Shown: piece after piece, positions 1 through 52,405 of the stretch
How the letters are laid out: each line of letters begins with the position of its first letter
Numbering within the stretch: position 1 is the first letter of the stretch
From: Desulfobacula sp.
GTDB taxonomy: Bacteria > Desulfobacterota > Desulfobacteria > Desulfobacterales > Desulfobacteraceae
Reading direction: 5' to 3'
Length of the DNA: 52,405 nucleotides
Assembly: GCA_018645325.1 (NCBI GenBank)
Contig: JABGOU010000026.1
Span: forward strand, 1-52,405
Program-made: the position numbers and the translations under genes
The notes under the pieces: model-generated
The model's input: the letters and a program-made list of their open reading frames with translations, nothing else
What the model was told of the DNA's origin: nothing
Databases searched by the model: none

Positions 1-204
1 ATGAATTTTAATTAATGACACAAGAGCTTCAGTGGCATTCAGTCGTCGTTCAATAGCAGATTCTAATCTGGTTTGATACAAATTTGCGACAGATTCAAAT
101 TCTTTGATTTTCACTTTTCTTGACTGAAAAATATACCATTGATCAAAAGAATATATTACCGAGAAGCCTACAATAAATAAAATTAATAAAGCGATTTTAC
201 GCAA
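1..204 (-). CDS. N-terminus of membrane sensor, CHASE-like (partial)
   Basis: A 68-codon open frame runs leftward off the window edge. It begins with TTG at 202-204, preceded by a GAGGA ribosome binding site at 211-215. Residues 3-19 are a single hydrophobic membrane segment, followed by an amphipathic stretch. The part around residues 44-62 (LYQTRLESAIERRL, then ATEAL) resembles the start of the extracytoplasmic CHASE domain found in sensor kinases and diguanylate cyclases. The output domain lies outside the window, so the protein class cannot be decided. The family assignment rests on a short match. Confidence 0.5.
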   Translation of the reverse strand, partial: MRKIALLILFIVGFSVIYSFDQWYIFQSRKVKIKEFESVANLYQTRLESAIERRLNATEALVSLIKIH

Positions 205-461
205 GTTTAATCCTCTTTGTTGTAAATTAAAGGTATGTTACATAGGTTTATACTAAAAGACAATAACTTGAAGGGAAAAAAGTAATTGAGAACCCAACCT
301 CAATGGTATTTATCTGTCAGGAGTCAAATTTTATAATTTACCGGGTGCTTCATTCACCAATTCGGGTTTTTAAAAAATTACCATGGTACAAGATGTCTAT
401 ATTTGAATTAGCTACACAAAATTCTCACACAGATTCACACATGAAACCAAAACCAAATAAA

Positions 462-493
462 CAAGGCTCTCAGTTAAAACGCTGAGAGCCTTG
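462..493 (-). terminator. Terminator of tRNA-Leu
   Basis: Arms at 462-473 and 482-493 (CAAGGCTCTCAG and its exact complement) form a 12-bp stem with an 8-base loop. It starts 9 bases after the tRNA 3' end. On the minus strand it is followed by a T-rich run, as expected of a rho-independent terminator. Confidence 0.7.
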
Positions 494-501
494 GTATTAG
501 C

Positions 502-588
502 TGGTACCGGAGGCGAGACTTGAACTCGCAAGAGCTTGCGCCCGGAGGATTTTGAGTCCTCTGCGTCTACCAATTCCACCACTCCGGC
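502..588 (-). tRNA. tRNA-Leu (anticodon CAA)
   Basis: Read on the minus strand this is an 87-base class II tRNA. It has acceptor arms GCCGGAG and CTCCGGT, a long variable arm, the T-loop TTCAAGT, and an encoded CCA end at 502-504. The anticodon loop reads ACTCAAAAT, giving CAA (leucine UUG codons). The first acceptor pair is G-U. Confidence 0.93.
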
Positions 589-600
589 ATGAATGGTTCT

Positions 601-628
601 TTTTAAGGGAAAACTTGGAATTTGTCAA
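601..628 (-). promoter_or_regulatory. Sigma-70-like promoter of tRNA-Leu
   Basis: On the minus strand there is a perfect -35 box TTGACA (623-628), a 16-base spacer and a -10 like box TTAAAA (601-606). The box ends 12 bases before the tRNA 5' end, which is a sensible distance for a stable-RNA promoter. Confidence 0.55.
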
Positions 629-650
629 TGAAATTATGGGGGATCAAATA

Positions 651-1292
651 TTAAATTTCCAGGAGTTTAATGATTTGGTTTGTTGATACTTCACCCTCCC
701 GGATGATGGTAACAGGTGAGGATGTGACATCTACAATGGTTGATCCCTTTCCGCCTTTTAGCCTGCCGGCATCCAGTATCAGATCTGCAGGGCCAATCAG
801 GGCAGGCGGCAATTGATCAATCTGGCTGCAACCGCCCTGGCTGGACAAATTGGCGCTTGTCCCTGTTATGGGAAAGTTAAGATATTCTACAAGGGCTTTT
901 GCAACTGGGTGTGAAGGAATTCTTATTCCGATTTTGCAGGTTCCGGCCGTTAAAAATTTTGAGATATGTTTTTTTGCCTCAAAAACAAGGGTAATGTTTC
1001 CCGGCCAGAATGCATCCATTAGCTTGTAAGCCTCAAGGGAAATTGATGTAACAAGATCTGGGAGCATTTTTTCGTCCCGTATAAGAATTAAAACCGGCTT
1101 GTTCCATGGTCTCTGTTTTAAATGGAATATTTTTTTTATGGCGGTTTCATCCAGAGCATTGGCAGCAATCCCATAAAGACATTTAGCCGGAAAGATCACG
1201 ACTCCATTTTCTTGCAGGATCTTTCCGGCTTTTGTAATACGATCCGGTTCAGGCGTTACAGGATCAATAGAGAAGATTGTCTTAGCCTTCAT
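651..1292 (-). CDS. tsaC: Threonylcarbamoyl-AMP synthase (Sua5/YciO/YrdC family)
   Basis: This 213-residue protein matches the YrdC-like fold. The family makes L-threonylcarbamoyl-AMP from threonine, bicarbonate and ATP, the first step of t6A modification at tRNA position 37. Visible marks are the KxR motif at K59/R61, GTSAN at 144-148 (the family SxN motif) and STIVD near the C-terminus. The usual PTxTxYGL segment reads PAKCLYGI at 35-42, an unusual substitution at the nucleotide-binding entrance, so it could be a divergent YciO-like paralogue. Its start overlaps the stop of the upstream purD-purE gene by 4 bases, which implies translational coupling. Confidence 0.85.
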   Translation of the reverse strand: MKAKTIFSIDPVTPEPDRITKAGKILQENGVVIFPAKCLYGIAANALDETAIKKIFHLKQRPWNKPVLILIRDEKMLPDLVTSISLEAYKLMDAFWPGNITLVFEAKKHISKFLTAGTCKIGIRIPSHPVAKALVEYLNFPITGTSANLSSQGGCSQIDQLPPALIGPADLILDAGRLKGGKGSTIVDVTSSPVTIIREGEVSTNQIIKLLEI

Positions 1293-3052
1293 GCAAAGCT
1301 TTGGGCCTTTTTATTGACCTTGTCCGCCATTCCCTTTTTAAAAGCAGCAAGCTTTTGGGCGATATCAGGATCTGAAACACCAAGGATCTGGGCTGCAAAA
1401 ATACCGGCATTATAGGCCCCTGGTTTTCCAATTGCCATGGTTGCAACAGGAATCCCCGGAGGCATCTGCACTGTGGCCAGTAAAGAATCCATTCCCTGAA
1501 GGGCGGATGAATCTATGGGAACCCCTAAAACAGGAAGGGTGGTATGGGCGGCGATGACACCTGCCAGATGGGCGGCATGACCTGCACCGCAGATGAGAAC
1601 TTTAATTCCTTTTTCTTTTGCTTCAATGGCCAGTTTCGCAGATCTTTCAGGGGTCCTGTGAGCAGATGCAACGGTGACGGTGTAAGGGATATCAAATTTT
1701 TTCAGTATGGACAGCGCCTTTTCCATGACGGGAAAATCAGAGTCACTTCCCATGATCACGCTTACCTTTGGAGGGATGGAAAGCCTTTTTAAGGCTTTTG
1801 CCCCAATGTCTTTTCGATAAAATTGATTGTTAAATGAAATATGGCCACAGGCTTCATATGCCTTGTCAATGGCATCTTTAACCGAGTCACCCAGTGAAGT
1901 CACTCCAAGAACTCTGCCGCCTGAGGTAACTACTTTACCGTCTTTTAATGCAGTCCCTGCATGAAAGACAATAGTGTCTTTAACATTTTCGGCCTTATCA
2001 AGGCCGAAAATTTCCTGTCCTGTTTCATAGGCACCGGGATAGCCGCCTGAAGCAATCACAACGCACATGGCCGCTCTCGGGTCTATTTTTGTGGAATAAT
2101 TGTGCAGGGTACCGTCACAGCAGGCCTCCATCAAGGGTACCAGATCATTTTCAAGCCGCATGAGGATAGGCTGGGTTTCAGGATCTCCCAACCTTGTGTT
2201 AAACTCCAGCACTTTTATCTGGTCTTTATCCACCATAAGGCCTGCATAAAGTATGCCTTTAAACGGAGTCCCTTGTTTGGCCATTCCCTTTACAGCTGGG
2301 ATCATGACCTCGTTCATCGCTTTCTGGCGGAGCATGTGATCCAGGACCGGGGCAGGGGAATAAGCTCCCATACCACCTGTATTGGGTCCTTCATCATTGT
2401 CAAAAATTCTTTTGTGATCCTGGGATTCCGGCAGGGGCAAAACTGTTTTTCCATCGGTTAAAGCAATAAAAGAGGCTTCTTCCCCCTTCAGGCATTCTTC
2501 CACAACCACAATGGCGCCGGCATCCCCAAAGGTGTTGTCATTGATCATTGAATCAATGGCTTCATACGCTTTTTCAAGTGTGGAACAGATGATGACCCCT
2601 TTGCCAGCTGCAAGGCCGTCTGCCTTGACCACGCATGGTGCACCAAGAGCTTTGGCATAGGCTTTGGCCTTGCTCGTATCTGTGAATGCCTTTCCCATTG
2701 CACAGGGGATATTGTACTTGAGCATATGCTGTTTTGAAAAATTCTTGCTGCCTTCAAGCTGGGCAGCAGCTTTGCTTGGACCAAACACTTTTAATCCCAT
2801 TTTGTCAAAGACATCGACAATGCCTTTCACCAGAGGGCCTTCAGGGCCTACAACAGTGAGATCAATCTTGTTTTCCTTGGCAAAGGCAGCCAAAGCATCA
2901 ATATCTTCTGCTGAAATGGGAACGGACTCTGCAAGGCCTTGTGTCCCTGCATTTCCCGGGGCACAATATATTTTTTGAACCATTGGGCTTTTTGATATTT
3001 TCCACACCATTGTGTGTTCACGACCACCTCCGCCAACAACTAGGACCTTCAT
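1289..3052 (-). CDS. purD: Fused PurD-PurE (GAR synthetase + N5-CAIR mutase)
   Basis: The 587-residue protein joins two purine enzymes. Residues 1 to about 425 are phosphoribosylamine-glycine ligase, with an N-terminal VVGGGGREH and the ATP-grasp segment KADGLAAGKG. Residues 430-587 are a class I PurE domain with GSDSD at 435-439, SAHRTP near 464 and GAGHAAH near 490. PurD makes GAR from phosphoribosylamine, glycine and ATP. PurE converts N5-CAIR to CAIR, several steps later. The start has a good AAGGAG site. It overlaps ddl upstream by 4 bases and tsaC downstream by 4 bases. The frame is continuous across the junction, so the fusion looks real. Confidence 0.95.
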   Translation of the reverse strand: MKVLVVGGGGREHTMVWKISKSPMVQKIYCAPGNAGTQGLAESVPISAEDIDALAAFAKENKIDLTVVGPEGPLVKGIVDVFDKMGLKVFGPSKAAAQLEGSKNFSKQHMLKYNIPCAMGKAFTDTSKAKAYAKALGAPCVVKADGLAAGKGVIICSTLEKAYEAIDSMINDNTFGDAGAIVVVEECLKGEEASFIALTDGKTVLPLPESQDHKRIFDNDEGPNTGGMGAYSPAPVLDHMLRQKAMNEVMIPAVKGMAKQGTPFKGILYAGLMVDKDQIKVLEFNTRLGDPETQPILMRLENDLVPLMEACCDGTLHNYSTKIDPRAAMCVVIASGGYPGAYETGQEIFGLDKAENVKDTIVFHAGTALKDGKVVTSGGRVLGVTSLGDSVKDAIDKAYEACGHISFNNQFYRKDIGAKALKRLSIPPKVSVIMGSDSDFPVMEKALSILKKFDIPYTVTVASAHRTPERSAKLAIEAKEKGIKVLICGAGHAAHLAGVIAAHTTLPVLGVPIDSSALQGMDSLLATVQMPPGIPVATMAIGKPGAYNAGIFAAQILGVSDPDIAQKLAAFKKGMADKVNKKAQSFA

Positions 3053-4008
3053 GCTGATCTCCTTAATTTTTGTTTTTTATGTTCTGCAATTGATAATGAA
3101 ATGAGTCTGTCTAAAAGTTTTGTAAAAGAATATCCTGCTACTTCTGCAGACTGGGGGTAAAGACTGGTTGCCGTCATCCCTGGAATAGTATTGGTTTCAA
3201 GGACAGATAAGGTTTCATTGTATAAGATCATGTCTGTCCTGGAATATCCTTTTAAAAAGAGTGCCTGATGCGCTTTAACAGCAAGCTGTTGAACTTTTTT
3301 TGTGATGGTTTCATCAATACGGGCAGGGCAGATTTCCCTGGTTTCTCCAGCAGTGTATTTTGCCTTGTAATCGAAAAATTCATGACCCTCTCCCGGGATG
3401 ATTTCAATAACGGGCAAGGCTTCTAACTCTTCATTTCCAAGGACACCGCAGGTCAGTTCAATCCCTTTTATATATTCTTCAATAATAAGGGTATCATCAT
3501 GCCCAAAGCTTAATTTGATTGCATCCTCAAGATCTTTTGCTTCTTTAACAATGGTCATGCCCACACTGGATCCTGCACAGGCAGGTTTTATCACCAGAGG
3601 AAGTCCCAATGTATCAACAACTTTTAAAAGGTCAATTGTGTCAGTCATTGAAAATGAAAGATATGATGGTGTTGGAACAAAGGCACCTTCATAAAGTCTT
3701 TTGGCAACAAGCTTGTTCATTGCCATGGCACTTCCTAAAACTCCTGCTCCCTGGTAAGGAATATCCAGCAGATCCAGAAGGCCCTGAACAGTTCCGTCCT
3801 CTCCAAAAGGGCCATGCAGTATAATCAGGGCAGCATCAATCTTTTGTGAATCAATGACAAGCTGTTTCAGATCTGTTTTAGGATCATACAAGGTGATATC
3901 ATATTTGTCCTTATCAAGGGCATCAAATACCTGTTTCCCACTGTTAAGGGAAACCTGTCTTTCCGAAGAAACCCCTCCGGATAAAAGAGCCAGTCTGATT
4001 TTTTCCAT
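3049..4008 (-). CDS. ddl: D-alanine-D-alanine ligase
   Basis: This 319-residue ATP-grasp enzyme makes the D-Ala-D-Ala dipeptide for peptidoglycan. It shows GGVSSERQVSL near the N-terminus, HGPFGEDGTVQG in the first domain, the ATP-binding loop AGSSVGM, and LETNTIPGMT with the metal-binding E and N. Length is normal for the family. AGGAGT lies just upstream of the ATG. It is the first gene of a three-gene run with purD-purE and tsaC, all joined by ATGA overlaps. Placing a wall enzyme ahead of purine and tRNA-modification genes is uncommon. Confidence 0.95.
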   Translation of the reverse strand: MEKIRLALLSGGVSSERQVSLNSGKQVFDALDKDKYDITLYDPKTDLKQLVIDSQKIDAALIILHGPFGEDGTVQGLLDLLDIPYQGAGVLGSAMAMNKLVAKRLYEGAFVPTPSYLSFSMTDTIDLLKVVDTLGLPLVIKPACAGSSVGMTIVKEAKDLEDAIKLSFGHDDTLIIEEYIKGIELTCGVLGNEELEALPVIEIIPGEGHEFFDYKAKYTAGETREICPARIDETITKKVQQLAVKAHQALFLKGYSRTDMILYNETLSVLETNTIPGMTATSLYPQSAEVAGYSFTKLLDRLISLSIAEHKKQKLRRSA

Positions 4009-4246
4009 AGTACACTCCTATTTTGTCTTTTTTTATTCTTTCTTCAACAATGGTTTCAAATCCAGGTATCATACTCTTCTTTGTTTCTGATAAAAATTTG
4101 GGGCCAAATAATTGATCATCTATTGTTTTAAATTTTCAATTTTATTAAACCCCTGACTGATTTGCAAGGCTTATTTTCTTGACACAGATAAGGCGATGCT
4201 GTATCAAATACCATTTTAATTTTAAGAATTTATCAAAAATTTACAC

Positions 4247-4786
4247 ATGAAATCCAGGCCTGGAAAACTTATTTTTTTCATTTTTCTGATCATTTTTACA
4301 GGATCAGGTATCTGTGCTGCAGAGGATGGGGGCAAAGAGGCTCAGGTTTCATCAAATATGGATCTTTTTGAGGGTTTTGTTTATTATGCGGATAAAAAGA
4401 AAACAGTATTAAAATCGGTTAAAAAACAAATTGCTGCAAACCTGGATTCACATAACCTGGGACTTGAAATTCTTGCGACCCTTTTTAAAGGTCCGCAACT
4501 TGCTCACCTTGAGGCAACATGGCCCAAAGAGACAATAATAGATTCATTTTTTATTACAGATGAAGGGGAAGCATATATTGATTTGACTCCGGAACCTTCA
4601 ATGATGGAAAATATGGATACCCAGGATGAACTTCTGGCAATATATTCAATTGTAAATTCGTTAACATTGAATATACCAAAAATAAAAAGGGTTAAAATAT
4701 TGATTCAGGGAAAAGATGCATTTACACTTGCCGGTCATATAGACCTTGAATACTTTTATAAAACAAATATGTTGATGGTGAAATGA
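4247..4786 (+). CDS. Secreted GerMN-domain protein
   Basis: The 179-residue product has a signal peptide at about residues 1-25 (basic start, hydrophobic core, ending GICAAED). A GerMN domain follows at about 45-165: a conserved LL(F)KGP-like segment, a strand pattern with AYIDLTPE, an alpha region containing [12 protein letters not shown], and VKILIQGK. GerMN was first described in the germination protein GerM and is found in many non-spore-formers, where its role is unclear; cell-envelope binding has been suggested. No strong ribosome binding site is visible. Its stop overlaps the ATG of the next gene (ATGA), so it is coupled to an EF-G paralogue, which is an unexpected partner. Confidence 0.8.
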
Positions 4787-6807
4787 ATAAAAATATTAAT
4801 CAATTCAGAAACATCGGGATTATGGCTCACATAGATGCGGGTAAAACCACGGTGACCGAGAGAATCCTGTTTTACACTGGCAAATCCTACAAAATTGGCG
4901 AAGTCCATGATGGCGAAGCCGTCATGGACTGGATGCAGGATGAACAGGACCGAGGGATAACAATTACTTCGGCTGTTACCACCTGTGAATGGAAAAATTG
5001 TGTTATTCAAATTATAGATACGCCGGGTCATGTTGATTTTACTATTGAGGTGGAAAGAGCATTAAGAGTTCTGGACGGGGCCATTGGTGTTTTCTGTGCT
5101 GTAGGAGGTGTTGAACCACAATCTGAGAAGGTCTGGAGACAGGCAGATCGATATTCAGTTCCCAGAATGGCTTTTATCAATAAAATGGACAGGGTTGGCG
5201 CAGATTTTTTAGGTGCGGTTAATTCTATGAAAGTCAAGCTTGGTGCAAATCCTGTTATACTGCAATTGCCCATGGGTTCCGAAGATCGCTTTTCAGGTGT
5301 CATTGATTTAATCAACATGAAACAGATAACCTGGGATGATGAGACAAAAGGTGCTGAATATTCCATAGATGATATTGCCCCTGAATTTGAAGAAATAGCC
5401 GGTGAATACAGGGAAAAACTTCTTGAAACTATATCAGAAGTTAATGATGAGATAATGGAGAAATATCTTTCAGAAGAGGATATTTCCATTGGTGAAATCA
5501 ATAAAGCCATAAGATCGGCAACCATTTCAAGGCAGATTGTACCTGTTTTTTGCGGAAGTGCACTTAAAAATAAAGGGATTCAACCATTGTTGGATGCCAT
5601 ATCCTTATATTTACCAAGTCCTCTGGATATTCCCCCCGTTAAAGGAGTTCACGTGGAAACCAGTGAAGAGATTGAATTTTTACCGCAAAAGAAAGGCCCT
5701 CTGGCTGCATTGATTTTTAAAGTTTCCATGATTGAAGGAAGAAAGCTTTCTTTTGCCAGGATCTATTCAGGGAAAATAGAAGCAGGAGCAGAGGTGTTCA
5801 ATCCTTTGTTAAATAAAAAAGAAAAATTATCCAGAATTCTGAAAATGCATGCCAATAAAAGAGAGAGGTTAAAACAAGCATCAGCCGGTGATATTATCGG
5901 TATTGTCGGACTTAAGGATTCCGGGACAGGAGATACCTTATGTTCACAGGAATGCCCTGTTTTTCTTGAAAAAATGGAATATGAAGATCCGGTTATTTCC
6001 ATTGCCATAGAACCAAAAACTCACGCAGACCAGGAAAAATTAGATGATGTGCTTGAAAAGTTTACCATTGAGGACCCTACCTTAAAGGTGAGCCTGGATG
6101 AAGAAACCGGTCAGACGATTTTATCCGGTATGGGAGAACTTCATCTTGAGATTATTATTTCACGGATGCTCAAAGAATTTAAAACCAATGTCAATGTAGG
6201 CAAACCCCAGGTCGTTTATCGGGAAATCCTTATTTCAGGTACAAAAGGACATGCTGTGTTTGAAAGAGAGATTTCCGGAAAAAGCCATTTTGCAGATATC
6301 AGTATCAGCCTTGAACCCTTAAACCGGGGAGAAGGTATTACCTTTAAGTGTATACCCGGAAATGATAAAATTCCTGAACAATATATTCCGGCCATTGAAA
6401 ATGGAATCAGGGAGAGTCTTGAAGGAGGCTACCTTAAAGGATATCCCCTGGTTGATGTCGCCATACAGATTGAAAATGGTGGTTTTGATGAACGAAGCTC
6501 TGAACTGGCCTTTGCCGTGGGGGCATCAATGGCATGTAAGGATGCTTTGGAAAATGCTTCTTTAGGCCTTCTTGAGCCGATTATGGAAGTAGATATTTTT
6601 GTTCCTGATAATTATATGGGCGATGCTATATCTGATTTAAATGCCAGGGGCGGGAAAGTGGAATCCATCAGTCCAAAAATGGGTATCCAGGTGATAAAAG
6701 CTATTGCCCCTTTGGCCAGAATGTTCGGGTATTCAACGGCCCTTCGATCCGTCACCCAGGGAAGGGGAACCTTTACCATGCAGTTTTCACGTTTTGATAA
6801 GGCTTAG
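4783..6807 (+). CDS. fusA: Elongation factor G paralogue
   Basis: This 674-residue translational GTPase follows the EF-G order: G domain with AHIDAGKTT (P-loop), RGITI (switch I end), DTPGHVDF and NKMD, then domains II to V. EF-G moves tRNA and mRNA through the ribosome after peptide transfer. It is slightly shorter than typical EF-G (about 690) and is not within a str operon of ribosomal genes. It is coupled to a GerMN protein instead. That context suggests it is a second EF-G of the EF-G2 type, common in this phylum, rather than the housekeeping copy. Confidence 0.9.
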
Positions 6808-6814
6808 ATTATTT

Positions 6815-6848
6815 GTAATTGTTCAGCCCGTTAAAAAAAGTTATCCCC
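6815..6848 (+). repeat. Solo end of the 134-bp mobile element
   Basis: These 34 bases match positions 27051-27084, the left end of the complete element at 27051-27185, with one difference. They start with GTAATTGTTCAG and end in TTATCCCC. The rest of the element, including the stem-loop, is missing. It lies between two convergent genes and touches the stop codon of the M48 gene. Confidence 0.75.
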
Positions 6849-8278
6849 TATTTTTTTAATTGATCTAATAATTGTTTTGTTTTTTTGATAGTGATTTCAT
6901 CTTTTAATTTTTCCAATGCTTTGTTTAAGTGGAGAATAGCTGTTTTATTATTATTGATTTTAGAATAATAAACACCAAGATAATAATGGGACTCCCCGGT
7001 TTTTTTTTCAATGGACATAATATTTGCCAGTGAATAATATGCTTTTGGATATAAAGAGGGTGCCTGACTGATTATTTCATTAAACAAAATTTTAGACTCT
7101 GAAAGATCTTTTAACTCAAGATATGCATTTGCCTTATGAAATCTGGCCATAATACCCATGACAGGATACCTTTCAATTCCTTTAAGAACATTGAGTGCTT
7201 TTTGGGGTTCACCATTGAACAGATATATTCTTCCCATTTCAAGAAGTATCATTGGATCAAAAATATTTATTGAGAGAGCTTTTTTAAGATGTAAAATTGC
7301 TTTCTCTCCCATGAATTTTCTGGCATAGATAAGTCCCATTCCATAATGGATGGCTGCAGAATCACTATCGTCAGCAGTGATAGAGTTTGAAAGATTGCGG
7401 GAAAGTTGAGTCGTCAATTGTTTAAATGCGGGTTCAATTTCTGCATAGAGTCCTAAAAGCCTGTATTTTACCATATCAAACCTGAAATCATCATGGCATT
7501 CTGCCTTGTTTGATAAAGGAACATAATTTGAAAGAATGGTTTCCACATGGCCGATCCGTTTGCCAGTTCCAGGATGGGTCTTAACATAATCCGGGATATA
7601 TTCCACACCTCTATAGTCTGCCGCCCTTATTTTCATTAACCCTGATAAAAGTCCCTTTGGGGCAAAACAGCTTTTCTTTAAAAACATGATGCCTTTTTCG
7701 TCTGCTTCAGTTTCATTTTCTCTTGTAAAGGAAAGCATTGCTGTCTGACCAAGGGCTATTGTCCCCTGCATAACTGCTGCACCGGCATCTCCACCTGACT
7801 TACCGGCGATGATTGCACCTGCCAGCATACCTGCAAGGCTGCCAATGCTTATGTATTTTGAACGGTCAAGGGATTCAGATACATGGCGGCTTGCAGCATG
7901 AGCAATTTCATGCCCTATGATGCCTGCCAGCTCATCTATTGAATCAAGGGCAGTAATCAATCCCCTGTATACAAAAATATTTGCTCCCGGACTTGCAAAG
8001 GCATTAAAAATATCATCGTCCACAACTTGAAATGAATAGTCAAATGGTCCTGGCGGCAGAAATGAAAGAATATGATTGCCAACCCTTGTAACCATATGAC
8101 TGACAATGGGATCATTTAATATCATCTCGCGTTCCTGGATCATTTCCATGAATTTTTTTGCGATTTTCTTTTCTTCGGGTATTGATATGGCAAAACTTGT
8201 GTTTAAAGAAAAAATTAGAAAAATGACCAGACAGAAAAGAACATTAAAATATTTAAATATTTTCATGAAAACAATCAA
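6848..8278 (-). CDS. M48 metalloprotease with TPR repeats (BepA/YfgC type)
   Basis: The 476-residue protein has a signal peptide at about 5-30, then an M48 peptidase domain with the zinc motif HEIAH at 123-127 and the third ligand region ENETEADEKG. The C-terminal half, from about residue 290, is made of TPR-like helical repeats (for example YGMGLIYARKFMGEKAILHL). The BepA family acts in the periplasm on outer-membrane protein assembly. The start is uncertain: TTG at 8276-8278 has a distant GGGGAAAG, and ATG at 8264-8266 would remove four residues. It begins 6 bases after the transporter permease stop, so it is probably read from that operon. Confidence 0.88.
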   Translation of the reverse strand: MIVFMKIFKYFNVLFCLVIFLIFSLNTSFAISIPEEKKIAKKFMEMIQEREMILNDPIVSHMVTRVGNHILSFLPPGPFDYSFQVVDDDIFNAFASPGANIFVYRGLITALDSIDELAGIIGHEIAHAASRHVSESLDRSKYISIGSLAGMLAGAIIAGKSGGDAGAAVMQGTIALGQTAMLSFTRENETEADEKGIMFLKKSCFAPKGLLSGLMKIRAADYRGVEYIPDYVKTHPGTGKRIGHVETILSNYVPLSNKAECHDDFRFDMVKYRLLGLYAEIEPAFKQLTTQLSRNLSNSITADDSDSAAIHYGMGLIYARKFMGEKAILHLKKALSINIFDPMILLEMGRIYLFNGEPQKALNVLKGIERYPVMGIMARFHKANAYLELKDLSESKILFNEIISQAPSLYPKAYYSLANIMSIEKKTGESHYYLGVYYSKINNNKTAILHLNKALEKLKDEITIKKTKQLLDQLKK

Positions 8279-8283
8279 ATTTT

Positions 8284-9204
8284 TTATCTTTCCCCCCTTT
8301 TATAGGGCTCAGCCAGCATGGCCGGGGCATTTAGTTTTTTGGGATCTTTTAAACTGATCAGCAGGAGAATTAAAAGCGTTGCAATATAAGGGAGCATGGA
8401 TAGAAAATTGGGTGAAATTCCCAGGGGCTGAAGCAAATATTGAACCACAAAAATACCGCCGAACAGAAATGCAGCCCAGATGGCACGCCCTGGGTTCCAC
8501 AGAGCAAATATGGTCAGAGCTATGGCAATCCAGCCTCTTCCTGCTGTCATCCCCTCTATCCATGATTTTGAATAGGATATGGAAAGGTGCGCTCCTGCAA
8601 GGGCTGAAAAACCGCCGCCAATGATAACGCTCAAATATTTTATTTTGAACACATTAACCCCCTGGGTTTCAGTGGCTTTCGGGTTTTCTCCAGTTGATCT
8701 GATCTGTATTCCCAGCCGGGTTCTTTCAAGTAAAAACCAGGAGGCCATGGCAAGAAAGATGGCAATATAGAAAAATGGACCCTGGGAGAATAAAATTTTT
8801 CCAAGATAGGGTATATCTGAAAAATAGGGAATGACCCAGTCTTCCATTTTAATTGAAAGGGGTTTGCCTACATAGGGTTTGCCAAGCATGCCGGAAAGAC
8901 CAAGGCCCAGCATTGTCAATGCAAGTCCGGACACAACCTGGTTGGCCTGCAGAGTGATAGATGTAAAGGCATGGATGATGGAAAACGCCATGCCCACGGC
9001 TATTGCTGCAAGAACGCCAAGCCAGGGATGGCCCGTTGTCATGGTGACGATAAAAGCTACGACCGCCCCCATTGCCATGACACCTTCAACCCCAAGGTTA
9101 AGGATGCCGGACCTTTCACAAATCACTTCACCTGTTGTGGCAAGAAGTAAGGGGGTCCCTGCAACCATAGCCCTTTGAAGCGTTGAGATTATTATATCTT
9201 CCAT
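8284..9204 (-). CDS. Nucleoside ABC transporter permease (BMP type, second subunit)
   Basis: This 306-residue polytopic protein belongs to the BPD_transp_2 family. Visible signs are the early motif TPLLLATTGEVICERSG, NLGVEGVMAMGA, and RSTGENPKATETQGVN in the cytoplasmic loop. The match is to the NupQ/YufQ branch, which works with BMP-family binding proteins in purine nucleoside uptake. It lies 20 bases downstream of the partner permease and is the last transport gene before the M48 protease. Confidence 0.9.
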   Translation of the reverse strand: MEDIIISTLQRAMVAGTPLLLATTGEVICERSGILNLGVEGVMAMGAVVAFIVTMTTGHPWLGVLAAIAVGMAFSIIHAFTSITLQANQVVSGLALTMLGLGLSGMLGKPYVGKPLSIKMEDWVIPYFSDIPYLGKILFSQGPFFYIAIFLAMASWFLLERTRLGIQIRSTGENPKATETQGVNVFKIKYLSVIIGGGFSALAGAHLSISYSKSWIEGMTAGRGWIAIALTIFALWNPGRAIWAAFLFGGIFVVQYLLQPLGISPNFLSMLPYIATLLILLLISLKDPKKLNAPAMLAEPYKRGER

Positions 9205-9224
9205 CTATCATATCCTTTCAAACA

Positions 9225-10304
9225 TTATTTGCTTGAAAACTGAAAAGTAATTTTATGGTTTAAAAAATAATCACCCATAATTAAAAATATTAACAAAGTA
9301 CCATTCACTATTTCAACAGTTGCTGCAGGCAGCCCCAGAGATATCTGTATGGCATCTCCACCCACCAGTATCCCGGCAAAAAAGATTCCTGAAATAATTG
9401 CATACAGGGGATTTAATTTGGCAAGCCATGCAACAATGATGGCTGTAAATCCATAACCAGAGGAAATTGAGGCAGGATATCCAAGATAGTGATGGATGCC
9501 GGCAACTTCACCAACCCCGGCAAGTCCTGCAAGTCCACCGCTGATGGCCATCAGGATCAGGCTTGTTTTTAAAAAATTTATTCCTGCATATTTACCGGCA
9601 TCCGGGTTTTCACCCACCACTCTTGCTTCATATCCAAAACGCGTTTTATAGATGATCACGCTCAGCACAATCGCACAGAGAATAGCTAAGATTAAAGTGG
9701 CATAATGAATCCTGGAACCTGGAATCAGTCCTAAAATAGCAGAATCAGGAAGGTTGTTTGTTCCGGGAAATCCAAATCGTGTTTTTCCTTTCCAGGGTCC
9801 TACAATGAGCATGGTTAAAATTTCAGCACAGATATAGTTGAGCATCAGGGTTGATATGACTTCATTAATGGAGTATTTGATTTTTAATATGGCTGGAATG
9901 GCTCCCCAGAGCCCACCTCCTATGAAACCTGCCAGAAAAATCAAAGGAACGATGATGTATGGAGGTAAAGCTTCTCCAAAGGTCAGTCCCGTCCATGTGG
10001 CGAAAATTGCCCCCATTAAAAGCTGGCCTTCCGCACCGATGTTCCAGAATTTTGCCCTGAAGGCAAGGGTCAGTCCTGTGCCGATAAGAATCAGGGGAAT
10101 GGCCTTTGTAATGGTTTCCTTGATTCCATAAAAGGAACCAAATGATCCTAAAAAGATTTCGGAAATCGCATAGATGGGGTTTACACCGGCAATAAGAAAA
10201 ATAATACTTATCACTACAAGTGCTGCCAAAAGACAAAGAATATTGGTCATAAAGGATCTTAAGGTCGTTATATTATATCTGTCTGTTGTTTTGATTTTTA
10301 TCAT
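9225..10304 (-). CDS. Nucleoside ABC transporter permease (BMP type, first subunit)
   Basis: This 359-residue membrane protein has about eight to ten hydrophobic segments. It contains NIGAEGQLLMGA and VGENPDAGKYAGIN, the cytoplasmic loop typical of the NupP/YufP branch of BPD_transp_2 permeases. Its ATG overlaps the stop of the ATPase gene by one base, which indicates a single translation unit. It should pair with the 8284-9204 permease to form the membrane channel. Confidence 0.9.
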   Translation of the reverse strand: MIKIKTTDRYNITTLRSFMTNILCLLAALVVISIIFLIAGVNPIYAISEIFLGSFGSFYGIKETITKAIPLILIGTGLTLAFRAKFWNIGAEGQLLMGAIFATWTGLTFGEALPPYIIVPLIFLAGFIGGGLWGAIPAILKIKYSINEVISTLMLNYICAEILTMLIVGPWKGKTRFGFPGTNNLPDSAILGLIPGSRIHYATLILAILCAIVLSVIIYKTRFGYEARVVGENPDAGKYAGINFLKTSLILMAISGGLAGLAGVGEVAGIHHYLGYPASISSGYGFTAIIVAWLAKLNPLYAIISGIFFAGILVGGDAIQISLGLPAATVEIVNGTLLIFLIMGDYFLNHKITFQFSSK

Positions 10305-11836
10305 TATTTTTTTTCCATTGGATCAATCCTTTTTGAACCTGCCATCATCAGGCCGATATCAGAAAACCTTCTGTCGTCTGAATCTAGAACTGCCATGAAT
10401 TCACCATCAAAAATAACTGCAACCCTGTCACACAGTTCAAATATCTCTTCAAGATCTTCCGAAAATAAAAGAACGGCACTTCCTTGTTTCCTGAGTTCCA
10501 AAAGATGTTTTCTTAAGAACTCCGTTGCCCCGACATCCAGCCCGTATGTTGGGTGTGATGCCACTAAAAGCTGTGGTTGCTCACTGATTTCTCTTCCAAG
10601 GATGAGTTTTTGAATATTTCCGCCGGAAAGGTTTCGGATCTGGTTATTAATTGAATGGGTGGAAACCTTGAACTGGCTGACAATGGATTTGGTATGATTT
10701 TTTACTTGTTTGTATTTTAGAAAATAACGCTTGGAAAATTTTTTTAAGTGATGCTGTTTTAAAATAGCATTATCATACAGGAAAAGACCCGGGGCGATTC
10801 CAAATCTGATTCTTTCTTCCGGTACATGGGAAACACCATTGTCATAAATTTGTCTTGGGGATTTATTGGTCATATCCCTTCCATTCATTTTTACTTTACC
10901 CGAGGAAATGTGCCTTATGCCTGTTATAGCTTCTGCAAGTTCGCGTTGCCCATTGCCGGAAACCCCTGCAATACCGAATATTTCATTTTGAAAAAGCTCA
11001 AATGAGATATTCTTAACAGCCAAAAGGCCCTTGTCTCCAATGACATTGATATTTTCAACAGACAGGTTTTTTTTGCCTTTTGCAAGTTTGTCCCTGTTGA
11101 TATTAAATACAACATCCCTTCCCACCATCATCCGGGCAAGGGATTTTTTATTGGTATTATTTGTGTCTGCGCTTCCTACAATTTTGCCTTTCTGGAGAAC
11201 CAGGACCCGGTCACAGATATCCATGATTTCATCTAATTTGTGGGAGATGAAAATAATCATGTGGCCTTTGGCTTTCATTCCTCTTAAAATAGCAATCAGT
11301 TCTTTGATTTCCAATGGGGTCAAAACGGATGTGGGTTCATCAAGGATAAGAAGATCAGCACCATTTAGAAGTGCCTTTATGATTTCAACCCGCTGCTGTT
11401 CCCCGGCTGAGAGCTGCCAGATCTTTTTTGTAATATCAATATGAAAGTCGAATTTTTTAGAAAATTGTTCAACTTTATCCTTGATCTTTATTTTGGGGAA
11501 GAAAAAGGGTGTGTCTTTATAGCCCAATGCAATATTTTCAATAACAGAATGATTCTGTATGAGCATAAAGTGTTGATGAACCATGCCAATGCCATGGTTG
11601 ATAGACTCAACAGGGTTGTTGATCCGGACGGTTTTACCGTCGATTTTAATTTGTCCGGAATCGGGCTGGTATAGTCCATATAAGATATTCATCAAGGTGG
11701 TTTTTCCGGCACCATTCTCGCCTAAAAGCCCAAGAATTTCGCCGGATTCAACACAAAGATTAATATCCTGATTGGCATGGATGCCTTGAAATGATTTTGA
11801 GATAGCTCTCATTTCAAGGCGTTGTATTTTTTTCAT
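10304..11836 (-). CDS. Nucleoside ABC transporter ATPase with two ABC domains
   Basis: The 510-residue protein contains two ATP-binding cassettes in tandem. The first has Walker A GENGAGKTT, signature LSAGEQQR and DEPTSVLTP. The second has a degenerate P-loop GVSGNGQRE but an intact signature LSGGNIQKL. This pattern matches NupO/YufO and sugar-type importers, where only the first site is fully canonical. It energises import of the ligand carried by the BMP protein encoded just upstream. Between them lies a strong terminator, so this gene is probably expressed less than the binding protein. Confidence 0.92.
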   Translation of the reverse strand: MKKIQRLEMRAISKSFQGIHANQDINLCVESGEILGLLGENGAGKTTLMNILYGLYQPDSGQIKIDGKTVRINNPVESINHGIGMVHQHFMLIQNHSVIENIALGYKDTPFFFPKIKIKDKVEQFSKKFDFHIDITKKIWQLSAGEQQRVEIIKALLNGADLLILDEPTSVLTPLEIKELIAILRGMKAKGHMIIFISHKLDEIMDICDRVLVLQKGKIVGSADTNNTNKKSLARMMVGRDVVFNINRDKLAKGKKNLSVENINVIGDKGLLAVKNISFELFQNEIFGIAGVSGNGQRELAEAITGIRHISSGKVKMNGRDMTNKSPRQIYDNGVSHVPEERIRFGIAPGLFLYDNAILKQHHLKKFSKRYFLKYKQVKNHTKSIVSQFKVSTHSINNQIRNLSGGNIQKLILGREISEQPQLLVASHPTYGLDVGATEFLRKHLLELRKQGSAVLLFSEDLEEIFELCDRVAVIFDGEFMAVLDSDDRRFSDIGLMMAGSKRIDPMEKK

Positions 11837-11859
11837 ATTGCTCTTAATAAAAATCGGGT

Positions 11860-11889
11860 AAAAAAAAAGCCGGGAAAATCTTTCCCGGC
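11860..11889 (-). terminator. Attenuating terminator between bmp and ATPase gene
   Basis: GCCGGGAAA at 11869-11877 pairs perfectly with 11881-11889 around a 3-base loop. On the minus strand the stem is followed by an unbroken run of eight or more T (11860-11868). It lies inside the operon, after the binding-protein gene and before the ATPase gene, so it likely lowers readthrough into the membrane components. Confidence 0.8.
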
Positions 11890-11910
11890 TTTTTTCAGGG
11901 TTTGTTTTAA

Positions 11911-13071
11911 TTATTGGGGAATGGATCCTTCAACGCCATCTACATAATACATGATGCTTAAAAGCTCTCCCATAGTTGCTTTTTCCCCTGCTTTGATTTT
12001 CAGGTTGCCTTTGTTGTCATAGATGGGTCCGGTATAGGGTTCAAATACGTCTCTACCTTGTTTCATCTGTTCATACCTTTTAACAACCAGATCATATGCA
12101 GAGATTTTACCGAATTCTTTGGATTCGATCATGGCTGCTTTGAGGTCATCAACAAATTTGGGATTGATTATATCTTTTTCATTTCCACCGAGAATGGCTG
12201 CTTTTTCTTTGGCTAACCACAAAATATCATAATCTTTGGTAAATTTATCATTATAAATGTCTTCAAGAATTTTAGCATAAATTCCACCCCAGTTCATGAG
12301 CTGTCCTGAAACAACAGAATCTTCACCATAAGGCTGCATGGCAGAATAGTGACTGAAAGTATAAATCTGTTTGCCTTTTTCCGCATGGCGCTGGCCGACT
12401 TCAATGACTGCAGGGGTGTCTTCGGTAAAGGCAAGGGCATCGTTGCCTTCTGCGATCAATGCTTCGGCAGCTTCCTTTGCTTTGTCCGGCCCATACCAGG
12501 CATAAATCCATTTTACATTGAGTTTTGCCTTTGGATTTGCAGCCTTGATACCCAGGGCATAGGCATTGATATGGCGAATCAGTTCAGGGATTGGAAAAGC
12601 TGCCACATAACCGATCTTGTTTGTTTTGGTAAGGGCACCTGCCATAAGTCCATTCAGATAATACATCTGGTAAAGGTCACCAAAATAAGTGCCCACATTG
12701 GCAGATCTTTTGAATCCTGAACAATGCATAAAAAGCTTATCAGGATATCTTGCACCGGCTTTAATTGTATCCTCCATGTATCCGAAACTTGCGGTGAAAA
12801 CCACGTCGCATTTTTGCTGCTGAATAAGACGGTCAATTATTCTTGCACTGTCTGCTTCTCCTACTGATTCTACAATAATGGTTTCCAGCCAGGGAAATTT
12901 TTCTTCTGCAAATTTTCTTCCCAAATCATGGGCATGGGTAAAGCCATAATCGCCAACAGGGCCGACATAAACAAAACCGGCTTTAAGTTTTTTTTCGCTT
13001 GCAAATACTATTGTAGAAAATCCAATAAAAAATATAGAACAAATTAACACCAGTATCATCCATTTTTTCAT
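11911..13071 (-). CDS. BMP-family nucleoside-binding protein
   Basis: This 386-residue protein starts with a signal peptide (MKKW, hydrophobic core, VFA then SEKK) and no clear lipobox. The mature part begins KAGFVYVGPVGDYGFTHAH, the hallmark of the BMP/PnrA-like family that binds purine nucleosides outside the membrane. The binding cleft segment ALAFTEDTPAVIEV is also present. It is the first gene of the transporter operon, with GGAGT ahead of the ATG. Some BMP relatives in proteobacteria bind other ligands, so the substrate is an inference. Confidence 0.88.
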   Translation of the reverse strand: MKKWMILVLICSIFFIGFSTIVFASEKKLKAGFVYVGPVGDYGFTHAHDLGRKFAEEKFPWLETIIVESVGEADSARIIDRLIQQQKCDVVFTASFGYMEDTIKAGARYPDKLFMHCSGFKRSANVGTYFGDLYQMYYLNGLMAGALTKTNKIGYVAAFPIPELIRHINAYALGIKAANPKAKLNVKWIYAWYGPDKAKEAAEALIAEGNDALAFTEDTPAVIEVGQRHAEKGKQIYTFSHYSAMQPYGEDSVVSGQLMNWGGIYAKILEDIYNDKFTKDYDILWLAKEKAAILGGNEKDIINPKFVDDLKAAMIESKEFGKISAYDLVVKRYEQMKQGRDVFEPYTGPIYDNKGNLKIKAGEKATMGELLSIMYYVDGVEGSIPQ

Positions 13072-13191
13072 TCTTTATCCACTCCTTTAAATTTAAGTTG
13101 ATTAAAATTTTATGGATAATACGATATTTAGATGTTCAAGGTCAACAATAATGATTGTGAAAAAAATGCTGTGATTGATTTGGATTATACC

Positions 13192-13659
13192 TTAAGGTAA
13201 TTTTTGCACTTGATAGCTATTTTCTTTCCATTCAAAGAAAAGCTCACCCTCTTTTACTTCATTTAAATATTTTGATATTTTCAAAAGGGTTCCTGTATTA
13301 AATTTTATGAGATGATTCGCTGTTTTAGCAAACAAACTATCGTCCGCAGTATATAATTTTGTCGGGTCTAAAATAATTGTATCCCCATTGTTAAGTATCA
13401 ATGTAACATCGTTTTCAAATCGTATTCTAACCACAAAAATGGCTGTGTCTTCATAAGAAAAATAGACCTTTTCTTCAGTATTTTCTGTTTTTTGATGAAC
13501 AAAATACCCCATGTCATCTTTTCGAATACAGGAATTAAAATATTTTATAACTCGGGGATGTTCAATTGGACCATGATCATTTTGCCATTGCCCGTGTTTA
13601 TCCATCCGGAAAACAGCATCTTCTTTTGAAATAATAATCTGTTTTAATGTTTTGGTCAC
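13192..13659 (-). CDS. DUF1285-like protein
   Basis: The 155-residue product starts at GTG with AAAGG nine bases upstream. The pattern at residues 15-60 (FRMDKHGQWQNDHGPIEHPR then FNSC and DDMGYF) and the later YFSYEDTAIFVV resemble DUF1285, a small two-domain family of unknown function seen in many proteobacteria. No signal peptide or membrane segment is present. It begins 25 bases after the oadB stop, so it is probably the last gene of the cNMP/OadG/OadB operon. The family match is moderate. Confidence 0.6.
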   Translation of the reverse strand: MTKTLKQIIISKEDAVFRMDKHGQWQNDHGPIEHPRVIKYFNSCIRKDDMGYFVHQKTENTEEKVYFSYEDTAIFVVRIRFENDVTLILNNGDTIILDPTKLYTADDSLFAKTANHLIKFNTGTLLKISKYLNEVKEGELFFEWKENSYQVQKLP

Positions 13660-13684
13660 AATATAAACCTTTTTTGAAAGTTGC

Positions 13685-14809
13685 TTACATCATAAAGCTC
13701 CATAGTATACCGGCGCAAATAGCAGATCCGATGACTCCTGAAGAGTTACAGGCCATGGCATGCATCAGCAAAAAGTTAGTTGGGTCTTCCTTAAGGCCCA
13801 CCAGATGAACTTCGCGTGCTGAACCGGGAACTGCTGAAACACCAGCTGCCCCAAGCAGCGGATTGATCTTTTCTTTCATAAAGAGGTTCATGATCTTAGC
13901 AAAAACAATGCCTGATGCTGTGGCAATGCTGAATGCAACGGCACCCAGCAAAAAAATACTGACTGACTTGGTGGTGAGAAAGACATCACCCTGGGTTGAT
14001 GCGCCAACAGTGAGACCTAAAAAGATAGTCGCCGTATCAATGACGGATGTGCGGGCAGTGTTGGCCAGGCGATCAACCACACCTGACTCTTTCATGATAT
14101 TACCGAAGAAAAAGGGGCCCAGCAGCGGAATGGAAGCCGGAGCCAGAAAACAGCAGAGGAACAGGCCGACCACTGGAAAGACCATTAGCTCTTTTTTGGA
14201 TACATCGCGAGGTTCGGGCATATGGATAAGCCGTTCCTTGCGGGTAGTCAAAAGTCGCATGATCGGAGGCTGAATGATGGGTATCAGTGCCATATATGAG
14301 TAGGCTGCTATGGCTATTGGACCGATCAGGTGAGGTGCCAATTTGGCGGTTAAAAAAATTGAGGTGGGTCCGTCAGCACCGCCAATAATAGCGATAGAGG
14401 CCGCCTCTTTTGGCATGAAACCTAAAGCCATCGCACTCAATAGCGTTACCCAGATGCCGGTCTGAGCGGCAGCACCTAAAAGCATGAGTTTGGGCCTTGC
14501 CAGCAGTGAGGAAAAATCTGTCATAGCCCCGAGCCCAAGAAAAACTATGGATGGATAGAGGCCGGAGGTAACCCCGAAGTAGAGATAGTGCAGGACACTG
14601 TTTGGCTCATAAATTCCCAGACCGAAGCCTTTAAAAAATGGGATATTACCTATCAGAACACCAAAACCAATAGGCAGCAGCAGGAGGGGTTCATACTTTT
14701 TGGCAATGGCCAGGTAAACAAATAAAGAGCCGACGGCCAGCATAACAAAATGTCGATAATCTGCAAGATAAAATCCCGTGTTTGATAAAAACTGGAGAAG
14801 CAGTTCCAT
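13685..14809 (-). CDS. oadB: Sodium-translocating decarboxylase beta subunit
   Basis: The 374-residue membrane protein matches OadB/GcdB/MmdB across its length. It carries GGADGPTSIF at about 143-152, the conserved region of the ion-conducting aspartate, plus many hydrophobic segments and GASTQGDVF. These subunits decarboxylate a carboxybiotin group and pump sodium outward. The sequence does not decide between oxaloacetate, methylmalonyl-CoA and glutaconyl-CoA systems. No biotin carrier or carboxyltransferase alpha subunit lies in the window, so that part must be encoded elsewhere. AGGAAAAGAAG precedes the ATG. Confidence 0.93.
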   Translation of the reverse strand: MELLLQFLSNTGFYLADYRHFVMLAVGSLFVYLAIAKKYEPLLLLPIGFGVLIGNIPFFKGFGLGIYEPNSVLHYLYFGVTSGLYPSIVFLGLGAMTDFSSLLARPKLMLLGAAAQTGIWVTLLSAMALGFMPKEAASIAIIGGADGPTSIFLTAKLAPHLIGPIAIAAYSYMALIPIIQPPIMRLLTTRKERLIHMPEPRDVSKKELMVFPVVGLFLCCFLAPASIPLLGPFFFGNIMKESGVVDRLANTARTSVIDTATIFLGLTVGASTQGDVFLTTKSVSIFLLGAVAFSIATASGIVFAKIMNLFMKEKINPLLGAAGVSAVPGSAREVHLVGLKEDPTNFLLMHAMACNSSGVIGSAICAGILWSFMM

Positions 14810-14858
14810 TCTTCTTTTCCTAATTATTGTGTGTGTTTCACCTGAAAGCTATTCACAA

Positions 14859-14881
14859 CGCCAGGCCTTATTGGGCTGGCG
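14859..14881 (-). other. Hairpin between oadG-like gene and oadB
   Basis: CGCCAGGCC at 14859-14867 and GGGCTGGCG at 14873-14881 can form an 8-of-9-base stem with a 5-base loop in the 145-base gap between the two genes. No T-run follows on the minus strand, so mRNA processing or stabilisation is more likely than termination. Confidence 0.4.
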
Positions 14882-14954
14882 CTCATAACTTTAATGTTAG
14901 TTTGTCGTTGTTTCGGGTATCATTTGTGAGTCATTATGATCCAGTTGTGAGCGT

Positions 14955-15365
14955 TTATCTGTTCCAAATAAATAACCCCTCACCTTCACATATCAGTATC
15001 CCGGCATCTCTGAGACGGCTAACCGTCAGAATAGGATGCGGAAAATTGTTTTGCTCAGCAACCTTATAAATATCGTTCAACTCAAAAGGTTGTTCTATCT
15101 TGTCAATAATCATCTGATAGATTTTGGCTGTTTCCAAAATATCGTTTGGTAATATCTTGGGAACAGATATCTCATTCTTGCTCTTGACCTTGTTTTTGGT
15201 TGGGAGTTCTGTGGTCTGTTCAGCTTTTTTATCAAAGATGGCAACCACCTTATGCAGTTGAGAGATGATAATGGACAGGATGATTAATCCCGACATTACT
15301 ATCAGCGGTCCGGTAATGGCCATTGCCCAGCCATTATAAGCACTTATGGCTTCTAATCCGTACAA
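14955..15365 (-). CDS. OadG-like small membrane subunit with extra C-terminal domain
   Basis: The 136-residue protein has one membrane helix at about 15-40, the architecture of gamma subunits that hold decarboxylase pumps together. A charged linker (about 45-70) leads to a soluble C-terminal domain at about 75-136. That domain reads like a small winged-helix fold: helices DILETAKIYQMIIDKI and ELNDIYKVAEQN, then HPILTVSRLRDAGIL. Ordinary OadG lacks this. The start is TTG at 15363-15365 with an excellent GGAGG site. It sits between a cyclic-nucleotide-binding protein and oadB. The winged-helix idea is from pattern only. Confidence 0.65.
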   Translation of the reverse strand: MYGLEAISAYNGWAMAITGPLIVMSGLIILSIIISQLHKVVAIFDKKAEQTTELPTKNKVKSKNEISVPKILPNDILETAKIYQMIIDKIEQPFELNDIYKVAEQNNFPHPILTVSRLRDAGILICEGEGLFIWNR

Positions 15366-15385
15366 AATTGATCCTCCTGTCTCGT

Positions 15386-15811
15386 TTATTGTGATCCTGC
15401 GGCTATAGTTCGTCGTTCTGAGGCGATTTTATCAATTTTTTTCATTATTTTTTCGCCTAGAGCATTGTTGCCTTGGATCAGTTCAAAAAAATCCCTGCTC
15501 GATATTTCCAACACCTCTCCATCTTTTTTGGCTGTAACGGTTCCTGTATAGTGGAATGGATGGACAACTGTAGACCAGCCCATTACCTCACCTATCTGCT
15601 CTAAAATAATCGAACGATCTCCTTTAAAAGCAGCCTCATAAGTTCCGGAGAGGATAATGAAGAAAGTGAGCGCCGGAGTACCTCGTTCAATTATGACCTC
15701 GCCGGCGTCGACAGTTCTGGATTTAAGCGCTGCTGCAAACGATTCTAACTCATGTTGCTTAAAATCTACAAAAAAATCGAGGGGTTTGAGAATATGGGCA
15801 TCAATACTCAT
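15386..15811 (-). CDS. Stand-alone cyclic nucleotide-binding domain protein
   Basis: The 141-residue protein is a single cNMP-binding beta-roll: FFVDFKQHELESFAAAL at the start, GEVIIERGTPALTFFIILSG, then a phosphate-cassette region (GEVMGWSTVVHPFHYTGTV) and a C-terminal helix. No DNA-binding domain follows, so it is not a CRP-type factor as it stands. The canonical FGExALL-RxA cassette is not clearly kept: the arginine position reads Y or H, so ligand binding is uncertain. It is followed after 20 bases by the OadG-like gene. Confidence 0.82.
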   Translation of the reverse strand: MSIDAHILKPLDFFVDFKQHELESFAAALKSRTVDAGEVIIERGTPALTFFIILSGTYEAAFKGDRSIILEQIGEVMGWSTVVHPFHYTGTVTAKKDGEVLEISSRDFFELIQGNNALGEKIMKKIDKIASERRTIAAGSQ

Positions 15812-15909
15812 AGCTGGCTCCTTATACTTGATACAAGCCTGTTCATTTCATCATCTTCAAGCTCGTTAAAAATGAATGATTTGCTTAAATTTTCTCTTAT
15901 ATTACTCAT
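15808..15909 (-). CDS. 33-codon ORF coupled to the cNMP-domain gene
   Basis: ATG at 15907-15909 follows AGGGAAAT, and the ORF ends in TGA at 15808-15810, overlapping the ATG of the next gene (ATGA). The peptide contains SFIFNELEDDEMNRLVSSI, which looks like the N-terminal helix of a cyclic-nucleotide-binding domain. It may be a coupled leader, a real small protein, or the leftover of a lost second cNMP domain. Confidence 0.45.
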   Translation of the reverse strand: MSNIRENLSKSFIFNELEDDEMNRLVSSIRSQL

Positions 15910-15940
15910 TATTTCCCTGTAATATTGCAACTAATCTGAA

Positions 15941-15969
15941 ATTATAACGTACGCCCGGATACTATTTCA
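15941..15969 (-). promoter_or_regulatory. Candidate promoter of the cNMP/oadGB cluster
   Basis: A perfect TATAAT (15941-15946, minus strand) lies 31 bases before the 33-codon ORF start. A weak -35 candidate TGAAAT sits 17 bases further upstream (15964-15969). Confidence 0.35.
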
Positions 15970-16523
15970 TTTTATATTTTGCACATTTCCATGGCCAAAA
16001 GGCCAACCATTTTGTGATGTTATCACTCTATGATAACTTGTTATAATAACACTATTTGCCATATATTCACATTAAAAGTTGCCCATTCAAACATATTTTT
16101 TAGGGCATGTCGATAGGAAATGCTATTATATAGCTTTATAATTATGTTTTATAGAATGAACCATACTTTTTTAAATAATCGAACCAATACAGATAGGAAC
16201 TTGCTTTTTGTTAACCAAAACATAAAAAAATCTTCCAAACCTTAAATATTACCCCCAAACTGATACAACAACAACATGTTGAAGCTGTATCAGGTGAATG
16301 CAAATTAAGTCAAACAAAAAAAGCAAGGACGTGAAAACATTTGAAAAAGCATTTCTCTGGCCTGCTTTTAATCCGATCCTTGCCATGCGGAACTCTCCAA
16401 TTTTTTGTAAAAGAGACCAGATGATCTTTAATTGTTTTGGGCAAAGGGTCTTTGTTATGTCTACATAGCAGGTACAGGGGTTGTATATTGAATTAATCGG
16501 ATGGGTTTTCAGGCTCGCATTTG
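15970..16523 (+). other. Non-coding AT-rich stretch with one short open frame
   Basis: No convincing gene, tRNA or terminator was found in this gap of about 550 bases between the J-domain gene and the cNMP cluster. A 45-codon frame at 16331-16468 (+) starts GTG and encodes a peptide with FCKRDQMIFNCFGQRVF. It has a badly spaced ribosome site and looks like a decayed gene tail. The source family was not recognised. Confidence 0.4.
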
Positions 16524-17507
16524 TTATCTCGATAACAGGTTTTGATACGCAGCATTTAATTCAATAAATTTTTCATGGGAGCCACCCGTATCAGGGTGAA
16601 CCTGCCTTGCAAGCTTGCGGTACAGTTTGGCTAATTTTTTTTTGGTCATTGTTTTAAGGTCTTTTCTGGTGATATTAAACATTTTGCAGGCTCTATCCGT
16701 TGTAATGGATTTTTGGGGCCTGGGCTTAAAAAAACGATGCCGGAACATGAAGTTTTTAGCAAAATCATCCAATAGGGTTGTGTCAGCGTACGCATGATCA
16801 AAGAACATGATGCTGTATCGAATCATATTCTCATCAAGATGAGTCTCTTTTTCAAAAAGCTCACTATTCAGTCGGCAGATTTCTTTGGAAAAATATGTAT
16901 CTACTTTTTCTTGATCCAGGGCATGGGGCATTGTTTTTGCCATAAATCCTGAAAAAAAGCTTTGGAGGTCAAATACTGTATAGACATAGGATTTTAAATC
17001 ATGGGTTTTTAATAAAAATTCCTGTTTGCGAAAGTACTGCTCAATTTCATCCCTGGATTGGTGGACAAGGTTTTTAAACAGTACCGCAGGCATGTTTTCC
17101 ACAGGGCCTTGATCCATACTCCCGAATTTTAAAAAATGGATTCTTCTTTTGTCAAAATAGTGGACCCGGGCAGCAATCTGATTTTTTTCATTTTTGGTCA
17201 ATTTTTTTTGAGGAGGATTCGAGGATCGCCCTTCAAAGGTGTCAATCGCCCGTCTGATATCCGACCTGATCCAGGGCCAGAAGAGATCCTCAAGTTCATC
17301 AGAATTATAATCCACGCCAGATTCAGACAGAATATCCTCCATTTTTTCATCAAAATAAAAAGCATTACCACCGGGATATTTAATCAATAAAGACGGATCA
17401 GAGCCAAGATTAAACAAATCCCTGAAGGTTAATTGTGAATCAATGGTGCAGGATTCTCTTAAAATATACTGTGACTGCCCGTTATTTTTTTTATACGCAA
17501 TATACAT
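16524..17507 (-). CDS. Protein with C-terminal J-domain
   Basis: The 327-residue product ends in a J-domain of about 55 residues. It has the HPD motif in LARQVHPDTGGSHEKF, preceded by the basic helix LAKLYRKLA. J-domains stimulate the ATPase of DnaK. The first 260 residues form a soluble, charged, mainly helical region with no recognised domain. The Gly/Phe and zinc-finger parts of true DnaJ are absent. A J-domain at the extreme C-terminus with a long unknown N-terminus suggests a client-specific co-chaperone. The gene stands alone, 46 bases downstream of nothing on its own strand except the DUF362 gene. Confidence 0.75.
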   Translation of the reverse strand: MYIAYKKNNGQSQYILRESCTIDSQLTFRDLFNLGSDPSLLIKYPGGNAFYFDEKMEDILSESGVDYNSDELEDLFWPWIRSDIRRAIDTFEGRSSNPPQKKLTKNEKNQIAARVHYFDKRRIHFLKFGSMDQGPVENMPAVLFKNLVHQSRDEIEQYFRKQEFLLKTHDLKSYVYTVFDLQSFFSGFMAKTMPHALDQEKVDTYFSKEICRLNSELFEKETHLDENMIRYSIMFFDHAYADTTLLDDFAKNFMFRHRFFKPRPQKSITTDRACKMFNITRKDLKTMTKKKLAKLYRKLARQVHPDTGGSHEKFIELNAAYQNLLSR

Positions 17508-17553
17508 GATAAAAATATTACAGCCAAATAATTAAAGACATAGGATAAGTGAA

Positions 17554-18684
17554 TTATTTTTTATATGATAATGTTTTCAATTTTATAAGCTTATACTCTC
17601 TTGTTCCAAGGCCTATTTTTTGTGCATAGTCAAGCTGATGTTCCCAGTCAACAGAAGGGTAAAGGCCTTTAAACTTATCTTCACCCGGTTTCAGATTTGT
17701 TTGTAATGTTGTTCCGGGTAAAGCCGTTTGCTGGTTGACAAGGTCGGCGCTGGCCTGGTCAATGGCAACAGGGTCAGTCGATGCAAGAATTCCTACGTTA
17801 TTGACAATAGGAGATTCGCTGTAAGACAGACAATCGCATTTAGGTGAAATGTCTGTAATAAAGTTGACGAAAAAAACTTTCCCCCCTTTGTTTTTAAGAG
17901 CACCTAAGTTGTATTCCATCATTTTTTCCAGGAAAACAGGAACCGTCTGATTCCAGTTGATATTTACGGATTCAGTGGGACATCTGACAACGCATTCAGC
18001 ACACCCAATGCATTTTTTTTGATTAATATAGGCTTTTTCCCCTTTAAGGTAAATGGCTTGGGTGGGGCAATACTTTTTACATTCCGAACACCCGATACAG
18101 GTTTTTCGTTTTATTTTGGGGCTGACATTGGAATGCATGTCAAGCTTTCCCTTTCTGGAGGCGCATCCCATGCCTATGTTTTTCAGTGTCCCGCCAAACC
18201 CTGAAAGCTCATGGCCTTTGAAATGGGCCACGGAAACCAAAGCATTCGCACTGACAACTTCCGAACCGATATAAACATGGTTACAGTTTTTTTGATCAAC
18301 TCTAATTTTTGTTTCACTCTTCCCCCTTAGTCCATCAGCAATAATAATGGGTGTGCTGTCCATTGAAGAATACGAGAATCCGTTTTCAATGGCCGTGTGA
18401 ATATGGGATACTGAGTTTGATCGGGAACCCACATAAAGGGTATTGGCATCCGTGAGAAAAGGGCTTGCCTTGTATCCTTTGATTGTCTGGATAATTTTTC
18501 TTATAAATATTGGACGGATATAGGCGGTATTGCCCTGTTCGCCAAAATGTATTTTTACGGCTGTCAGGTCGTTTTTAGCTAAAATATTTTTAATTCCTGC
18601 TCTTTTAACAAGTCTTGAAAGTTTTTGCGGAAGATTTTCCTTTGAAGTGGCTTCTAAATCCATGAAAAATACATTAGCACTCAT
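17554..18684 (-). CDS. DUF362 protein with two [4Fe-4S] clusters
   Basis: The 376-residue protein contains the DUF362 fold and an inserted ferredoxin pair at about residues 185-245: CIGCSECKKYCP and CIGCAECVVRCP. Such proteins are common in anaerobes and their reaction is unknown; an electron-transfer or cofactor role is assumed. I chose ATG at 18682-18684 because GGAGAG lies just upstream. A longer frame to 18714 has no ribosome site. The previous operon partner is not evident. Confidence 0.88.
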   Translation of the reverse strand: MSANVFFMDLEATSKENLPQKLSRLVKRAGIKNILAKNDLTAVKIHFGEQGNTAYIRPIFIRKIIQTIKGYKASPFLTDANTLYVGSRSNSVSHIHTAIENGFSYSSMDSTPIIIADGLRGKSETKIRVDQKNCNHVYIGSEVVSANALVSVAHFKGHELSGFGGTLKNIGMGCASRKGKLDMHSNVSPKIKRKTCIGCSECKKYCPTQAIYLKGEKAYINQKKCIGCAECVVRCPTESVNINWNQTVPVFLEKMMEYNLGALKNKGGKVFFVNFITDISPKCDCLSYSESPIVNNVGILASTDPVAIDQASADLVNQQTALPGTTLQTNLKPGEDKFKGLYPSVDWEHQLDYAQKIGLGTREYKLIKLKTLSYKK

Positions 18685-19046
18685 AGTTCTCTCCTGACAG
18701 TAGGTTAGTTGCAATGTTAAGCTTTTAAAATACGTTAATTCCTGGATAATTACAAGAAATAACCAGGGCCAACGCCTATAGTATTTCTATCCATGTTATT
18801 GATAAAGATATTGAGTAAAATGGCATTTACATTATTCGAAAAAGAATTATCTTTAACATATCATTACATTTTGTATCTATTGTAAGAACTTTGGAAACAA
18901 TAGGGAGAAGATACATATAATAAAAATCAATCAAAAGAAAAAATACTGTCCTTAAGCCCGGATATCTGAGCTCAAGAATAATATAAAATACAAGAAGCGT
19001 TCATAAAAAATGTTAATGGAAGAATAAGATTTTTCTGGAGGTAAAA
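18685..19046 (+). other. Divergent intergenic region
   Basis: This stretch of about 360 bases separates the DUF362 gene (leftward) from the DsrC-like gene (rightward). It is AT-rich and should hold both promoters. Apart from the GGAGG site just before 19047, no clear promoter box, hairpin or ORF stood out. Confidence 0.5.
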
Positions 19047-19373
19047 ATGGTAAATTTAGACCATGATGGATATCTTGAAGATTTTGAGTCCTGGACTGAA
19101 ACTATTGCCTGCTCTCTGGCAGATCAGGAAGGTGTTTCTCAAGAATGCCCTCTAAGTAACGATCGGATGGATATTTTGAAATTCATAAGAGACTACTATA
19201 AAAAATTTGAAGCCTTTCCAATAGTACGAGCCGTATGCAAAAATGTTGGACAGTCAAAAGATTGTCAGTATCAGCAGTTTCCTGATCCAATTGTTGCATG
19301 GAAAATAGCAGGACTACCCAAACCCACAAATGAGGTGCTTGCAAAAATTAAACACAGTGAAGTTCACCCTTAA
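19047..19373 (+). CDS. DsrC/TusE-family protein lacking the C-terminal cysteines
   Basis: The 108-residue protein aligns with the DsrC family: DGYLEDFESWTE at the start, DILKFIRDYY in the helix, and AGLPKPT near the end. DsrC carries two redox cysteines in its C-terminal arm, in the pattern ACKLGGLPKPTGCV. Here the same positions read VAWKIAGLPKPTNEV, so the first cysteine is Trp and the penultimate one is Glu, with about 11 extra residues after it. It cannot carry a trisulfide in the usual way. Two cysteines at C64 and C73 lie elsewhere. A GGAGG ribosome site is 7 bases before the ATG. The 3' end overlaps the convergent amine oxidase gene by 26 bases. Confidence 0.8.
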   Translation: MVNLDHDGYLEDFESWTETIACSLADQEGVSQECPLSNDRMDILKFIRDYYKKFEAFPIVRAVCKNVGQSKDCQYQQFPDPIVAWKIAGLPKPTNEVLAKIKHSEVHP

Positions 19374-20919
19374 GCTTTTTGACTACTGCCAGAGCAGCGT
19401 CCAGTCCACTGTGCAGAGCGCCTTCAATCCAGCCTCCGGCCCAAGATGTAGATTCACCGCTTAAAAATACCCCGTTATGGAAATTCATGGATTGGGGTCT
19501 TGTCTGTTCAAACAAGGCTTTCTGGTCTTCATACTGTCCTGGATAATTAAGTTTAAATGCACCATTATATCCTTTTGCATGCTCCCAGAAAAAGGTCTTG
19601 GTTTCTGCTATCTGGTCTGAGATCAAATCTCTGCCATAAATAGTATTAAGTATCTCAAGGCCGATATTGACCTGTTCCTGCTCATTTAATGCATGCAGTT
19701 TTGTGGCTGAATCTTCCCAGGTGTAACTCAGGCAGATGACTCCGGAGTCAGTATCCTCAAAATCAAATAGATAAGTTCCACGGATAGCTTCATCCGTAAT
19801 CGTACAATTCAAGGTTGATGCTGGTGGATGATTTTTCCAGAATGCCTGATGTGTCCTGATAAAAACTTTTCCGGACCGGGTCATATGAATATTGTGAATG
19901 GCTGACCAGACCTTGTCTGAAAAAGTGTTTCGGTTGACCTTAATTCCTATCTCAAGGGCTCTGTGTGAGCAGGTAATGATGAGAGCATCATAAGCTCTTA
20001 TTGTTCCTGAATTGTCAGTGATTTCAATTTTTTCATCAGGATTGTCAGGGGTATGGATTTTTTTCACACGACCAAGGGGCTCTCCGTTATTGAGATATTT
20101 TACACTCATATCTCCCCAGTGCGGGCAAGAAAAACGATTGCTCCAGAAGCTTTTGGGTAACTGGTCCACCCCTCCTTTGACAATGCGCTGGTCCACCTCC
20201 CATTTGCAGACCGAAAGCCTTAAAATTTCTAAAAAACTGACCGGAAACATGGAATTAAATCCACCTGTACCAAGTCCCATGGATCCGAAAAGACTGATTT
20301 CCTGTCTTGTAAGATCCTGTTCCCAGAGGACCTGGTAAAAACTTCTATTTTTAAACCTGTCAATAAATTTTTGCCACTGCTGGTTTCTTAATTCAGGATC
20401 ATTCCAGACCCTTACCATTTTTTTAACAAGAGGATCTATAAATTTTTGCCAGGCTTCATTGGCTTTTTGGACGGGACCCGGCAGCAGGCCCCCCAGAGGA
20501 ATATAGCTTTTTTGTCCATTAAAATACAGGGTGGTTGGAACCAGAAGGGGATCGGGAAAAGGCTTGCTATAATCAATGTTGAACAGGTCCATGTAAAAGG
20601 TAATGGTCTTATGAACCGGTGGAATCCTCATTGCCCCAAGCTCGGCAAAAGCTTTTGGGTCACCGGGAAACCGAAAGGTATAGGCCCGGCCCCCTATTCT
20701 TGGCCTGCCGTCAGGAGTTTTATCAGATTCATAAACAACGGGGTGAAGCCCGATTTTCATCAGCTCCCATGCAGCGCAGAGTCCGGCACATCCTGCACCG
20801 ATAACAGCAATTTTCGTTCCCATTTTTTTTGAGGGTATTTTGCCAATACCTTTTGGGTGATTGACAAGACCTGTATAGTCAAAAGGATTGTCAGGAAATT
20901 GCCATGGATCATAAGTCAT
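19348..20919 (-). CDS. FAD-dependent amine oxidase
   Basis: The 523-residue flavoprotein has the dinucleotide motif IAVIGAGCAGLCAAWE at 37-52, a GGRAYT segment and a C-terminal FAD-contact region (LSGESTSWAGGWIEGALHSG). This is the monoamine oxidase/L-amino acid oxidase superfamily. It most resembles bacterial tryptophan monooxygenase or L-amino acid oxidase types, but the substrate cannot be read from sequence. There is no signal peptide. An O2-dependent oxidase would be odd in a strict anaerobe, so another acceptor or an oxygen-protective role is possible. The neighbouring amino-acid-type genes make an amine or amino acid substrate reasonable. Confidence 0.87.
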   Translation of the reverse strand: MTYDPWQFPDNPFDYTGLVNHPKGIGKIPSKKMGTKIAVIGAGCAGLCAAWELMKIGLHPVVYESDKTPDGRPRIGGRAYTFRFPGDPKAFAELGAMRIPPVHKTITFYMDLFNIDYSKPFPDPLLVPTTLYFNGQKSYIPLGGLLPGPVQKANEAWQKFIDPLVKKMVRVWNDPELRNQQWQKFIDRFKNRSFYQVLWEQDLTRQEISLFGSMGLGTGGFNSMFPVSFLEILRLSVCKWEVDQRIVKGGVDQLPKSFWSNRFSCPHWGDMSVKYLNNGEPLGRVKKIHTPDNPDEKIEITDNSGTIRAYDALIITCSHRALEIGIKVNRNTFSDKVWSAIHNIHMTRSGKVFIRTHQAFWKNHPPASTLNCTITDEAIRGTYLFDFEDTDSGVICLSYTWEDSATKLHALNEQEQVNIGLEILNTIYGRDLISDQIAETKTFFWEHAKGYNGAFKLNYPGQYEDQKALFEQTRPQSMNFHNGVFLSGESTSWAGGWIEGALHSGLDAALAVVKKLKGELHCV

Positions 20920-21111
20920 ATCTTGGATTCCGTACCGGTTATAAATCTATAAGTATAGTTTATACGATTATTGGAATTGCAAAGAATCGTCAAGCAAATT
21001 TAGATATTGCAACTCTTGAGAATAAATTCTAATTTAACTCTTTGTCTCTCATTTGAAGTCAGGGAAATAAAATAATGTGTGAGTTAAACATAAAAAAAGT
21101 GATTTTAATCT

Positions 21112-22395
21112 TTGTATAATTTAAAACTAAAACCATCACGGCGCTGGCTGATACTTATCGTTGCAGGGATGCTGTTCATCCTGTCCCAGTTTTATCGTTC
21201 ATCTGTGGCAGTGATCTCTCCAAACCTTATACAGGAATTGAACTTTGATGCCTGGGAACTCAGCACTGTGTCTGCATTATTTTTCTATGCTTTTGCATTG
21301 ATGCAGATTCCCGTCGGGATTTTTCTTGACAGCATCGGTCCCAGAATCACAATGACCCTGCTTACTCTGGTTGCCGTGGCAGGAGCATTCCTTTTCTCCG
21401 TAGGCGAATCTTATTATACTCTTGCCTTTGGCAGGACTCTTTTAGGGATTGGCATGGCATGCAACCTCATGGGAACATTGAAACTTATCACTATCTGGTT
21501 TAAACCCAAACAGTTTGCAACACTCTCTGCCGTGATTGTGTCAGCAGGCACAGCCGGTAATATAGCAGCGGCGACACCCCTTGTAATGATTGTTCAAGCT
21601 CTGGGGTGGAGAAATAGTTTTATGACAATGGGCGGCATTACTTTTTTTATGGCGATTCTCTGCTTTTTAATAGTAAGTGACAGGCCTGATACAAAAATAA
21701 TTCCAGAACATACAAAATCTTCCCTGCCTAAGGTAAAAGACACCCTGAAAAGTGCCCGAATCCTTTTTTCTCGAAGGGATTTTTGGATAATTTCGTTTTC
21801 CACCTTTTGCCGCTACGGCATTTATGCTTCTGTTCAAGCACTGTGGGCAGGCCCTTATCTTATAAGTGTTGTCGGGCTATCTCCGATTACCACAGGTAAT
21901 ATCCTTTTGCTTATGAGCATAGGCATGATCATCGGCAGTCCCGTGAGCGGGCATTTATCAGACATTATCTTTCAATCACGAAAAAAAGTTATTATTGCGG
22001 GTATATGCGGAATGGCCATAATCTTATTGATCATTATATTGCTCCCGGAGGACGCAGGGAAAATGACATTATCTATACTTTTTTTTTGTTTTGGTGTGTT
22101 CAGCAGTTCAGGTCAGGTGATGTATGCTCATATCAAAGAACAAGTGCCCCTTGAAAATGCAGGTATGGCAATGACAGCCATAAATTTTTTTACTATGGCC
22201 GGTGTTGCGGTTTTTTTGCAGGGACTGGGTTCTTTAATGAAATTTTTATATCCCGGGACCTCACTTGAGGCCCCGGCATTCAGGGGGGGCTTTTTATTCT
22301 GCACCATCTGTCTTATCGTTATCGGTGGTCTTTACACATTAACTTCAGAGACTTTGACCTCCAAAAAAACCTGTCCTCAAGGAAAAATGCTTTAA
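21112..22395 (+). CDS. MFS transporter
   Basis: The 427-residue protein has twelve hydrophobic segments and the MFS loop signature after helix 2 (GIFLDSIGPR), with ARG-type repeats weakly present (GRTLLGIG in helix 4). Its branch is close to organic-anion or sugar-phosphate antiporters, but the substrate is unknown. The start is uncertain: TTG at 21112 keeps the first membrane helix intact, but has no clear ribosome binding site. It is convergent with the dehydrogenase gene and divergent from the amine oxidase gene. Confidence 0.85.
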   Translation: MYNLKLKPSRRWLILIVAGMLFILSQFYRSSVAVISPNLIQELNFDAWELSTVSALFFYAFALMQIPVGIFLDSIGPRITMTLLTLVAVAGAFLFSVGESYYTLAFGRTLLGIGMACNLMGTLKLITIWFKPKQFATLSAVIVSAGTAGNIAAATPLVMIVQALGWRNSFMTMGGITFFMAILCFLIVSDRPDTKIIPEHTKSSLPKVKDTLKSARILFSRRDFWIISFSTFCRYGIYASVQALWAGPYLISVVGLSPITTGNILLLMSIGMIIGSPVSGHLSDIIFQSRKKVIIAGICGMAIILLIIILLPEDAGKMTLSILFFCFGVFSSSGQVMYAHIKEQVPLENAGMAMTAINFFTMAGVAVFLQGLGSLMKFLYPGTSLEAPAFRGGFLFCTICLIVIGGLYTLTSETLTSKKTCPQGKML

Positions 22396-22405
22396 GACAG
22401 GTTTT
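22366..22405 (-). terminator. Terminator between MFS and dehydrogenase genes
   Basis: AAAACCTGTC (22366-22375) pairs with GACAGGTTTT (22396-22405) in a perfect 10-bp stem with a 20-base loop. It overlaps the last codons of the MFS gene. On the minus strand a T-run follows the stem, so it mainly serves the dehydrogenase operon. Confidence 0.5.
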
Positions 22406-22427
22406 AAGGGCAAAAAGTTGTGATAAT

Positions 22428-24305
22428 TTATGTCATGGTCTGCAGGAGTCTGTACAGGGTTCTTTTGGCAAGGATATCTCCTGATATAACACCGACAACT
22501 TTGTCATCTTCAACAATGGGCATGGCAGATATTTCATGGTTTTCAAGTTTCCGGATGCAGTCAATTATCGTCGCATCCGGATAGTTGGTAATAACATCCG
22601 CAGTCATGATTTTAGTCAGGGGAGAATCCATGGGCAATTTTGAAGCCATGGCTTTTGTGATGTCCCAGTTGGTCACAATACCTATGAGTTTTCCTTTCTT
22701 AGATACAACGTTAACAATGGGAACATGTGCATCCACCAGCAATTGGGCAGCGTCGGTCACGCTTTTATCCAAGCCAATGGTGGGGGCTTCTTCCATGATA
22801 TCCCTGGCTGTCCTGGATTTTTCCATGGAGGCAATTCTCTGAACACTTATCTTTTCTGCAATTTCACATGGCAGACTGTCTGCATCCTTGCAAAGACCAT
22901 CAATTAGCTCCTCCATATTTCGCCGGATCACCGTTTCAAGTTTTTCAACGGCTGCTTTTCTTCGGGTTTCAGCAAGCATTGCAAAATCTTCCTGATTTTT
23001 TTCAAGCCAGCCTTCAATTGCAGCGGGGTTTCCCAAAAGGTTTTTGGGTATCAACAGATGATCCGGAGTTGGAATAATCCTTTCATGGGCAGCATAGATT
23101 ACACCTCCGGAGTTTACCAGGTAATCTGTTGCAATCAGCACACCTTTATCCCGGTAGACATGGCGCTCCATTCTTCTTCGTTCTGCTTTTCTTGCAGGAT
23201 TTGGAGAATAGGTGTTTGCTCCTTCAACAATGATCTGCCATTTCCCCATCCTTTCCGTGGTCATGGACGGGTTTGTGGAGGCATCCACATCCAGGTAATT
23301 AAATACCGGGGATGCCGGAACCAGGCAGAATGCGGATTCCGTGAGAAGGTTGTTTGAGGAGTTGGAAAAGAAGGTTTGGGTGGATTCAGCGCCATCCTTG
23401 TGAAGGATTCGATCATGGAAATATTTTTGTGTGACTGCACCAAACTCTTTCCACATGTCAAAGAGATCTTTCCAGGGCAGCCCGCCCGTATTTAAAAGGT
23501 ATCCGTTTTCATCACTGATACCCTTTATAACAGGACAGTTTTCAGGATCATAATCATGGAAAATCCTTGCAACATGGGCACCTACTGCCCCAAACCCCTG
23601 GATGAGAATATCCAGGTCCGAAGGTTTGGGAATTATCATGTCCTTAAACTGGGGCAGCTGTTTTAATTTCGGCAGATGTTCCAGCAGGGCTTTTGTGGCC
23701 ACCACAACACCATTGGCAGCACCGCCCAGTTCATCAATCCTGTTGCCTCCCATATCAGCCGGTTTTGATACAACGTTATTCAAACCGTTTTCCATGGCAA
23801 AGGTTTTCATATCAGCATCATTGGTACCCACATCAGGACCCGGGATATAGATTTCCTTGTATCTTTTTAAAAGTAGTCCGAATCCTTTGATGACTTCATG
23901 CCGGTCTGTTTTACTTAGATTTTCAGGCCTGACAATACCGGATTTTCCACCACCGAATGGAAGGTCGGCAGCTGCATTTTTAAGGGTCATACCCCTTGCA
24001 AGGTTATGGATAATATCCGGGGTGATATCCGGCAGCATTCTAGTGCCGCCCATGGACGGCTGGCCCATGGCAAGGTTGTCCACCACGAGAAATCCACCGA
24101 TTTCCACAGGACTGTCTTCATTCCACATGCAGGATGTCAGTCTTGGCCCAAGCCTGTCTACTTTGATCCCCAGGCGTTGAAGGCGATCAATGTCCAAAGG
24201 CCCGAATTCAAGAAATCTTAAAGGGCCGGCTTTTATCAACCGGTTTTTCCATACACTTTCAGGAAGGGTATCGTGTAAAAATTGATGCATTCTTGACGGA
24301 ATCAT
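22428..24305 (-). CDS. Glu/Leu/Phe/Val-type dehydrogenase fused to a CBS pair
   Basis: The 625-residue protein has a dehydrogenase body at about 1-490. FGGGKSG holds the catalytic Lys121 and GPDVGTND the catalytic Asp158. A nucleotide-binding domain follows (IQGFGAVGAHVARIFHD). From about 503 to 622 come two CBS domains (TARDIMEEAPTIGLDKS, and MTADVITNYPDATIID). The family interconverts an amino acid and its 2-oxo acid with NAD(P). CBS pairs usually sense adenine nucleotides, so activity is probably tuned by energy state. Substrate choice among Glu, Leu, Val and Phe is undecided. It is last in an operon with an unknown protein, panB and an Lrp regulator. Confidence 0.88.
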   Translation of the reverse strand: MIPSRMHQFLHDTLPESVWKNRLIKAGPLRFLEFGPLDIDRLQRLGIKVDRLGPRLTSCMWNEDSPVEIGGFLVVDNLAMGQPSMGGTRMLPDITPDIIHNLARGMTLKNAAADLPFGGGKSGIVRPENLSKTDRHEVIKGFGLLLKRYKEIYIPGPDVGTNDADMKTFAMENGLNNVVSKPADMGGNRIDELGGAANGVVVATKALLEHLPKLKQLPQFKDMIIPKPSDLDILIQGFGAVGAHVARIFHDYDPENCPVIKGISDENGYLLNTGGLPWKDLFDMWKEFGAVTQKYFHDRILHKDGAESTQTFFSNSSNNLLTESAFCLVPASPVFNYLDVDASTNPSMTTERMGKWQIIVEGANTYSPNPARKAERRRMERHVYRDKGVLIATDYLVNSGGVIYAAHERIIPTPDHLLIPKNLLGNPAAIEGWLEKNQEDFAMLAETRRKAAVEKLETVIRRNMEELIDGLCKDADSLPCEIAEKISVQRIASMEKSRTARDIMEEAPTIGLDKSVTDAAQLLVDAHVPIVNVVSKKGKLIGIVTNWDITKAMASKLPMDSPLTKIMTADVITNYPDATIIDCIRKLENHEISAMPIVEDDKVVGVISGDILAKRTLYRLLQTMT

Positions 24306-24328
24306 TTTTATTTCCTTTGCTTGGAAGA

Positions 24329-25594
24329 TTAATGCAGGTTTTGGGCTGCAACAACATTGATGCCGGCTTTTATCAATGCCCTGGCTGTCTGGTTAACAGA
24401 ATGATGCTTGTCAAGATAGTTGCCCATTAAAGTATCCATCAGGCCATTTTCTAATATATCTTTTTTTGCTAAAAAATAATCAAAAATATCAGAAGGATGT
24501 TCCCTTGTTGATTCAATTTCAGGTTCCCCGCCTTCATGTTTTGCTGAAATATTGGGAACCTTTTTGGCAAGTTGAATCAGTTCATCTCTTCTGTTGTAAG
24601 GTTGAGGAACAATGGATTTATAGGTTTCCGTGATATGATGTTCAAATCGCACCTGTTTTTCCAGTCCCAATTGTTTTCTAATGGCATGGGCCTGAAGAAT
24701 GGTTTCGTTATTTACGGAGTTGGAAAGATTAAATCCTACAAGTGAAGTTGAGCCGTCTTTTCGTGAGAAGAGTCTGGCAGTCATCAGAGTCCACATAATG
24801 TAGTAAGGATTATCAATGCCCACGAATACGGATATCTTAAATTTAATATCCACCCCAAGCCTGTGCATCATATATCCTAAAAGAATGGTGCCTGAATTAA
24901 TATTGAGTACTTCTTTAATGCCGTAATTTGTATAATAATGGAGATATTCTTCCGCCCATTTTATGGCATAATCATTGGGCTGTCCGATTCCACCAAAGAA
25001 ACCCGAGAGGGTTTCAGGGCCTCCGCCAAGATGAATATTGCCACCATCTGTTCCCCGGGTATCAAGCGATTCTACATATGTTGCACCTATGATCTGCATG
25101 GCAAGAGCCGTGGCCATTATATCGCCGTCATCTTTAACCTGTTCAGCCATGTTTCTTACCCGGATAATACGGCCCGGCATGAGTTCTTTTTTCTCAATGG
25201 CTTGTTTTGCCTGGGCGATTAGCCAGGGAAAAAACTGCATGGCACTGATTTCAAGGGTTACAGCCTTGGAAGAATCAATAGATGCGATATCAGCATCTTC
25301 ACCCAGAATGTTTTTACAATAGTCTTCCATTGAAATAAACGCCTTGTTGTCCCTTTGCTCCATCAGCCATTCAAGATCGGCAACATAGGGAGAACCCATT
25401 TCTTTGAGCTTTTGCATAAGGGTTTCAGGGTTTCTTGCCTGCTTTGCTTTTTCATTAATAGCCTCTACTCCGCCAAATTTTTCAATCAGGTCGGTGAGTG
25501 CTGAAACTTGCGCATTATCAGGATTTGAGATCAATAGGTTTACAATATCTAAATCCTTTGCCTCAATTTTAAGCATTTCTTTAAGGTCAGTCAT
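24329..25594 (-). CDS. Unknown conserved-looking protein, 421 aa
   Basis: I do not recognise this family. The soluble protein starts with a helical region (about 1-95), followed by an alpha/beta body. Noticeable segments are ESLDTRGTDGGNIHLGGG, SGFFGGIGQPNDYA, LNINSGTILLGYM, FEHHITETYKS and SAKHEGGEPEIE. The glycine-rich and His/Glu-rich blocks suggest a metal or cofactor site in a barrel-like fold, but this is a guess. It has a good AAAGGAAA site and sits 23 bases before the dehydrogenase and 44 bases after panB, so all are likely co-transcribed and share a pathway. Confidence 0.8.
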   Translation of the reverse strand: MTDLKEMLKIEAKDLDIVNLLISNPDNAQVSALTDLIEKFGGVEAINEKAKQARNPETLMQKLKEMGSPYVADLEWLMEQRDNKAFISMEDYCKNILGEDADIASIDSSKAVTLEISAMQFFPWLIAQAKQAIEKKELMPGRIIRVRNMAEQVKDDGDIMATALAMQIIGATYVESLDTRGTDGGNIHLGGGPETLSGFFGGIGQPNDYAIKWAEEYLHYYTNYGIKEVLNINSGTILLGYMMHRLGVDIKFKISVFVGIDNPYYIMWTLMTARLFSRKDGSTSLVGFNLSNSVNNETILQAHAIRKQLGLEKQVRFEHHITETYKSIVPQPYNRRDELIQLAKKVPNISAKHEGGEPEIESTREHPSDIFDYFLAKKDILENGLMDTLMGNYLDKHHSVNQTARALIKAGINVVAAQNLH

Positions 25595-25638
25595 GGTGGT
25601 TTCCTTTGGTATGAATTTTAGGGTCGATATTTAAAATC

Positions 25639-26487
25639 TTATCTTTTCATTTGTTTAAGAAATTTTTCTTTTTCGCCTTTAATCATATGGTAACAATGCT
25701 TGTCTTCAGGGAATTTACCTTCACGGACATCTGCGCAATAGGCTTTCATGGCATCAGTAATAATAGAGGCAACGTCACAGTATTTTTTAACAAATTTCGG
25801 GGTGAATGCCTGGAATTGTCCAATAAGGTCGCTGACAATCAGAAGCTGTCCGTCACACTCTTTTCCTGCACCAATTGAGAACACGGGAATGGTCAGGGTA
25901 TCTGCAATATACTGGGCGACTTCAGGAGGAATTGCTTCCACTAAAAGCATATGTGCTCCTGCCTTCTGGACAGCCAGGGCATCCTCGACAACCATGGCTG
26001 CATCAGAGGCAGTCCTGCCCTGGGCTTTGTGACCACCCAAAGCCCCTGAACTCTGAGGTGTCAGGCCAATATGCCCGATAACAACAATACCTGCCTCCAC
26101 TATGGACTTGATTCTTGAGGCCACACGGGTTCCGCCTTCAAGTTTGATGGCATCTACATCGGCTTCTTTGAGGAAACGGCCGGCATTGGTTACAGCATCG
26201 ATATCAGAAGTCTGGTAACTCATAAAAGGCATATCACCAACAATAAATGTTTCAGGAGCACCCCTTCTAACAGCGTCACAATGGACAATGCACTGGTCCA
26301 TTGTGACGGGAACCGTGCCTTTGTATCCATAGACACACATGCCAAGTGAATCGCCTACAAGAATCATATCAAGCCCTGCTGCCTCTGCAAATTGTGCCGT
26401 TGGGAAATCATAGGATGTTAACCAGGTGACTTTTTCACCATTTTCTTTCATTTTGTAAAAGTCATGGATTGCTTTTTTTATAGCCAT
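25639..26487 (-). CDS. panB: 3-methyl-2-oxobutanoate hydroxymethyltransferase
   Basis: The 282-residue enzyme keeps the PanB active-site features: VGDSLGM and VGDMPF (metal-binding Asp residues), IKLEGG (substrate Lys), GHIGLTPQS, and LLVEAIP (catalytic Glu). PanB transfers hydroxymethyl from methylene-tetrahydrofolate to 2-oxoisovalerate, the first step to pantothenate. No panC or panD is adjacent. The operon instead has an Lrp regulator and an amino acid dehydrogenase, which could supply 2-oxoisovalerate from valine. A GGGAG site precedes the ATG. Confidence 0.93.
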   Translation of the reverse strand: MAIKKAIHDFYKMKENGEKVTWLTSYDFPTAQFAEAAGLDMILVGDSLGMCVYGYKGTVPVTMDQCIVHCDAVRRGAPETFIVGDMPFMSYQTSDIDAVTNAGRFLKEADVDAIKLEGGTRVASRIKSIVEAGIVVIGHIGLTPQSSGALGGHKAQGRTASDAAMVVEDALAVQKAGAHMLLVEAIPPEVAQYIADTLTIPVFSIGAGKECDGQLLIVSDLIGQFQAFTPKFVKKYCDVASIITDAMKAYCADVREGKFPEDKHCYHMIKGEKEKFLKQMKR

Positions 26488-26520
26488 TTAATTCTCCCTT
26501 TGTATTAATTTTTATAAGTT

Positions 26521-26542
26521 ATTTTTGAGTGGGCCCTAAGCT
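26521..26542 (+). repeat. GAGTGGGCCC-type short repeat, copy 1
   Basis: The 22 bases ATTTTTGAGTGG, then GCCCTAAGCT, recur with three changes at 46145-46166 and in inverted form at 42424-42443. This copy overlaps the last codons of the Lrp gene. Confidence 0.55.
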
Positions 26543-27003
26543 AAAACTGCTTCAATTGGCCATCCCTGGTCAGGTTTGAGTTCCGAGTATACAATAAATG
26601 TTTCGATCTTTCCCATACCTGGAATGGTGGCAAGTTTTTCTTTTATAAGCTTGCCAAAATCACCAAGATCCGGAGCGATCACATGGAGTAAGTAATCGAA
26701 TCTTCCTGTAATGTGGTAACAGGCCCGGACATTGGAAATTTTTTTTATTTCATTTTCCAATATCTCAATATTCTTAACCTGGTGCCGGTCAAGGGAAATA
26801 CAGGCAAATCCCTGGGCTTTTAGTCCTATCTTTTCAGGGTCTACAACAGCCCGGTATCCTTTAATAATCCCTTTGCTTTCAAGCTTTTTGACCCTGTCCA
26901 GCATTGTTGAGGGTGCAAGCCCGGTCTCTTTGGCAAGATCAGAGTTTTTTTTTCTTCCATCCTCTTGCAATGCTTTTAAGATTTGACTGTCAATGCTGTC
27001 CAT
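26536..27003 (-). CDS. Lrp/AsnC-family transcriptional regulator
   Basis: The 155-residue protein has an N-terminal helix-turn-helix (residues about 4-50: SQILKALQEDGRKKNSDLAK, then STMLDRVKKLESKGII) and a C-terminal ligand-binding RAM domain (about 65-140, with CYHITGRFDYLLHV). These regulators sense amino acids and often control the operon they start. Here it is the first gene ahead of panB, the unknown protein and the dehydrogenase, with 48 bases between it and panB. GGAGA precedes the ATG. A mobile element sits 48 bases upstream, inside or just behind its promoter region. Confidence 0.92.
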   Translation of the reverse strand: MDSIDSQILKALQEDGRKKNSDLAKETGLAPSTMLDRVKKLESKGIIKGYRAVVDPEKIGLKAQGFACISLDRHQVKNIEILENEIKKISNVRACYHITGRFDYLLHVIAPDLGDFGKLIKEKLATIPGMGKIETFIVYSELKPDQGWPIEAVLA

Positions 27004-27050
27004 GGGTCTCCAAAATTAAATTTGATAGTTTGTAAAATTATAAAATTTTA

Positions 27051-27185
27051 GTAATTATTCAGCCCGTTAAAAAAAGTTATCCCCAAAGCCCTGTCTGATG
27101 GATATTTGCAGGAGGTTAAGCGAATAGCCTCGAAACAAATATCCACCAGACAGGGCGGTTTCAAGCGTAAGAGCTGAATAATTAC
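27051..27185 (+). mobile_element. Complete 135-bp MITE-like element, copy 1
   Basis: The ends are exact inverted repeats: GTAATTATTCAG at 27051-27062 and its complement at 27174-27185. An inner 21-base inverted repeat (27089-27109 with 27136-27156, one mismatch) forms a long stem. The element is flanked by the 8-base direct repeat AAATTTTA at 27043-27050 and 27186-27193, consistent with target duplication. There is no coding capacity. IS66-family elements characteristically begin GTAA and make 8-bp duplications, so an IS66-like transposase acting in trans is likely (inference). The insertion lies in the divergent region between the Lrp gene and purH. Confidence 0.82.
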
Positions 27186-27465
27186 AAATTTTATTCTATA
27201 GTTTATTATTTATACCGAATAAAATTATAATGTCAACAATAATAATGCAATAAATTCATAAAAAAATATAAATTTCCGAATTTTATTCGATAATAAATCC
27301 TAAAAGGGAAAAGATATGCGTATAAATGAATCAACAAGGTTCCCCTATAATTTAAGTTAAAAATTATTTGTCACGGGGAATCGCTGGCAACTTGACTTTA
27401 AGATATTAATTTGGTTCATTAAAAGAAAAATATTAATATTTATACTATAAATCAAAGGAAAGATC
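27186..27465 (+). other. Leader region upstream of purH
   Basis: After the mobile element come about 270 AT-rich bases before the first purH gene. TTCCCC (27340-27345) can pair with GGGGAA (27375-27380) around a long loop, but no known riboswitch consensus, including the purine type, was recognised. AAAGGAAA is the ribosome site of the next gene. Confidence 0.35.
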
Positions 27466-28149
27466 ATGGGCAAGAATGTAGTTGAAAAAATTGATGATTC
27501 AGTGAAAATTAAAACAATACTGATCAGTGTGTCTGATAAATCGGGTCTGGAAACTTTGATCCCAGGGCTTTTAGAGGCAAACCCAAAAATTCTAATCCTG
27601 TCAACGGGTGGAACCTATGGTAAAATAAAAGAGATCCTGGGTCACAAAGCCGATGCCTGCTTAAAACAGGTATCTGATTATACGGGTCAGCCTGAAACCC
27701 AGGGAGGGCTTGTTAAAACCCTTGATTTTAAAATTTACCTGGGACTTTTGACTGAAACCTATAATAATGCCCATCAGGAAGATTTAAAAAGAGTAGATGC
27801 TCTTGCCATTGATATGGTTGTGGTTAATCTTTACCCCTTTAGTGAAACCATAGCAAAAAAGGGAGTGAGTCTGGAAGATGCACGGGGTAATATTGATATT
27901 GGCGGTCCAACCATGATCCGGGCATCTGCTAAAAATTTTATCCGTGTGGCATCTGTGGTGGAGCCTTCCTCCTATTCTGAAATTCTGGAAAAACTTAAAG
28001 CAAACAAAGGGAGTTTATCTCTGGAGGACAGATTCGGACTTGCCCAAAAGGCGTTTGAGCACACGGCAACCTATGATAGGGCCATAAGCCGCTATCTTGC
28101 TGCAAAACCGGCCGGGGATATTAAATCATGCTATAAATCAGGAGAATAA
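27466..28149 (+). CDS. purH: IMP cyclohydrolase domain (PurH N-terminal half)
   Basis: The 227-residue protein is the MGS-like cyclohydrolase half of PurH: ILISVSDKSGLE, LILSTGGTYGKI and VVVNLYPF are typical. It closes FAICAR to IMP, the last step of purine synthesis. It ends with its own TAA, then the transformylase half starts 4 bases later with its own GGAGA site and ATG. In most bacteria both halves are one polypeptide, so purH is split here. Both halves look intact, so the split is not a pseudogene. Confidence 0.92.
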   Translation: MGKNVVEKIDDSVKIKTILISVSDKSGLETLIPGLLEANPKILILSTGGTYGKIKEILGHKADACLKQVSDYTGQPETQGGLVKTLDFKIYLGLLTETYNNAHQEDLKRVDALAIDMVVVNLYPFSETIAKKGVSLEDARGNIDIGGPTMIRASAKNFIRVASVVEPSSYSEILEKLKANKGSLSLEDRFGLAQKAFEHTATYDRAISRYLAAKPAGDIKSCYKSGE

Positions 28150-28152
28150 GTC

Positions 28153-29403
28153 ATGCCCAAAGATCTTAAACAAATGTATAAGACAATTATGGATGATCAT
28201 TTTACCCCCCAAATGGAAGTCTCATTTGTTGACAAGGATAAAAGACAGACTCTTTTTTATGAAAAGGTATCATGGGTGATTGAAGGGGTGAAAAAGGGCT
28301 TAAGATATGGTGAAAATCCAGGACAGGAAGCCGCACTCTACAAACTTGTAAACGGAAATCTGGCCCTTGGCGATGCAAAGACCATAACCCCTGGTAAATA
28401 CCTTGTGTCTGATATTGAATTGCTTCAATCAGGAAAGCATCCGGGAAAAACCAATCTCACCGATGCCGACAATGCCTTGAATATTTTAAGATATTTTACA
28501 GATACTCCCTGTGCTGTGATTGTCAAACATAACAATCCCTGCGGTGCAGCCCGGGCACAAAGCCTTGAACAAGCCTATCAAAAAGCTTACATGGCAGACC
28601 GTGTGGCTGCCTTTGGCGGTTGTATCGCACTGAATAAAACAGTGGATAAGGCTACTGCCCAGGCCATTGCCAATCAGTATGCAGAAGTTGTGGTGGCACC
28701 GGATTTTGAAGATGGGGTCCTGGACATATTGGGAACCCGGAAAAATTTAAGGGTGATCAGGATTAATGATATTGATAAGCTTCAAAGTTTCATCGGTGAG
28801 AGGGTGATTGATTTTAAGAGTCTTATGGACGGTGGTATGGTTGCCCAATGGTCTTTTGTTCCCCAAACTCTTTCTGAAAAAGATTTAATTGTGGCATCAA
28901 CCGAATATAAAGGACAGACCTACAATATAAATCGCAAGCCTTTAAAACAGGAATTAGAAGATATGCTGTTCGGATGGCTTGTGGAATCGGGCATAACATC
29001 AAATTCAGTTATTTATGTAAAAGACAATGCAACAGTGGGGATCGGAACAGGTGAGCAGGACAGGGTGGGGGTTGCAGAAATTGCAGTTGATAAGGCCTAT
29101 CGAAAGCTTGCTGACAGATATTGCTTTGAACAATATGAAGTCTCCTTTGCCGATTTAAAAGATGCGGATAAAAGGGCACAAATTGAAAATGATGTAAAGA
29201 AAGTCAAAGGCGGCCTTATAGGATCTGCCATGGTTTCTGATGCATTTTTTCCTTTCAGGGATGGTATTGACGTAGGCTTAAACCAGGGAGTTAAAGCCGT
29301 GGTTCAGCCAGGGGGATCTTTGAATGATTACCAGTCCATTGAAGCATGTAATGAAAACGATGCAACAATGGTATACACCGGTCAAAGAAGCTTTAAACAC
29401 TAG
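28153..29403 (+). CDS. purH: AICAR transformylase domain (PurH C-terminal half)
   Basis: The 416-residue protein carries the AICARFT signatures RYGENPGQEAALY and VIVKHNNPCGAA, with FPFRDGIDVG near the end and a C-terminal VQPGGSLND. It formylates AICAR using 10-formyl-tetrahydrofolate. It is translated separately from the cyclohydrolase half, 3 bases downstream. Its stop overlaps by 4 bases the 3' end of the convergent RNase gene. Confidence 0.93.
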   Translation: MPKDLKQMYKTIMDDHFTPQMEVSFVDKDKRQTLFYEKVSWVIEGVKKGLRYGENPGQEAALYKLVNGNLALGDAKTITPGKYLVSDIELLQSGKHPGKTNLTDADNALNILRYFTDTPCAVIVKHNNPCGAARAQSLEQAYQKAYMADRVAAFGGCIALNKTVDKATAQAIANQYAEVVVAPDFEDGVLDILGTRKNLRVIRINDIDKLQSFIGERVIDFKSLMDGGMVAQWSFVPQTLSEKDLIVASTEYKGQTYNINRKPLKQELEDMLFGWLVESGITSNSVIYVKDNATVGIGTGEQDRVGVAEIAVDKAYRKLADRYCFEQYEVSFADLKDADKRAQIENDVKKVKGGLIGSAMVSDAFFPFRDGIDVGLNQGVKAVVQPGGSLNDYQSIEACNENDATMVYTGQRSFKH

Positions 29404-31379
29404 ACGAATAAAGACAATTGGTCTCGTCTTGCATCAGCATGCTGGATGGTTACCTGAACGACGTCCCCATTCTTGAGCCTGATGCCGCTTGGTGGAAGTT
29501 TTGCTTCAAGCATAAATTCTTTGACCAGGACATTATAGTGATCCCTGTGACAATCAAGGACCAGGGCTTCATAGGCGGTTCCTTTTTTTGATTCCAGATA
29601 CTTGGTAATCCAGTACCGCTTTCTTGATGCCTGAACCCGGCCTGCATTGGCAATACTCATTGAAACAGACTGGATAATCGTATCAAGTTCTGACTTGGTG
29701 TAGGCCTTGCCATATCCAAATAGGGCCTTTATCTGTCGTTGTGTCAAAAGGTCATGATATCTTCTGATGGGAGATGTGGCTGTAACATAAGCTTTAACCC
29801 CTAGACCTGAATGGCTTTCAGGATCTGTCCCGATCATGGCCCGGCTCAATTGTTTTCTCTGCATGAAATTTAAGGATAAAGAGGTTTCAATACCTTTGAA
29901 TAATCTTTGTTTAGGTTGTGCCTGGGATCGAAAAACTGCAGGCATACTGTTTTTTGAAAGAAATTCAGCCATCAGCGAATTGGCAAAGATCATCATTTCA
30001 GATACTAGCATGCGCGAGGGATTTTCCCGATCAATTTTTAAATATCCAATTTCCTGATTTTCTTCGACCCAAACATTTACTTCAGGCAGGGTGATTTGAA
30101 TAGCACCGGCCTTGAGCCTTTTTTCCCGTAGGAGTGTAGCAATTTTGTACAGGGTGGTAATGGGATCATTTTTACCGTTCAAAAGGTTTGCCTCAGAATA
30201 ACTCATCTGTTTATGAACTTTGATGATACTTGGAACAACATTGTAATCCTGAATTTCGAAAAACCGGCTCATTTTAATGATGGTGCTGATACCGGGTCGT
30301 ATTTCGTTTTCTTTCAGGCTGCAGAGATCTTCGGAAAGCCTTGGAGGTATCATGGGCAGTTTATCATCGGGCATGTAAATGGAGCTTGCCCGGTCCCGTG
30401 CTGACAGATCAATGGGATCATTGGATTTGATATAGGCATCAACATCAACAATATGTACCCCAAGTCTATATCCATTTTCCGTATTTTCAAGACTTATTGC
30501 ATCATCAAAATCAAGGGTGGACTGTCCATCAATGGTGATTAAAGGTATATCTGTCAAATCCTTTCTTAAAGGATCGTTAAAGAAATTTGTATCAGCAGCG
30601 GTCAGTCTTTTTTCATGTTCCAGCACATCCTTGGAAAATACAGTGGGGATTTGCAGGGCTAAAAGATTTATATTCTCATTTTTATCCCAAATCCCTGCTT
30701 TTACAAATATATTAAACAATTGTTCCGGCGAATTGATGGATGATTTTTTGATTATATTTCTGGCTGTTAAATGAGAATCAGAATTATTGTTAAACAGGTA
30801 ATAGGATTTTAAAATATGAATAATATCCCTATCCACCTCAGTATTGCTGCCGTTTTTATTATTCAAAACCTCATTAATCCACAAAGCTCCTCTTTGAATC
30901 TGACCTTCTCTTTTTTCAGCTTCTTTGATTTGCCTTTTTCTGGCTTTAACCTGTTCAGGCGTGTAAGGAATAAAAACGGTTTTATTGAATTTAAAATACT
31001 CCCGGTCATAAAAAAAGGCTCTGATAACTGCTGCCTCATTGTCCGTGGTCACAGGGGGGTCAAAACAAAAAATGGTCATGGCAGAAAGATCAATGTCTCC
31101 TGACTCCTCATGGAGGATTTCCCATAATTCTTTAATGTTTATGGTTTGGGAAAGTTTTTTTCGATTTTGTGACAATTGTTTTAACTGGCTGACAATAAAA
31201 TCTCTGGAAAGCGAAGTGTCAAGGCACACAGATGATATATGCGATAATCGGTTTTCAGATAAACTAATTTCCCGATTATTCTCATTTAATAACTGTAACT
31301 TGTTTTTTTGCACCTGTAATATGACAGCACAAATTATTTTTTGCTGTTCAATATACTCTACAATATTCTCTTTTATCAT
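29400..31379 (-). CDS. RNB-domain exoribonuclease (RNase II/R family)
   Basis: The chosen start at 31377-31379 gives 659 residues, beginning MIKENIVEY. A longer frame to 31736 adds a hydrophobic, low-quality stretch that runs through the Smr gene on the other strand, so it is rejected. The catalytic RNB domain has ITIDGQSTLDFDDAISL with the metal-binding Asp residues, VHIVDVDAYI, and YVTATSPIRRYHDLLTQRQ. A short S1-like end follows. The N-terminal 250 residues do not show a clear cold-shock domain and are closer to the organellar or cyanobacterial RNase II-like type. The enzyme degrades RNA from the 3' end. Confidence 0.88.
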   Translation of the reverse strand: MIKENIVEYIEQQKIICAVILQVQKNKLQLLNENNREISLSENRLSHISSVCLDTSLSRDFIVSQLKQLSQNRKKLSQTINIKELWEILHEESGDIDLSAMTIFCFDPPVTTDNEAAVIRAFFYDREYFKFNKTVFIPYTPEQVKARKRQIKEAEKREGQIQRGALWINEVLNNKNGSNTEVDRDIIHILKSYYLFNNNSDSHLTARNIIKKSSINSPEQLFNIFVKAGIWDKNENINLLALQIPTVFSKDVLEHEKRLTAADTNFFNDPLRKDLTDIPLITIDGQSTLDFDDAISLENTENGYRLGVHIVDVDAYIKSNDPIDLSARDRASSIYMPDDKLPMIPPRLSEDLCSLKENEIRPGISTIIKMSRFFEIQDYNVVPSIIKVHKQMSYSEANLLNGKNDPITTLYKIATLLREKRLKAGAIQITLPEVNVWVEENQEIGYLKIDRENPSRMLVSEMMIFANSLMAEFLSKNSMPAVFRSQAQPKQRLFKGIETSLSLNFMQRKQLSRAMIGTDPESHSGLGVKAYVTATSPIRRYHDLLTQRQIKALFGYGKAYTKSELDTIIQSVSMSIANAGRVQASRKRYWITKYLESKKGTAYEALVLDCHRDHYNVLVKEFMLEAKLPPSGIRLKNGDVVQVTIQHADARRDQLSLFV

Positions 31380-31471
31380 GATGCCAACAATAACAGGAAG
31401 GCTATGTATTGTCAAACAAACAAAAGGCTTGAAAACTTGTAAATTATCAAGAAATACTATAAAATTATTCC

Positions 31472-32098
31472 ATGATAAATAAAGGTAAAAAAGGGAAAAA
31501 ACCCTTAAAACAGCGCCATAAAAATGATCTGCCCGTTTTTGATTCTGATCATGATTTATTAAAGGCATTTGAGAAAAAAGAAAAAATAAACCCAGACTCA
31601 ATGGAAAACGTTTTTGTTGAAGCTCCCAAGGAAAATCAAATAAATAAGCATGGTATAAAAGTGCTGGATACATCTTTGGAACACAAGAATTTTGCAGAAG
31701 AAGAAGAAAATTTTTCCGAATTATTGGAGGAATCATTTAAAATAAGAAAACCAGGACCTGCAAAAAAATCATCCCCTGTGCCAATAAAAAAAAGGCTGAA
31801 GAGGTATCCTCCAGTTGAAGCTGAACTGGATCTCCATGGATACACAACCATCGGCGCCCAGATGAGAACCCGCTCATTTATCACTTCAAATAAACTTAAA
31901 GGTCTTTTTACCGTAAGAATTATAGTGGGAAAGGGGCTTCATTCAGACACAGGCCCTGTGCTACCCGATGTTGTTGAAGATGTAGTCCGGGAAATGAAAA
32001 AACAGGATCTGGTGATCTTTTATGAATGGGATAAAAAAAAGAAAACAAAAAGCGGTGCTATAATAGTATATTTGAAGCAATTTGAACAATATGAATAA
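31472..32098 (+). CDS. Smr-domain protein
   Basis: The 208-residue protein has a charged, low-complexity N-terminal half and an Smr domain at about 110-205 with ELDLHGYT and RIIVGKGLHS, the two marks of the MutS2/Smr nuclease fold. Stand-alone Smr proteins may nick DNA or cleave RNA, with ribosome rescue roles known for some. The LDLHG motif is complete. It is divergent from the RNase gene with 92 bases between, and no strong ribosome site is visible. Confidence 0.85.
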   Translation: MINKGKKGKKPLKQRHKNDLPVFDSDHDLLKAFEKKEKINPDSMENVFVEAPKENQINKHGIKVLDTSLEHKNFAEEEENFSELLEESFKIRKPGPAKKSSPVPIKKRLKRYPPVEAELDLHGYTTIGAQMRTRSFITSNKLKGLFTVRIIVGKGLHSDTGPVLPDVVEDVVREMKKQDLVIFYEWDKKKKTKSGAIIVYLKQFEQYE

Positions 32099-32105
32099 TT
32101 ATTTT

Positions 32106-32238
32106 GTAGTTGTTCAGCCAGTTAAGAGAACTTATCTCAAAGCCCTGTCTGATGGATATTTGCAGAGGTTAAGCGTTTAGCATCGAAACAAATATCCATC
32201 AGACAGGGCGGCTTCAAGCAGAAGAACTGAATCGTTAC
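32106..32238 (+). mobile_element. Complete 133-bp MITE-like element, copy 2
   Basis: It has the same layout as the copy at 27051. The ends are GTAGTTGTTCAG (32106-32117) and CTGAATCGTTAC (32227-32238), and the 21-base inner arms (32142-32162, 32189-32209) pair perfectly. The 8-base direct repeat ATTATTTT flanks it at 32098-32105 and 32239-32246. The different target sequence from copy 1 argues for independent insertion. It lies between convergent Smr and mltG genes, where its long stem could act as a terminator. Confidence 0.82.
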
Positions 32239-32239
32239 A

Positions 32240-33262
32240 TTATTTTTTCTTTAGTTGATACCGCTTAACAGCCTGATTGTGCTCTTGAATGGTTTTTGAA
32301 AATTGATGAGTTGTATCTTTTTTAGAAACAAAAAAAAGATAGTCAGAATGAGCAGGGTTAAGGGCTGCAGAAAGGGATTTGGCACCTGGGTTTGCAATGG
32401 GCCCTAAAGGAAGCCCACTGATTTGATAGGTATTGTAAGGAGTTACCATCTTAATGTGTTTTCTTTTAATATTTCCGTCAAAATTTTTTATGCCGTATAT
32501 TATAGTGGGATCACTTTCAAGCCGCATTTTTTTTTTCAGCCGGTTATGAAAAACCGAGGCGATCAAGGGCCTTTCCAATTTATCTCCCGTCTCTTTTTCA
32601 ATAATGGAGGCAAGGGTCACAATCTCGTGAATGGAAAAGCCCATTGCTTTTGCCTGTTCCTCCCATTCTAAAGTGAATATATCATTAAAATGGGCCACCA
32701 TAGTTTTAATGATAGCCTTGCAATCTATTGTTTTGGGAAAAAAATAAGTGTCTGGAAAAAGATAGCCTTCCAAGGATATGGATGGTATTCCAAGAGAGGT
32801 AATAAAGGTTTTATCATGGCAAAGATCTATAAAATCTTTTTTTTTACAAAAACCTGCAGCCTCAACTAAATAACCAATTTCCTTTATATTCATTCCTTCG
32901 GGAAAGGTAATCCTGTGTAATTTCACTCTGCCTTTTAAAAGTACTTCCAGTATTTGTTCCGGAGATTTTGCAGCCGACAGAATATATTCTCCTGCCTGAA
33001 GTTTTTTGCCGGCTTTTCTATATTTTACCAATAATGTAAAATAGGTTTGATTGGATATAATAGACTGGGTTTTAAGATTTTGAGCAATACTGTCAAGACT
33101 TTGGCCCTGGTTGATTGAAAACACCTGTCCTGCGGCCGAAGGATTAAAAGGTTGTTTAACAAAAGATGATATTTCCTGGAAAAATAAAAATCCTCCACCT
33201 ATAAGTAAGATAACAAAGAAGAAAAAAATAATGCTTAAAATTTTTAATTTATTTTTGGTCAT
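32240..33262 (-). CDS. mltG: Endolytic murein transglycosylase MltG
   Basis: This 340-residue protein has one N-terminal membrane anchor (about 8-28), a LysM-like region and the YceG/MltG catalytic domain. LASIIEKETG holds the catalytic Glu, and SDPTIIYGI and PYNTYQISGLPLGPIANPG are typical. The enzyme cleaves nascent peptidoglycan strands and sets glycan length at the cytoplasmic membrane. AAAAGGAC precedes the ATG. Its stop codon touches the target duplication of the mobile element. Confidence 0.94.
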   Translation of the reverse strand: MTKNKLKILSIIFFFFVILLIGGGFLFFQEISSFVKQPFNPSAAGQVFSINQGQSLDSIAQNLKTQSIISNQTYFTLLVKYRKAGKKLQAGEYILSAAKSPEQILEVLLKGRVKLHRITFPEGMNIKEIGYLVEAAGFCKKKDFIDLCHDKTFITSLGIPSISLEGYLFPDTYFFPKTIDCKAIIKTMVAHFNDIFTLEWEEQAKAMGFSIHEIVTLASIIEKETGDKLERPLIASVFHNRLKKKMRLESDPTIIYGIKNFDGNIKRKHIKMVTPYNTYQISGLPLGPIANPGAKSLSAALNPAHSDYLFFVSKKDTTHQFSKTIQEHNQAVKRYQLKKK

Positions 33263-33283
33263 GTCCTTTTAAGAAGCACAAAC

Positions 33284-33318
33284 AATAAAAGGGTATCATC
33301 ATCTGATACCCTTTTATT
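33284..33318 (-). terminator. Terminator of the rnf operon
   Basis: AATAAAAGGGTATCA (33284-33298) pairs perfectly with 33304-33318 (15 bp, 5-base loop). It starts 27 bases after the rnfB stop. The stem itself ends in a T-rich strand on the minus side. Confidence 0.75.
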
Positions 33319-33344
33319 ATTATGGTATAAAATACGGGTTTAAA

Positions 33345-35435
33345 TCAGCTGACGTCTGCCATTGGAAAGTCAGTATCCTTATTATAACAGATTCGGCAGC
33401 AGTTCAGGCATCTTTCCGCTTCCTTTTGTGCAGCATCCTCGGGCAGAACAAGGTCAACTTCAATCATGGAGTCCAGCCTTTGATCAACGGGGATTTCAGG
33501 CATTTTTGCCCTTGGTGATTTTTTGATACCATCTACTTTTGTAAAAATTGATTCAGGTATTCGTTTTTTCTGTAAAGAATTTTTAACAGGTACAACTGGC
33601 TCACCTTTCAAGAACAGGTCAATGGACCTTGCAGCACGCCTTCCGCCGCCAATAGCATCAACAACAAGGGATGGTCCTGTGGCAGAGTCTCCACCCGTAA
33701 AAATATAAGGAATGGAAGACTGTAGAAGTGCAGGGTCATTGTCAATGGTATTCCATCTTGTCAATTCCAGTTCAGTCATCCTTTTATTAGGGTCCTGATC
33801 TTTAAAGGAGGCATCCGGAGATTGACCAATGGCCGAGATCACCATTTCCACATCAAGAAGGGTTTCAGAACCTTCAACGGGTACTGGTCGACGTCTACCG
33901 CTGGCATCAGGTTCACCCAGTTCCATCTTAAGGTATTCAAGCTGGCTTACATTGCCATTGTCATCGCTGACGACTTTAGTGGGGGCAGCCAGGAAAACAA
34001 ATTCAACACCTTCTTCTTCTGATGCAACAATTTCAACCTCATTGGCAGGCATCTCATTTCTGGTTCTTCTGTAAACTATGTATACCTTTTCAAGGCCAAG
34101 CCTTAAAAGAGTTCTTACGCAGTCAATTGCGCTGTTCCCGCCTCCTACTACAGCGGCGGTTTTTCCCAATTTTATTTTTTCACCACGGGAAAATCTCTGG
34201 AGGAAATCAATTCCTTTAAAACAGCCATTAAGATCCTCTCCATCAATGCCAAGGGAATAATCTTCCCAGGCACCCACGCCAAGAAAAACTGCTTCATACC
34301 CCGCGGCCATCAAGGACCCAAGTCCGAAATCACTACCAAATCTTACATTGGTAAAGGACTTGATACCAAGATCCAGGATACCCTGGATTTCCCAGTCAAG
34401 AACCTTTTTAGGGAGCCTGTACTCAGGGATACCGTATCTGATAATGCCGCCAAGCTTTGGCATGGCTTCAAAGATAGACACCTGGTGTCCTATTCGCCGT
34501 AGGAAAAATGCACAGGAAAGACCGGCAGGGCCACCACCTACTACAGCCACTTTTTTACCTGTATCCGGGGCGCATTTGATGGGAATCCTGGAACCTGAAT
34601 TCATTTCAAAATCCGATACAAAGCGTTTAAGCTGGTTAATGGAAACAGCCTCATCTTCGATACCCCTTCTGCATTCATCTTCACAGGGATGGGGACAGAC
34701 CCTTCCACAGGAAAGCGGTAAAGGATTTCTCATGCGGATTGTCTGGACAGCCTCTTTATATTTGCCTTCCCTGAGCTGATTGATATATCTTGGAATATTG
34801 ATTTCAGCAGGACAGGTCTGGGCACATGGTGCCAGGGCATCCTGCTCCTGATTAAATTTCATCAGCTGCTCAGAAAGGGTTGTTACTTTTATTATATCTT
34901 TTGGGCAAGCCTGCTGGCAGGCACCGCAGCCCACACATTTGTCGTCATCAACAACAGGATAGCCATTGGGTCCAAGTTTGACAGCATCAAATTGACATGC
35001 TTTTACACAATCTCCAAAACCTAAACATCCAACACCGCAAACCCGTTTGCCGCCAAATGCAGCAGTCATGGCTTTGCAGGAAGAAATTCCCATATAATAA
35101 TATTTATCATCGGCTCGATTTCCGCCTTCGCACATATTATAGGATAACAGGCTTTCAGCAGCTCCTACGTCCACACCCATTATTTTTGCCACTTCTTCCA
35201 CACCTTCTTTACCGGAAATTACACATACAGAAGGAGGAGCTAAACCCGTTACAACGGCTTCCGCTGCAGAAGAACATCCTGCATACCCGCAGCCACCACA
35301 GTTTGCAGCGGCAAGATTATTTTCCACAAGTGCAATTCTCGGGTCTTCATATACATAAAAGACCTTGGATGAAAGGCTGAGTACAATACCACATACAGCA
35401 CCGATTCCTAACATAAAAAATAAAGCTGAGATCAT
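33345..35435 (-). CDS. rnfB: RnfB fused to a GltD-like flavoprotein
   Basis: The 696-residue protein begins as RnfB: an N-terminal anchor, then the NCGGCGYAGC cluster (about 44-53) and two ferredoxin motifs (CVKACQ region and CVGCGACQQACP). At about residue 200 it becomes a GltD/NfnB-like protein: CAQTCPAEINIPRYI, an FAD motif (VVGGGPAGLSCAFFLRR), an NAD(P) motif (VVGGGNSAIDCVRTLLR) and FTGGDSATGPSLVVDAI. The tail has a further CLNCCRIC. RnfB passes electrons from ferredoxin into the complex. The added flavoprotein could exchange them with pyridine nucleotide directly. It is last in the rnf operon, and the frame is continuous. Confidence 0.93.
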   Translation of the reverse strand: MISALFFMLGIGAVCGIVLSLSSKVFYVYEDPRIALVENNLAAANCGGCGYAGCSSAAEAVVTGLAPPSVCVISGKEGVEEVAKIMGVDVGAAESLLSYNMCEGGNRADDKYYYMGISSCKAMTAAFGGKRVCGVGCLGFGDCVKACQFDAVKLGPNGYPVVDDDKCVGCGACQQACPKDIIKVTTLSEQLMKFNQEQDALAPCAQTCPAEINIPRYINQLREGKYKEAVQTIRMRNPLPLSCGRVCPHPCEDECRRGIEDEAVSINQLKRFVSDFEMNSGSRIPIKCAPDTGKKVAVVGGGPAGLSCAFFLRRIGHQVSIFEAMPKLGGIIRYGIPEYRLPKKVLDWEIQGILDLGIKSFTNVRFGSDFGLGSLMAAGYEAVFLGVGAWEDYSLGIDGEDLNGCFKGIDFLQRFSRGEKIKLGKTAAVVGGGNSAIDCVRTLLRLGLEKVYIVYRRTRNEMPANEVEIVASEEEGVEFVFLAAPTKVVSDDNGNVSQLEYLKMELGEPDASGRRRPVPVEGSETLLDVEMVISAIGQSPDASFKDQDPNKRMTELELTRWNTIDNDPALLQSSIPYIFTGGDSATGPSLVVDAIGGGRRAARSIDLFLKGEPVVPVKNSLQKKRIPESIFTKVDGIKKSPRAKMPEIPVDQRLDSMIEVDLVLPEDAAQKEAERCLNCCRICYNKDTDFPMADVS

Positions 35436-35467
35436 AATTTCACCTTATATCTATAAATATTCCCTTT

Positions 35468-36040
35468 TTAAACCATTCCTTTAAAGGACATGAATGTCAA
35501 CGCAATTATACCCGCAGTTACAAGGCCTATGGATGTATCCTGCAGGGGTTTTGGTACCCTGGCCAGGTTGATTCTTTCCCTGACACCGGCAAAAAGAATA
35601 AGAGCAAGCCCAAATCCCACAGCATATGAAAACGAGGATACAAGAGCGCTTAAAAATGAGTATTCTTTGCTTATATTTAGAAGGCATGCACCCATTACAG
35701 CACAATTAGTTGTGATGAGCGGCAAAAAAATTCCCAACCCCGCATAAAGTCCTGGAATACTTTTTTTCAAAAACATTTCAACAAATTGAACCAGGGATGC
35801 AATGACCAGAATAAATGAAACGGTTCTCAAATATTCCACGTCAAGCGCTTTTAACAAGTAAGTGTCTACTATCCAGGTGATCATTCCTGCCATAACCAGT
35901 ACAAAGATAACAGCCATGGCCATACCCACAGCAGTTTCCATTTTCTTGGAGGTTCCTAAAAAAGGGCAGTTACCAAGAAACTGGGCAAGGAGAATATTGT
36001 TAATGAAGACACCTGCGATGAAGATTTCAAAAAATTCCAT
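35468..36040 (-). CDS. rnfA: Rnf complex membrane subunit A
   Basis: The 190-residue protein is a six-helix membrane subunit with the RnfA signature FINNILLAQFLGNCPFLG at the N-terminus and NCAVMGACL near the middle. RnfA and RnfE form the inverted pair in the membrane core, which in known structures holds an iron-sulfur centre between conserved cysteines. GGAGAAG precedes the ATG. It lies 11 bases downstream of rnfE. Confidence 0.95.
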   Translation of the reverse strand: MEFFEIFIAGVFINNILLAQFLGNCPFLGTSKKMETAVGMAMAVIFVLVMAGMITWIVDTYLLKALDVEYLRTVSFILVIASLVQFVEMFLKKSIPGLYAGLGIFLPLITTNCAVMGACLLNISKEYSFLSALVSSFSYAVGFGLALILFAGVRERINLARVPKPLQDTSIGLVTAGIIALTFMSFKGMV

Positions 36041-36051
36041 TGATCTTCTCC

Positions 36052-36660
36052 TTATTTACTTCCAATTAGATTCATAATTGCCAGCATCAGCCCTAAAGCA
36101 ACAAAAGCACCGGGAGCTTCTACCATAAATGCAAAAGGATGAAAGGCAGGGCCCATTTCAAAGACGGGGTTGCCTCCCCAGATAGTAATTGTCCCAGCAC
36201 CTAAAATTTCCCTGACAGCACCCAGGGCAGCCAGAGAAAGTGTAAAACCGATACCTATGCCAAGTCCATCTGCAACAGATAGAGCAGGTCCATTCTTGCT
36301 GGCAAAGGCTTCTGCCCGGCCAAGAACAATACAGTTCACAACAATGAGGGGAATGAAAATACCCAGTTTCAGGAACAACTCATATGTATATGCCTGCATA
36401 ACAAGTTCCACAATGGTAACAAAAGTGGCTATAATAACAATATAACAGGCAATTCTGACTTTAGACGGTATCACATTTCTAAGAAGGGATATTAAAAGGT
36501 TTGCAAAAACTAGAACAAAAGTGGTTGCAACACCCATCCCTATGCCGTTTTCAACTGTTTTGGTTACTGCAAGAACCGGACAAAGGCCTAGAACAAGTCT
36601 GAAAGGAGGTATTTCAGCCCATAGTCCTTTTGTGAATTCTTTTGCCAAGGATTGTGCCAT
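36052..36660 (-). CDS. rnfE: Rnf complex membrane subunit E
   Basis: This 202-residue protein is a homologue of RnfA, with LGLCPVLAVT early and VNCIVLGRAEAFASKNG in the middle, typical of RnfE. It has six hydrophobic segments. It should pair with RnfA in the ion-pumping core. It follows rnfG by 23 bases and has a GAGGAG site. Confidence 0.95.
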   Translation of the reverse strand: MAQSLAKEFTKGLWAEIPPFRLVLGLCPVLAVTKTVENGIGMGVATTFVLVFANLLISLLRNVIPSKVRIACYIVIIATFVTIVELVMQAYTYELFLKLGIFIPLIVVNCIVLGRAEAFASKNGPALSVADGLGIGIGFTLSLAALGAVREILGAGTITIWGGNPVFEMGPAFHPFAFMVEAPGAFVALGLMLAIMNLIGSK

Positions 36661-36683
36661 ATTTTAAATTCTCCTCTTATACC

Positions 36684-37268
36684 TTATTGGATATTTTTTA
36701 AAATTTCAGGTTTGAGCTTTTTATACAGATCCTGTGCCTGGATGGCGGCCAGAGTTACAGCCTTAGAGGTAATGGTGGCACCGGATATTGCATCAATAGA
36801 TCCATTCTCATTTTTAAGTGACAGATTGGTATCCAAAGGTTTATCCGTGAACTGGTTAACGAATTCAGGATCATCTTTGGCGCGAGCGCCCAACCCAGGA
36901 GTTTCAGAATGGGTGGTTACCCTTGCTGCAACAATCTGATCATTTCCTATATTAATGCCGACCATAAGCCCTACATCACCACCATATCCGCCTTTACCTT
37001 TAGTTTCAAATGCAACAGCCTTTGAACCATCAGCAAGTTTGGCAGGATAGAATTGGTATTTTGCACCATCATGTTCGATTTCAAATTTTTCTTTGCCAGG
37101 ATCATTTTCCACTTCTCCAAAAATTTGATTCATGGCTGGTGCCAGTGCAAATTTAAAAATCTGGGCTTCGATCTTATCCTGAGTGCCGGATTTTACAGCG
37201 GCAAGCAGTCCGCCTGAAACAGCTGTCAATACTGTTAAAACCACAACCATACTAATCATTTCACGCAT
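36684..37268 (-). CDS. rnfG: Rnf complex flavin subunit G
   Basis: The 194-residue protein has one N-terminal membrane helix and an extracytoplasmic FMN-binding domain. SGATITSKAV near 160 contains the threonine that ApbE flavin transferase modifies with FMN in RnfG. No apbE gene lies in the window, so the modification enzyme must be elsewhere. Its start overlaps the rnfD stop by 8 bases. Confidence 0.94.
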   Translation of the reverse strand: MREMISMVVVLTVLTAVSGGLLAAVKSGTQDKIEAQIFKFALAPAMNQIFGEVENDPGKEKFEIEHDGAKYQFYPAKLADGSKAVAFETKGKGGYGGDVGLMVGINIGNDQIVAARVTTHSETPGLGARAKDDPEFVNQFTDKPLDTNLSLKNENGSIDAISGATITSKAVTLAAIQAQDLYKKLKPEILKNIQ

Positions 37269-38229
37269 TGTTTACTCCCTTTCCCAAAGCTTTTGGTCTA
37301 ATTGTGTCGATGAGGGGGTTCACAACATTTAATAAAAGGATTGCCAAAATAGTACCATCAGCATATACACCGATGTTTCTCATCAAGATAATCATTACTG
37401 CCGCAAAAAATCCATAGAGGAGCATGGGAATCCTGTTGGAAGGAGAGGATGAATTCTCCGTTGCAAGGAAAAAAGCTCCTATTAGCGTATATCCTGAAAA
37501 AAGATGTATCCCGGGTCCTGCATAGATATCCGGGTTTGCCATGCTGAAGCACAGGGCAGTCACAATGATACCTACAATAAACGAAACAGGAATTTCCCAG
37601 CGTATATATCCCCTTAATATCAGGTAGATTCCGCCGATAATAATGCCAAGCCCAAAGGTAGAGCCAATGGCTCCTACCTGCTTGCCCATAATAAGGTCAC
37701 CTAAGGGAAAAAGCTCAGCAACGGCCTGGGCTCCCTGAAATTTGAGGGCAGCCAGTGGTGCAAGGGCCGTAAAATTGAATTCATAATTGACATATGCTGC
37801 ATCAAAGTCAAAGAAAACTTTCCAGGAGAGCATTAAAAATGCCATTCCCATGAGAACCGGGTTAAAGGGGTTGGCTCCTATACCACCGAAAATCATTTTT
37901 CCGATAATCACTGCAACAAAGGTTCCGGTAATCACAAGCCACCAGGGGGATGTTGCAGGAAGCATCATACCGAAAAGAAGCCCTATAACCGCAGAATCCA
38001 GATCACCTATAGTGATTTTTTTCTTGGATATGACATTCATGATAAGTTCCCAGACCATGGCACTGGAAAGAGATAATGCAAGTACACCAACAGCTGGTGT
38101 ACCAAACTGAATAATACCGAAAATAACTGCCGGGAGGGTGGCAATCATTATATTCAGATTCATTTGAAAAAGGCTGTCTCCATCATGCCAGAAAGGAGCA
38201 TGGGATACTGTTAATTTGTTATTATTCAT
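37261..38229 (-). CDS. rnfD: Rnf complex membrane subunit D
   Basis: The 322-residue NqrB/RnfD-family protein has about ten membrane segments. GGIGANPFNPVLMGMAFL and GAFFLATENSSSPSNR are typical. RnfD carries FMN and riboflavin in known complexes, and the ion path is thought to run through it. GGAGA precedes the ATG. It overlaps rnfG by 8 bases. Confidence 0.94.
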   Translation of the reverse strand: MNNNKLTVSHAPFWHDGDSLFQMNLNIMIATLPAVIFGIIQFGTPAVGVLALSLSSAMVWELIMNVISKKKITIGDLDSAVIGLLFGMMLPATSPWWLVITGTFVAVIIGKMIFGGIGANPFNPVLMGMAFLMLSWKVFFDFDAAYVNYEFNFTALAPLAALKFQGAQAVAELFPLGDLIMGKQVGAIGSTFGLGIIIGGIYLILRGYIRWEIPVSFIVGIIVTALCFSMANPDIYAGPGIHLFSGYTLIGAFFLATENSSSPSNRIPMLLYGFFAAVMIILMRNIGVYADGTILAILLLNVVNPLIDTIRPKALGKGVNNA

Positions 38230-38243
38230 TGGCAGTCTCCATT

Positions 38244-39515
38244 CTAAACCTCTGCTCTAAGTTTTAAAAGCTCATTTTTTCCAAGCTGGATATACTGGAA
38301 TAACGGTATCTTTGCAGTACAGACATATGAGCAGAGGCCGCATTCAATACATGAATCAAGGTCGTATTTGTCAGCCGCCTCTTCATACTGGTCAGCTTCA
38401 AGATATCGTACAAGGATATTCACAGGGACATTTGCAGGGCATATCCGAAGACATTTGCCGCAATTAACACATGGATAATCTGATATTTCAGGGATAATAT
38501 CACTGCTTTGAATTACAATTGTATCCATATCAGGTTGGACAGGATGATTGTGGGTGAAAGTTGAGAATCCTCTCATGGGACCGCCAATGATAATTCTGTC
38601 CTGATCGTTTATGCGGATACCAAAGGCTTTGAAAACTTTGTGTAAAGGAGTTCCAATGGTGGCCTTGGCCCTGTATCGAGTTCCTTTTTTTCCTGTCACC
38701 GTCAGTATTTTTTCAAATTCAGCAGATTTTTTTTTGTATGCTTTTGCTAAAGATACCACGGCTTCAGCACAGATAAAACATACTCCTAAATCTTCCGGAG
38801 TTTTCCCTGCCGGAAGGACCATGTTTAAATGATCTTTTAAAACCATTGCCGGTAAATTAGAAGGATATTTTGAAGCGGTTTTGAATAAAACAATTGAATC
38901 AAGTCCGCCTTGAATATTTGAATTTTCCGGTATGGTGATACAAATTTTAGGAATTTTGGTTATTGTTTTTAAAACCCGGGCTCCTTCTTTCAGCATTTCC
39001 CAGGATTTAAGCATTACATATTGACTGGTGGTTGATAAAAGATCTGAATCAGCCCCTGTAATAACAATGGTATTAATCTTAACATCATCACGGGCAAGAG
39101 CTTTTAACGGAGGTGCCCCCGGAAGTGTTCTTAAATATTGGTCAGCTGAAGTAATGTCATCTTTTAAATCATAGGCTGCAGAATCTGTCTGGCTGGTCTG
39201 GCTCTGATCATTATTGATGACAAGATAGGTGGATATTTTGCCAAAAACATCTGCATAGCTGTCAATGGCTGTTATGATTCCTGTTACGGGGGAAATTGTA
39301 TACTCTGTGCTGTCATTGTACAGACAGAGTTTTTCTCCCTTTTCAACTGCAGCCCCTTTTTTTATTAAAGCCTGCCTTGTATTGGCAATGGGTTCATTTA
39401 ATAATAAAATAAGATTGGGCGGTATGGGTATTGATACCGGCTCTTTGGGATCCGGTTCTACAAGATCATAAATGAGCCCGGGTTGGGATAAGGTGAAAAA
39501 AGATCGTTTAATCAT
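38244..39515 (-). CDS. rnfC: Rnf complex NADH-binding subunit C
   Basis: The start at 39513-39515 is chosen because AAGGAC lies just ahead of it; a longer frame to 39554 has no ribosome site. The resulting 423-residue RnfC has a barrel-sandwich N-terminus, a flavin/NADH-binding middle (GGPMRGF) and two ferredoxin motifs near the end (CVNCGKCLRICP, CIECGLCSYVC). RnfC oxidises or reduces NAD at the cytoplasmic face. It is shorter than proteobacterial RnfC proteins that carry a long C-terminal repeat. Confidence 0.94.
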   Translation of the reverse strand: MIKRSFFTLSQPGLIYDLVEPDPKEPVSIPIPPNLILLLNEPIANTRQALIKKGAAVEKGEKLCLYNDSTEYTISPVTGIITAIDSYADVFGKISTYLVINNDQSQTSQTDSAAYDLKDDITSADQYLRTLPGAPPLKALARDDVKINTIVITGADSDLLSTTSQYVMLKSWEMLKEGARVLKTITKIPKICITIPENSNIQGGLDSIVLFKTASKYPSNLPAMVLKDHLNMVLPAGKTPEDLGVCFICAEAVVSLAKAYKKKSAEFEKILTVTGKKGTRYRAKATIGTPLHKVFKAFGIRINDQDRIIIGGPMRGFSTFTHNHPVQPDMDTIVIQSSDIIPEISDYPCVNCGKCLRICPANVPVNILVRYLEADQYEEAADKYDLDSCIECGLCSYVCTAKIPLFQYIQLGKNELLKLRAEV

Positions 39516-39592
39516 AATAAGTCCTTGTTTTGTAAAAAGCTTGAGATCATTCAATATAGTTAATGATTATAAAGTAAAAAAATCAAAATTTA

Positions 39593-39958
39593 CTATAATG
39601 AATGACACGAATTACATTCTACCGGACCTGCTTCAATGTCTTCATGGCATCCCTGGCACTGAGCATGAAATGCATCAGGTCTAGATGGTAAGTCTTCATC
39701 ACCGGTTTCTTCATGGCACTCACTGCAGTTGTAGGTTTCATCATCTTCAATGTTGTGATGGCAGTCCAGACAATCTGTGGTATAATCGCCTGCGTGCACG
39801 GAATGGGTGAATAAAACTTTACCGGCCTTGTTCTGAAACATCATCCGTACTGGATTCTCAGGTACAGGGGGGGTAAAAGAGGCATAGCTTATGATCCCTG
39901 TAATCAAAAATATGATCATAATGAATAAAGCTATTTTTAGGTCTCGTTGTGATGTCAT
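39593..39958 (-). CDS. Membrane-anchored tetraheme cytochrome c
   Basis: The 121-residue protein has an N-terminal membrane helix or uncleaved signal (about 9-28) and four CxxCH haem sites: CLDCH, CSECH, CQGCH and CNSCH, with several extra His and Cys. The size and haem number fit the class III cytochrome c3 type. It lies just ahead of rnfC in the rnf operon, as multihaem cytochromes do in Desulfovibrio and Methanosarcina. It probably links the Rnf complex to periplasmic electron carriers. Confidence 0.92.
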   Translation of the reverse strand: MTSQRDLKIALFIMIIFLITGIISYASFTPPVPENPVRMMFQNKAGKVLFTHSVHAGDYTTDCLDCHHNIEDDETYNCSECHEETGDEDLPSRPDAFHAQCQGCHEDIEAGPVECNSCHSL

Positions 39959-40062
39959 AATAATTCTCTCTTATCTAAGGGTTTGAGTTCATGAAACAAA
40001 CCCACAACTAGCATGGCGTTATATTATATTGAATCTATCTTGGCAAGGAAAAAAATTTAATT

Positions 40063-40524
40063 TTAAGGTATTGAACAACCGGCAGGAAAGCCGGAAGGTC
40101 TCTTCCTGACTAGGAAGGGTTTATACTCTTCTTTTTTTGAAAGGGAGTTATTTTTTTTCCGGATAATATAGAAAGAAAATCCAAAAAATAAAAATCCTGA
40201 AATCATGGAACTAAGAGAGGAATCAAGCTGAAAATATGATGCAAGATTGTTTCCTATCAATGCACCGATGAGAAGACAAATTACAGGGAATACATATAAA
40301 AGAAATGTTAAAAAAAGGATGGGTTTTGTTTCAAGCCCAATGATCACATTATCACCTTTCCCAACATTGAGCGTATTTTTAACAGAAACGATCATCTCTT
40401 TCTGGCTGTTTCCCGTTCCGCAGCTTCCTTTTGAAGAGCAGGACTCGCAGGCGCCGGATCTGGTTGTTTTTACCCATGCAACAGCCTTGGTTGCATTTGT
40501 TACAACCCCGTTTTCAGTGATCAT
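40063..40524 (-). CDS. rseC: RseC/SoxR-reducing family protein
   Basis: The 153-residue protein has the RseC pattern: an N-terminal domain with a cysteine cluster (CESCSSKGSCG at about 25-35) and two membrane helices at about 72-125. RseC members occur near rnf genes, and the SoxR-reducing system of E. coli is Rnf-like. The cluster suggests a metal or redox centre. It heads the rnf operon, with AAAGGAT before the ATG. Confidence 0.88.
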   Translation of the reverse strand: MITENGVVTNATKAVAWVKTTRSGACESCSSKGSCGTGNSQKEMIVSVKNTLNVGKGDNVIIGLETKPILFLTFLLYVFPVICLLIGALIGNNLASYFQLDSSLSSMISGFLFFGFSFYIIRKKNNSLSKKEEYKPFLVRKRPSGFPAGCSIP

Positions 40525-40608
40525 GATTCCATCCTTTTCTCGTGATTCATTTGTTTCCTAAAGGATAGAACCGATATATAATGATGTCAATTTTTTTATT
40601 GTTTCTTC

Positions 40609-40635
40609 TTGACAAAAAACAAGTGTTAATATAAT
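40609..40635 (+). promoter_or_regulatory. Promoter of tRNA-Asn
   Basis: TTGACA (40609-40614) and TATAAT (40630-40635) are both consensus, separated by 15 bases, slightly short. The tRNA begins 28 bases further on. Confidence 0.55.
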
Positions 40636-40663
40636 CTCTCCAAGTCTTGTAAAAAGGCGCTGC

Positions 40664-40739
40664 TCCCCAGTAGCTCAGTTGGCAGAGCAATTGGCTGTTA
40701 ACCAATGGGTCCGCGGTTCAAGTCCGTGCTGGGGAGCCA
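40664..40739 (+). tRNA. tRNA-Asn (anticodon GTT)
   Basis: The 76-base cloverleaf has acceptor arms TCCCCAG and CTGGGGA, D-loop AGCTCAGTTGGCAGAGC, anticodon loop CTGTTAA with GTT, T-loop TTCAAGT, discriminator G and encoded CCA. Confidence 0.95.
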
Positions 40740-40754
40740 ACTTAAATAAAGCTT

Positions 40755-40785
40755 ATCCCGATAATTGATTTTATCGGGATTTTTT
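40755..40785 (+). terminator. Terminator of tRNA-Asn
   Basis: ATCCCGATAA (40755-40764) and its complement (40771-40780) form a 10-bp stem with a 6-base loop, followed by a run of T. It starts 15 bases after the tRNA end. Confidence 0.85.
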
Positions 40786-40863
40786 ATTGGCGCTTTCGGC
40801 CAGATCCTGAATAATAATAAATATAATTTGCTTTAATCTTAAATTAATGCGATAAAACAAAAT

Positions 40864-41166
40864 ATGATTAATGTTAAAGAAAATGAAATCTTAAAAAAAC
40901 TGGGACAGCGTCTAAAAAGCGCCCGAATAGAATTAAATGATCCACAAAAAGAGTTTGCCTTCAGGATTGGGGTGTCCATTCCAACCCTTTACAAAATGGA
41001 ACAGGGGAATCCTTCCATATCAATCGGCACATGGGTTAAAGCTTTATCCATGCTTGGCAAATTGGATGATTTTGATAAACTGATAGCACACAGAGAATCA
41101 TTGTTCGAAAGATATGAGGTTTTAGAAAAAACAAAAAACCGACAACGGGTGCGAAGGCAAAAATAG
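40864..41166 (+). CDS. hipB: HipB-type XRE antitoxin
   Basis: The 100-residue protein has a helix-turn-helix of the XRE/Cro type at about 12-62 (LGQRLKSARIEL, then FAFRIGVSIPTLYKMEQG). It is followed 1 base later by a HipA gene. In the HipBA system the small DNA-binding partner represses the operon and neutralises HipA. The start lacks a strong ribosome site. Confidence 0.88.
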   Translation: MINVKENEILKKLGQRLKSARIELNDPQKEFAFRIGVSIPTLYKMEQGNPSISIGTWVKALSMLGKLDDFDKLIAHRESLFERYEVLEKTKNRQRVRRQK

Positions 41167-41167
41167 A

Positions 41168-42397
41168 ATGATCCGATTGCTTGTTAACCTTACGTTTCCC
41201 GGCAGTAAGACAGTGTCGTGCGGTGAAATTGTCACGACACTGCCTGATCCCAGAGGAAAGATACAAGGCGCTTTCCGATATGCTCCAGACTATCTTAATC
41301 ACCCGCTTGCTTTCCCTTTAGATCCCGTGAATCTGCCTTTAAGTTCAAAAGAATTCCAGACAGACAGACCGGAAGGAGTACATGCGGTTTTTGAAGATGC
41401 GCTTCCGGATGACTGGGGCAGAAATCTTTTGATTAAAAAAGCGATGCTTGGAAGGGGTGAACAGACCATCCCGAGGTTGCTTGAAATTTTGGGGAGAAAT
41501 GGATTAGGAGCCCTGTCCTTTGAATCGAAACAGGATAGATCTGGCAAACCAGATCCTTCGGCCGGCATAAAAGATTTGGAAACCCTTTTGAATGCAGCTT
41601 TACGATACGAATCAGGATTGCCTCTATATGAAAAAGAGCTGCAATTGTTATATCAAAGCGGAAGCAGTCCCGGCGGTGCGAGACCAAAAGCGCTTTGCCG
41701 AAAAGAGATGGGATCTCTTTGGATTGCAAAGTTCCCCCGGCATAATGATACCTTTCATGTGGAGTCTATTGAAGCTGCTACGCTTGAATTGGCGAAGCGA
41801 TCCGGATTGCCTGTTCCAGAATTCGAAATTCAGGATATAGGTAAAAGGAAAGTTTTGCTGGTGAGGCGGTTCGATATCTCAGGTCATGGTGGTCGATATC
41901 ATATGATCAGTATGCAAACCTTATTGCAGGCCCAAGGATATTATTTCTTAAGTTATGACGATGTGTTTGATGTGGTGAAAGCTCATAGTTATCAACCTTC
42001 AATTGATATCCCCCTCTTATTCCGGCAGATGATTTTTAATGTGGCAGTCGGAAATACGGATGATCACCTTAAAAATTTTTGTATGCTCCATAAAGAATCC
42101 GGTTACTGCCTGTCACCCGTTTATGATGTGCTGCCTGATATATACGAAAAAAGAGAACATTCATTATCTTTCCCGTTTGGGGCAGGTTTTCTGCCGCCGG
42201 ACAGAAATACACTGGAAAGCATGGCTGCCGCCCATAACATTGAAACTGCCGGCCAGATAATCGACATAGTTCGAAAATCAGTATCAGGTTGGAAAAATGT
42301 CTTTCAACAATATAAGGTCCCGGAATTTGAAATTCAGCGACTTGAGTGGAGTATCAATAGAAGAATTGAATCTTTAAGAAAAACCAGCGAAGCTTAA
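41168..42397 (+). CDS. hipA: HipA-family serine/threonine kinase toxin
   Basis: The 409-residue protein has the HipA kinase motifs: SSPGGARPKA (ATP-contact loop), GNTDDHLKNF (catalytic Asp and metal Asn) and YDVLPD (DFG-like). HipA phosphorylates glutamyl-tRNA synthetase in E. coli and induces dormancy; other HipA proteins hit other targets. It is longer than the split HipST-type toxins and appears intact. It lies downstream of tRNA-Asn with its own terminator between, so it is a separate unit, possibly acquired. Confidence 0.9.
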   Translation: MIRLLVNLTFPGSKTVSCGEIVTTLPDPRGKIQGAFRYAPDYLNHPLAFPLDPVNLPLSSKEFQTDRPEGVHAVFEDALPDDWGRNLLIKKAMLGRGEQTIPRLLEILGRNGLGALSFESKQDRSGKPDPSAGIKDLETLLNAALRYESGLPLYEKELQLLYQSGSSPGGARPKALCRKEMGSLWIAKFPRHNDTFHVESIEAATLELAKRSGLPVPEFEIQDIGKRKVLLVRRFDISGHGGRYHMISMQTLLQAQGYYFLSYDDVFDVVKAHSYQPSIDIPLLFRQMIFNVAVGNTDDHLKNFCMLHKESGYCLSPVYDVLPDIYEKREHSLSFPFGAGFLPPDRNTLESMAAAHNIETAGQIIDIVRKSVSGWKNVFQQYKVPEFEIQRLEWSINRRIESLRKTSEA

Positions 42398-42423
42398 ACA
42401 CTTCTTTTTAGATAATAGCCAGA

Positions 42424-42443
42424 CCTAAGGGCCCACTCAAAAT
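42424..42443 (-). repeat. GAGTGGGCCC-type short repeat, copy 2 (inverted)
   Basis: Read on the minus strand, ATTTTGAGTGGGCCCTTAGG matches the core of the repeats at 26521 and 46145. Confidence 0.5.
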
Positions 42444-42492
42444 TTAATTTGCCTCGCACCAATATATATTATATCTTGCATCCCATCAAATT

Positions 42493-42506
42493 GGGCTGAA
42501 TAACTA
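42493..42506 (-). repeat. Possible solo end of the MITE-like element
   Basis: On the minus strand TAGTTATTCAGCCC matches the terminal sequence TAGTTGTTCAGCC of the element at 32106 at nearly every base, but without the first G. It is short, so chance is not excluded. Confidence 0.3.
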
Positions 42507-42562
42507 AATAAATTCTTTTTGCCTTTAAACATTTTGGATTATTAAACTTGGGACTTTTTCTT

Positions 42563-44476
42563 ATGGCTAAAAAACCAACATATGAAGAATTAGAAAAACG
42601 AATTCAGAAATTAGAGAAAATCGATTTTGACCGAAACCATGATTATGAGGTTTTACAAGAGGATAATGAGAGGTTTCTGGGCATTATCAACACGGCTATG
42701 GACTCAATTTTCTGTAAAAACTTTAATCGGCAATATACATTTGTAAATCCGTCAATGATTCAATTATTTGGCTGCAGTGAGGCTGATTTAATTGGGAAAA
42801 CTCCTGAAGAGATATTTAACAAGGAAGCCGCAGATATAATTTATGAGGTGGATCAGCGGACCTTAAATGGTGAAAAAGTAAGTGAAGTGAGATCTCTTAC
42901 TAGTGCAGGGAATCTTTATTTTTTCCATACTATCCAGGTGCCTTTACATGACTTTAAAGGAAATATTAAAGGTATCAGTGGTATCGTGAGGGACATTACA
43001 GAGCACAAAAAGGTAGAGAAAGCGCTTAAAGAATCTGAACGAAATTTACAAAGAGGGCAACAAATATCCAAGACCGGTAGTTGGTATTATGATCATAATA
43101 GCGGTAATGAAGTATGGTCAGATGAATGTTTTAAATTATTTGGAACAAATAAAGAAGATTATTCCGATAATATAGTGCCGGGATCTTTAAATTTAAGTAT
43201 ATACGAACATCCTGAAAAAACAGCAGAACTTTTTATCTCCCTGGCTGAAAAACACGATACCTTTGAGTTTGAATTCACCACCATTCCTATTAATGGTCAG
43301 GCAAAGGTTATCCATTCATATTGTGAAAGTGAAAAAGACGTTGATGGTAACCTTTTGAAAATTTTTGGTATGGATCATGATATCACCGAACGTAAAAAGT
43401 TGGAAACCGAGCTTAAAAAAAGAGAAGAAAAATTTAAAAAAATTATTAATGGCTCAATCGATGGTTTTGTCATCACTAATATGTATGGCAGAATTATTGA
43501 AGTGAATAAAGCATATTGTCTATTATTGGGATACACTCGAAATGAAATTCTAAGTATGTCGCTCATAGAGCTCGAAGCTTTGATGACCAAAGAGGAGTTA
43601 AATAATAAAACACTAAAGATTATCGACACAGGGGGAAGCAGATTTGAAACTAAAAATAAAAAGAAAAATGGGAATATTATTGATGTAGAGGTATCTGCCT
43701 CCTTCACTCCGGAAAACAATGGAACCTTTCTGGTTTTCATACGTGATATTACAGATCGTAAAAAATCAGAAAAGGCTTTAATAAACCTGAATAAAAAACT
43801 TGATAGCAAAGTAAAAAAAAGGACAAATGAGTTAAAGCGATTAAATGAACACCTTGTTCTTTCTGAAGATAATGAGCGAAAAAATTTAGCTTCTGAGCTT
43901 CACGACAGTGTGGCTCAGAGTCTTGCAATAGCTGTTTCGCAAATTAAAAATATAACGGAAGCAGATTCCGGATATGGAATCAAAACACTGCCAGATGTTC
44001 AAAAAAATATAGAAAATGCAATTAAAGAGGTACGTATTCTTATCCATCAGCTTCATCCGCCAATATTAGACGATTTCAAAATTGATATAGTTATAGGCTG
44101 TTTGATCGAGGCTATTAATGAAAAAAAACAAATCATAATTAACTATATCAATAATCTGACTGAATCTGTCACTCTGACTGAGACTACCAAGATGACAATT
44201 TATAGAGCGACTAATGAATTGATATATAACATTTTAAAACATTCAGATTCATTAGTTGCTGAGATTGAATTGTCTAAAATTAATAATTCTATCCAGATAA
44301 GAGTTGAGGACAAAGGCAAGGGTTTTGAATTCAAAACTTATCACCAGAAGAACTATTGCGGTTTTGGATTATATAGTCTTTTTGAACGAATTGAAAATAT
44401 AGGCGGCGAGCTTATAATAAATTCATCATTAGGAAAGGGGACTAAGGTTATATTGACCGTTCCTGTAAATGTTTGA
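42563..44476 (+). CDS. Soluble PAS-domain histidine kinase, NarX-type
   Basis: The start at 42563 gives about 637 residues beginning MAKKPTYEELEKRIQKLE, a typical opening for Desulfobacteraceae sensor proteins; a TTG further up adds 5 residues. It has no membrane segments. Three PAS domains follow (about 50-160, 170-290, 295-410), then a HisKA_3 dimerisation segment with LASELHDSVAQSLA holding the phosphoacceptor His, and an HATPase (about 540-635, GFGLYSLFERI, GKGTKV). No response regulator is adjacent, so its partner is elsewhere. Confidence 0.9.
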   Translation: MAKKPTYEELEKRIQKLEKIDFDRNHDYEVLQEDNERFLGIINTAMDSIFCKNFNRQYTFVNPSMIQLFGCSEADLIGKTPEEIFNKEAADIIYEVDQRTLNGEKVSEVRSLTSAGNLYFFHTIQVPLHDFKGNIKGISGIVRDITEHKKVEKALKESERNLQRGQQISKTGSWYYDHNSGNEVWSDECFKLFGTNKEDYSDNIVPGSLNLSIYEHPEKTAELFISLAEKHDTFEFEFTTIPINGQAKVIHSYCESEKDVDGNLLKIFGMDHDITERKKLETELKKREEKFKKIINGSIDGFVITNMYGRIIEVNKAYCLLLGYTRNEILSMSLIELEALMTKEELNNKTLKIIDTGGSRFETKNKKKNGNIIDVEVSASFTPENNGTFLVFIRDITDRKKSEKALINLNKKLDSKVKKRTNELKRLNEHLVLSEDNERKNLASELHDSVAQSLAIAVSQIKNITEADSGYGIKTLPDVQKNIENAIKEVRILIHQLHPPILDDFKIDIVIGCLIEAINEKKQIIINYINNLTESVTLTETTKMTIYRATNELIYNILKHSDSLVAEIELSKINNSIQIRVEDKGKGFEFKTYHQKNYCGFGLYSLFERIENIGGELIINSSLGKGTKVILTVPVNV

Positions 44477-44487
44477 TAAACATTTTT
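44467..44487 (+). terminator. Weak terminator after the PAS kinase
   Basis: AAATGTTT (44467-44474) pairs with AAACATTT (44478-44485) around a 3-base loop overlapping the stop codon, followed by T. The stem is mostly A-T, so efficiency is doubtful. Confidence 0.4.
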
Positions 44488-44515
44488 CTTTAAGTGAAGG
44501 ATTTTGGATATCCCA

Positions 44516-45358
44516 TCATGATTTTATCACCTTGTGTATAATCAGAAGAACAAGATAGGCTGATCCGCTTAAAACAATGATAGTGGGTCCGCTGGAAAGA
44601 CTCAATGAATAGCTCACTCCAAGCCCGGTCCATGTAAAAAAAATACATAAAAAACAAGAATACAGCATCATCTGCCACAGGCGTTTTGCATGAAATGAAG
44701 CAATTGCAGGAGGGATGGTCAAAAGGGCAATCACCAGCACAATACCCACGATCCTGACCAGCAGTACAATGGTAAGCGCTGTTAAAATGAGAAGTAAAAG
44801 ATAAAAAAAACTGGTATTAATCCCTCTTAAAAGGGTGAATTCACTGTCAAAACAAACGCCGAAAAACCGATTGAAAAAAAGGATGGAGAGACAGAGAACA
44901 AATATGTCCAGGCAGGCTACATATAGAAGATCGCTGCTTGAAATCAGCAGGATATCGCCAAACAGATAGGATGCAATATTGAAATAACCAGGGGTAATGT
45001 CTATGAGCAAAATTCCTGATGCCATTCCAACGGCCCAGAGTGTCCCTATAATGGTGTCTTCTCTCTCTTTTGCATGAAGGCTGACAAGTCCCACTATTAC
45101 AGCGGCAATGACGGCGGCAATCACAGCCCCTAACATGGGATCAAACCATGCAAGGCCCATATTTACCTGAAGAAAAAGTGCAAGGCCAATACCGCCGAAG
45201 ACACAATGGGAAATTGCTCCGGCAAGGTATCCGATTCTTTTTGTGGTGACAAAGGTTCCAATTATGCCAAAGGAGATGGAGGAAAGAAATCCCATGATAA
45301 ATGCATGTTTCAAAAATAGATTGTCAGGATCAAAGATTGCGTAAAATACATCAATCAT
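44516..45358 (-). CDS. znuB: Zn/Mn-type ABC transporter permease
   Basis: Starting at 45356-45358 (AAGGA site upstream) gives 280 residues. The protein has about eight membrane helices and the ABC-3 family segments GAISHCVFGGIGLAL and VALLTIPPAIAS. A longer frame to 45391 overlaps the ATPase by 41 bases and lacks a ribosome site. ABC-3 permeases move Zn, Mn or Fe ions inward. Its start overlaps the ATPase stop by 8 bases. Confidence 0.9.
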   Translation of the reverse strand: MIDVFYAIFDPDNLFLKHAFIMGFLSSISFGIIGTFVTTKRIGYLAGAISHCVFGGIGLALFLQVNMGLAWFDPMLGAVIAAVIAAVIVGLVSLHAKEREDTIIGTLWAVGMASGILLIDITPGYFNIASYLFGDILLISSSDLLYVACLDIFVLCLSILFFNRFFGVCFDSEFTLLRGINTSFFYLLLLILTALTIVLLVRIVGIVLVIALLTIPPAIASFHAKRLWQMMLYSCFLCIFFTWTGLGVSYSLSLSSGPTIIVLSGSAYLVLLIIHKVIKS

Positions 45359-46112
45359 GATTGTGTCCTTTATTGCTGCACCTGTGATCATGCCTTACCA
45401 TTTTTAAGTCTCCATTATAAATATCCTTTATTATGGCACCGTTCATGAGCGTCGTGGGATGGATTACAACCTGGCGGTTTACACAGATAACGCTTTTTAC
45501 ATATTTTGAAACAAATCCCAGATCATGTGATACCAGGAGAATAGTCATTTTTGAGTTCAGTTTTTTTAAAGTGGAAAATAGATTTTCTTCAGTCTGGTGA
45601 TCCACATTGGCAGTGGGTTCATCCAGTAAAAGGATGTCCGGATTGTTGCAAAGAGCCCTGGCAATGAGAATCCTTTGTTTTTGTCCACCGGAAAGTTCGT
45701 TAAATCCTTTGTTTATACAGGCGCTCATACCCACTTCATCAATGGCATTAATTGCTTGTATCCTGTCTGTTTTTGAAAACCAGAGATTTGATCTTTTAAG
45801 CCTTCCCATTAATACGACATCCATGACACTTGCTGGAAAATCCATGTCAAGGTGCGCATACTGGGGCATGTATCCCACCTGCTGCCGGGCTTTTTTAGGT
45901 GATTTTCCAAATACCCGGATATTTCCCTTATCAGGTTTTAACAAACCAAGGATCAATTTGATGAGAGTAGTTTTACCACCGCCATTGGGGCCTACAATGC
46001 TGGCAAATTCGCCTTTTTCAATCAAAAGGTCAACATTCTCCAGGATATTGCGGTTTTTATAGGAAAAATTAATATTGTTTAATTGGATTGTATTATCATT
46101 ATCTTTATGCAT
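45351..46112 (-). CDS. znuC: Zn/Mn-type ABC transporter ATPase
   Basis: The 253-residue ATPase has Walker A GPNGGGKTT, signature LSGGQKQR, Walker B ILLLDEPT and the MPQYAHLD Q-loop typical of ZnuC/MntB proteins. The C-terminus ends in a histidine-rich tail (HDHRCSNKGHNHD) not needed for ATPase function, a likely metal-binding site. It is the middle gene of the transporter, 97 bases after the binding-protein gene. Confidence 0.92.
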   Translation of the reverse strand: MHKDNDNTIQLNNINFSYKNRNILENVDLLIEKGEFASIVGPNGGGKTTLIKLILGLLKPDKGNIRVFGKSPKKARQQVGYMPQYAHLDMDFPASVMDVVLMGRLKRSNLWFSKTDRIQAINAIDEVGMSACINKGFNELSGGQKQRILIARALCNNPDILLLDEPTANVDHQTEENLFSTLKKLNSKMTILLVSHDLGFVSKYVKSVICVNRQVVIHPTTLMNGAIIKDIYNGDLKMVRHDHRCSNKGHNHD

Positions 46113-46126
46113 GATCTGATCCCTAT

Positions 46127-46140
46127 AGCTGAATAATTAT
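46127..46140 (+). repeat. Possible solo right end of the MITE-like element
   Basis: AGCTGAATAATTAT matches the right end of the copy at 27172-27185 in all but the last base. It sits 4 bases before a GAGTGG-type repeat. Confidence 0.3.
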
Positions 46141-46144
46141 ATTA

Positions 46145-46166
46145 ATTTTTGAGTGGACCCATAGCT
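46145..46166 (+). repeat. GAGTGGGCCC-type short repeat, copy 3
   Basis: These 22 bases match 26521-26542 except at three positions (core GAGTGGACCC). They lie between the ATPase and binding-protein genes of the metal transporter. Confidence 0.5.
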
Positions 46167-46209
46167 TTGCCTTTCAATATTGTTCCTTAAAAAAAATCGT
46201 GGCCTGTTA

Positions 46210-47085
46210 TTATTTTAATGCCCTTGTAATGGTTTGTGCAATATTTTCCATGTTGGCAATATAATCATAGGCAAGCGGATCTATGAACATGACAACCCCG
46301 TTTATGGCAGATGCGATTTTCTGCGCCGCGTTTCTGTCAAATTGAGGCTGCGCAAAAATTACCTTTGCCTTTTGTTTCTTTGCTTGCTTAATAATGCTTG
46401 AAAGCGTTTTTCCTTTTGGTGCTTTTCCCATGGATTCAACTGCGATCTGTTTCAAATTATAAGCATCTGTAAGGTATCCGAAAGACGGATGAAAAACAAA
46501 CAGGTTTTTTGTTTTTAAATGTTTAAATGCTGTTTTTAATCTATTGTCTAACTCATCAAGCTCGTTTGTAAACAAAATATAATTTTTTTTATAGATATCA
46601 TTATTGTCCGGGTCCAGGTTTGAGAGTGCCGTAAAAATTGTATGGGCCTGAATTTTTACAAGCACGGGGTTCATCCATATGTGGGGGTCATTACCGATTC
46701 CGGTGTTTTTATTTTTGCCATCATGATGATGAGTTTCCATCCTTCTTAAGACAATATTTTTCCGGGTATCTACAATTATCATGCTGGAAATGGATAAAAT
46801 TTTTTCAAGAAAACTATTTTCAAAGGGGACTCCGATTCTGAAATATATATCAGATGCAGCAAGTTTTTTTATCTGGTCAGGAGAAGGGGAATAGGTGGCA
46901 GGGCTTTTACCTGGTTTTACCAGAACATCAACGTTTACAAGTTTGCCGCCGATTCTTTCTACAAAATATTTTTGTGGTAAAATACTGACATGGATATTTT
47001 TAGGGGTCGTAGCAAAGCTGTTTAATGGCAGTAGCCATACCAGGGCAGCTATTAAAACCATATGATATTTTAAGCAAAGTTTCAT
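46210..47085 (-). CDS. znuA: Zn/Mn-type ABC transporter binding protein
   Basis: The 291-residue protein has a signal peptide (about 1-26) and the cluster A-I fold: ILPQKYFVERIGG, a short His-rich loop ETHHHDGKN near 118, then NDPHIWMNP, FHPSFGYLTDAY and IDPLAYDY. The His loop favours zinc, but Mn cannot be excluded. It is the first gene of the transporter and divergent from the 47628 two-component genes. No Zur gene is adjacent. Confidence 0.9.
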   Translation of the reverse strand: MKLCLKYHMVLIAALVWLLPLNSFATTPKNIHVSILPQKYFVERIGGKLVNVDVLVKPGKSPATYSPSPDQIKKLAASDIYFRIGVPFENSFLEKILSISSMIIVDTRKNIVLRRMETHHHDGKNKNTGIGNDPHIWMNPVLVKIQAHTIFTALSNLDPDNNDIYKKNYILFTNELDELDNRLKTAFKHLKTKNLFVFHPSFGYLTDAYNLKQIAVESMGKAPKGKTLSSIIKQAKKQKAKVIFAQPQFDRNAAQKIASAINGVVMFIDPLAYDYIANMENIAQTITRALK

Positions 47086-47627
47086 TTTTCCCCTTTGGTC
47101 GGTTTTTCTTGATCAGATTTTTCAAATACCTGTTTAATTTCAAAGCTTGCTTTGGTATGCAATACCCTTATTGGATACTATATCCATGCTGGAAGTGTCA
47201 ATGCGTAAAACAATCCCTGATCCTTCATCAAGGCACCACCTGCTGCGTTGACTGCGGTCGTTCCTCCCTGCGGAGTATGACTTATACACCTCACTCGTCA
47301 CTCCTTGCCGCCTTGCATCTGGCACCTTGCTGATGGCCAGGGATAGTGCACAACCCCATGGCCCAGCCGGCAAATGAAAAACTGGTTTGGCAAAAGATCA
47401 AATTAGGTTTATATTTTGCCCATGCTCCAAGGATTAATGCTTGACATCTGAACCTTTCCTTTGAATAATCTCTTAACATTACTCAAAGGTTTTAATGAGT
47501 GAAAGATCATTTTTGATATTGACGGACAGCAATATTAAGGATTAAAAAAAATGTCAAACAAAAAAATGTCAAACATGGATGCAAAGAATTTAAAAATGAT
47601 TCATATTATGGATAAATTAAGCTAAAC
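47086..47627 (+). other. Divergent intergenic region with a GC-rich block
   Basis: This region of about 540 bases lies between znuA and the histidine kinase gene. It is AT-rich at both ends, with a GC-richer block at about 47200-47380. Small frames across the block on the minus strand lack ribosome sites and are not credible genes. No clear Zur or Fur-like box was recognised. Confidence 0.45.
47228..47325 (-). repeat. GC-rich block resembling a dispersed deltaproteobacterial repeat
   Basis: On the minus strand the block contains GATGCAAGGCGGCAAGGAGT, then a GAGGTGTATAAGTCATACTC-like inverted region, then CGCAGGGAGGAACGACCGCA. Blocks of this style (GCAAGGCGGC...GAGTGA...GCAG) are, as I recall them, scattered between genes in related genomes and give rise to false ORFs. 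There is only one copy here, so the repeat status rests on memory and not on this sequence. Confidence 0.4.
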
Positions 47628-48650
47628 ATGCAAATCTTAAATCCCTCCCGGTGGTATCTGCACCCTGTTTTTATTTTTGCCTGCTCCATTTTTGCCCTGG
47701 CCACCTTCCTTGTCCTTACAGTCAGCTGGTATATGGAAATCACCACTGCCCTTGAATCGATTATTTTAAATTTTCATATTGATCCCCAATTGATTTTTCC
47801 TTCAAAGACGGGGATGACCATACTGGTTTTAAGCGCATTAATTGCAGTTGTATTGATCGGTATCCTTCTGGCTTTTATCTATTACCAGAAAACAGTTAAT
47901 CTTTTCAGGCTGCAGCATAATTTTATCTATAATTTCACCCATGAATTAAAAACGCCTGTGACATCATTAAGGATTTATCTTGAGACCTTTATCCGGCATC
48001 CAATGGAGCCTGCAGATATAAAAAAATACAGTAAAAATATGCTGGAAGATATTAACAGGCTCACGGAAAATATTAACAGTATCCTTGATCTAGCAAGGAT
48101 TGAAAGTCAAAATTTTGGTTCAGAAGTTACAAAGGGCAGTCTTGTAAAACTGGTGGAAGATTTTTGCCGGAAAAACGAATCTCTTTTTCGGGATCTGGAT
48201 ATTAAAATTGAAAATCAAGCCAGCAAAAATGCTATTTATCCGGTTAATCTGTTTTTATTTGAAATGCTCTTAATGAATATTATTTCAAACGCAATTAAGT
48301 ATAATGATTCAGACGTACCAAAACTCACCATCCGGTTTAAAAATTTTATAAAAAAGGCAACCATTGAATTTATAGACAATGGGATAGGCGTTGATAAAAA
48401 AGAAGCAAAAAGAATTTTTAGAAAATTTTATCAATCCGTTCCAAAGCAAAAAAACAGTGTATCAGGGTCCGGCCTTGGACTGTACCTTGTTTCCAGTATT
48501 GCAATGATTCACGGTTGGAAAGCATCGGTTACAAGCCCTGGAAAAGGGAAAGGGGCAACATTTACCATTACCATTCCAAGGGCCAGCATAGCCAATGTCA
48601 GGGAGAAAAATCTATGGAAGCGATTGAAAAAAAGCGTATTCTGGTCATAG
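47628..48650 (+). CDS. Membrane histidine kinase
   Basis: The 340-residue kinase has two membrane helices (about 13-36 and 62-86) enclosing a small loop of about 25 residues, with no HAMP domain. The HisKA helix holds the phosphoacceptor His105 in NFTHELKTPVTS. The ATPase has NAIKYND, DNGIGVDKKE and SGSGLGLYLV. The tiny sensor loop suggests it senses the membrane or a partner protein. The next gene is its response regulator, overlapping by 37 bases. The znu genes are divergent, so metal response is a possibility. Confidence 0.9.
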   Translation: MQILNPSRWYLHPVFIFACSIFALATFLVLTVSWYMEITTALESIILNFHIDPQLIFPSKTGMTILVLSALIAVVLIGILLAFIYYQKTVNLFRLQHNFIYNFTHELKTPVTSLRIYLETFIRHPMEPADIKKYSKNMLEDINRLTENINSILDLARIESQNFGSEVTKGSLVKLVEDFCRKNESLFRDLDIKIENQASKNAIYPVNLFLFEMLLMNIISNAIKYNDSDVPKLTIRFKNFIKKATIEFIDNGIGVDKKEAKRIFRKFYQSVPKQKNSVSGSGLGLYLVSSIAMIHGWKASVTSPGKGKGATFTITIPRASIANVREKNLWKRLKKSVFWS

Positions 48651-49348
48651 AAGATGAGAGTCACATTGCAGATGGGATTCGTTTGAATCTTTCAATCCAG
48701 GGGTATGATGTTAAAATTGCAGTGGATGGTATAGAAGGACTTGAAAAATGGCGATCCTGGAATCCTGATCTGATCATTCTTGATATCATGCTGCCCATGA
48801 TAGACGGGTTTTCCATTTTAAAAACCATTCGACAGGAAGATGAAAAAATTCCCGTGCTTATACTCTCTGCAAGGGGGGATACAAAAGATAAGATCAAGGG
48901 GCTTCGATACGGTGTGGATGATTATTTATCAAAACCCTTTGACCTGGAAGAATTTCTATTAAGGGTTGAACGGCTGATCAAAAAAAAAACCTGGTATAAA
49001 GGGGATAAAAAACAAAAAAAATCAGTATATAAAATGTTTGATGGCAGTTCTTATGATTTCGGTGATAACCATATAGATTTTATTTCCTTTAAAGCCCGGT
49101 GTGCTGCCGGTGAAATTGTTTTGACAGAACAGGAAGTTGTTTTGTTAAAACTTTTTATAGCAAACAAAGGCAAACCTTTGTCACGGGGAATGCTGCTGAC
49201 TGCCGGCTGGGGATATGCACCGGAAACTTCAACAAGGACAGTGGACAATTTTATTGTCAGATTTAGAAAATATTTTGAAAAAACGCCTAAAAATCCTGTT
49301 TATTTTATCAGCAGGCGATCTGTGGGATATATTTTTGACCATGATTAA
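48614..49348 (+). CDS. OmpR-family response regulator
   Basis: The start ATG at 48614-48616 has GGGAG just upstream; a longer frame to 48515 reads through the kinase gene and is rejected. The 244-residue protein has a receiver domain with IEDE, the phosphoacceptor Asp57 in LIILDIMLP and SKPF, then a winged-helix DNA-binding domain (about 155-240, TEQEVVLLKLF and RTVDNFIVRFRKYF). It pairs with the overlapping kinase. Confidence 0.93.
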   Translation: MEAIEKKRILVIEDESHIADGIRLNLSIQGYDVKIAVDGIEGLEKWRSWNPDLIILDIMLPMIDGFSILKTIRQEDEKIPVLILSARGDTKDKIKGLRYGVDDYLSKPFDLEEFLLRVERLIKKKTWYKGDKKQKKSVYKMFDGSSYDFGDNHIDFISFKARCAAGEIVLTEQEVVLLKLFIANKGKPLSRGMLLTAGWGYAPETSTRTVDNFIVRFRKYFEKTPKNPVYFISRRSVGYIFDHD

Positions 49349-50067
49349 TCAGAAACAAGGGATAAAACATAATCAGTATCAATAAAGGTTGAGAACACAT
49401 TTACATTAATTTTATTTTTGTTGTGAAAAATTTCATTATTGATTACTTCCACTTTTTGAAGGCTTTCATTAAATCCTTTTTTTATATATTTCAGATAGGC
49501 TTCCTTGATAGTCCAGTTTCTGAAAATTTGAGCGGCATCCTTTTTTAAATTCAATATTTCATTTTGCGTAAAGGCTGTTTTCATAAAAAAACAATCAGGT
49601 GCTTTTGCGATTTTTTCGATATCAAGGCCAATGGTTTGCCCTTTGTCTTTACAGCATGCAGCAGCAGTATAATCGTTGCTGTGGGACAATGAAACAGGAA
49701 GATCAGGATGCGTTGTCAGAAAAGGGGCTCCTTCTTTACGATATGAAAGATTGATTTGATCAAGGCAAGTGTTTGAAAAAAAAATATTTTGTATCATCTG
49801 TTTGATCAGGTATCTGCCGCTGATCCATTCAATCTGTTTTTTTAAGGCTTTGAAACCGTTGATGGTGTTTATTTCTTCATGGCTCAAAAAGGGTTTTATA
49901 AAGTCTTGTCTTTTAAATAATTCATTTAATACGGCCCGTAAATCAGGGTGTGCATCTTTTTTAAAAACAGAACGGGTAATTTCCGGTATTTTGGCATACC
50001 AGATCATTATCCCGGGTTGTGGAGACAGGGTATTGATGCTGATTTTGTTTTGGAAAATTGAACCCAT
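49345..50067 (-). CDS. 4'-phosphopantetheinyl transferase, Sfp type
   Basis: The 240-residue protein has the PPTase motifs: VSLSHSNDYTAAA, GLDIEKI (metal-binding Asp and Glu) and NWTIKEAYLKYIKKGF (catalytic Lys region). It moves the phosphopantetheine arm of CoA to carrier proteins. Sfp-type enzymes usually serve secondary-metabolite or special fatty-acid synthases, but none lies here. The start is uncertain; no clear ribosome site precedes the ATG at 50067. It overlaps the convergent response regulator gene by 4 bases. Confidence 0.88.
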   Translation of the reverse strand: MGSIFQNKISINTLSPQPGIMIWYAKIPEITRSVFKKDAHPDLRAVLNELFKRQDFIKPFLSHEEINTINGFKALKKQIEWISGRYLIKQMIQNIFFSNTCLDQINLSYRKEGAPFLTTHPDLPVSLSHSNDYTAAACCKDKGQTIGLDIEKIAKAPDCFFMKTAFTQNEILNLKKDAAQIFRNWTIKEAYLKYIKKGFNESLQKVEVINNEIFHNKNKINVNVFSTFIDTDYVLSLVSD

Positions 50068-50103
50068 GTCAGTGATATATAATAAATAAGGGCTTTTGTA
50101 TCA

Positions 50104-51849
50104 TCATTTCTTGTCCGTTCTTTTTAAAAGAAAATGAGGGATAAACCTGGGATCGATATTTTCAGGATTAACCAGAGAGTATTCTTCTTCAAGTTCCTTT
50201 ATCAAGTCTGAAAGAACCTGGCTAAATGCATTATCAAAATCTGTTTCATTCACATCTGTTACTTCCGAGATCCACAGGGCCAGGTCCTGCAGTTGAATCC
50301 CGGGAGATTGTTTTGAATCAGATTTTGAAAACAATGCAATGAAAAATTTTTTAAAGATGATTGTGTCAATGGGTTCAAGGTCTGGTGCCAGTTTTAACCG
50401 GTCTTTCGCCCACAGGGTTAAAATTAATGTTTTAAAAGTTAAAACACCTTGTTCAAAGGAATTGATATCTGCATCTATCAGGCCCAGGACCTTATCTAAG
50501 GCAATGATCTGTTCTAAAGCCTTTGAAGTCACTATAATATCTGAAATGGATTTAAAATCTCTGTATAATTTTCCGGCAGCGTAATTATCATAATACAGAG
50601 GACGGTCAAGGAATAGACCGCCAATAACACCTAAATAGGTTTCTCCAAGGAAACTTAAGGGAAGGTCATTTTTATTCATAAAGCTTTGCCTGAACCAGTT
50701 AAAAGCTTTTGTCTTAAGTTTGAGACCCGCTCTTGAACCGCTTCTGAAAATGTCTTCAAGAAAATATTCCCGGATCACACCTATTGCAAGCTCGGGTTTT
50801 TTTTCTCCTTTCAGGATGACCTCAAGACCAAGATTTAGATAATCACAAGCCTTTGAAATAGCTTTTTCAAGATCTTCTTTGCTCCTGAGTTTGATTTTGT
50901 CTGCTGAAATGATTTTATTGATCAATGCGGCAAGTTCGGATTCAAGATGAAGAATGAATTCAGGATCAAGCAGTTTTAGAGATTTTACAAACAGATCATC
51001 TCCTTCAATAAACTGGGAGAAAAATTGTGGGGGCAATGGGATGTCCGGGTCAAAGGGTTCTGAAGTGAAACGGTCTTTTTCAGGGCGTTTGCGAAGAGAA
51101 GAAAGTTTGGTAGGCTGATAGATCCCTAAGGCTTCATGAGCGGGTAAAAACCCTTTTTCAGCAAGCCGCATGTTTTTAAGGCGGAAATGCTCTTCCTCGG
51201 TTTCGGCCGGCAGGGTAGAGGCTGTTTCAAGTAAAAGGCCATGATAAACGGATAGATCCATTTGTGCCACAGCCTTCACCATTTTTTCGATGAGTTCCCA
51301 GGCTTCCGGATTGTTCCTTTGTTCCGGAAGATCCTCATCCATGTCCTCGGGTTTTTCGGGAAATCTGAAATAAAATTTGTCATCAATGGTAATATAATCA
51401 TCAAAATCTTCCGGGGGCAGTTCATCGTGTTCCCTGACAAAAATCTCCATGTTTTTAAACAGATAAAATTCAAAATAGTCGGGTTTTTCTTTAATGACCC
51501 ATCGCAAAAGCCTTTGGGGGTCAGCCTGGAACAAAATATCAAAGGTTTTTGTCATATAGTCCAGATCAAGCCTGTCATTGTCCCAGGTTTCCACATCTAA
51601 AATGTATTCCCATTGTTCTGATCTGGCCATGGCCAGGATAGGAATGAAATCATAGGGACCTATCTTGTGCATGAGATAATAAAGATCCTGGTCTGGGAAG
51701 GACTGTACAAGCGTGGCCGGTGAAGGAGCTTCAAGGATCATATCAAGGGCTTTTTCAGATTCGCTGATAAGGATCTCATGGCGCAGGCCCCGAAGTTTCA
51801 GCTCTCTTTTTTGGATATTGGCAAGTTTATAATCTGTGTTTTCAGTCAT
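50104..51849 (-). CDS. Large protein of unknown function (possibly DUF6178)
   Basis: The 581-residue soluble, acidic, helical protein has no catalytic motif I can name. Repeated features are DLYYLMHKIGPYDFIPILAM, EQWEYILDVETWDND, RLLRWV and DDLPEQ-type acidic loops. From memory it resembles a deltaproteobacterial family annotated DUF6178; I cannot confirm this. AGGAAA precedes the ATG. It lies 37 bases upstream of the PPTase gene on the same strand, so the two may be co-transcribed. Confidence 0.75.
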   Translation of the reverse strand: MTENTDYKLANIQKRELKLRGLRHEILISESEKALDMILEAPSPATLVQSFPDQDLYYLMHKIGPYDFIPILAMARSEQWEYILDVETWDNDRLDLDYMTKTFDILFQADPQRLLRWVIKEKPDYFEFYLFKNMEIFVREHDELPPEDFDDYITIDDKFYFRFPEKPEDMDEDLPEQRNNPEAWELIEKMVKAVAQMDLSVYHGLLLETASTLPAETEEEHFRLKNMRLAEKGFLPAHEALGIYQPTKLSSLRKRPEKDRFTSEPFDPDIPLPPQFFSQFIEGDDLFVKSLKLLDPEFILHLESELAALINKIISADKIKLRSKEDLEKAISKACDYLNLGLEVILKGEKKPELAIGVIREYFLEDIFRSGSRAGLKLKTKAFNWFRQSFMNKNDLPLSFLGETYLGVIGGLFLDRPLYYDNYAAGKLYRDFKSISDIIVTSKALEQIIALDKVLGLIDADINSFEQGVLTFKTLILTLWAKDRLKLAPDLEPIDTIIFKKFFIALFSKSDSKQSPGIQLQDLALWISEVTDVNETDFDNAFSQVLSDLIKELEEEYSLVNPENIDPRFIPHFLLKRTDKK

Positions 51850-51906
51850 GTTTTTTTCCTGATATTTTTTGATGGCAAATATTAATGTTCATCTCTTAAT
51901 ATTTCT

Positions 51907-52404
51907 TCACCATGAACCAATGATAATGTCATCAAGGTTTCTTTTTGGAACATGGTGGATATTGTTTTCATCCCGCCAGTATTTGATATCCCCGTCTTTA
52001 CCTAATTCATCAATCTGGATTTCTTCAACGGGTTTTCCCAGGGCCACTACAAGCTTGGGCTCAAGCTTGTCTCCGATGTTTAAATTTTCTTTGAGCATCT
52101 TAATATTGATGGAGGCGAACATGCAGCCGCCAAGTCCAAGGACTCTGGCTCCCAAAAGGATTGTCTGGGCTGCAATGCCATGGTCGCAAAAAAAGTTATC
52201 AGAAATATTATGATCTCCCAGAATGACGATATAGCCGGAAGGCCTTTCTTCTTTTACCGGGCCTTTCCAGTCTTTAAGATATGCGGCCCAGCCAAGACAG
52301 GAAAAAATGGCCTGGTTTTTTTGTTCGCCCTGGCAGATAACATACTTTAAGGGCTGTTTGTTGGCTCCTGATGCGCAGTTCCTGGCAAGATCAACTAAAT
52401 CCCT
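51907..52404 (-). CDS. Nitroreductase-family protein (partial)
   Basis: The frame is open for 165 codons from the right edge to the stop at 51907; the N-terminus is outside the window. The visible part has NCASGANKQPLKYVIC (FMN and substrate contact typical of nitroreductases), then DHGIAAQTILLGARVLGLGGCMF, and a C-terminal region with VALGKPVEE. Such FMN enzymes reduce nitro groups, quinones or flavins with NAD(P)H. It is probably transcribed into the 50104-51849 gene, which follows 57 bases later. Confidence 0.88.
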   Translation of the reverse strand, partial: RDLVDLARNCASGANKQPLKYVICQGEQKNQAIFSCLGWAAYLKDWKGPVKEERPSGYIVILGDHNISDNFFCDHGIAAQTILLGARVLGLGGCMFASINIKMLKENLNIGDKLEPKLVVALGKPVEEIQIDELGKDGDIKYWRDENNIHHVPKRNLDDIIIGSW

Positions 52405-52405
52405 T

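Follow-up and report, generated by a model that had tools for sequence, protein, structure and literature searches.

A MITE family of Desulfobacula whose ends and target duplications point to a single-transposase IS66 partner

Background

The Chunjie MITE of Geobacter uraniireducens measures 178-235 bp and occurs in 38 copies with 57 further partial ones (PMC10969869). The same review gives the Correia elements of Neisseria as 204 bp long, with more than 120 copies near genes (PMC10969869). MITECca01 of Cardinium is a lineage-specific burst of 169 mostly intergenic copies (PMC9769881). In the IS66 family, an 8-bp target duplication is reported for ISPpa5a and ISPpa7 (PMC3281130).

Here we describe a MITE family of Desulfobacula, found in a marine sulfate reducer of this genus. 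By description only, it resembles Chunjie in being short, with terminal inverted repeats, direct repeats and tens of mostly intergenic copies accompanied by partial ones, and differs in length, since Chunjie is longer than the approximately 135 bp found here. With MITECca01 it shares the lineage-specific burst and the mostly intergenic location; the Cardinium element, however, is described as descending from an IS982-family element, of which its genome still has intact parental copies. The Correia elements, again by description only, are alike in having more than 120 copies near genes but are longer, and promoter, IHF and RNase III effects are reported as tested there, whereas the Desulfobacula MITE is known from its sequence.

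The starting point was a window of 52,405 nucleotides, the stretch of contig JABGOU010000026.1 of assembly GCA_018645325.1 (hereafter G000) in which a preliminary description had reported two MITE-like copies. Our reading, which we hold to be very probable, is that both repeats belong to one non-coding MITE family of about 135 bp and that it is mobilised by an IS66 enzyme of the short, single-transposase kind.

Results

Two complete copies in the window

The two complete copies and their exact 8-bp duplications lie where the preliminary description had placed them. The relevant features of the window are as follows.

6815..6848, plus strand: left-end remnant of the same MITE, 34 bases, absent from the preliminary description
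26536..27003, minus strand: Lrp/AsnC-type regulator (Pfam PF01037, PF13404), next minus-strand gene past copy 1
27043..27050, no strand: target duplication AAATTTTA, left flank of copy 1, read directly; present once in relatives
27051..27185, plus strand: MITE copy 1, 135 bp, GTAATTATTCAGC...GCTGAATAATTAC, 2 differences from the family consensus
27088..27108, plus strand: copy 1 inner stem arm 1, 21 bases
27136..27156, plus strand: copy 1 inner stem arm 2, 21 bases, one mismatch
27186..27193, no strand: target duplication AAATTTTA, right flank of copy 1, read directly
27209..27236, minus strand: predicted sigma-70-like motif (TTGACA-N16-TATAAA), conserved, belonging to the Lrp-type gene and lying immediately upstream of copy 1
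31472..32098, plus strand: Smr-domain gene (Pfam PF01713), its end forming the left border of copy 2
32098..32105, no strand: target duplication ATTATTTT, left flank of copy 2
32106..32238, plus strand: MITE copy 2, 133 bp, GTAGTTGTTCAGC...ACTGAATCGTTAC, 17 differences from the consensus
32142..32162, plus strand: copy 2 inner stem arm 1, 21 bases, pairing perfectly with arm 2
32189..32209, plus strand: copy 2 inner stem arm 2, 21 bases, pairing perfectly with arm 1
32239..32246, no strand: target duplication ATTATTTT, right flank of copy 2, which includes the MltG gene's stop codon (minus strand)
32240..33262, minus strand: mltG/yceG-type gene (Pfam PF02618, TIGR00247), its end forming the right border of copy 2

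The shared terminal inverted repeats claimed earlier are perfect over 13 bases in copy 1, while for copy 2, mismatched at 5 of 13 positions, the claim was generous; the 21-base inner stem is present in both copies, interrupted by its single mismatch in copy 1. Neither copy contains an open reading frame of at least 80 aa, and an Rfam scan of the window returned two tRNAs only. Copy 2 went into the junction where two convergent stop codons abut, and both codons are intact, the first base of its left ATTATTTT being the final base of the Smr stop codon. Copy 2 is the more diverged copy, inserted between convergent genes with the reading frames unchanged, and copy 1 probably a recent insertion in the predicted leader of the Lrp-type gene.

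Size and spread of the family

The genome-wide search proposed in the preliminary description yields 135 core matches in G000 (73 + 62), and the stem pattern matches 149 and 142 times on the two strands. From these at least 135-149 matches 130 entries were examined; they were located via the stem or end pattern, which under-counts copies that have decayed strongly. Two of the 130, both at locus L051, are halves of one copy interrupted by a nested element, and two at L038 may likewise be halves of a split copy. Twenty partial entries were excluded from the duplication count, leaving 110 two-ended copies with flanks, of which 83, among the matches listed, have 13-base terminal arms with at most two mismatches. 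Lengths are narrowly distributed: of the 129 copies with both ends, drawn from four genomes, 62 measure 135 bp, 30 measure 134 bp and 17 measure 136 bp.

Of 389 genomes searched across the order, 3 hold the core, and all three belong to Desulfobacula. Left-end matches beyond the genus (one each in G036, G058, G075 and G089) are chance-like, and the loci concerned (L054, L055, L060, L061) lack a MITE body in the 200 bases inspected. We aligned 123 copies of 128-141 bp (105 from G000, 11 from G021, 6 from G014 and 1 from G011). The resulting tree (135 columns) has little resolution; species labels are more clustered than when shuffled (13 changes versus a shuffled mean of 17.5), and the G021 copies by themselves are as scattered as shuffled ones (10 versus 10.7). 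The family is short and non-coding, with terminal inverted repeats, 8-bp duplications and, for both window copies, empty orthologous sites; it is apparently a new MITE family of a known kind, restricted to the genus Desulfobacula.

Target duplications and target choice

Among the matches listed, 71 of the 110 two-ended copies in G000 carry an exact 8-bp duplication and 22 more are off by one base, whereas 1000 shuffles of left and right flanks gave a mean of 0.36 exact pairs and a maximum of 3. Other duplication lengths (4-7 and 9-12 bp) were seen in 0-2 of the 110 copies. Perfect duplications are missing in 39 copies, 17 of which differ at two or more bases. The target in the 71 exact cases is palindromic, A-rich and then T-rich.

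Gene context was counted for the 106 two-ended copies with enough flank, with ORFs called mechanically. Only 2 of these 106 insertions fall inside an ORF of at least 80 aa, compared with 1566 of 1830 positions drawn at random from these flanks. The neighbouring genes are co-directional in 55 cases, divergent in 26 and convergent in 20, and the co-directional cases, sorted by the orientation of the element, divide 28/27.

Sites without the insertion in relatives

Empty sites were compared for the two window copies. At the site of copy 1 no insert is present in any of 18 relative loci; in 8 of them the aligned flanks share an 8-bp overlap (2 by direct coordinates). The site of copy 2 is empty in 14 of the 17 relative loci having both flanks; the flank overlap is exactly 8 bp in 12 loci, where it follows directly from the coordinates in 10 and needed extrapolation over unaligned bases in 2, and two further loci show overlaps of 3 and 11 bp. 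Two relatives carry unrelated inserts at this site, and Ca. D. maris has its own deleted MITE 1 bp from the copy 2 insertion point. Several other insertions are common to relatives, so not every insertion is recent; flank matches L058/L163 and L174/L166, which lie in opposite sense, were left out of this count.

The transposition proposed in the preliminary description is borne out by the exact duplications and by the relatives' uninserted sites. Imperfect duplications, most of them off by a single base, and insertions shared between species were the two observations it had set against transposition; both occur, yet neither overturns it, because insertion-free sites exist for both window copies.

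The hairpin and neighbouring transcription

Both copies fold into very stable structures on both strands (z -8.0 to -11.0), and in the aligned copies the stem and loop change at 2.4-3.8% per position, compared with 9.0-9.7% in the subterminal parts. Together with the nearly always intergenic location, these features would fit a hairpin useful to the host, as a terminator, mRNA stabiliser or processing site, and kept and spread for that reason. The low stem change is in part ascertainment, because copies were found by their stem and end patterns, and compensatory changes in the stem do not exceed chance (3 double changes versus a shuffle mean of 1.2 and maximum of 5). The suggestion that the stem of copy 2 acts as a terminator gained no support from a consensus scan for a G+C-rich hairpin directly followed by a T-run, which found no match there and, at copy 1, a single weak 5-pair site on the minus strand. 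The mixed gene contexts, the even orientation split and the relatives that lack the insertion at both window sites also speak against selection by the host. We consider such a function improbable, and it is not needed to explain the data.

Copy 1 had also been suspected of altering a promoter region. The promoter-like sequence of the Lrp-type gene is unchanged, and among 19 relative loci scanned it can be recognised, in part as variants, in 14; a stricter scan did not report this motif. What stands is the position of the copy just downstream of this conserved motif, in the predicted leader, so that it should be transcribed with the Lrp-type gene, where it would form a long hairpin.

The probable link to IS66

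The right end of the MITE, GTAATTATTCAGC, is identical at 13 of 13 positions to the left end of an IS66 element (L083/L222) in a genome of the same genus, G001. This element is 1759 bp long, has a single gene and is flanked by an exact 8-bp target duplication, TATAATTT; its 471-aa protein is an IS66 transposase (PF03050; NF033517 at 290.8 bits, where the cut-off is 180). The MITE consensus starts with GTAATTGTTCAGC and the complement of its end is GTAATTATTCAGC, both in keeping with the IS66 GTAA rule. Within the single-gene transposase group, 14 of 30 loci have resolvable ends with an exact 8-bp duplication, all starting with GTAA in a search that imposed GT only; starts from an earlier IS66 end search are partly by construction because GTA or GTG was imposed. 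An 8-bp duplication is likewise found at the same-genus IS66 elements L074, L082, L083 and L095. The end identity is short (13 bases), which weighs against an IS66 driver.

The IS66 affinity that the preliminary description drew from the GTAA start and the 8-bp duplication is upheld by the end identity, and can be narrowed to the single-transposase subgroup, which we take to be the one called 'ISBst12-like'. Elements of this type in the order, such as the 1759-bp L222, share with the MITE the GTAA...CAGC ends and the 8-bp duplication, and L222 itself also one end at 13/13 and an A/T-rich target; they differ in carrying the transposase gene and in their interior, where no homology was found. 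The MITE encodes no IS66 DDE transposase and is therefore at most an IS66 derivative mobilised in trans, not an IS66 element itself.

The comparison with IS66 ends in the same genome, also proposed earlier, met a single broken copy in G000, the sole IS66 DNA found there, whose relatives are of a longer, other type; the matching end came from G001 instead. This remnant, which lies on contig C106, was discarded as the partner: it is most closely related to L078, L088 and L074, and L074 (2441 bp), the only one with resolved ends, has GTAAGCGATCAG. No intact IS66 element was found in G000, a draft assembly 90.3% complete in which absence is weak evidence, nor did the single-gene type give a match there at E<=1e-60. 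As the assembly yielded no matching element, mobilisation of the MITE in trans by an IS66 transposase, now or in the past, is inferred. Comparison of the MITE interior with 58 IS66-bearing loci (some duplicates of one place) gave nothing convincing (best E 0.06); the MITE therefore did not arise by simple internal deletion from any of the IS66 elements sampled.

This missing partner (the search was for the IS66 type) and the lack of interior homology are what might be expected if a true MITE, whose IS66-like ends arose by coincidence or convergence, was mobilised by a transposase from outside the IS66 family that likewise leaves 8-bp duplications. Against this, the 13/13 identity lies in an element of the same genus, the duplication length is equal, the target is A/T-rich, and the closest single-gene IS66 elements in the order end in GTAAYTAYTCAGC, except at one end of L228; we give this explanation little chance. 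If the copies had spread through homologous recombination, or as parts of larger duplicated segments, rather than by transposition, insertions common to several species would be accounted for, but this reading is largely refuted already by the empty sites, which hold the 8 bp once, and by the 71 copies with their own duplications of differing sequence, and we assign it next to no probability.

Under the IS66 reading, a DDE transposase of about 470 aa, from elements of about 1.7 kb, would recognise GTAATTRTTCAGC ends and insert the MITE at palindromic, A/T-rich targets that fit WAAAWWWTTTTW, and gap repair would leave the 8-bp duplication.

Conclusions

The Desulfobacula MITE is an element of an ordinary kind, documented unusually well here. 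The full-text literature searched, which mostly excludes subscription journals, yielded no account of a MITE linked to IS66, and the family may therefore close a small gap. A fuller picture, which we regard as doubtful, runs as follows: this would be the first large MITE family tied to single-gene IS66, amplified before and after the Desulfobacula species split although its carrier genomes show no full-length partner with its ends; two species would have taken insertions into the same convergent stop-codon gap in independent events, 1 bp apart; and the conserved hairpin core, for which no IS66 ancestry was found, would in that case be required by the element itself.

Five contigs of G000 end inside a MITE copy (L049, L050, L108, L110 and L165), and MITE copies may account for part of the fragmentation of this draft. 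With more than 100 insertions, and empty sister-species sites for both window copies, the family offers useful material for measuring target choice by a bacterial MITE and for asking whether its hairpin changes neighbouring transcripts.

MITE copies in the window and across genomes

Direct reading of the window exactly reproduced the two MITE copies and 8-bp duplications of the preliminary description, and a third, partial occurrence is present:

27051-27185: MITE copy 1
32106-32238: MITE copy 2
6815-6848, + strand: MITE left-end remnant, 34 bases, adjoined by A/T-rich sequence

A remnant in the congeneric genome G014 (locus L062) likewise stops at position 34 of the element; deletions may therefore be recurrent close to the hairpin base.

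A genome-wide count, proposed earlier, was performed on the draft genome carrying the window as contig C77 (G000; 4.39 Mb, 157 contigs, 90.3 % complete). Allowing up to three mismatches, the asymmetric core has 135 matches (73 + 62 on the two strands) and the left end 133 (73 + 60). The inner stem sequence yields 149 matches and, on the opposite strand, 142, a perfect palindrome being counted on both. At 135 copies of 135 bp the family makes up about 0.4 % of the genome. Five contigs (C16, C32, C134, C138 and C141) terminate within a copy; the repeat thus probably breaks the assembly, making the copy count a lower bound.

Of 389 genomes examined in the order, three contain the core, namely G000 and its congeners G014 and G011; a further congener, G021, is outside that list. 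The left end was matched in 8 of 97 genomes: G000 (72 + 60), G021 (19 + 18), G014 (10 + 14), G011 (1) and four genomes outside the genus with one match each, which look like chance. In a collection of 84,980 species genomes, possibly not including the window's own, an exact 49-base core pattern matched 46 stretches, all in records of Candidatus Desulfobacula maris and Desulfobacula sp. SI073_bin145 except for one contig of 'Proteobacteria bacterium Modern_marine.mb.74'.

Target duplications

From 130 entries gathered in G000, out of at least 135-149, 110 copies retained both ends and both flanks. The flanking 8-mers are identical in 71 of these and differ by one base in 22, by two in 11 and by three to five in 6, while random pairing of left and right flanks (1000 shuffles) yielded a mean of 0.36 exact 8-mers and a maximum of 3. 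Duplications of other lengths (4-7 and 9-12) are exact in only 0-2 of the 110. Exact 8-bp duplications also flank 9 of 12 two-ended copies in G021 and 5 of 6 in G014. In the 71 exact cases of G000 the target site is palindromic; A makes up 66-75 % at three positions surrounding the duplication's left edge, and T 69-82 % at the mirror positions.

Probable link to IS66

IS66 ends generally begin with GTAA and are accompanied by 8-bp duplications, a pattern tested here within the order. The IS66 transposase domain was matched in 15 of 26 genomes of the genus, and four elements, each with an exact 8-bp duplication, were resolved by a search imposing GTA or GTG at the end.

Resolved IS66 elements of the genus (locus, length, sequence)
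L074, 2441 bp, GTAAGCGATCAG
L082, 2653 bp, GTAAATATTCGG
L083, 1759 bp, GTAATTATTCAGC
L095, 1563 bp, GTAATCGTTCAC

The L083 element, of the single-transposase (ISBst12-like) subgroup, encodes a single 471-aa protein, an IS66 transposase. This protein matched 25 of 389 genomes of the order at E<=1e-60, and 14 of 30 fetched loci of its type contain an end pair with an exact 8-bp duplication; although only GT was imposed, all 14 start with GTAA, mostly GTAAYTAYTCAGC among the closest.

The proposed link of the MITE to IS66 is supported by the ends: its right end shows 13 of 13 identical bases with the end of the L083/L222 element, and its left end, GTAATTGTTCAGCCCG, resembles GTAACTATTCAGCCCG of an element in genome G067. 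G000 itself contains only two IS66 transposase fragments, of another type:

Contig C106 (L033 3115-7828): broken IS66 transposase, with intervening ORFs of 404, 324 and 411 aa

These three ORFs appear tyrosine recombinase-like, an arrangement reminiscent of recombinase-in-trio elements. The transposase fragments are closest to L078, L088 and L074 rather than to the single-gene type. The single-gene protein had no match in G000 at E<=1e-60; as the assembly is a draft, a multicopy partner could be missing from it. No IS66-derived MITE is described in the available portions of the literature searched, including PMC3189936, PMC9769881, PMC3281130, PMC10969869 and PMC9208149, and the review PMC10969869 nowhere uses the word IS66 in its main text.

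Another miniature element, roughly 157 bp long, has the ends GGGTCCACTCAAAAATWA and apparently duplicates TAA. It is nested within two MITE copies (L051, 771-927, and L052), and at L161 a MITE sits within its end. Single end-like sequences of this element occur in the window at 26519 (-), 42429 (+) and 46143 (-).

The hairpin

On both strands, copies 1 and 2 fold far better than shuffled sequences, with z between -8.0 and -11.0. Across copies 96.2 % of stem cells are paired, 2486 observed where shuffled pairing averages 2485; double changes number 3, the shuffles giving 1.2 on average and 5 at most. There is thus no evidence for maintenance of base pairing as such. Leaving out three subfamily positions, variation per position is 2.4-3.8 % in stem and loop versus 9.0-9.7 % in the subterminal parts. 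Copies were retrieved by stem and end patterns, the loop playing no part in finding them, and this sequence comparison suggests a possible constraint on the MITE core.

Genes around the copies

Only 2 of 106 copies lie inside an ORF of at least 80 aa once the flanks are joined, versus 1566 of 1830 random positions. The flanking ORFs are co-directional for 55 copies, divergent for 26, convergent for 20 and unclear for 3.

Copy 1 begins 47 bases upstream of the start of an Lrp/AsnC-type gene and had been proposed as possibly altering a promoter region there. The promoter-like motif is itself intact:

27236-27209, - strand: TTGACA-N16-TATAAA, promoter-like motif of the Lrp-type gene, 15 bases from the outer duplication of copy 1

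Allowing for variants, it can be recognised at 14 of the 19 relative loci that were scanned (L183-L201); a stricter scan did not report it. Being located downstream of this promoter-like motif, copy 1 should be transcribed as a leader hairpin. Within the motif's spacer a CCGAATAAAATT block (window 27209-27240), kept in relatives, is possibly an operator. Nearby, one stop (28147-28149) splits a purH-like gene (27466-29403) into two same-frame ORFs, the second with an AGGAG site preceding its ATG; a domain scan, covering the first ORF alone, found the AICARFT/IMPCHase start and the MGS domain.

At the copy-2 target the stop TAA of an Smr-domain gene abuts TTA, the minus-strand mltG stop, as TAATTA. 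Both reading frames end unchanged because the duplicated 8 bases contain the second stop. Copy 2 had also been considered a possible terminator, and a consensus scan found no terminator-like site there.

Orthologous sites and insertion age

Empty orthologous sites were found for both window copies. Among 19 relative loci compared for copy 2, 17 retain both flanks and two (L214, L220) only one. In 12 of the 17 the left and right flank alignments have precisely the 8 duplicated bases in common, by direct coordinates in L203, L204, L206-L212 and L215 and by extrapolation over unaligned bases in L213 and L216; the overlap is 11 bases in L217 and 3 in L221. L218 (genome G003) carries an unrelated insert of about 310 bp and L219 (G001) one of about 130 bp, neither with a MITE match, which suggests that this convergent-gene gap tolerates insertions.

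The remaining locus, L205 of G014, holds a 47-bp MITE remnant in which the left end is joined to the right end. Its own duplication, GATTATTT, is one base off the window's ATTATTTT, and the site is empty in L204 of G011, a close relative of G014 (about 94 % identity at another locus). Two independent insertions, 1 bp apart, explain this most simply; a single common insertion with later compensating one-base changes on both sides is a possible but less simple alternative.

At the copy-1 site no insert was found in any of 18 relative loci compared. In 8 of these the flank overlap is 8 bp, read from direct coordinates for L184 and L193; in the other 10, where the ends align poorly, it is 6-38 bp. 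Since the relatives' sites are without these inserts, copies 1 and 2 are, as far as sampled, lineage-specific insertions.

Other insertions are common to two species, with both flanks matching for L070 (G021) and L051 (G000), L073 (G021) and L142 (G000), and L059 (G011) and L062 (G014), and with one flank for L065 (G014) and L120 (G000). Copies in G000 diverge from the consensus by a mean of 5.6 % (range 0-19 bases), copy 1 differing by 2 bases and copy 2 by 17; positions 73, 74 and 79 split 123 copies into an AA..C class (66) and a TT..A class (about 56). The common insertions and the spread of divergence from the consensus point to MITE activity both before and after the species splits.
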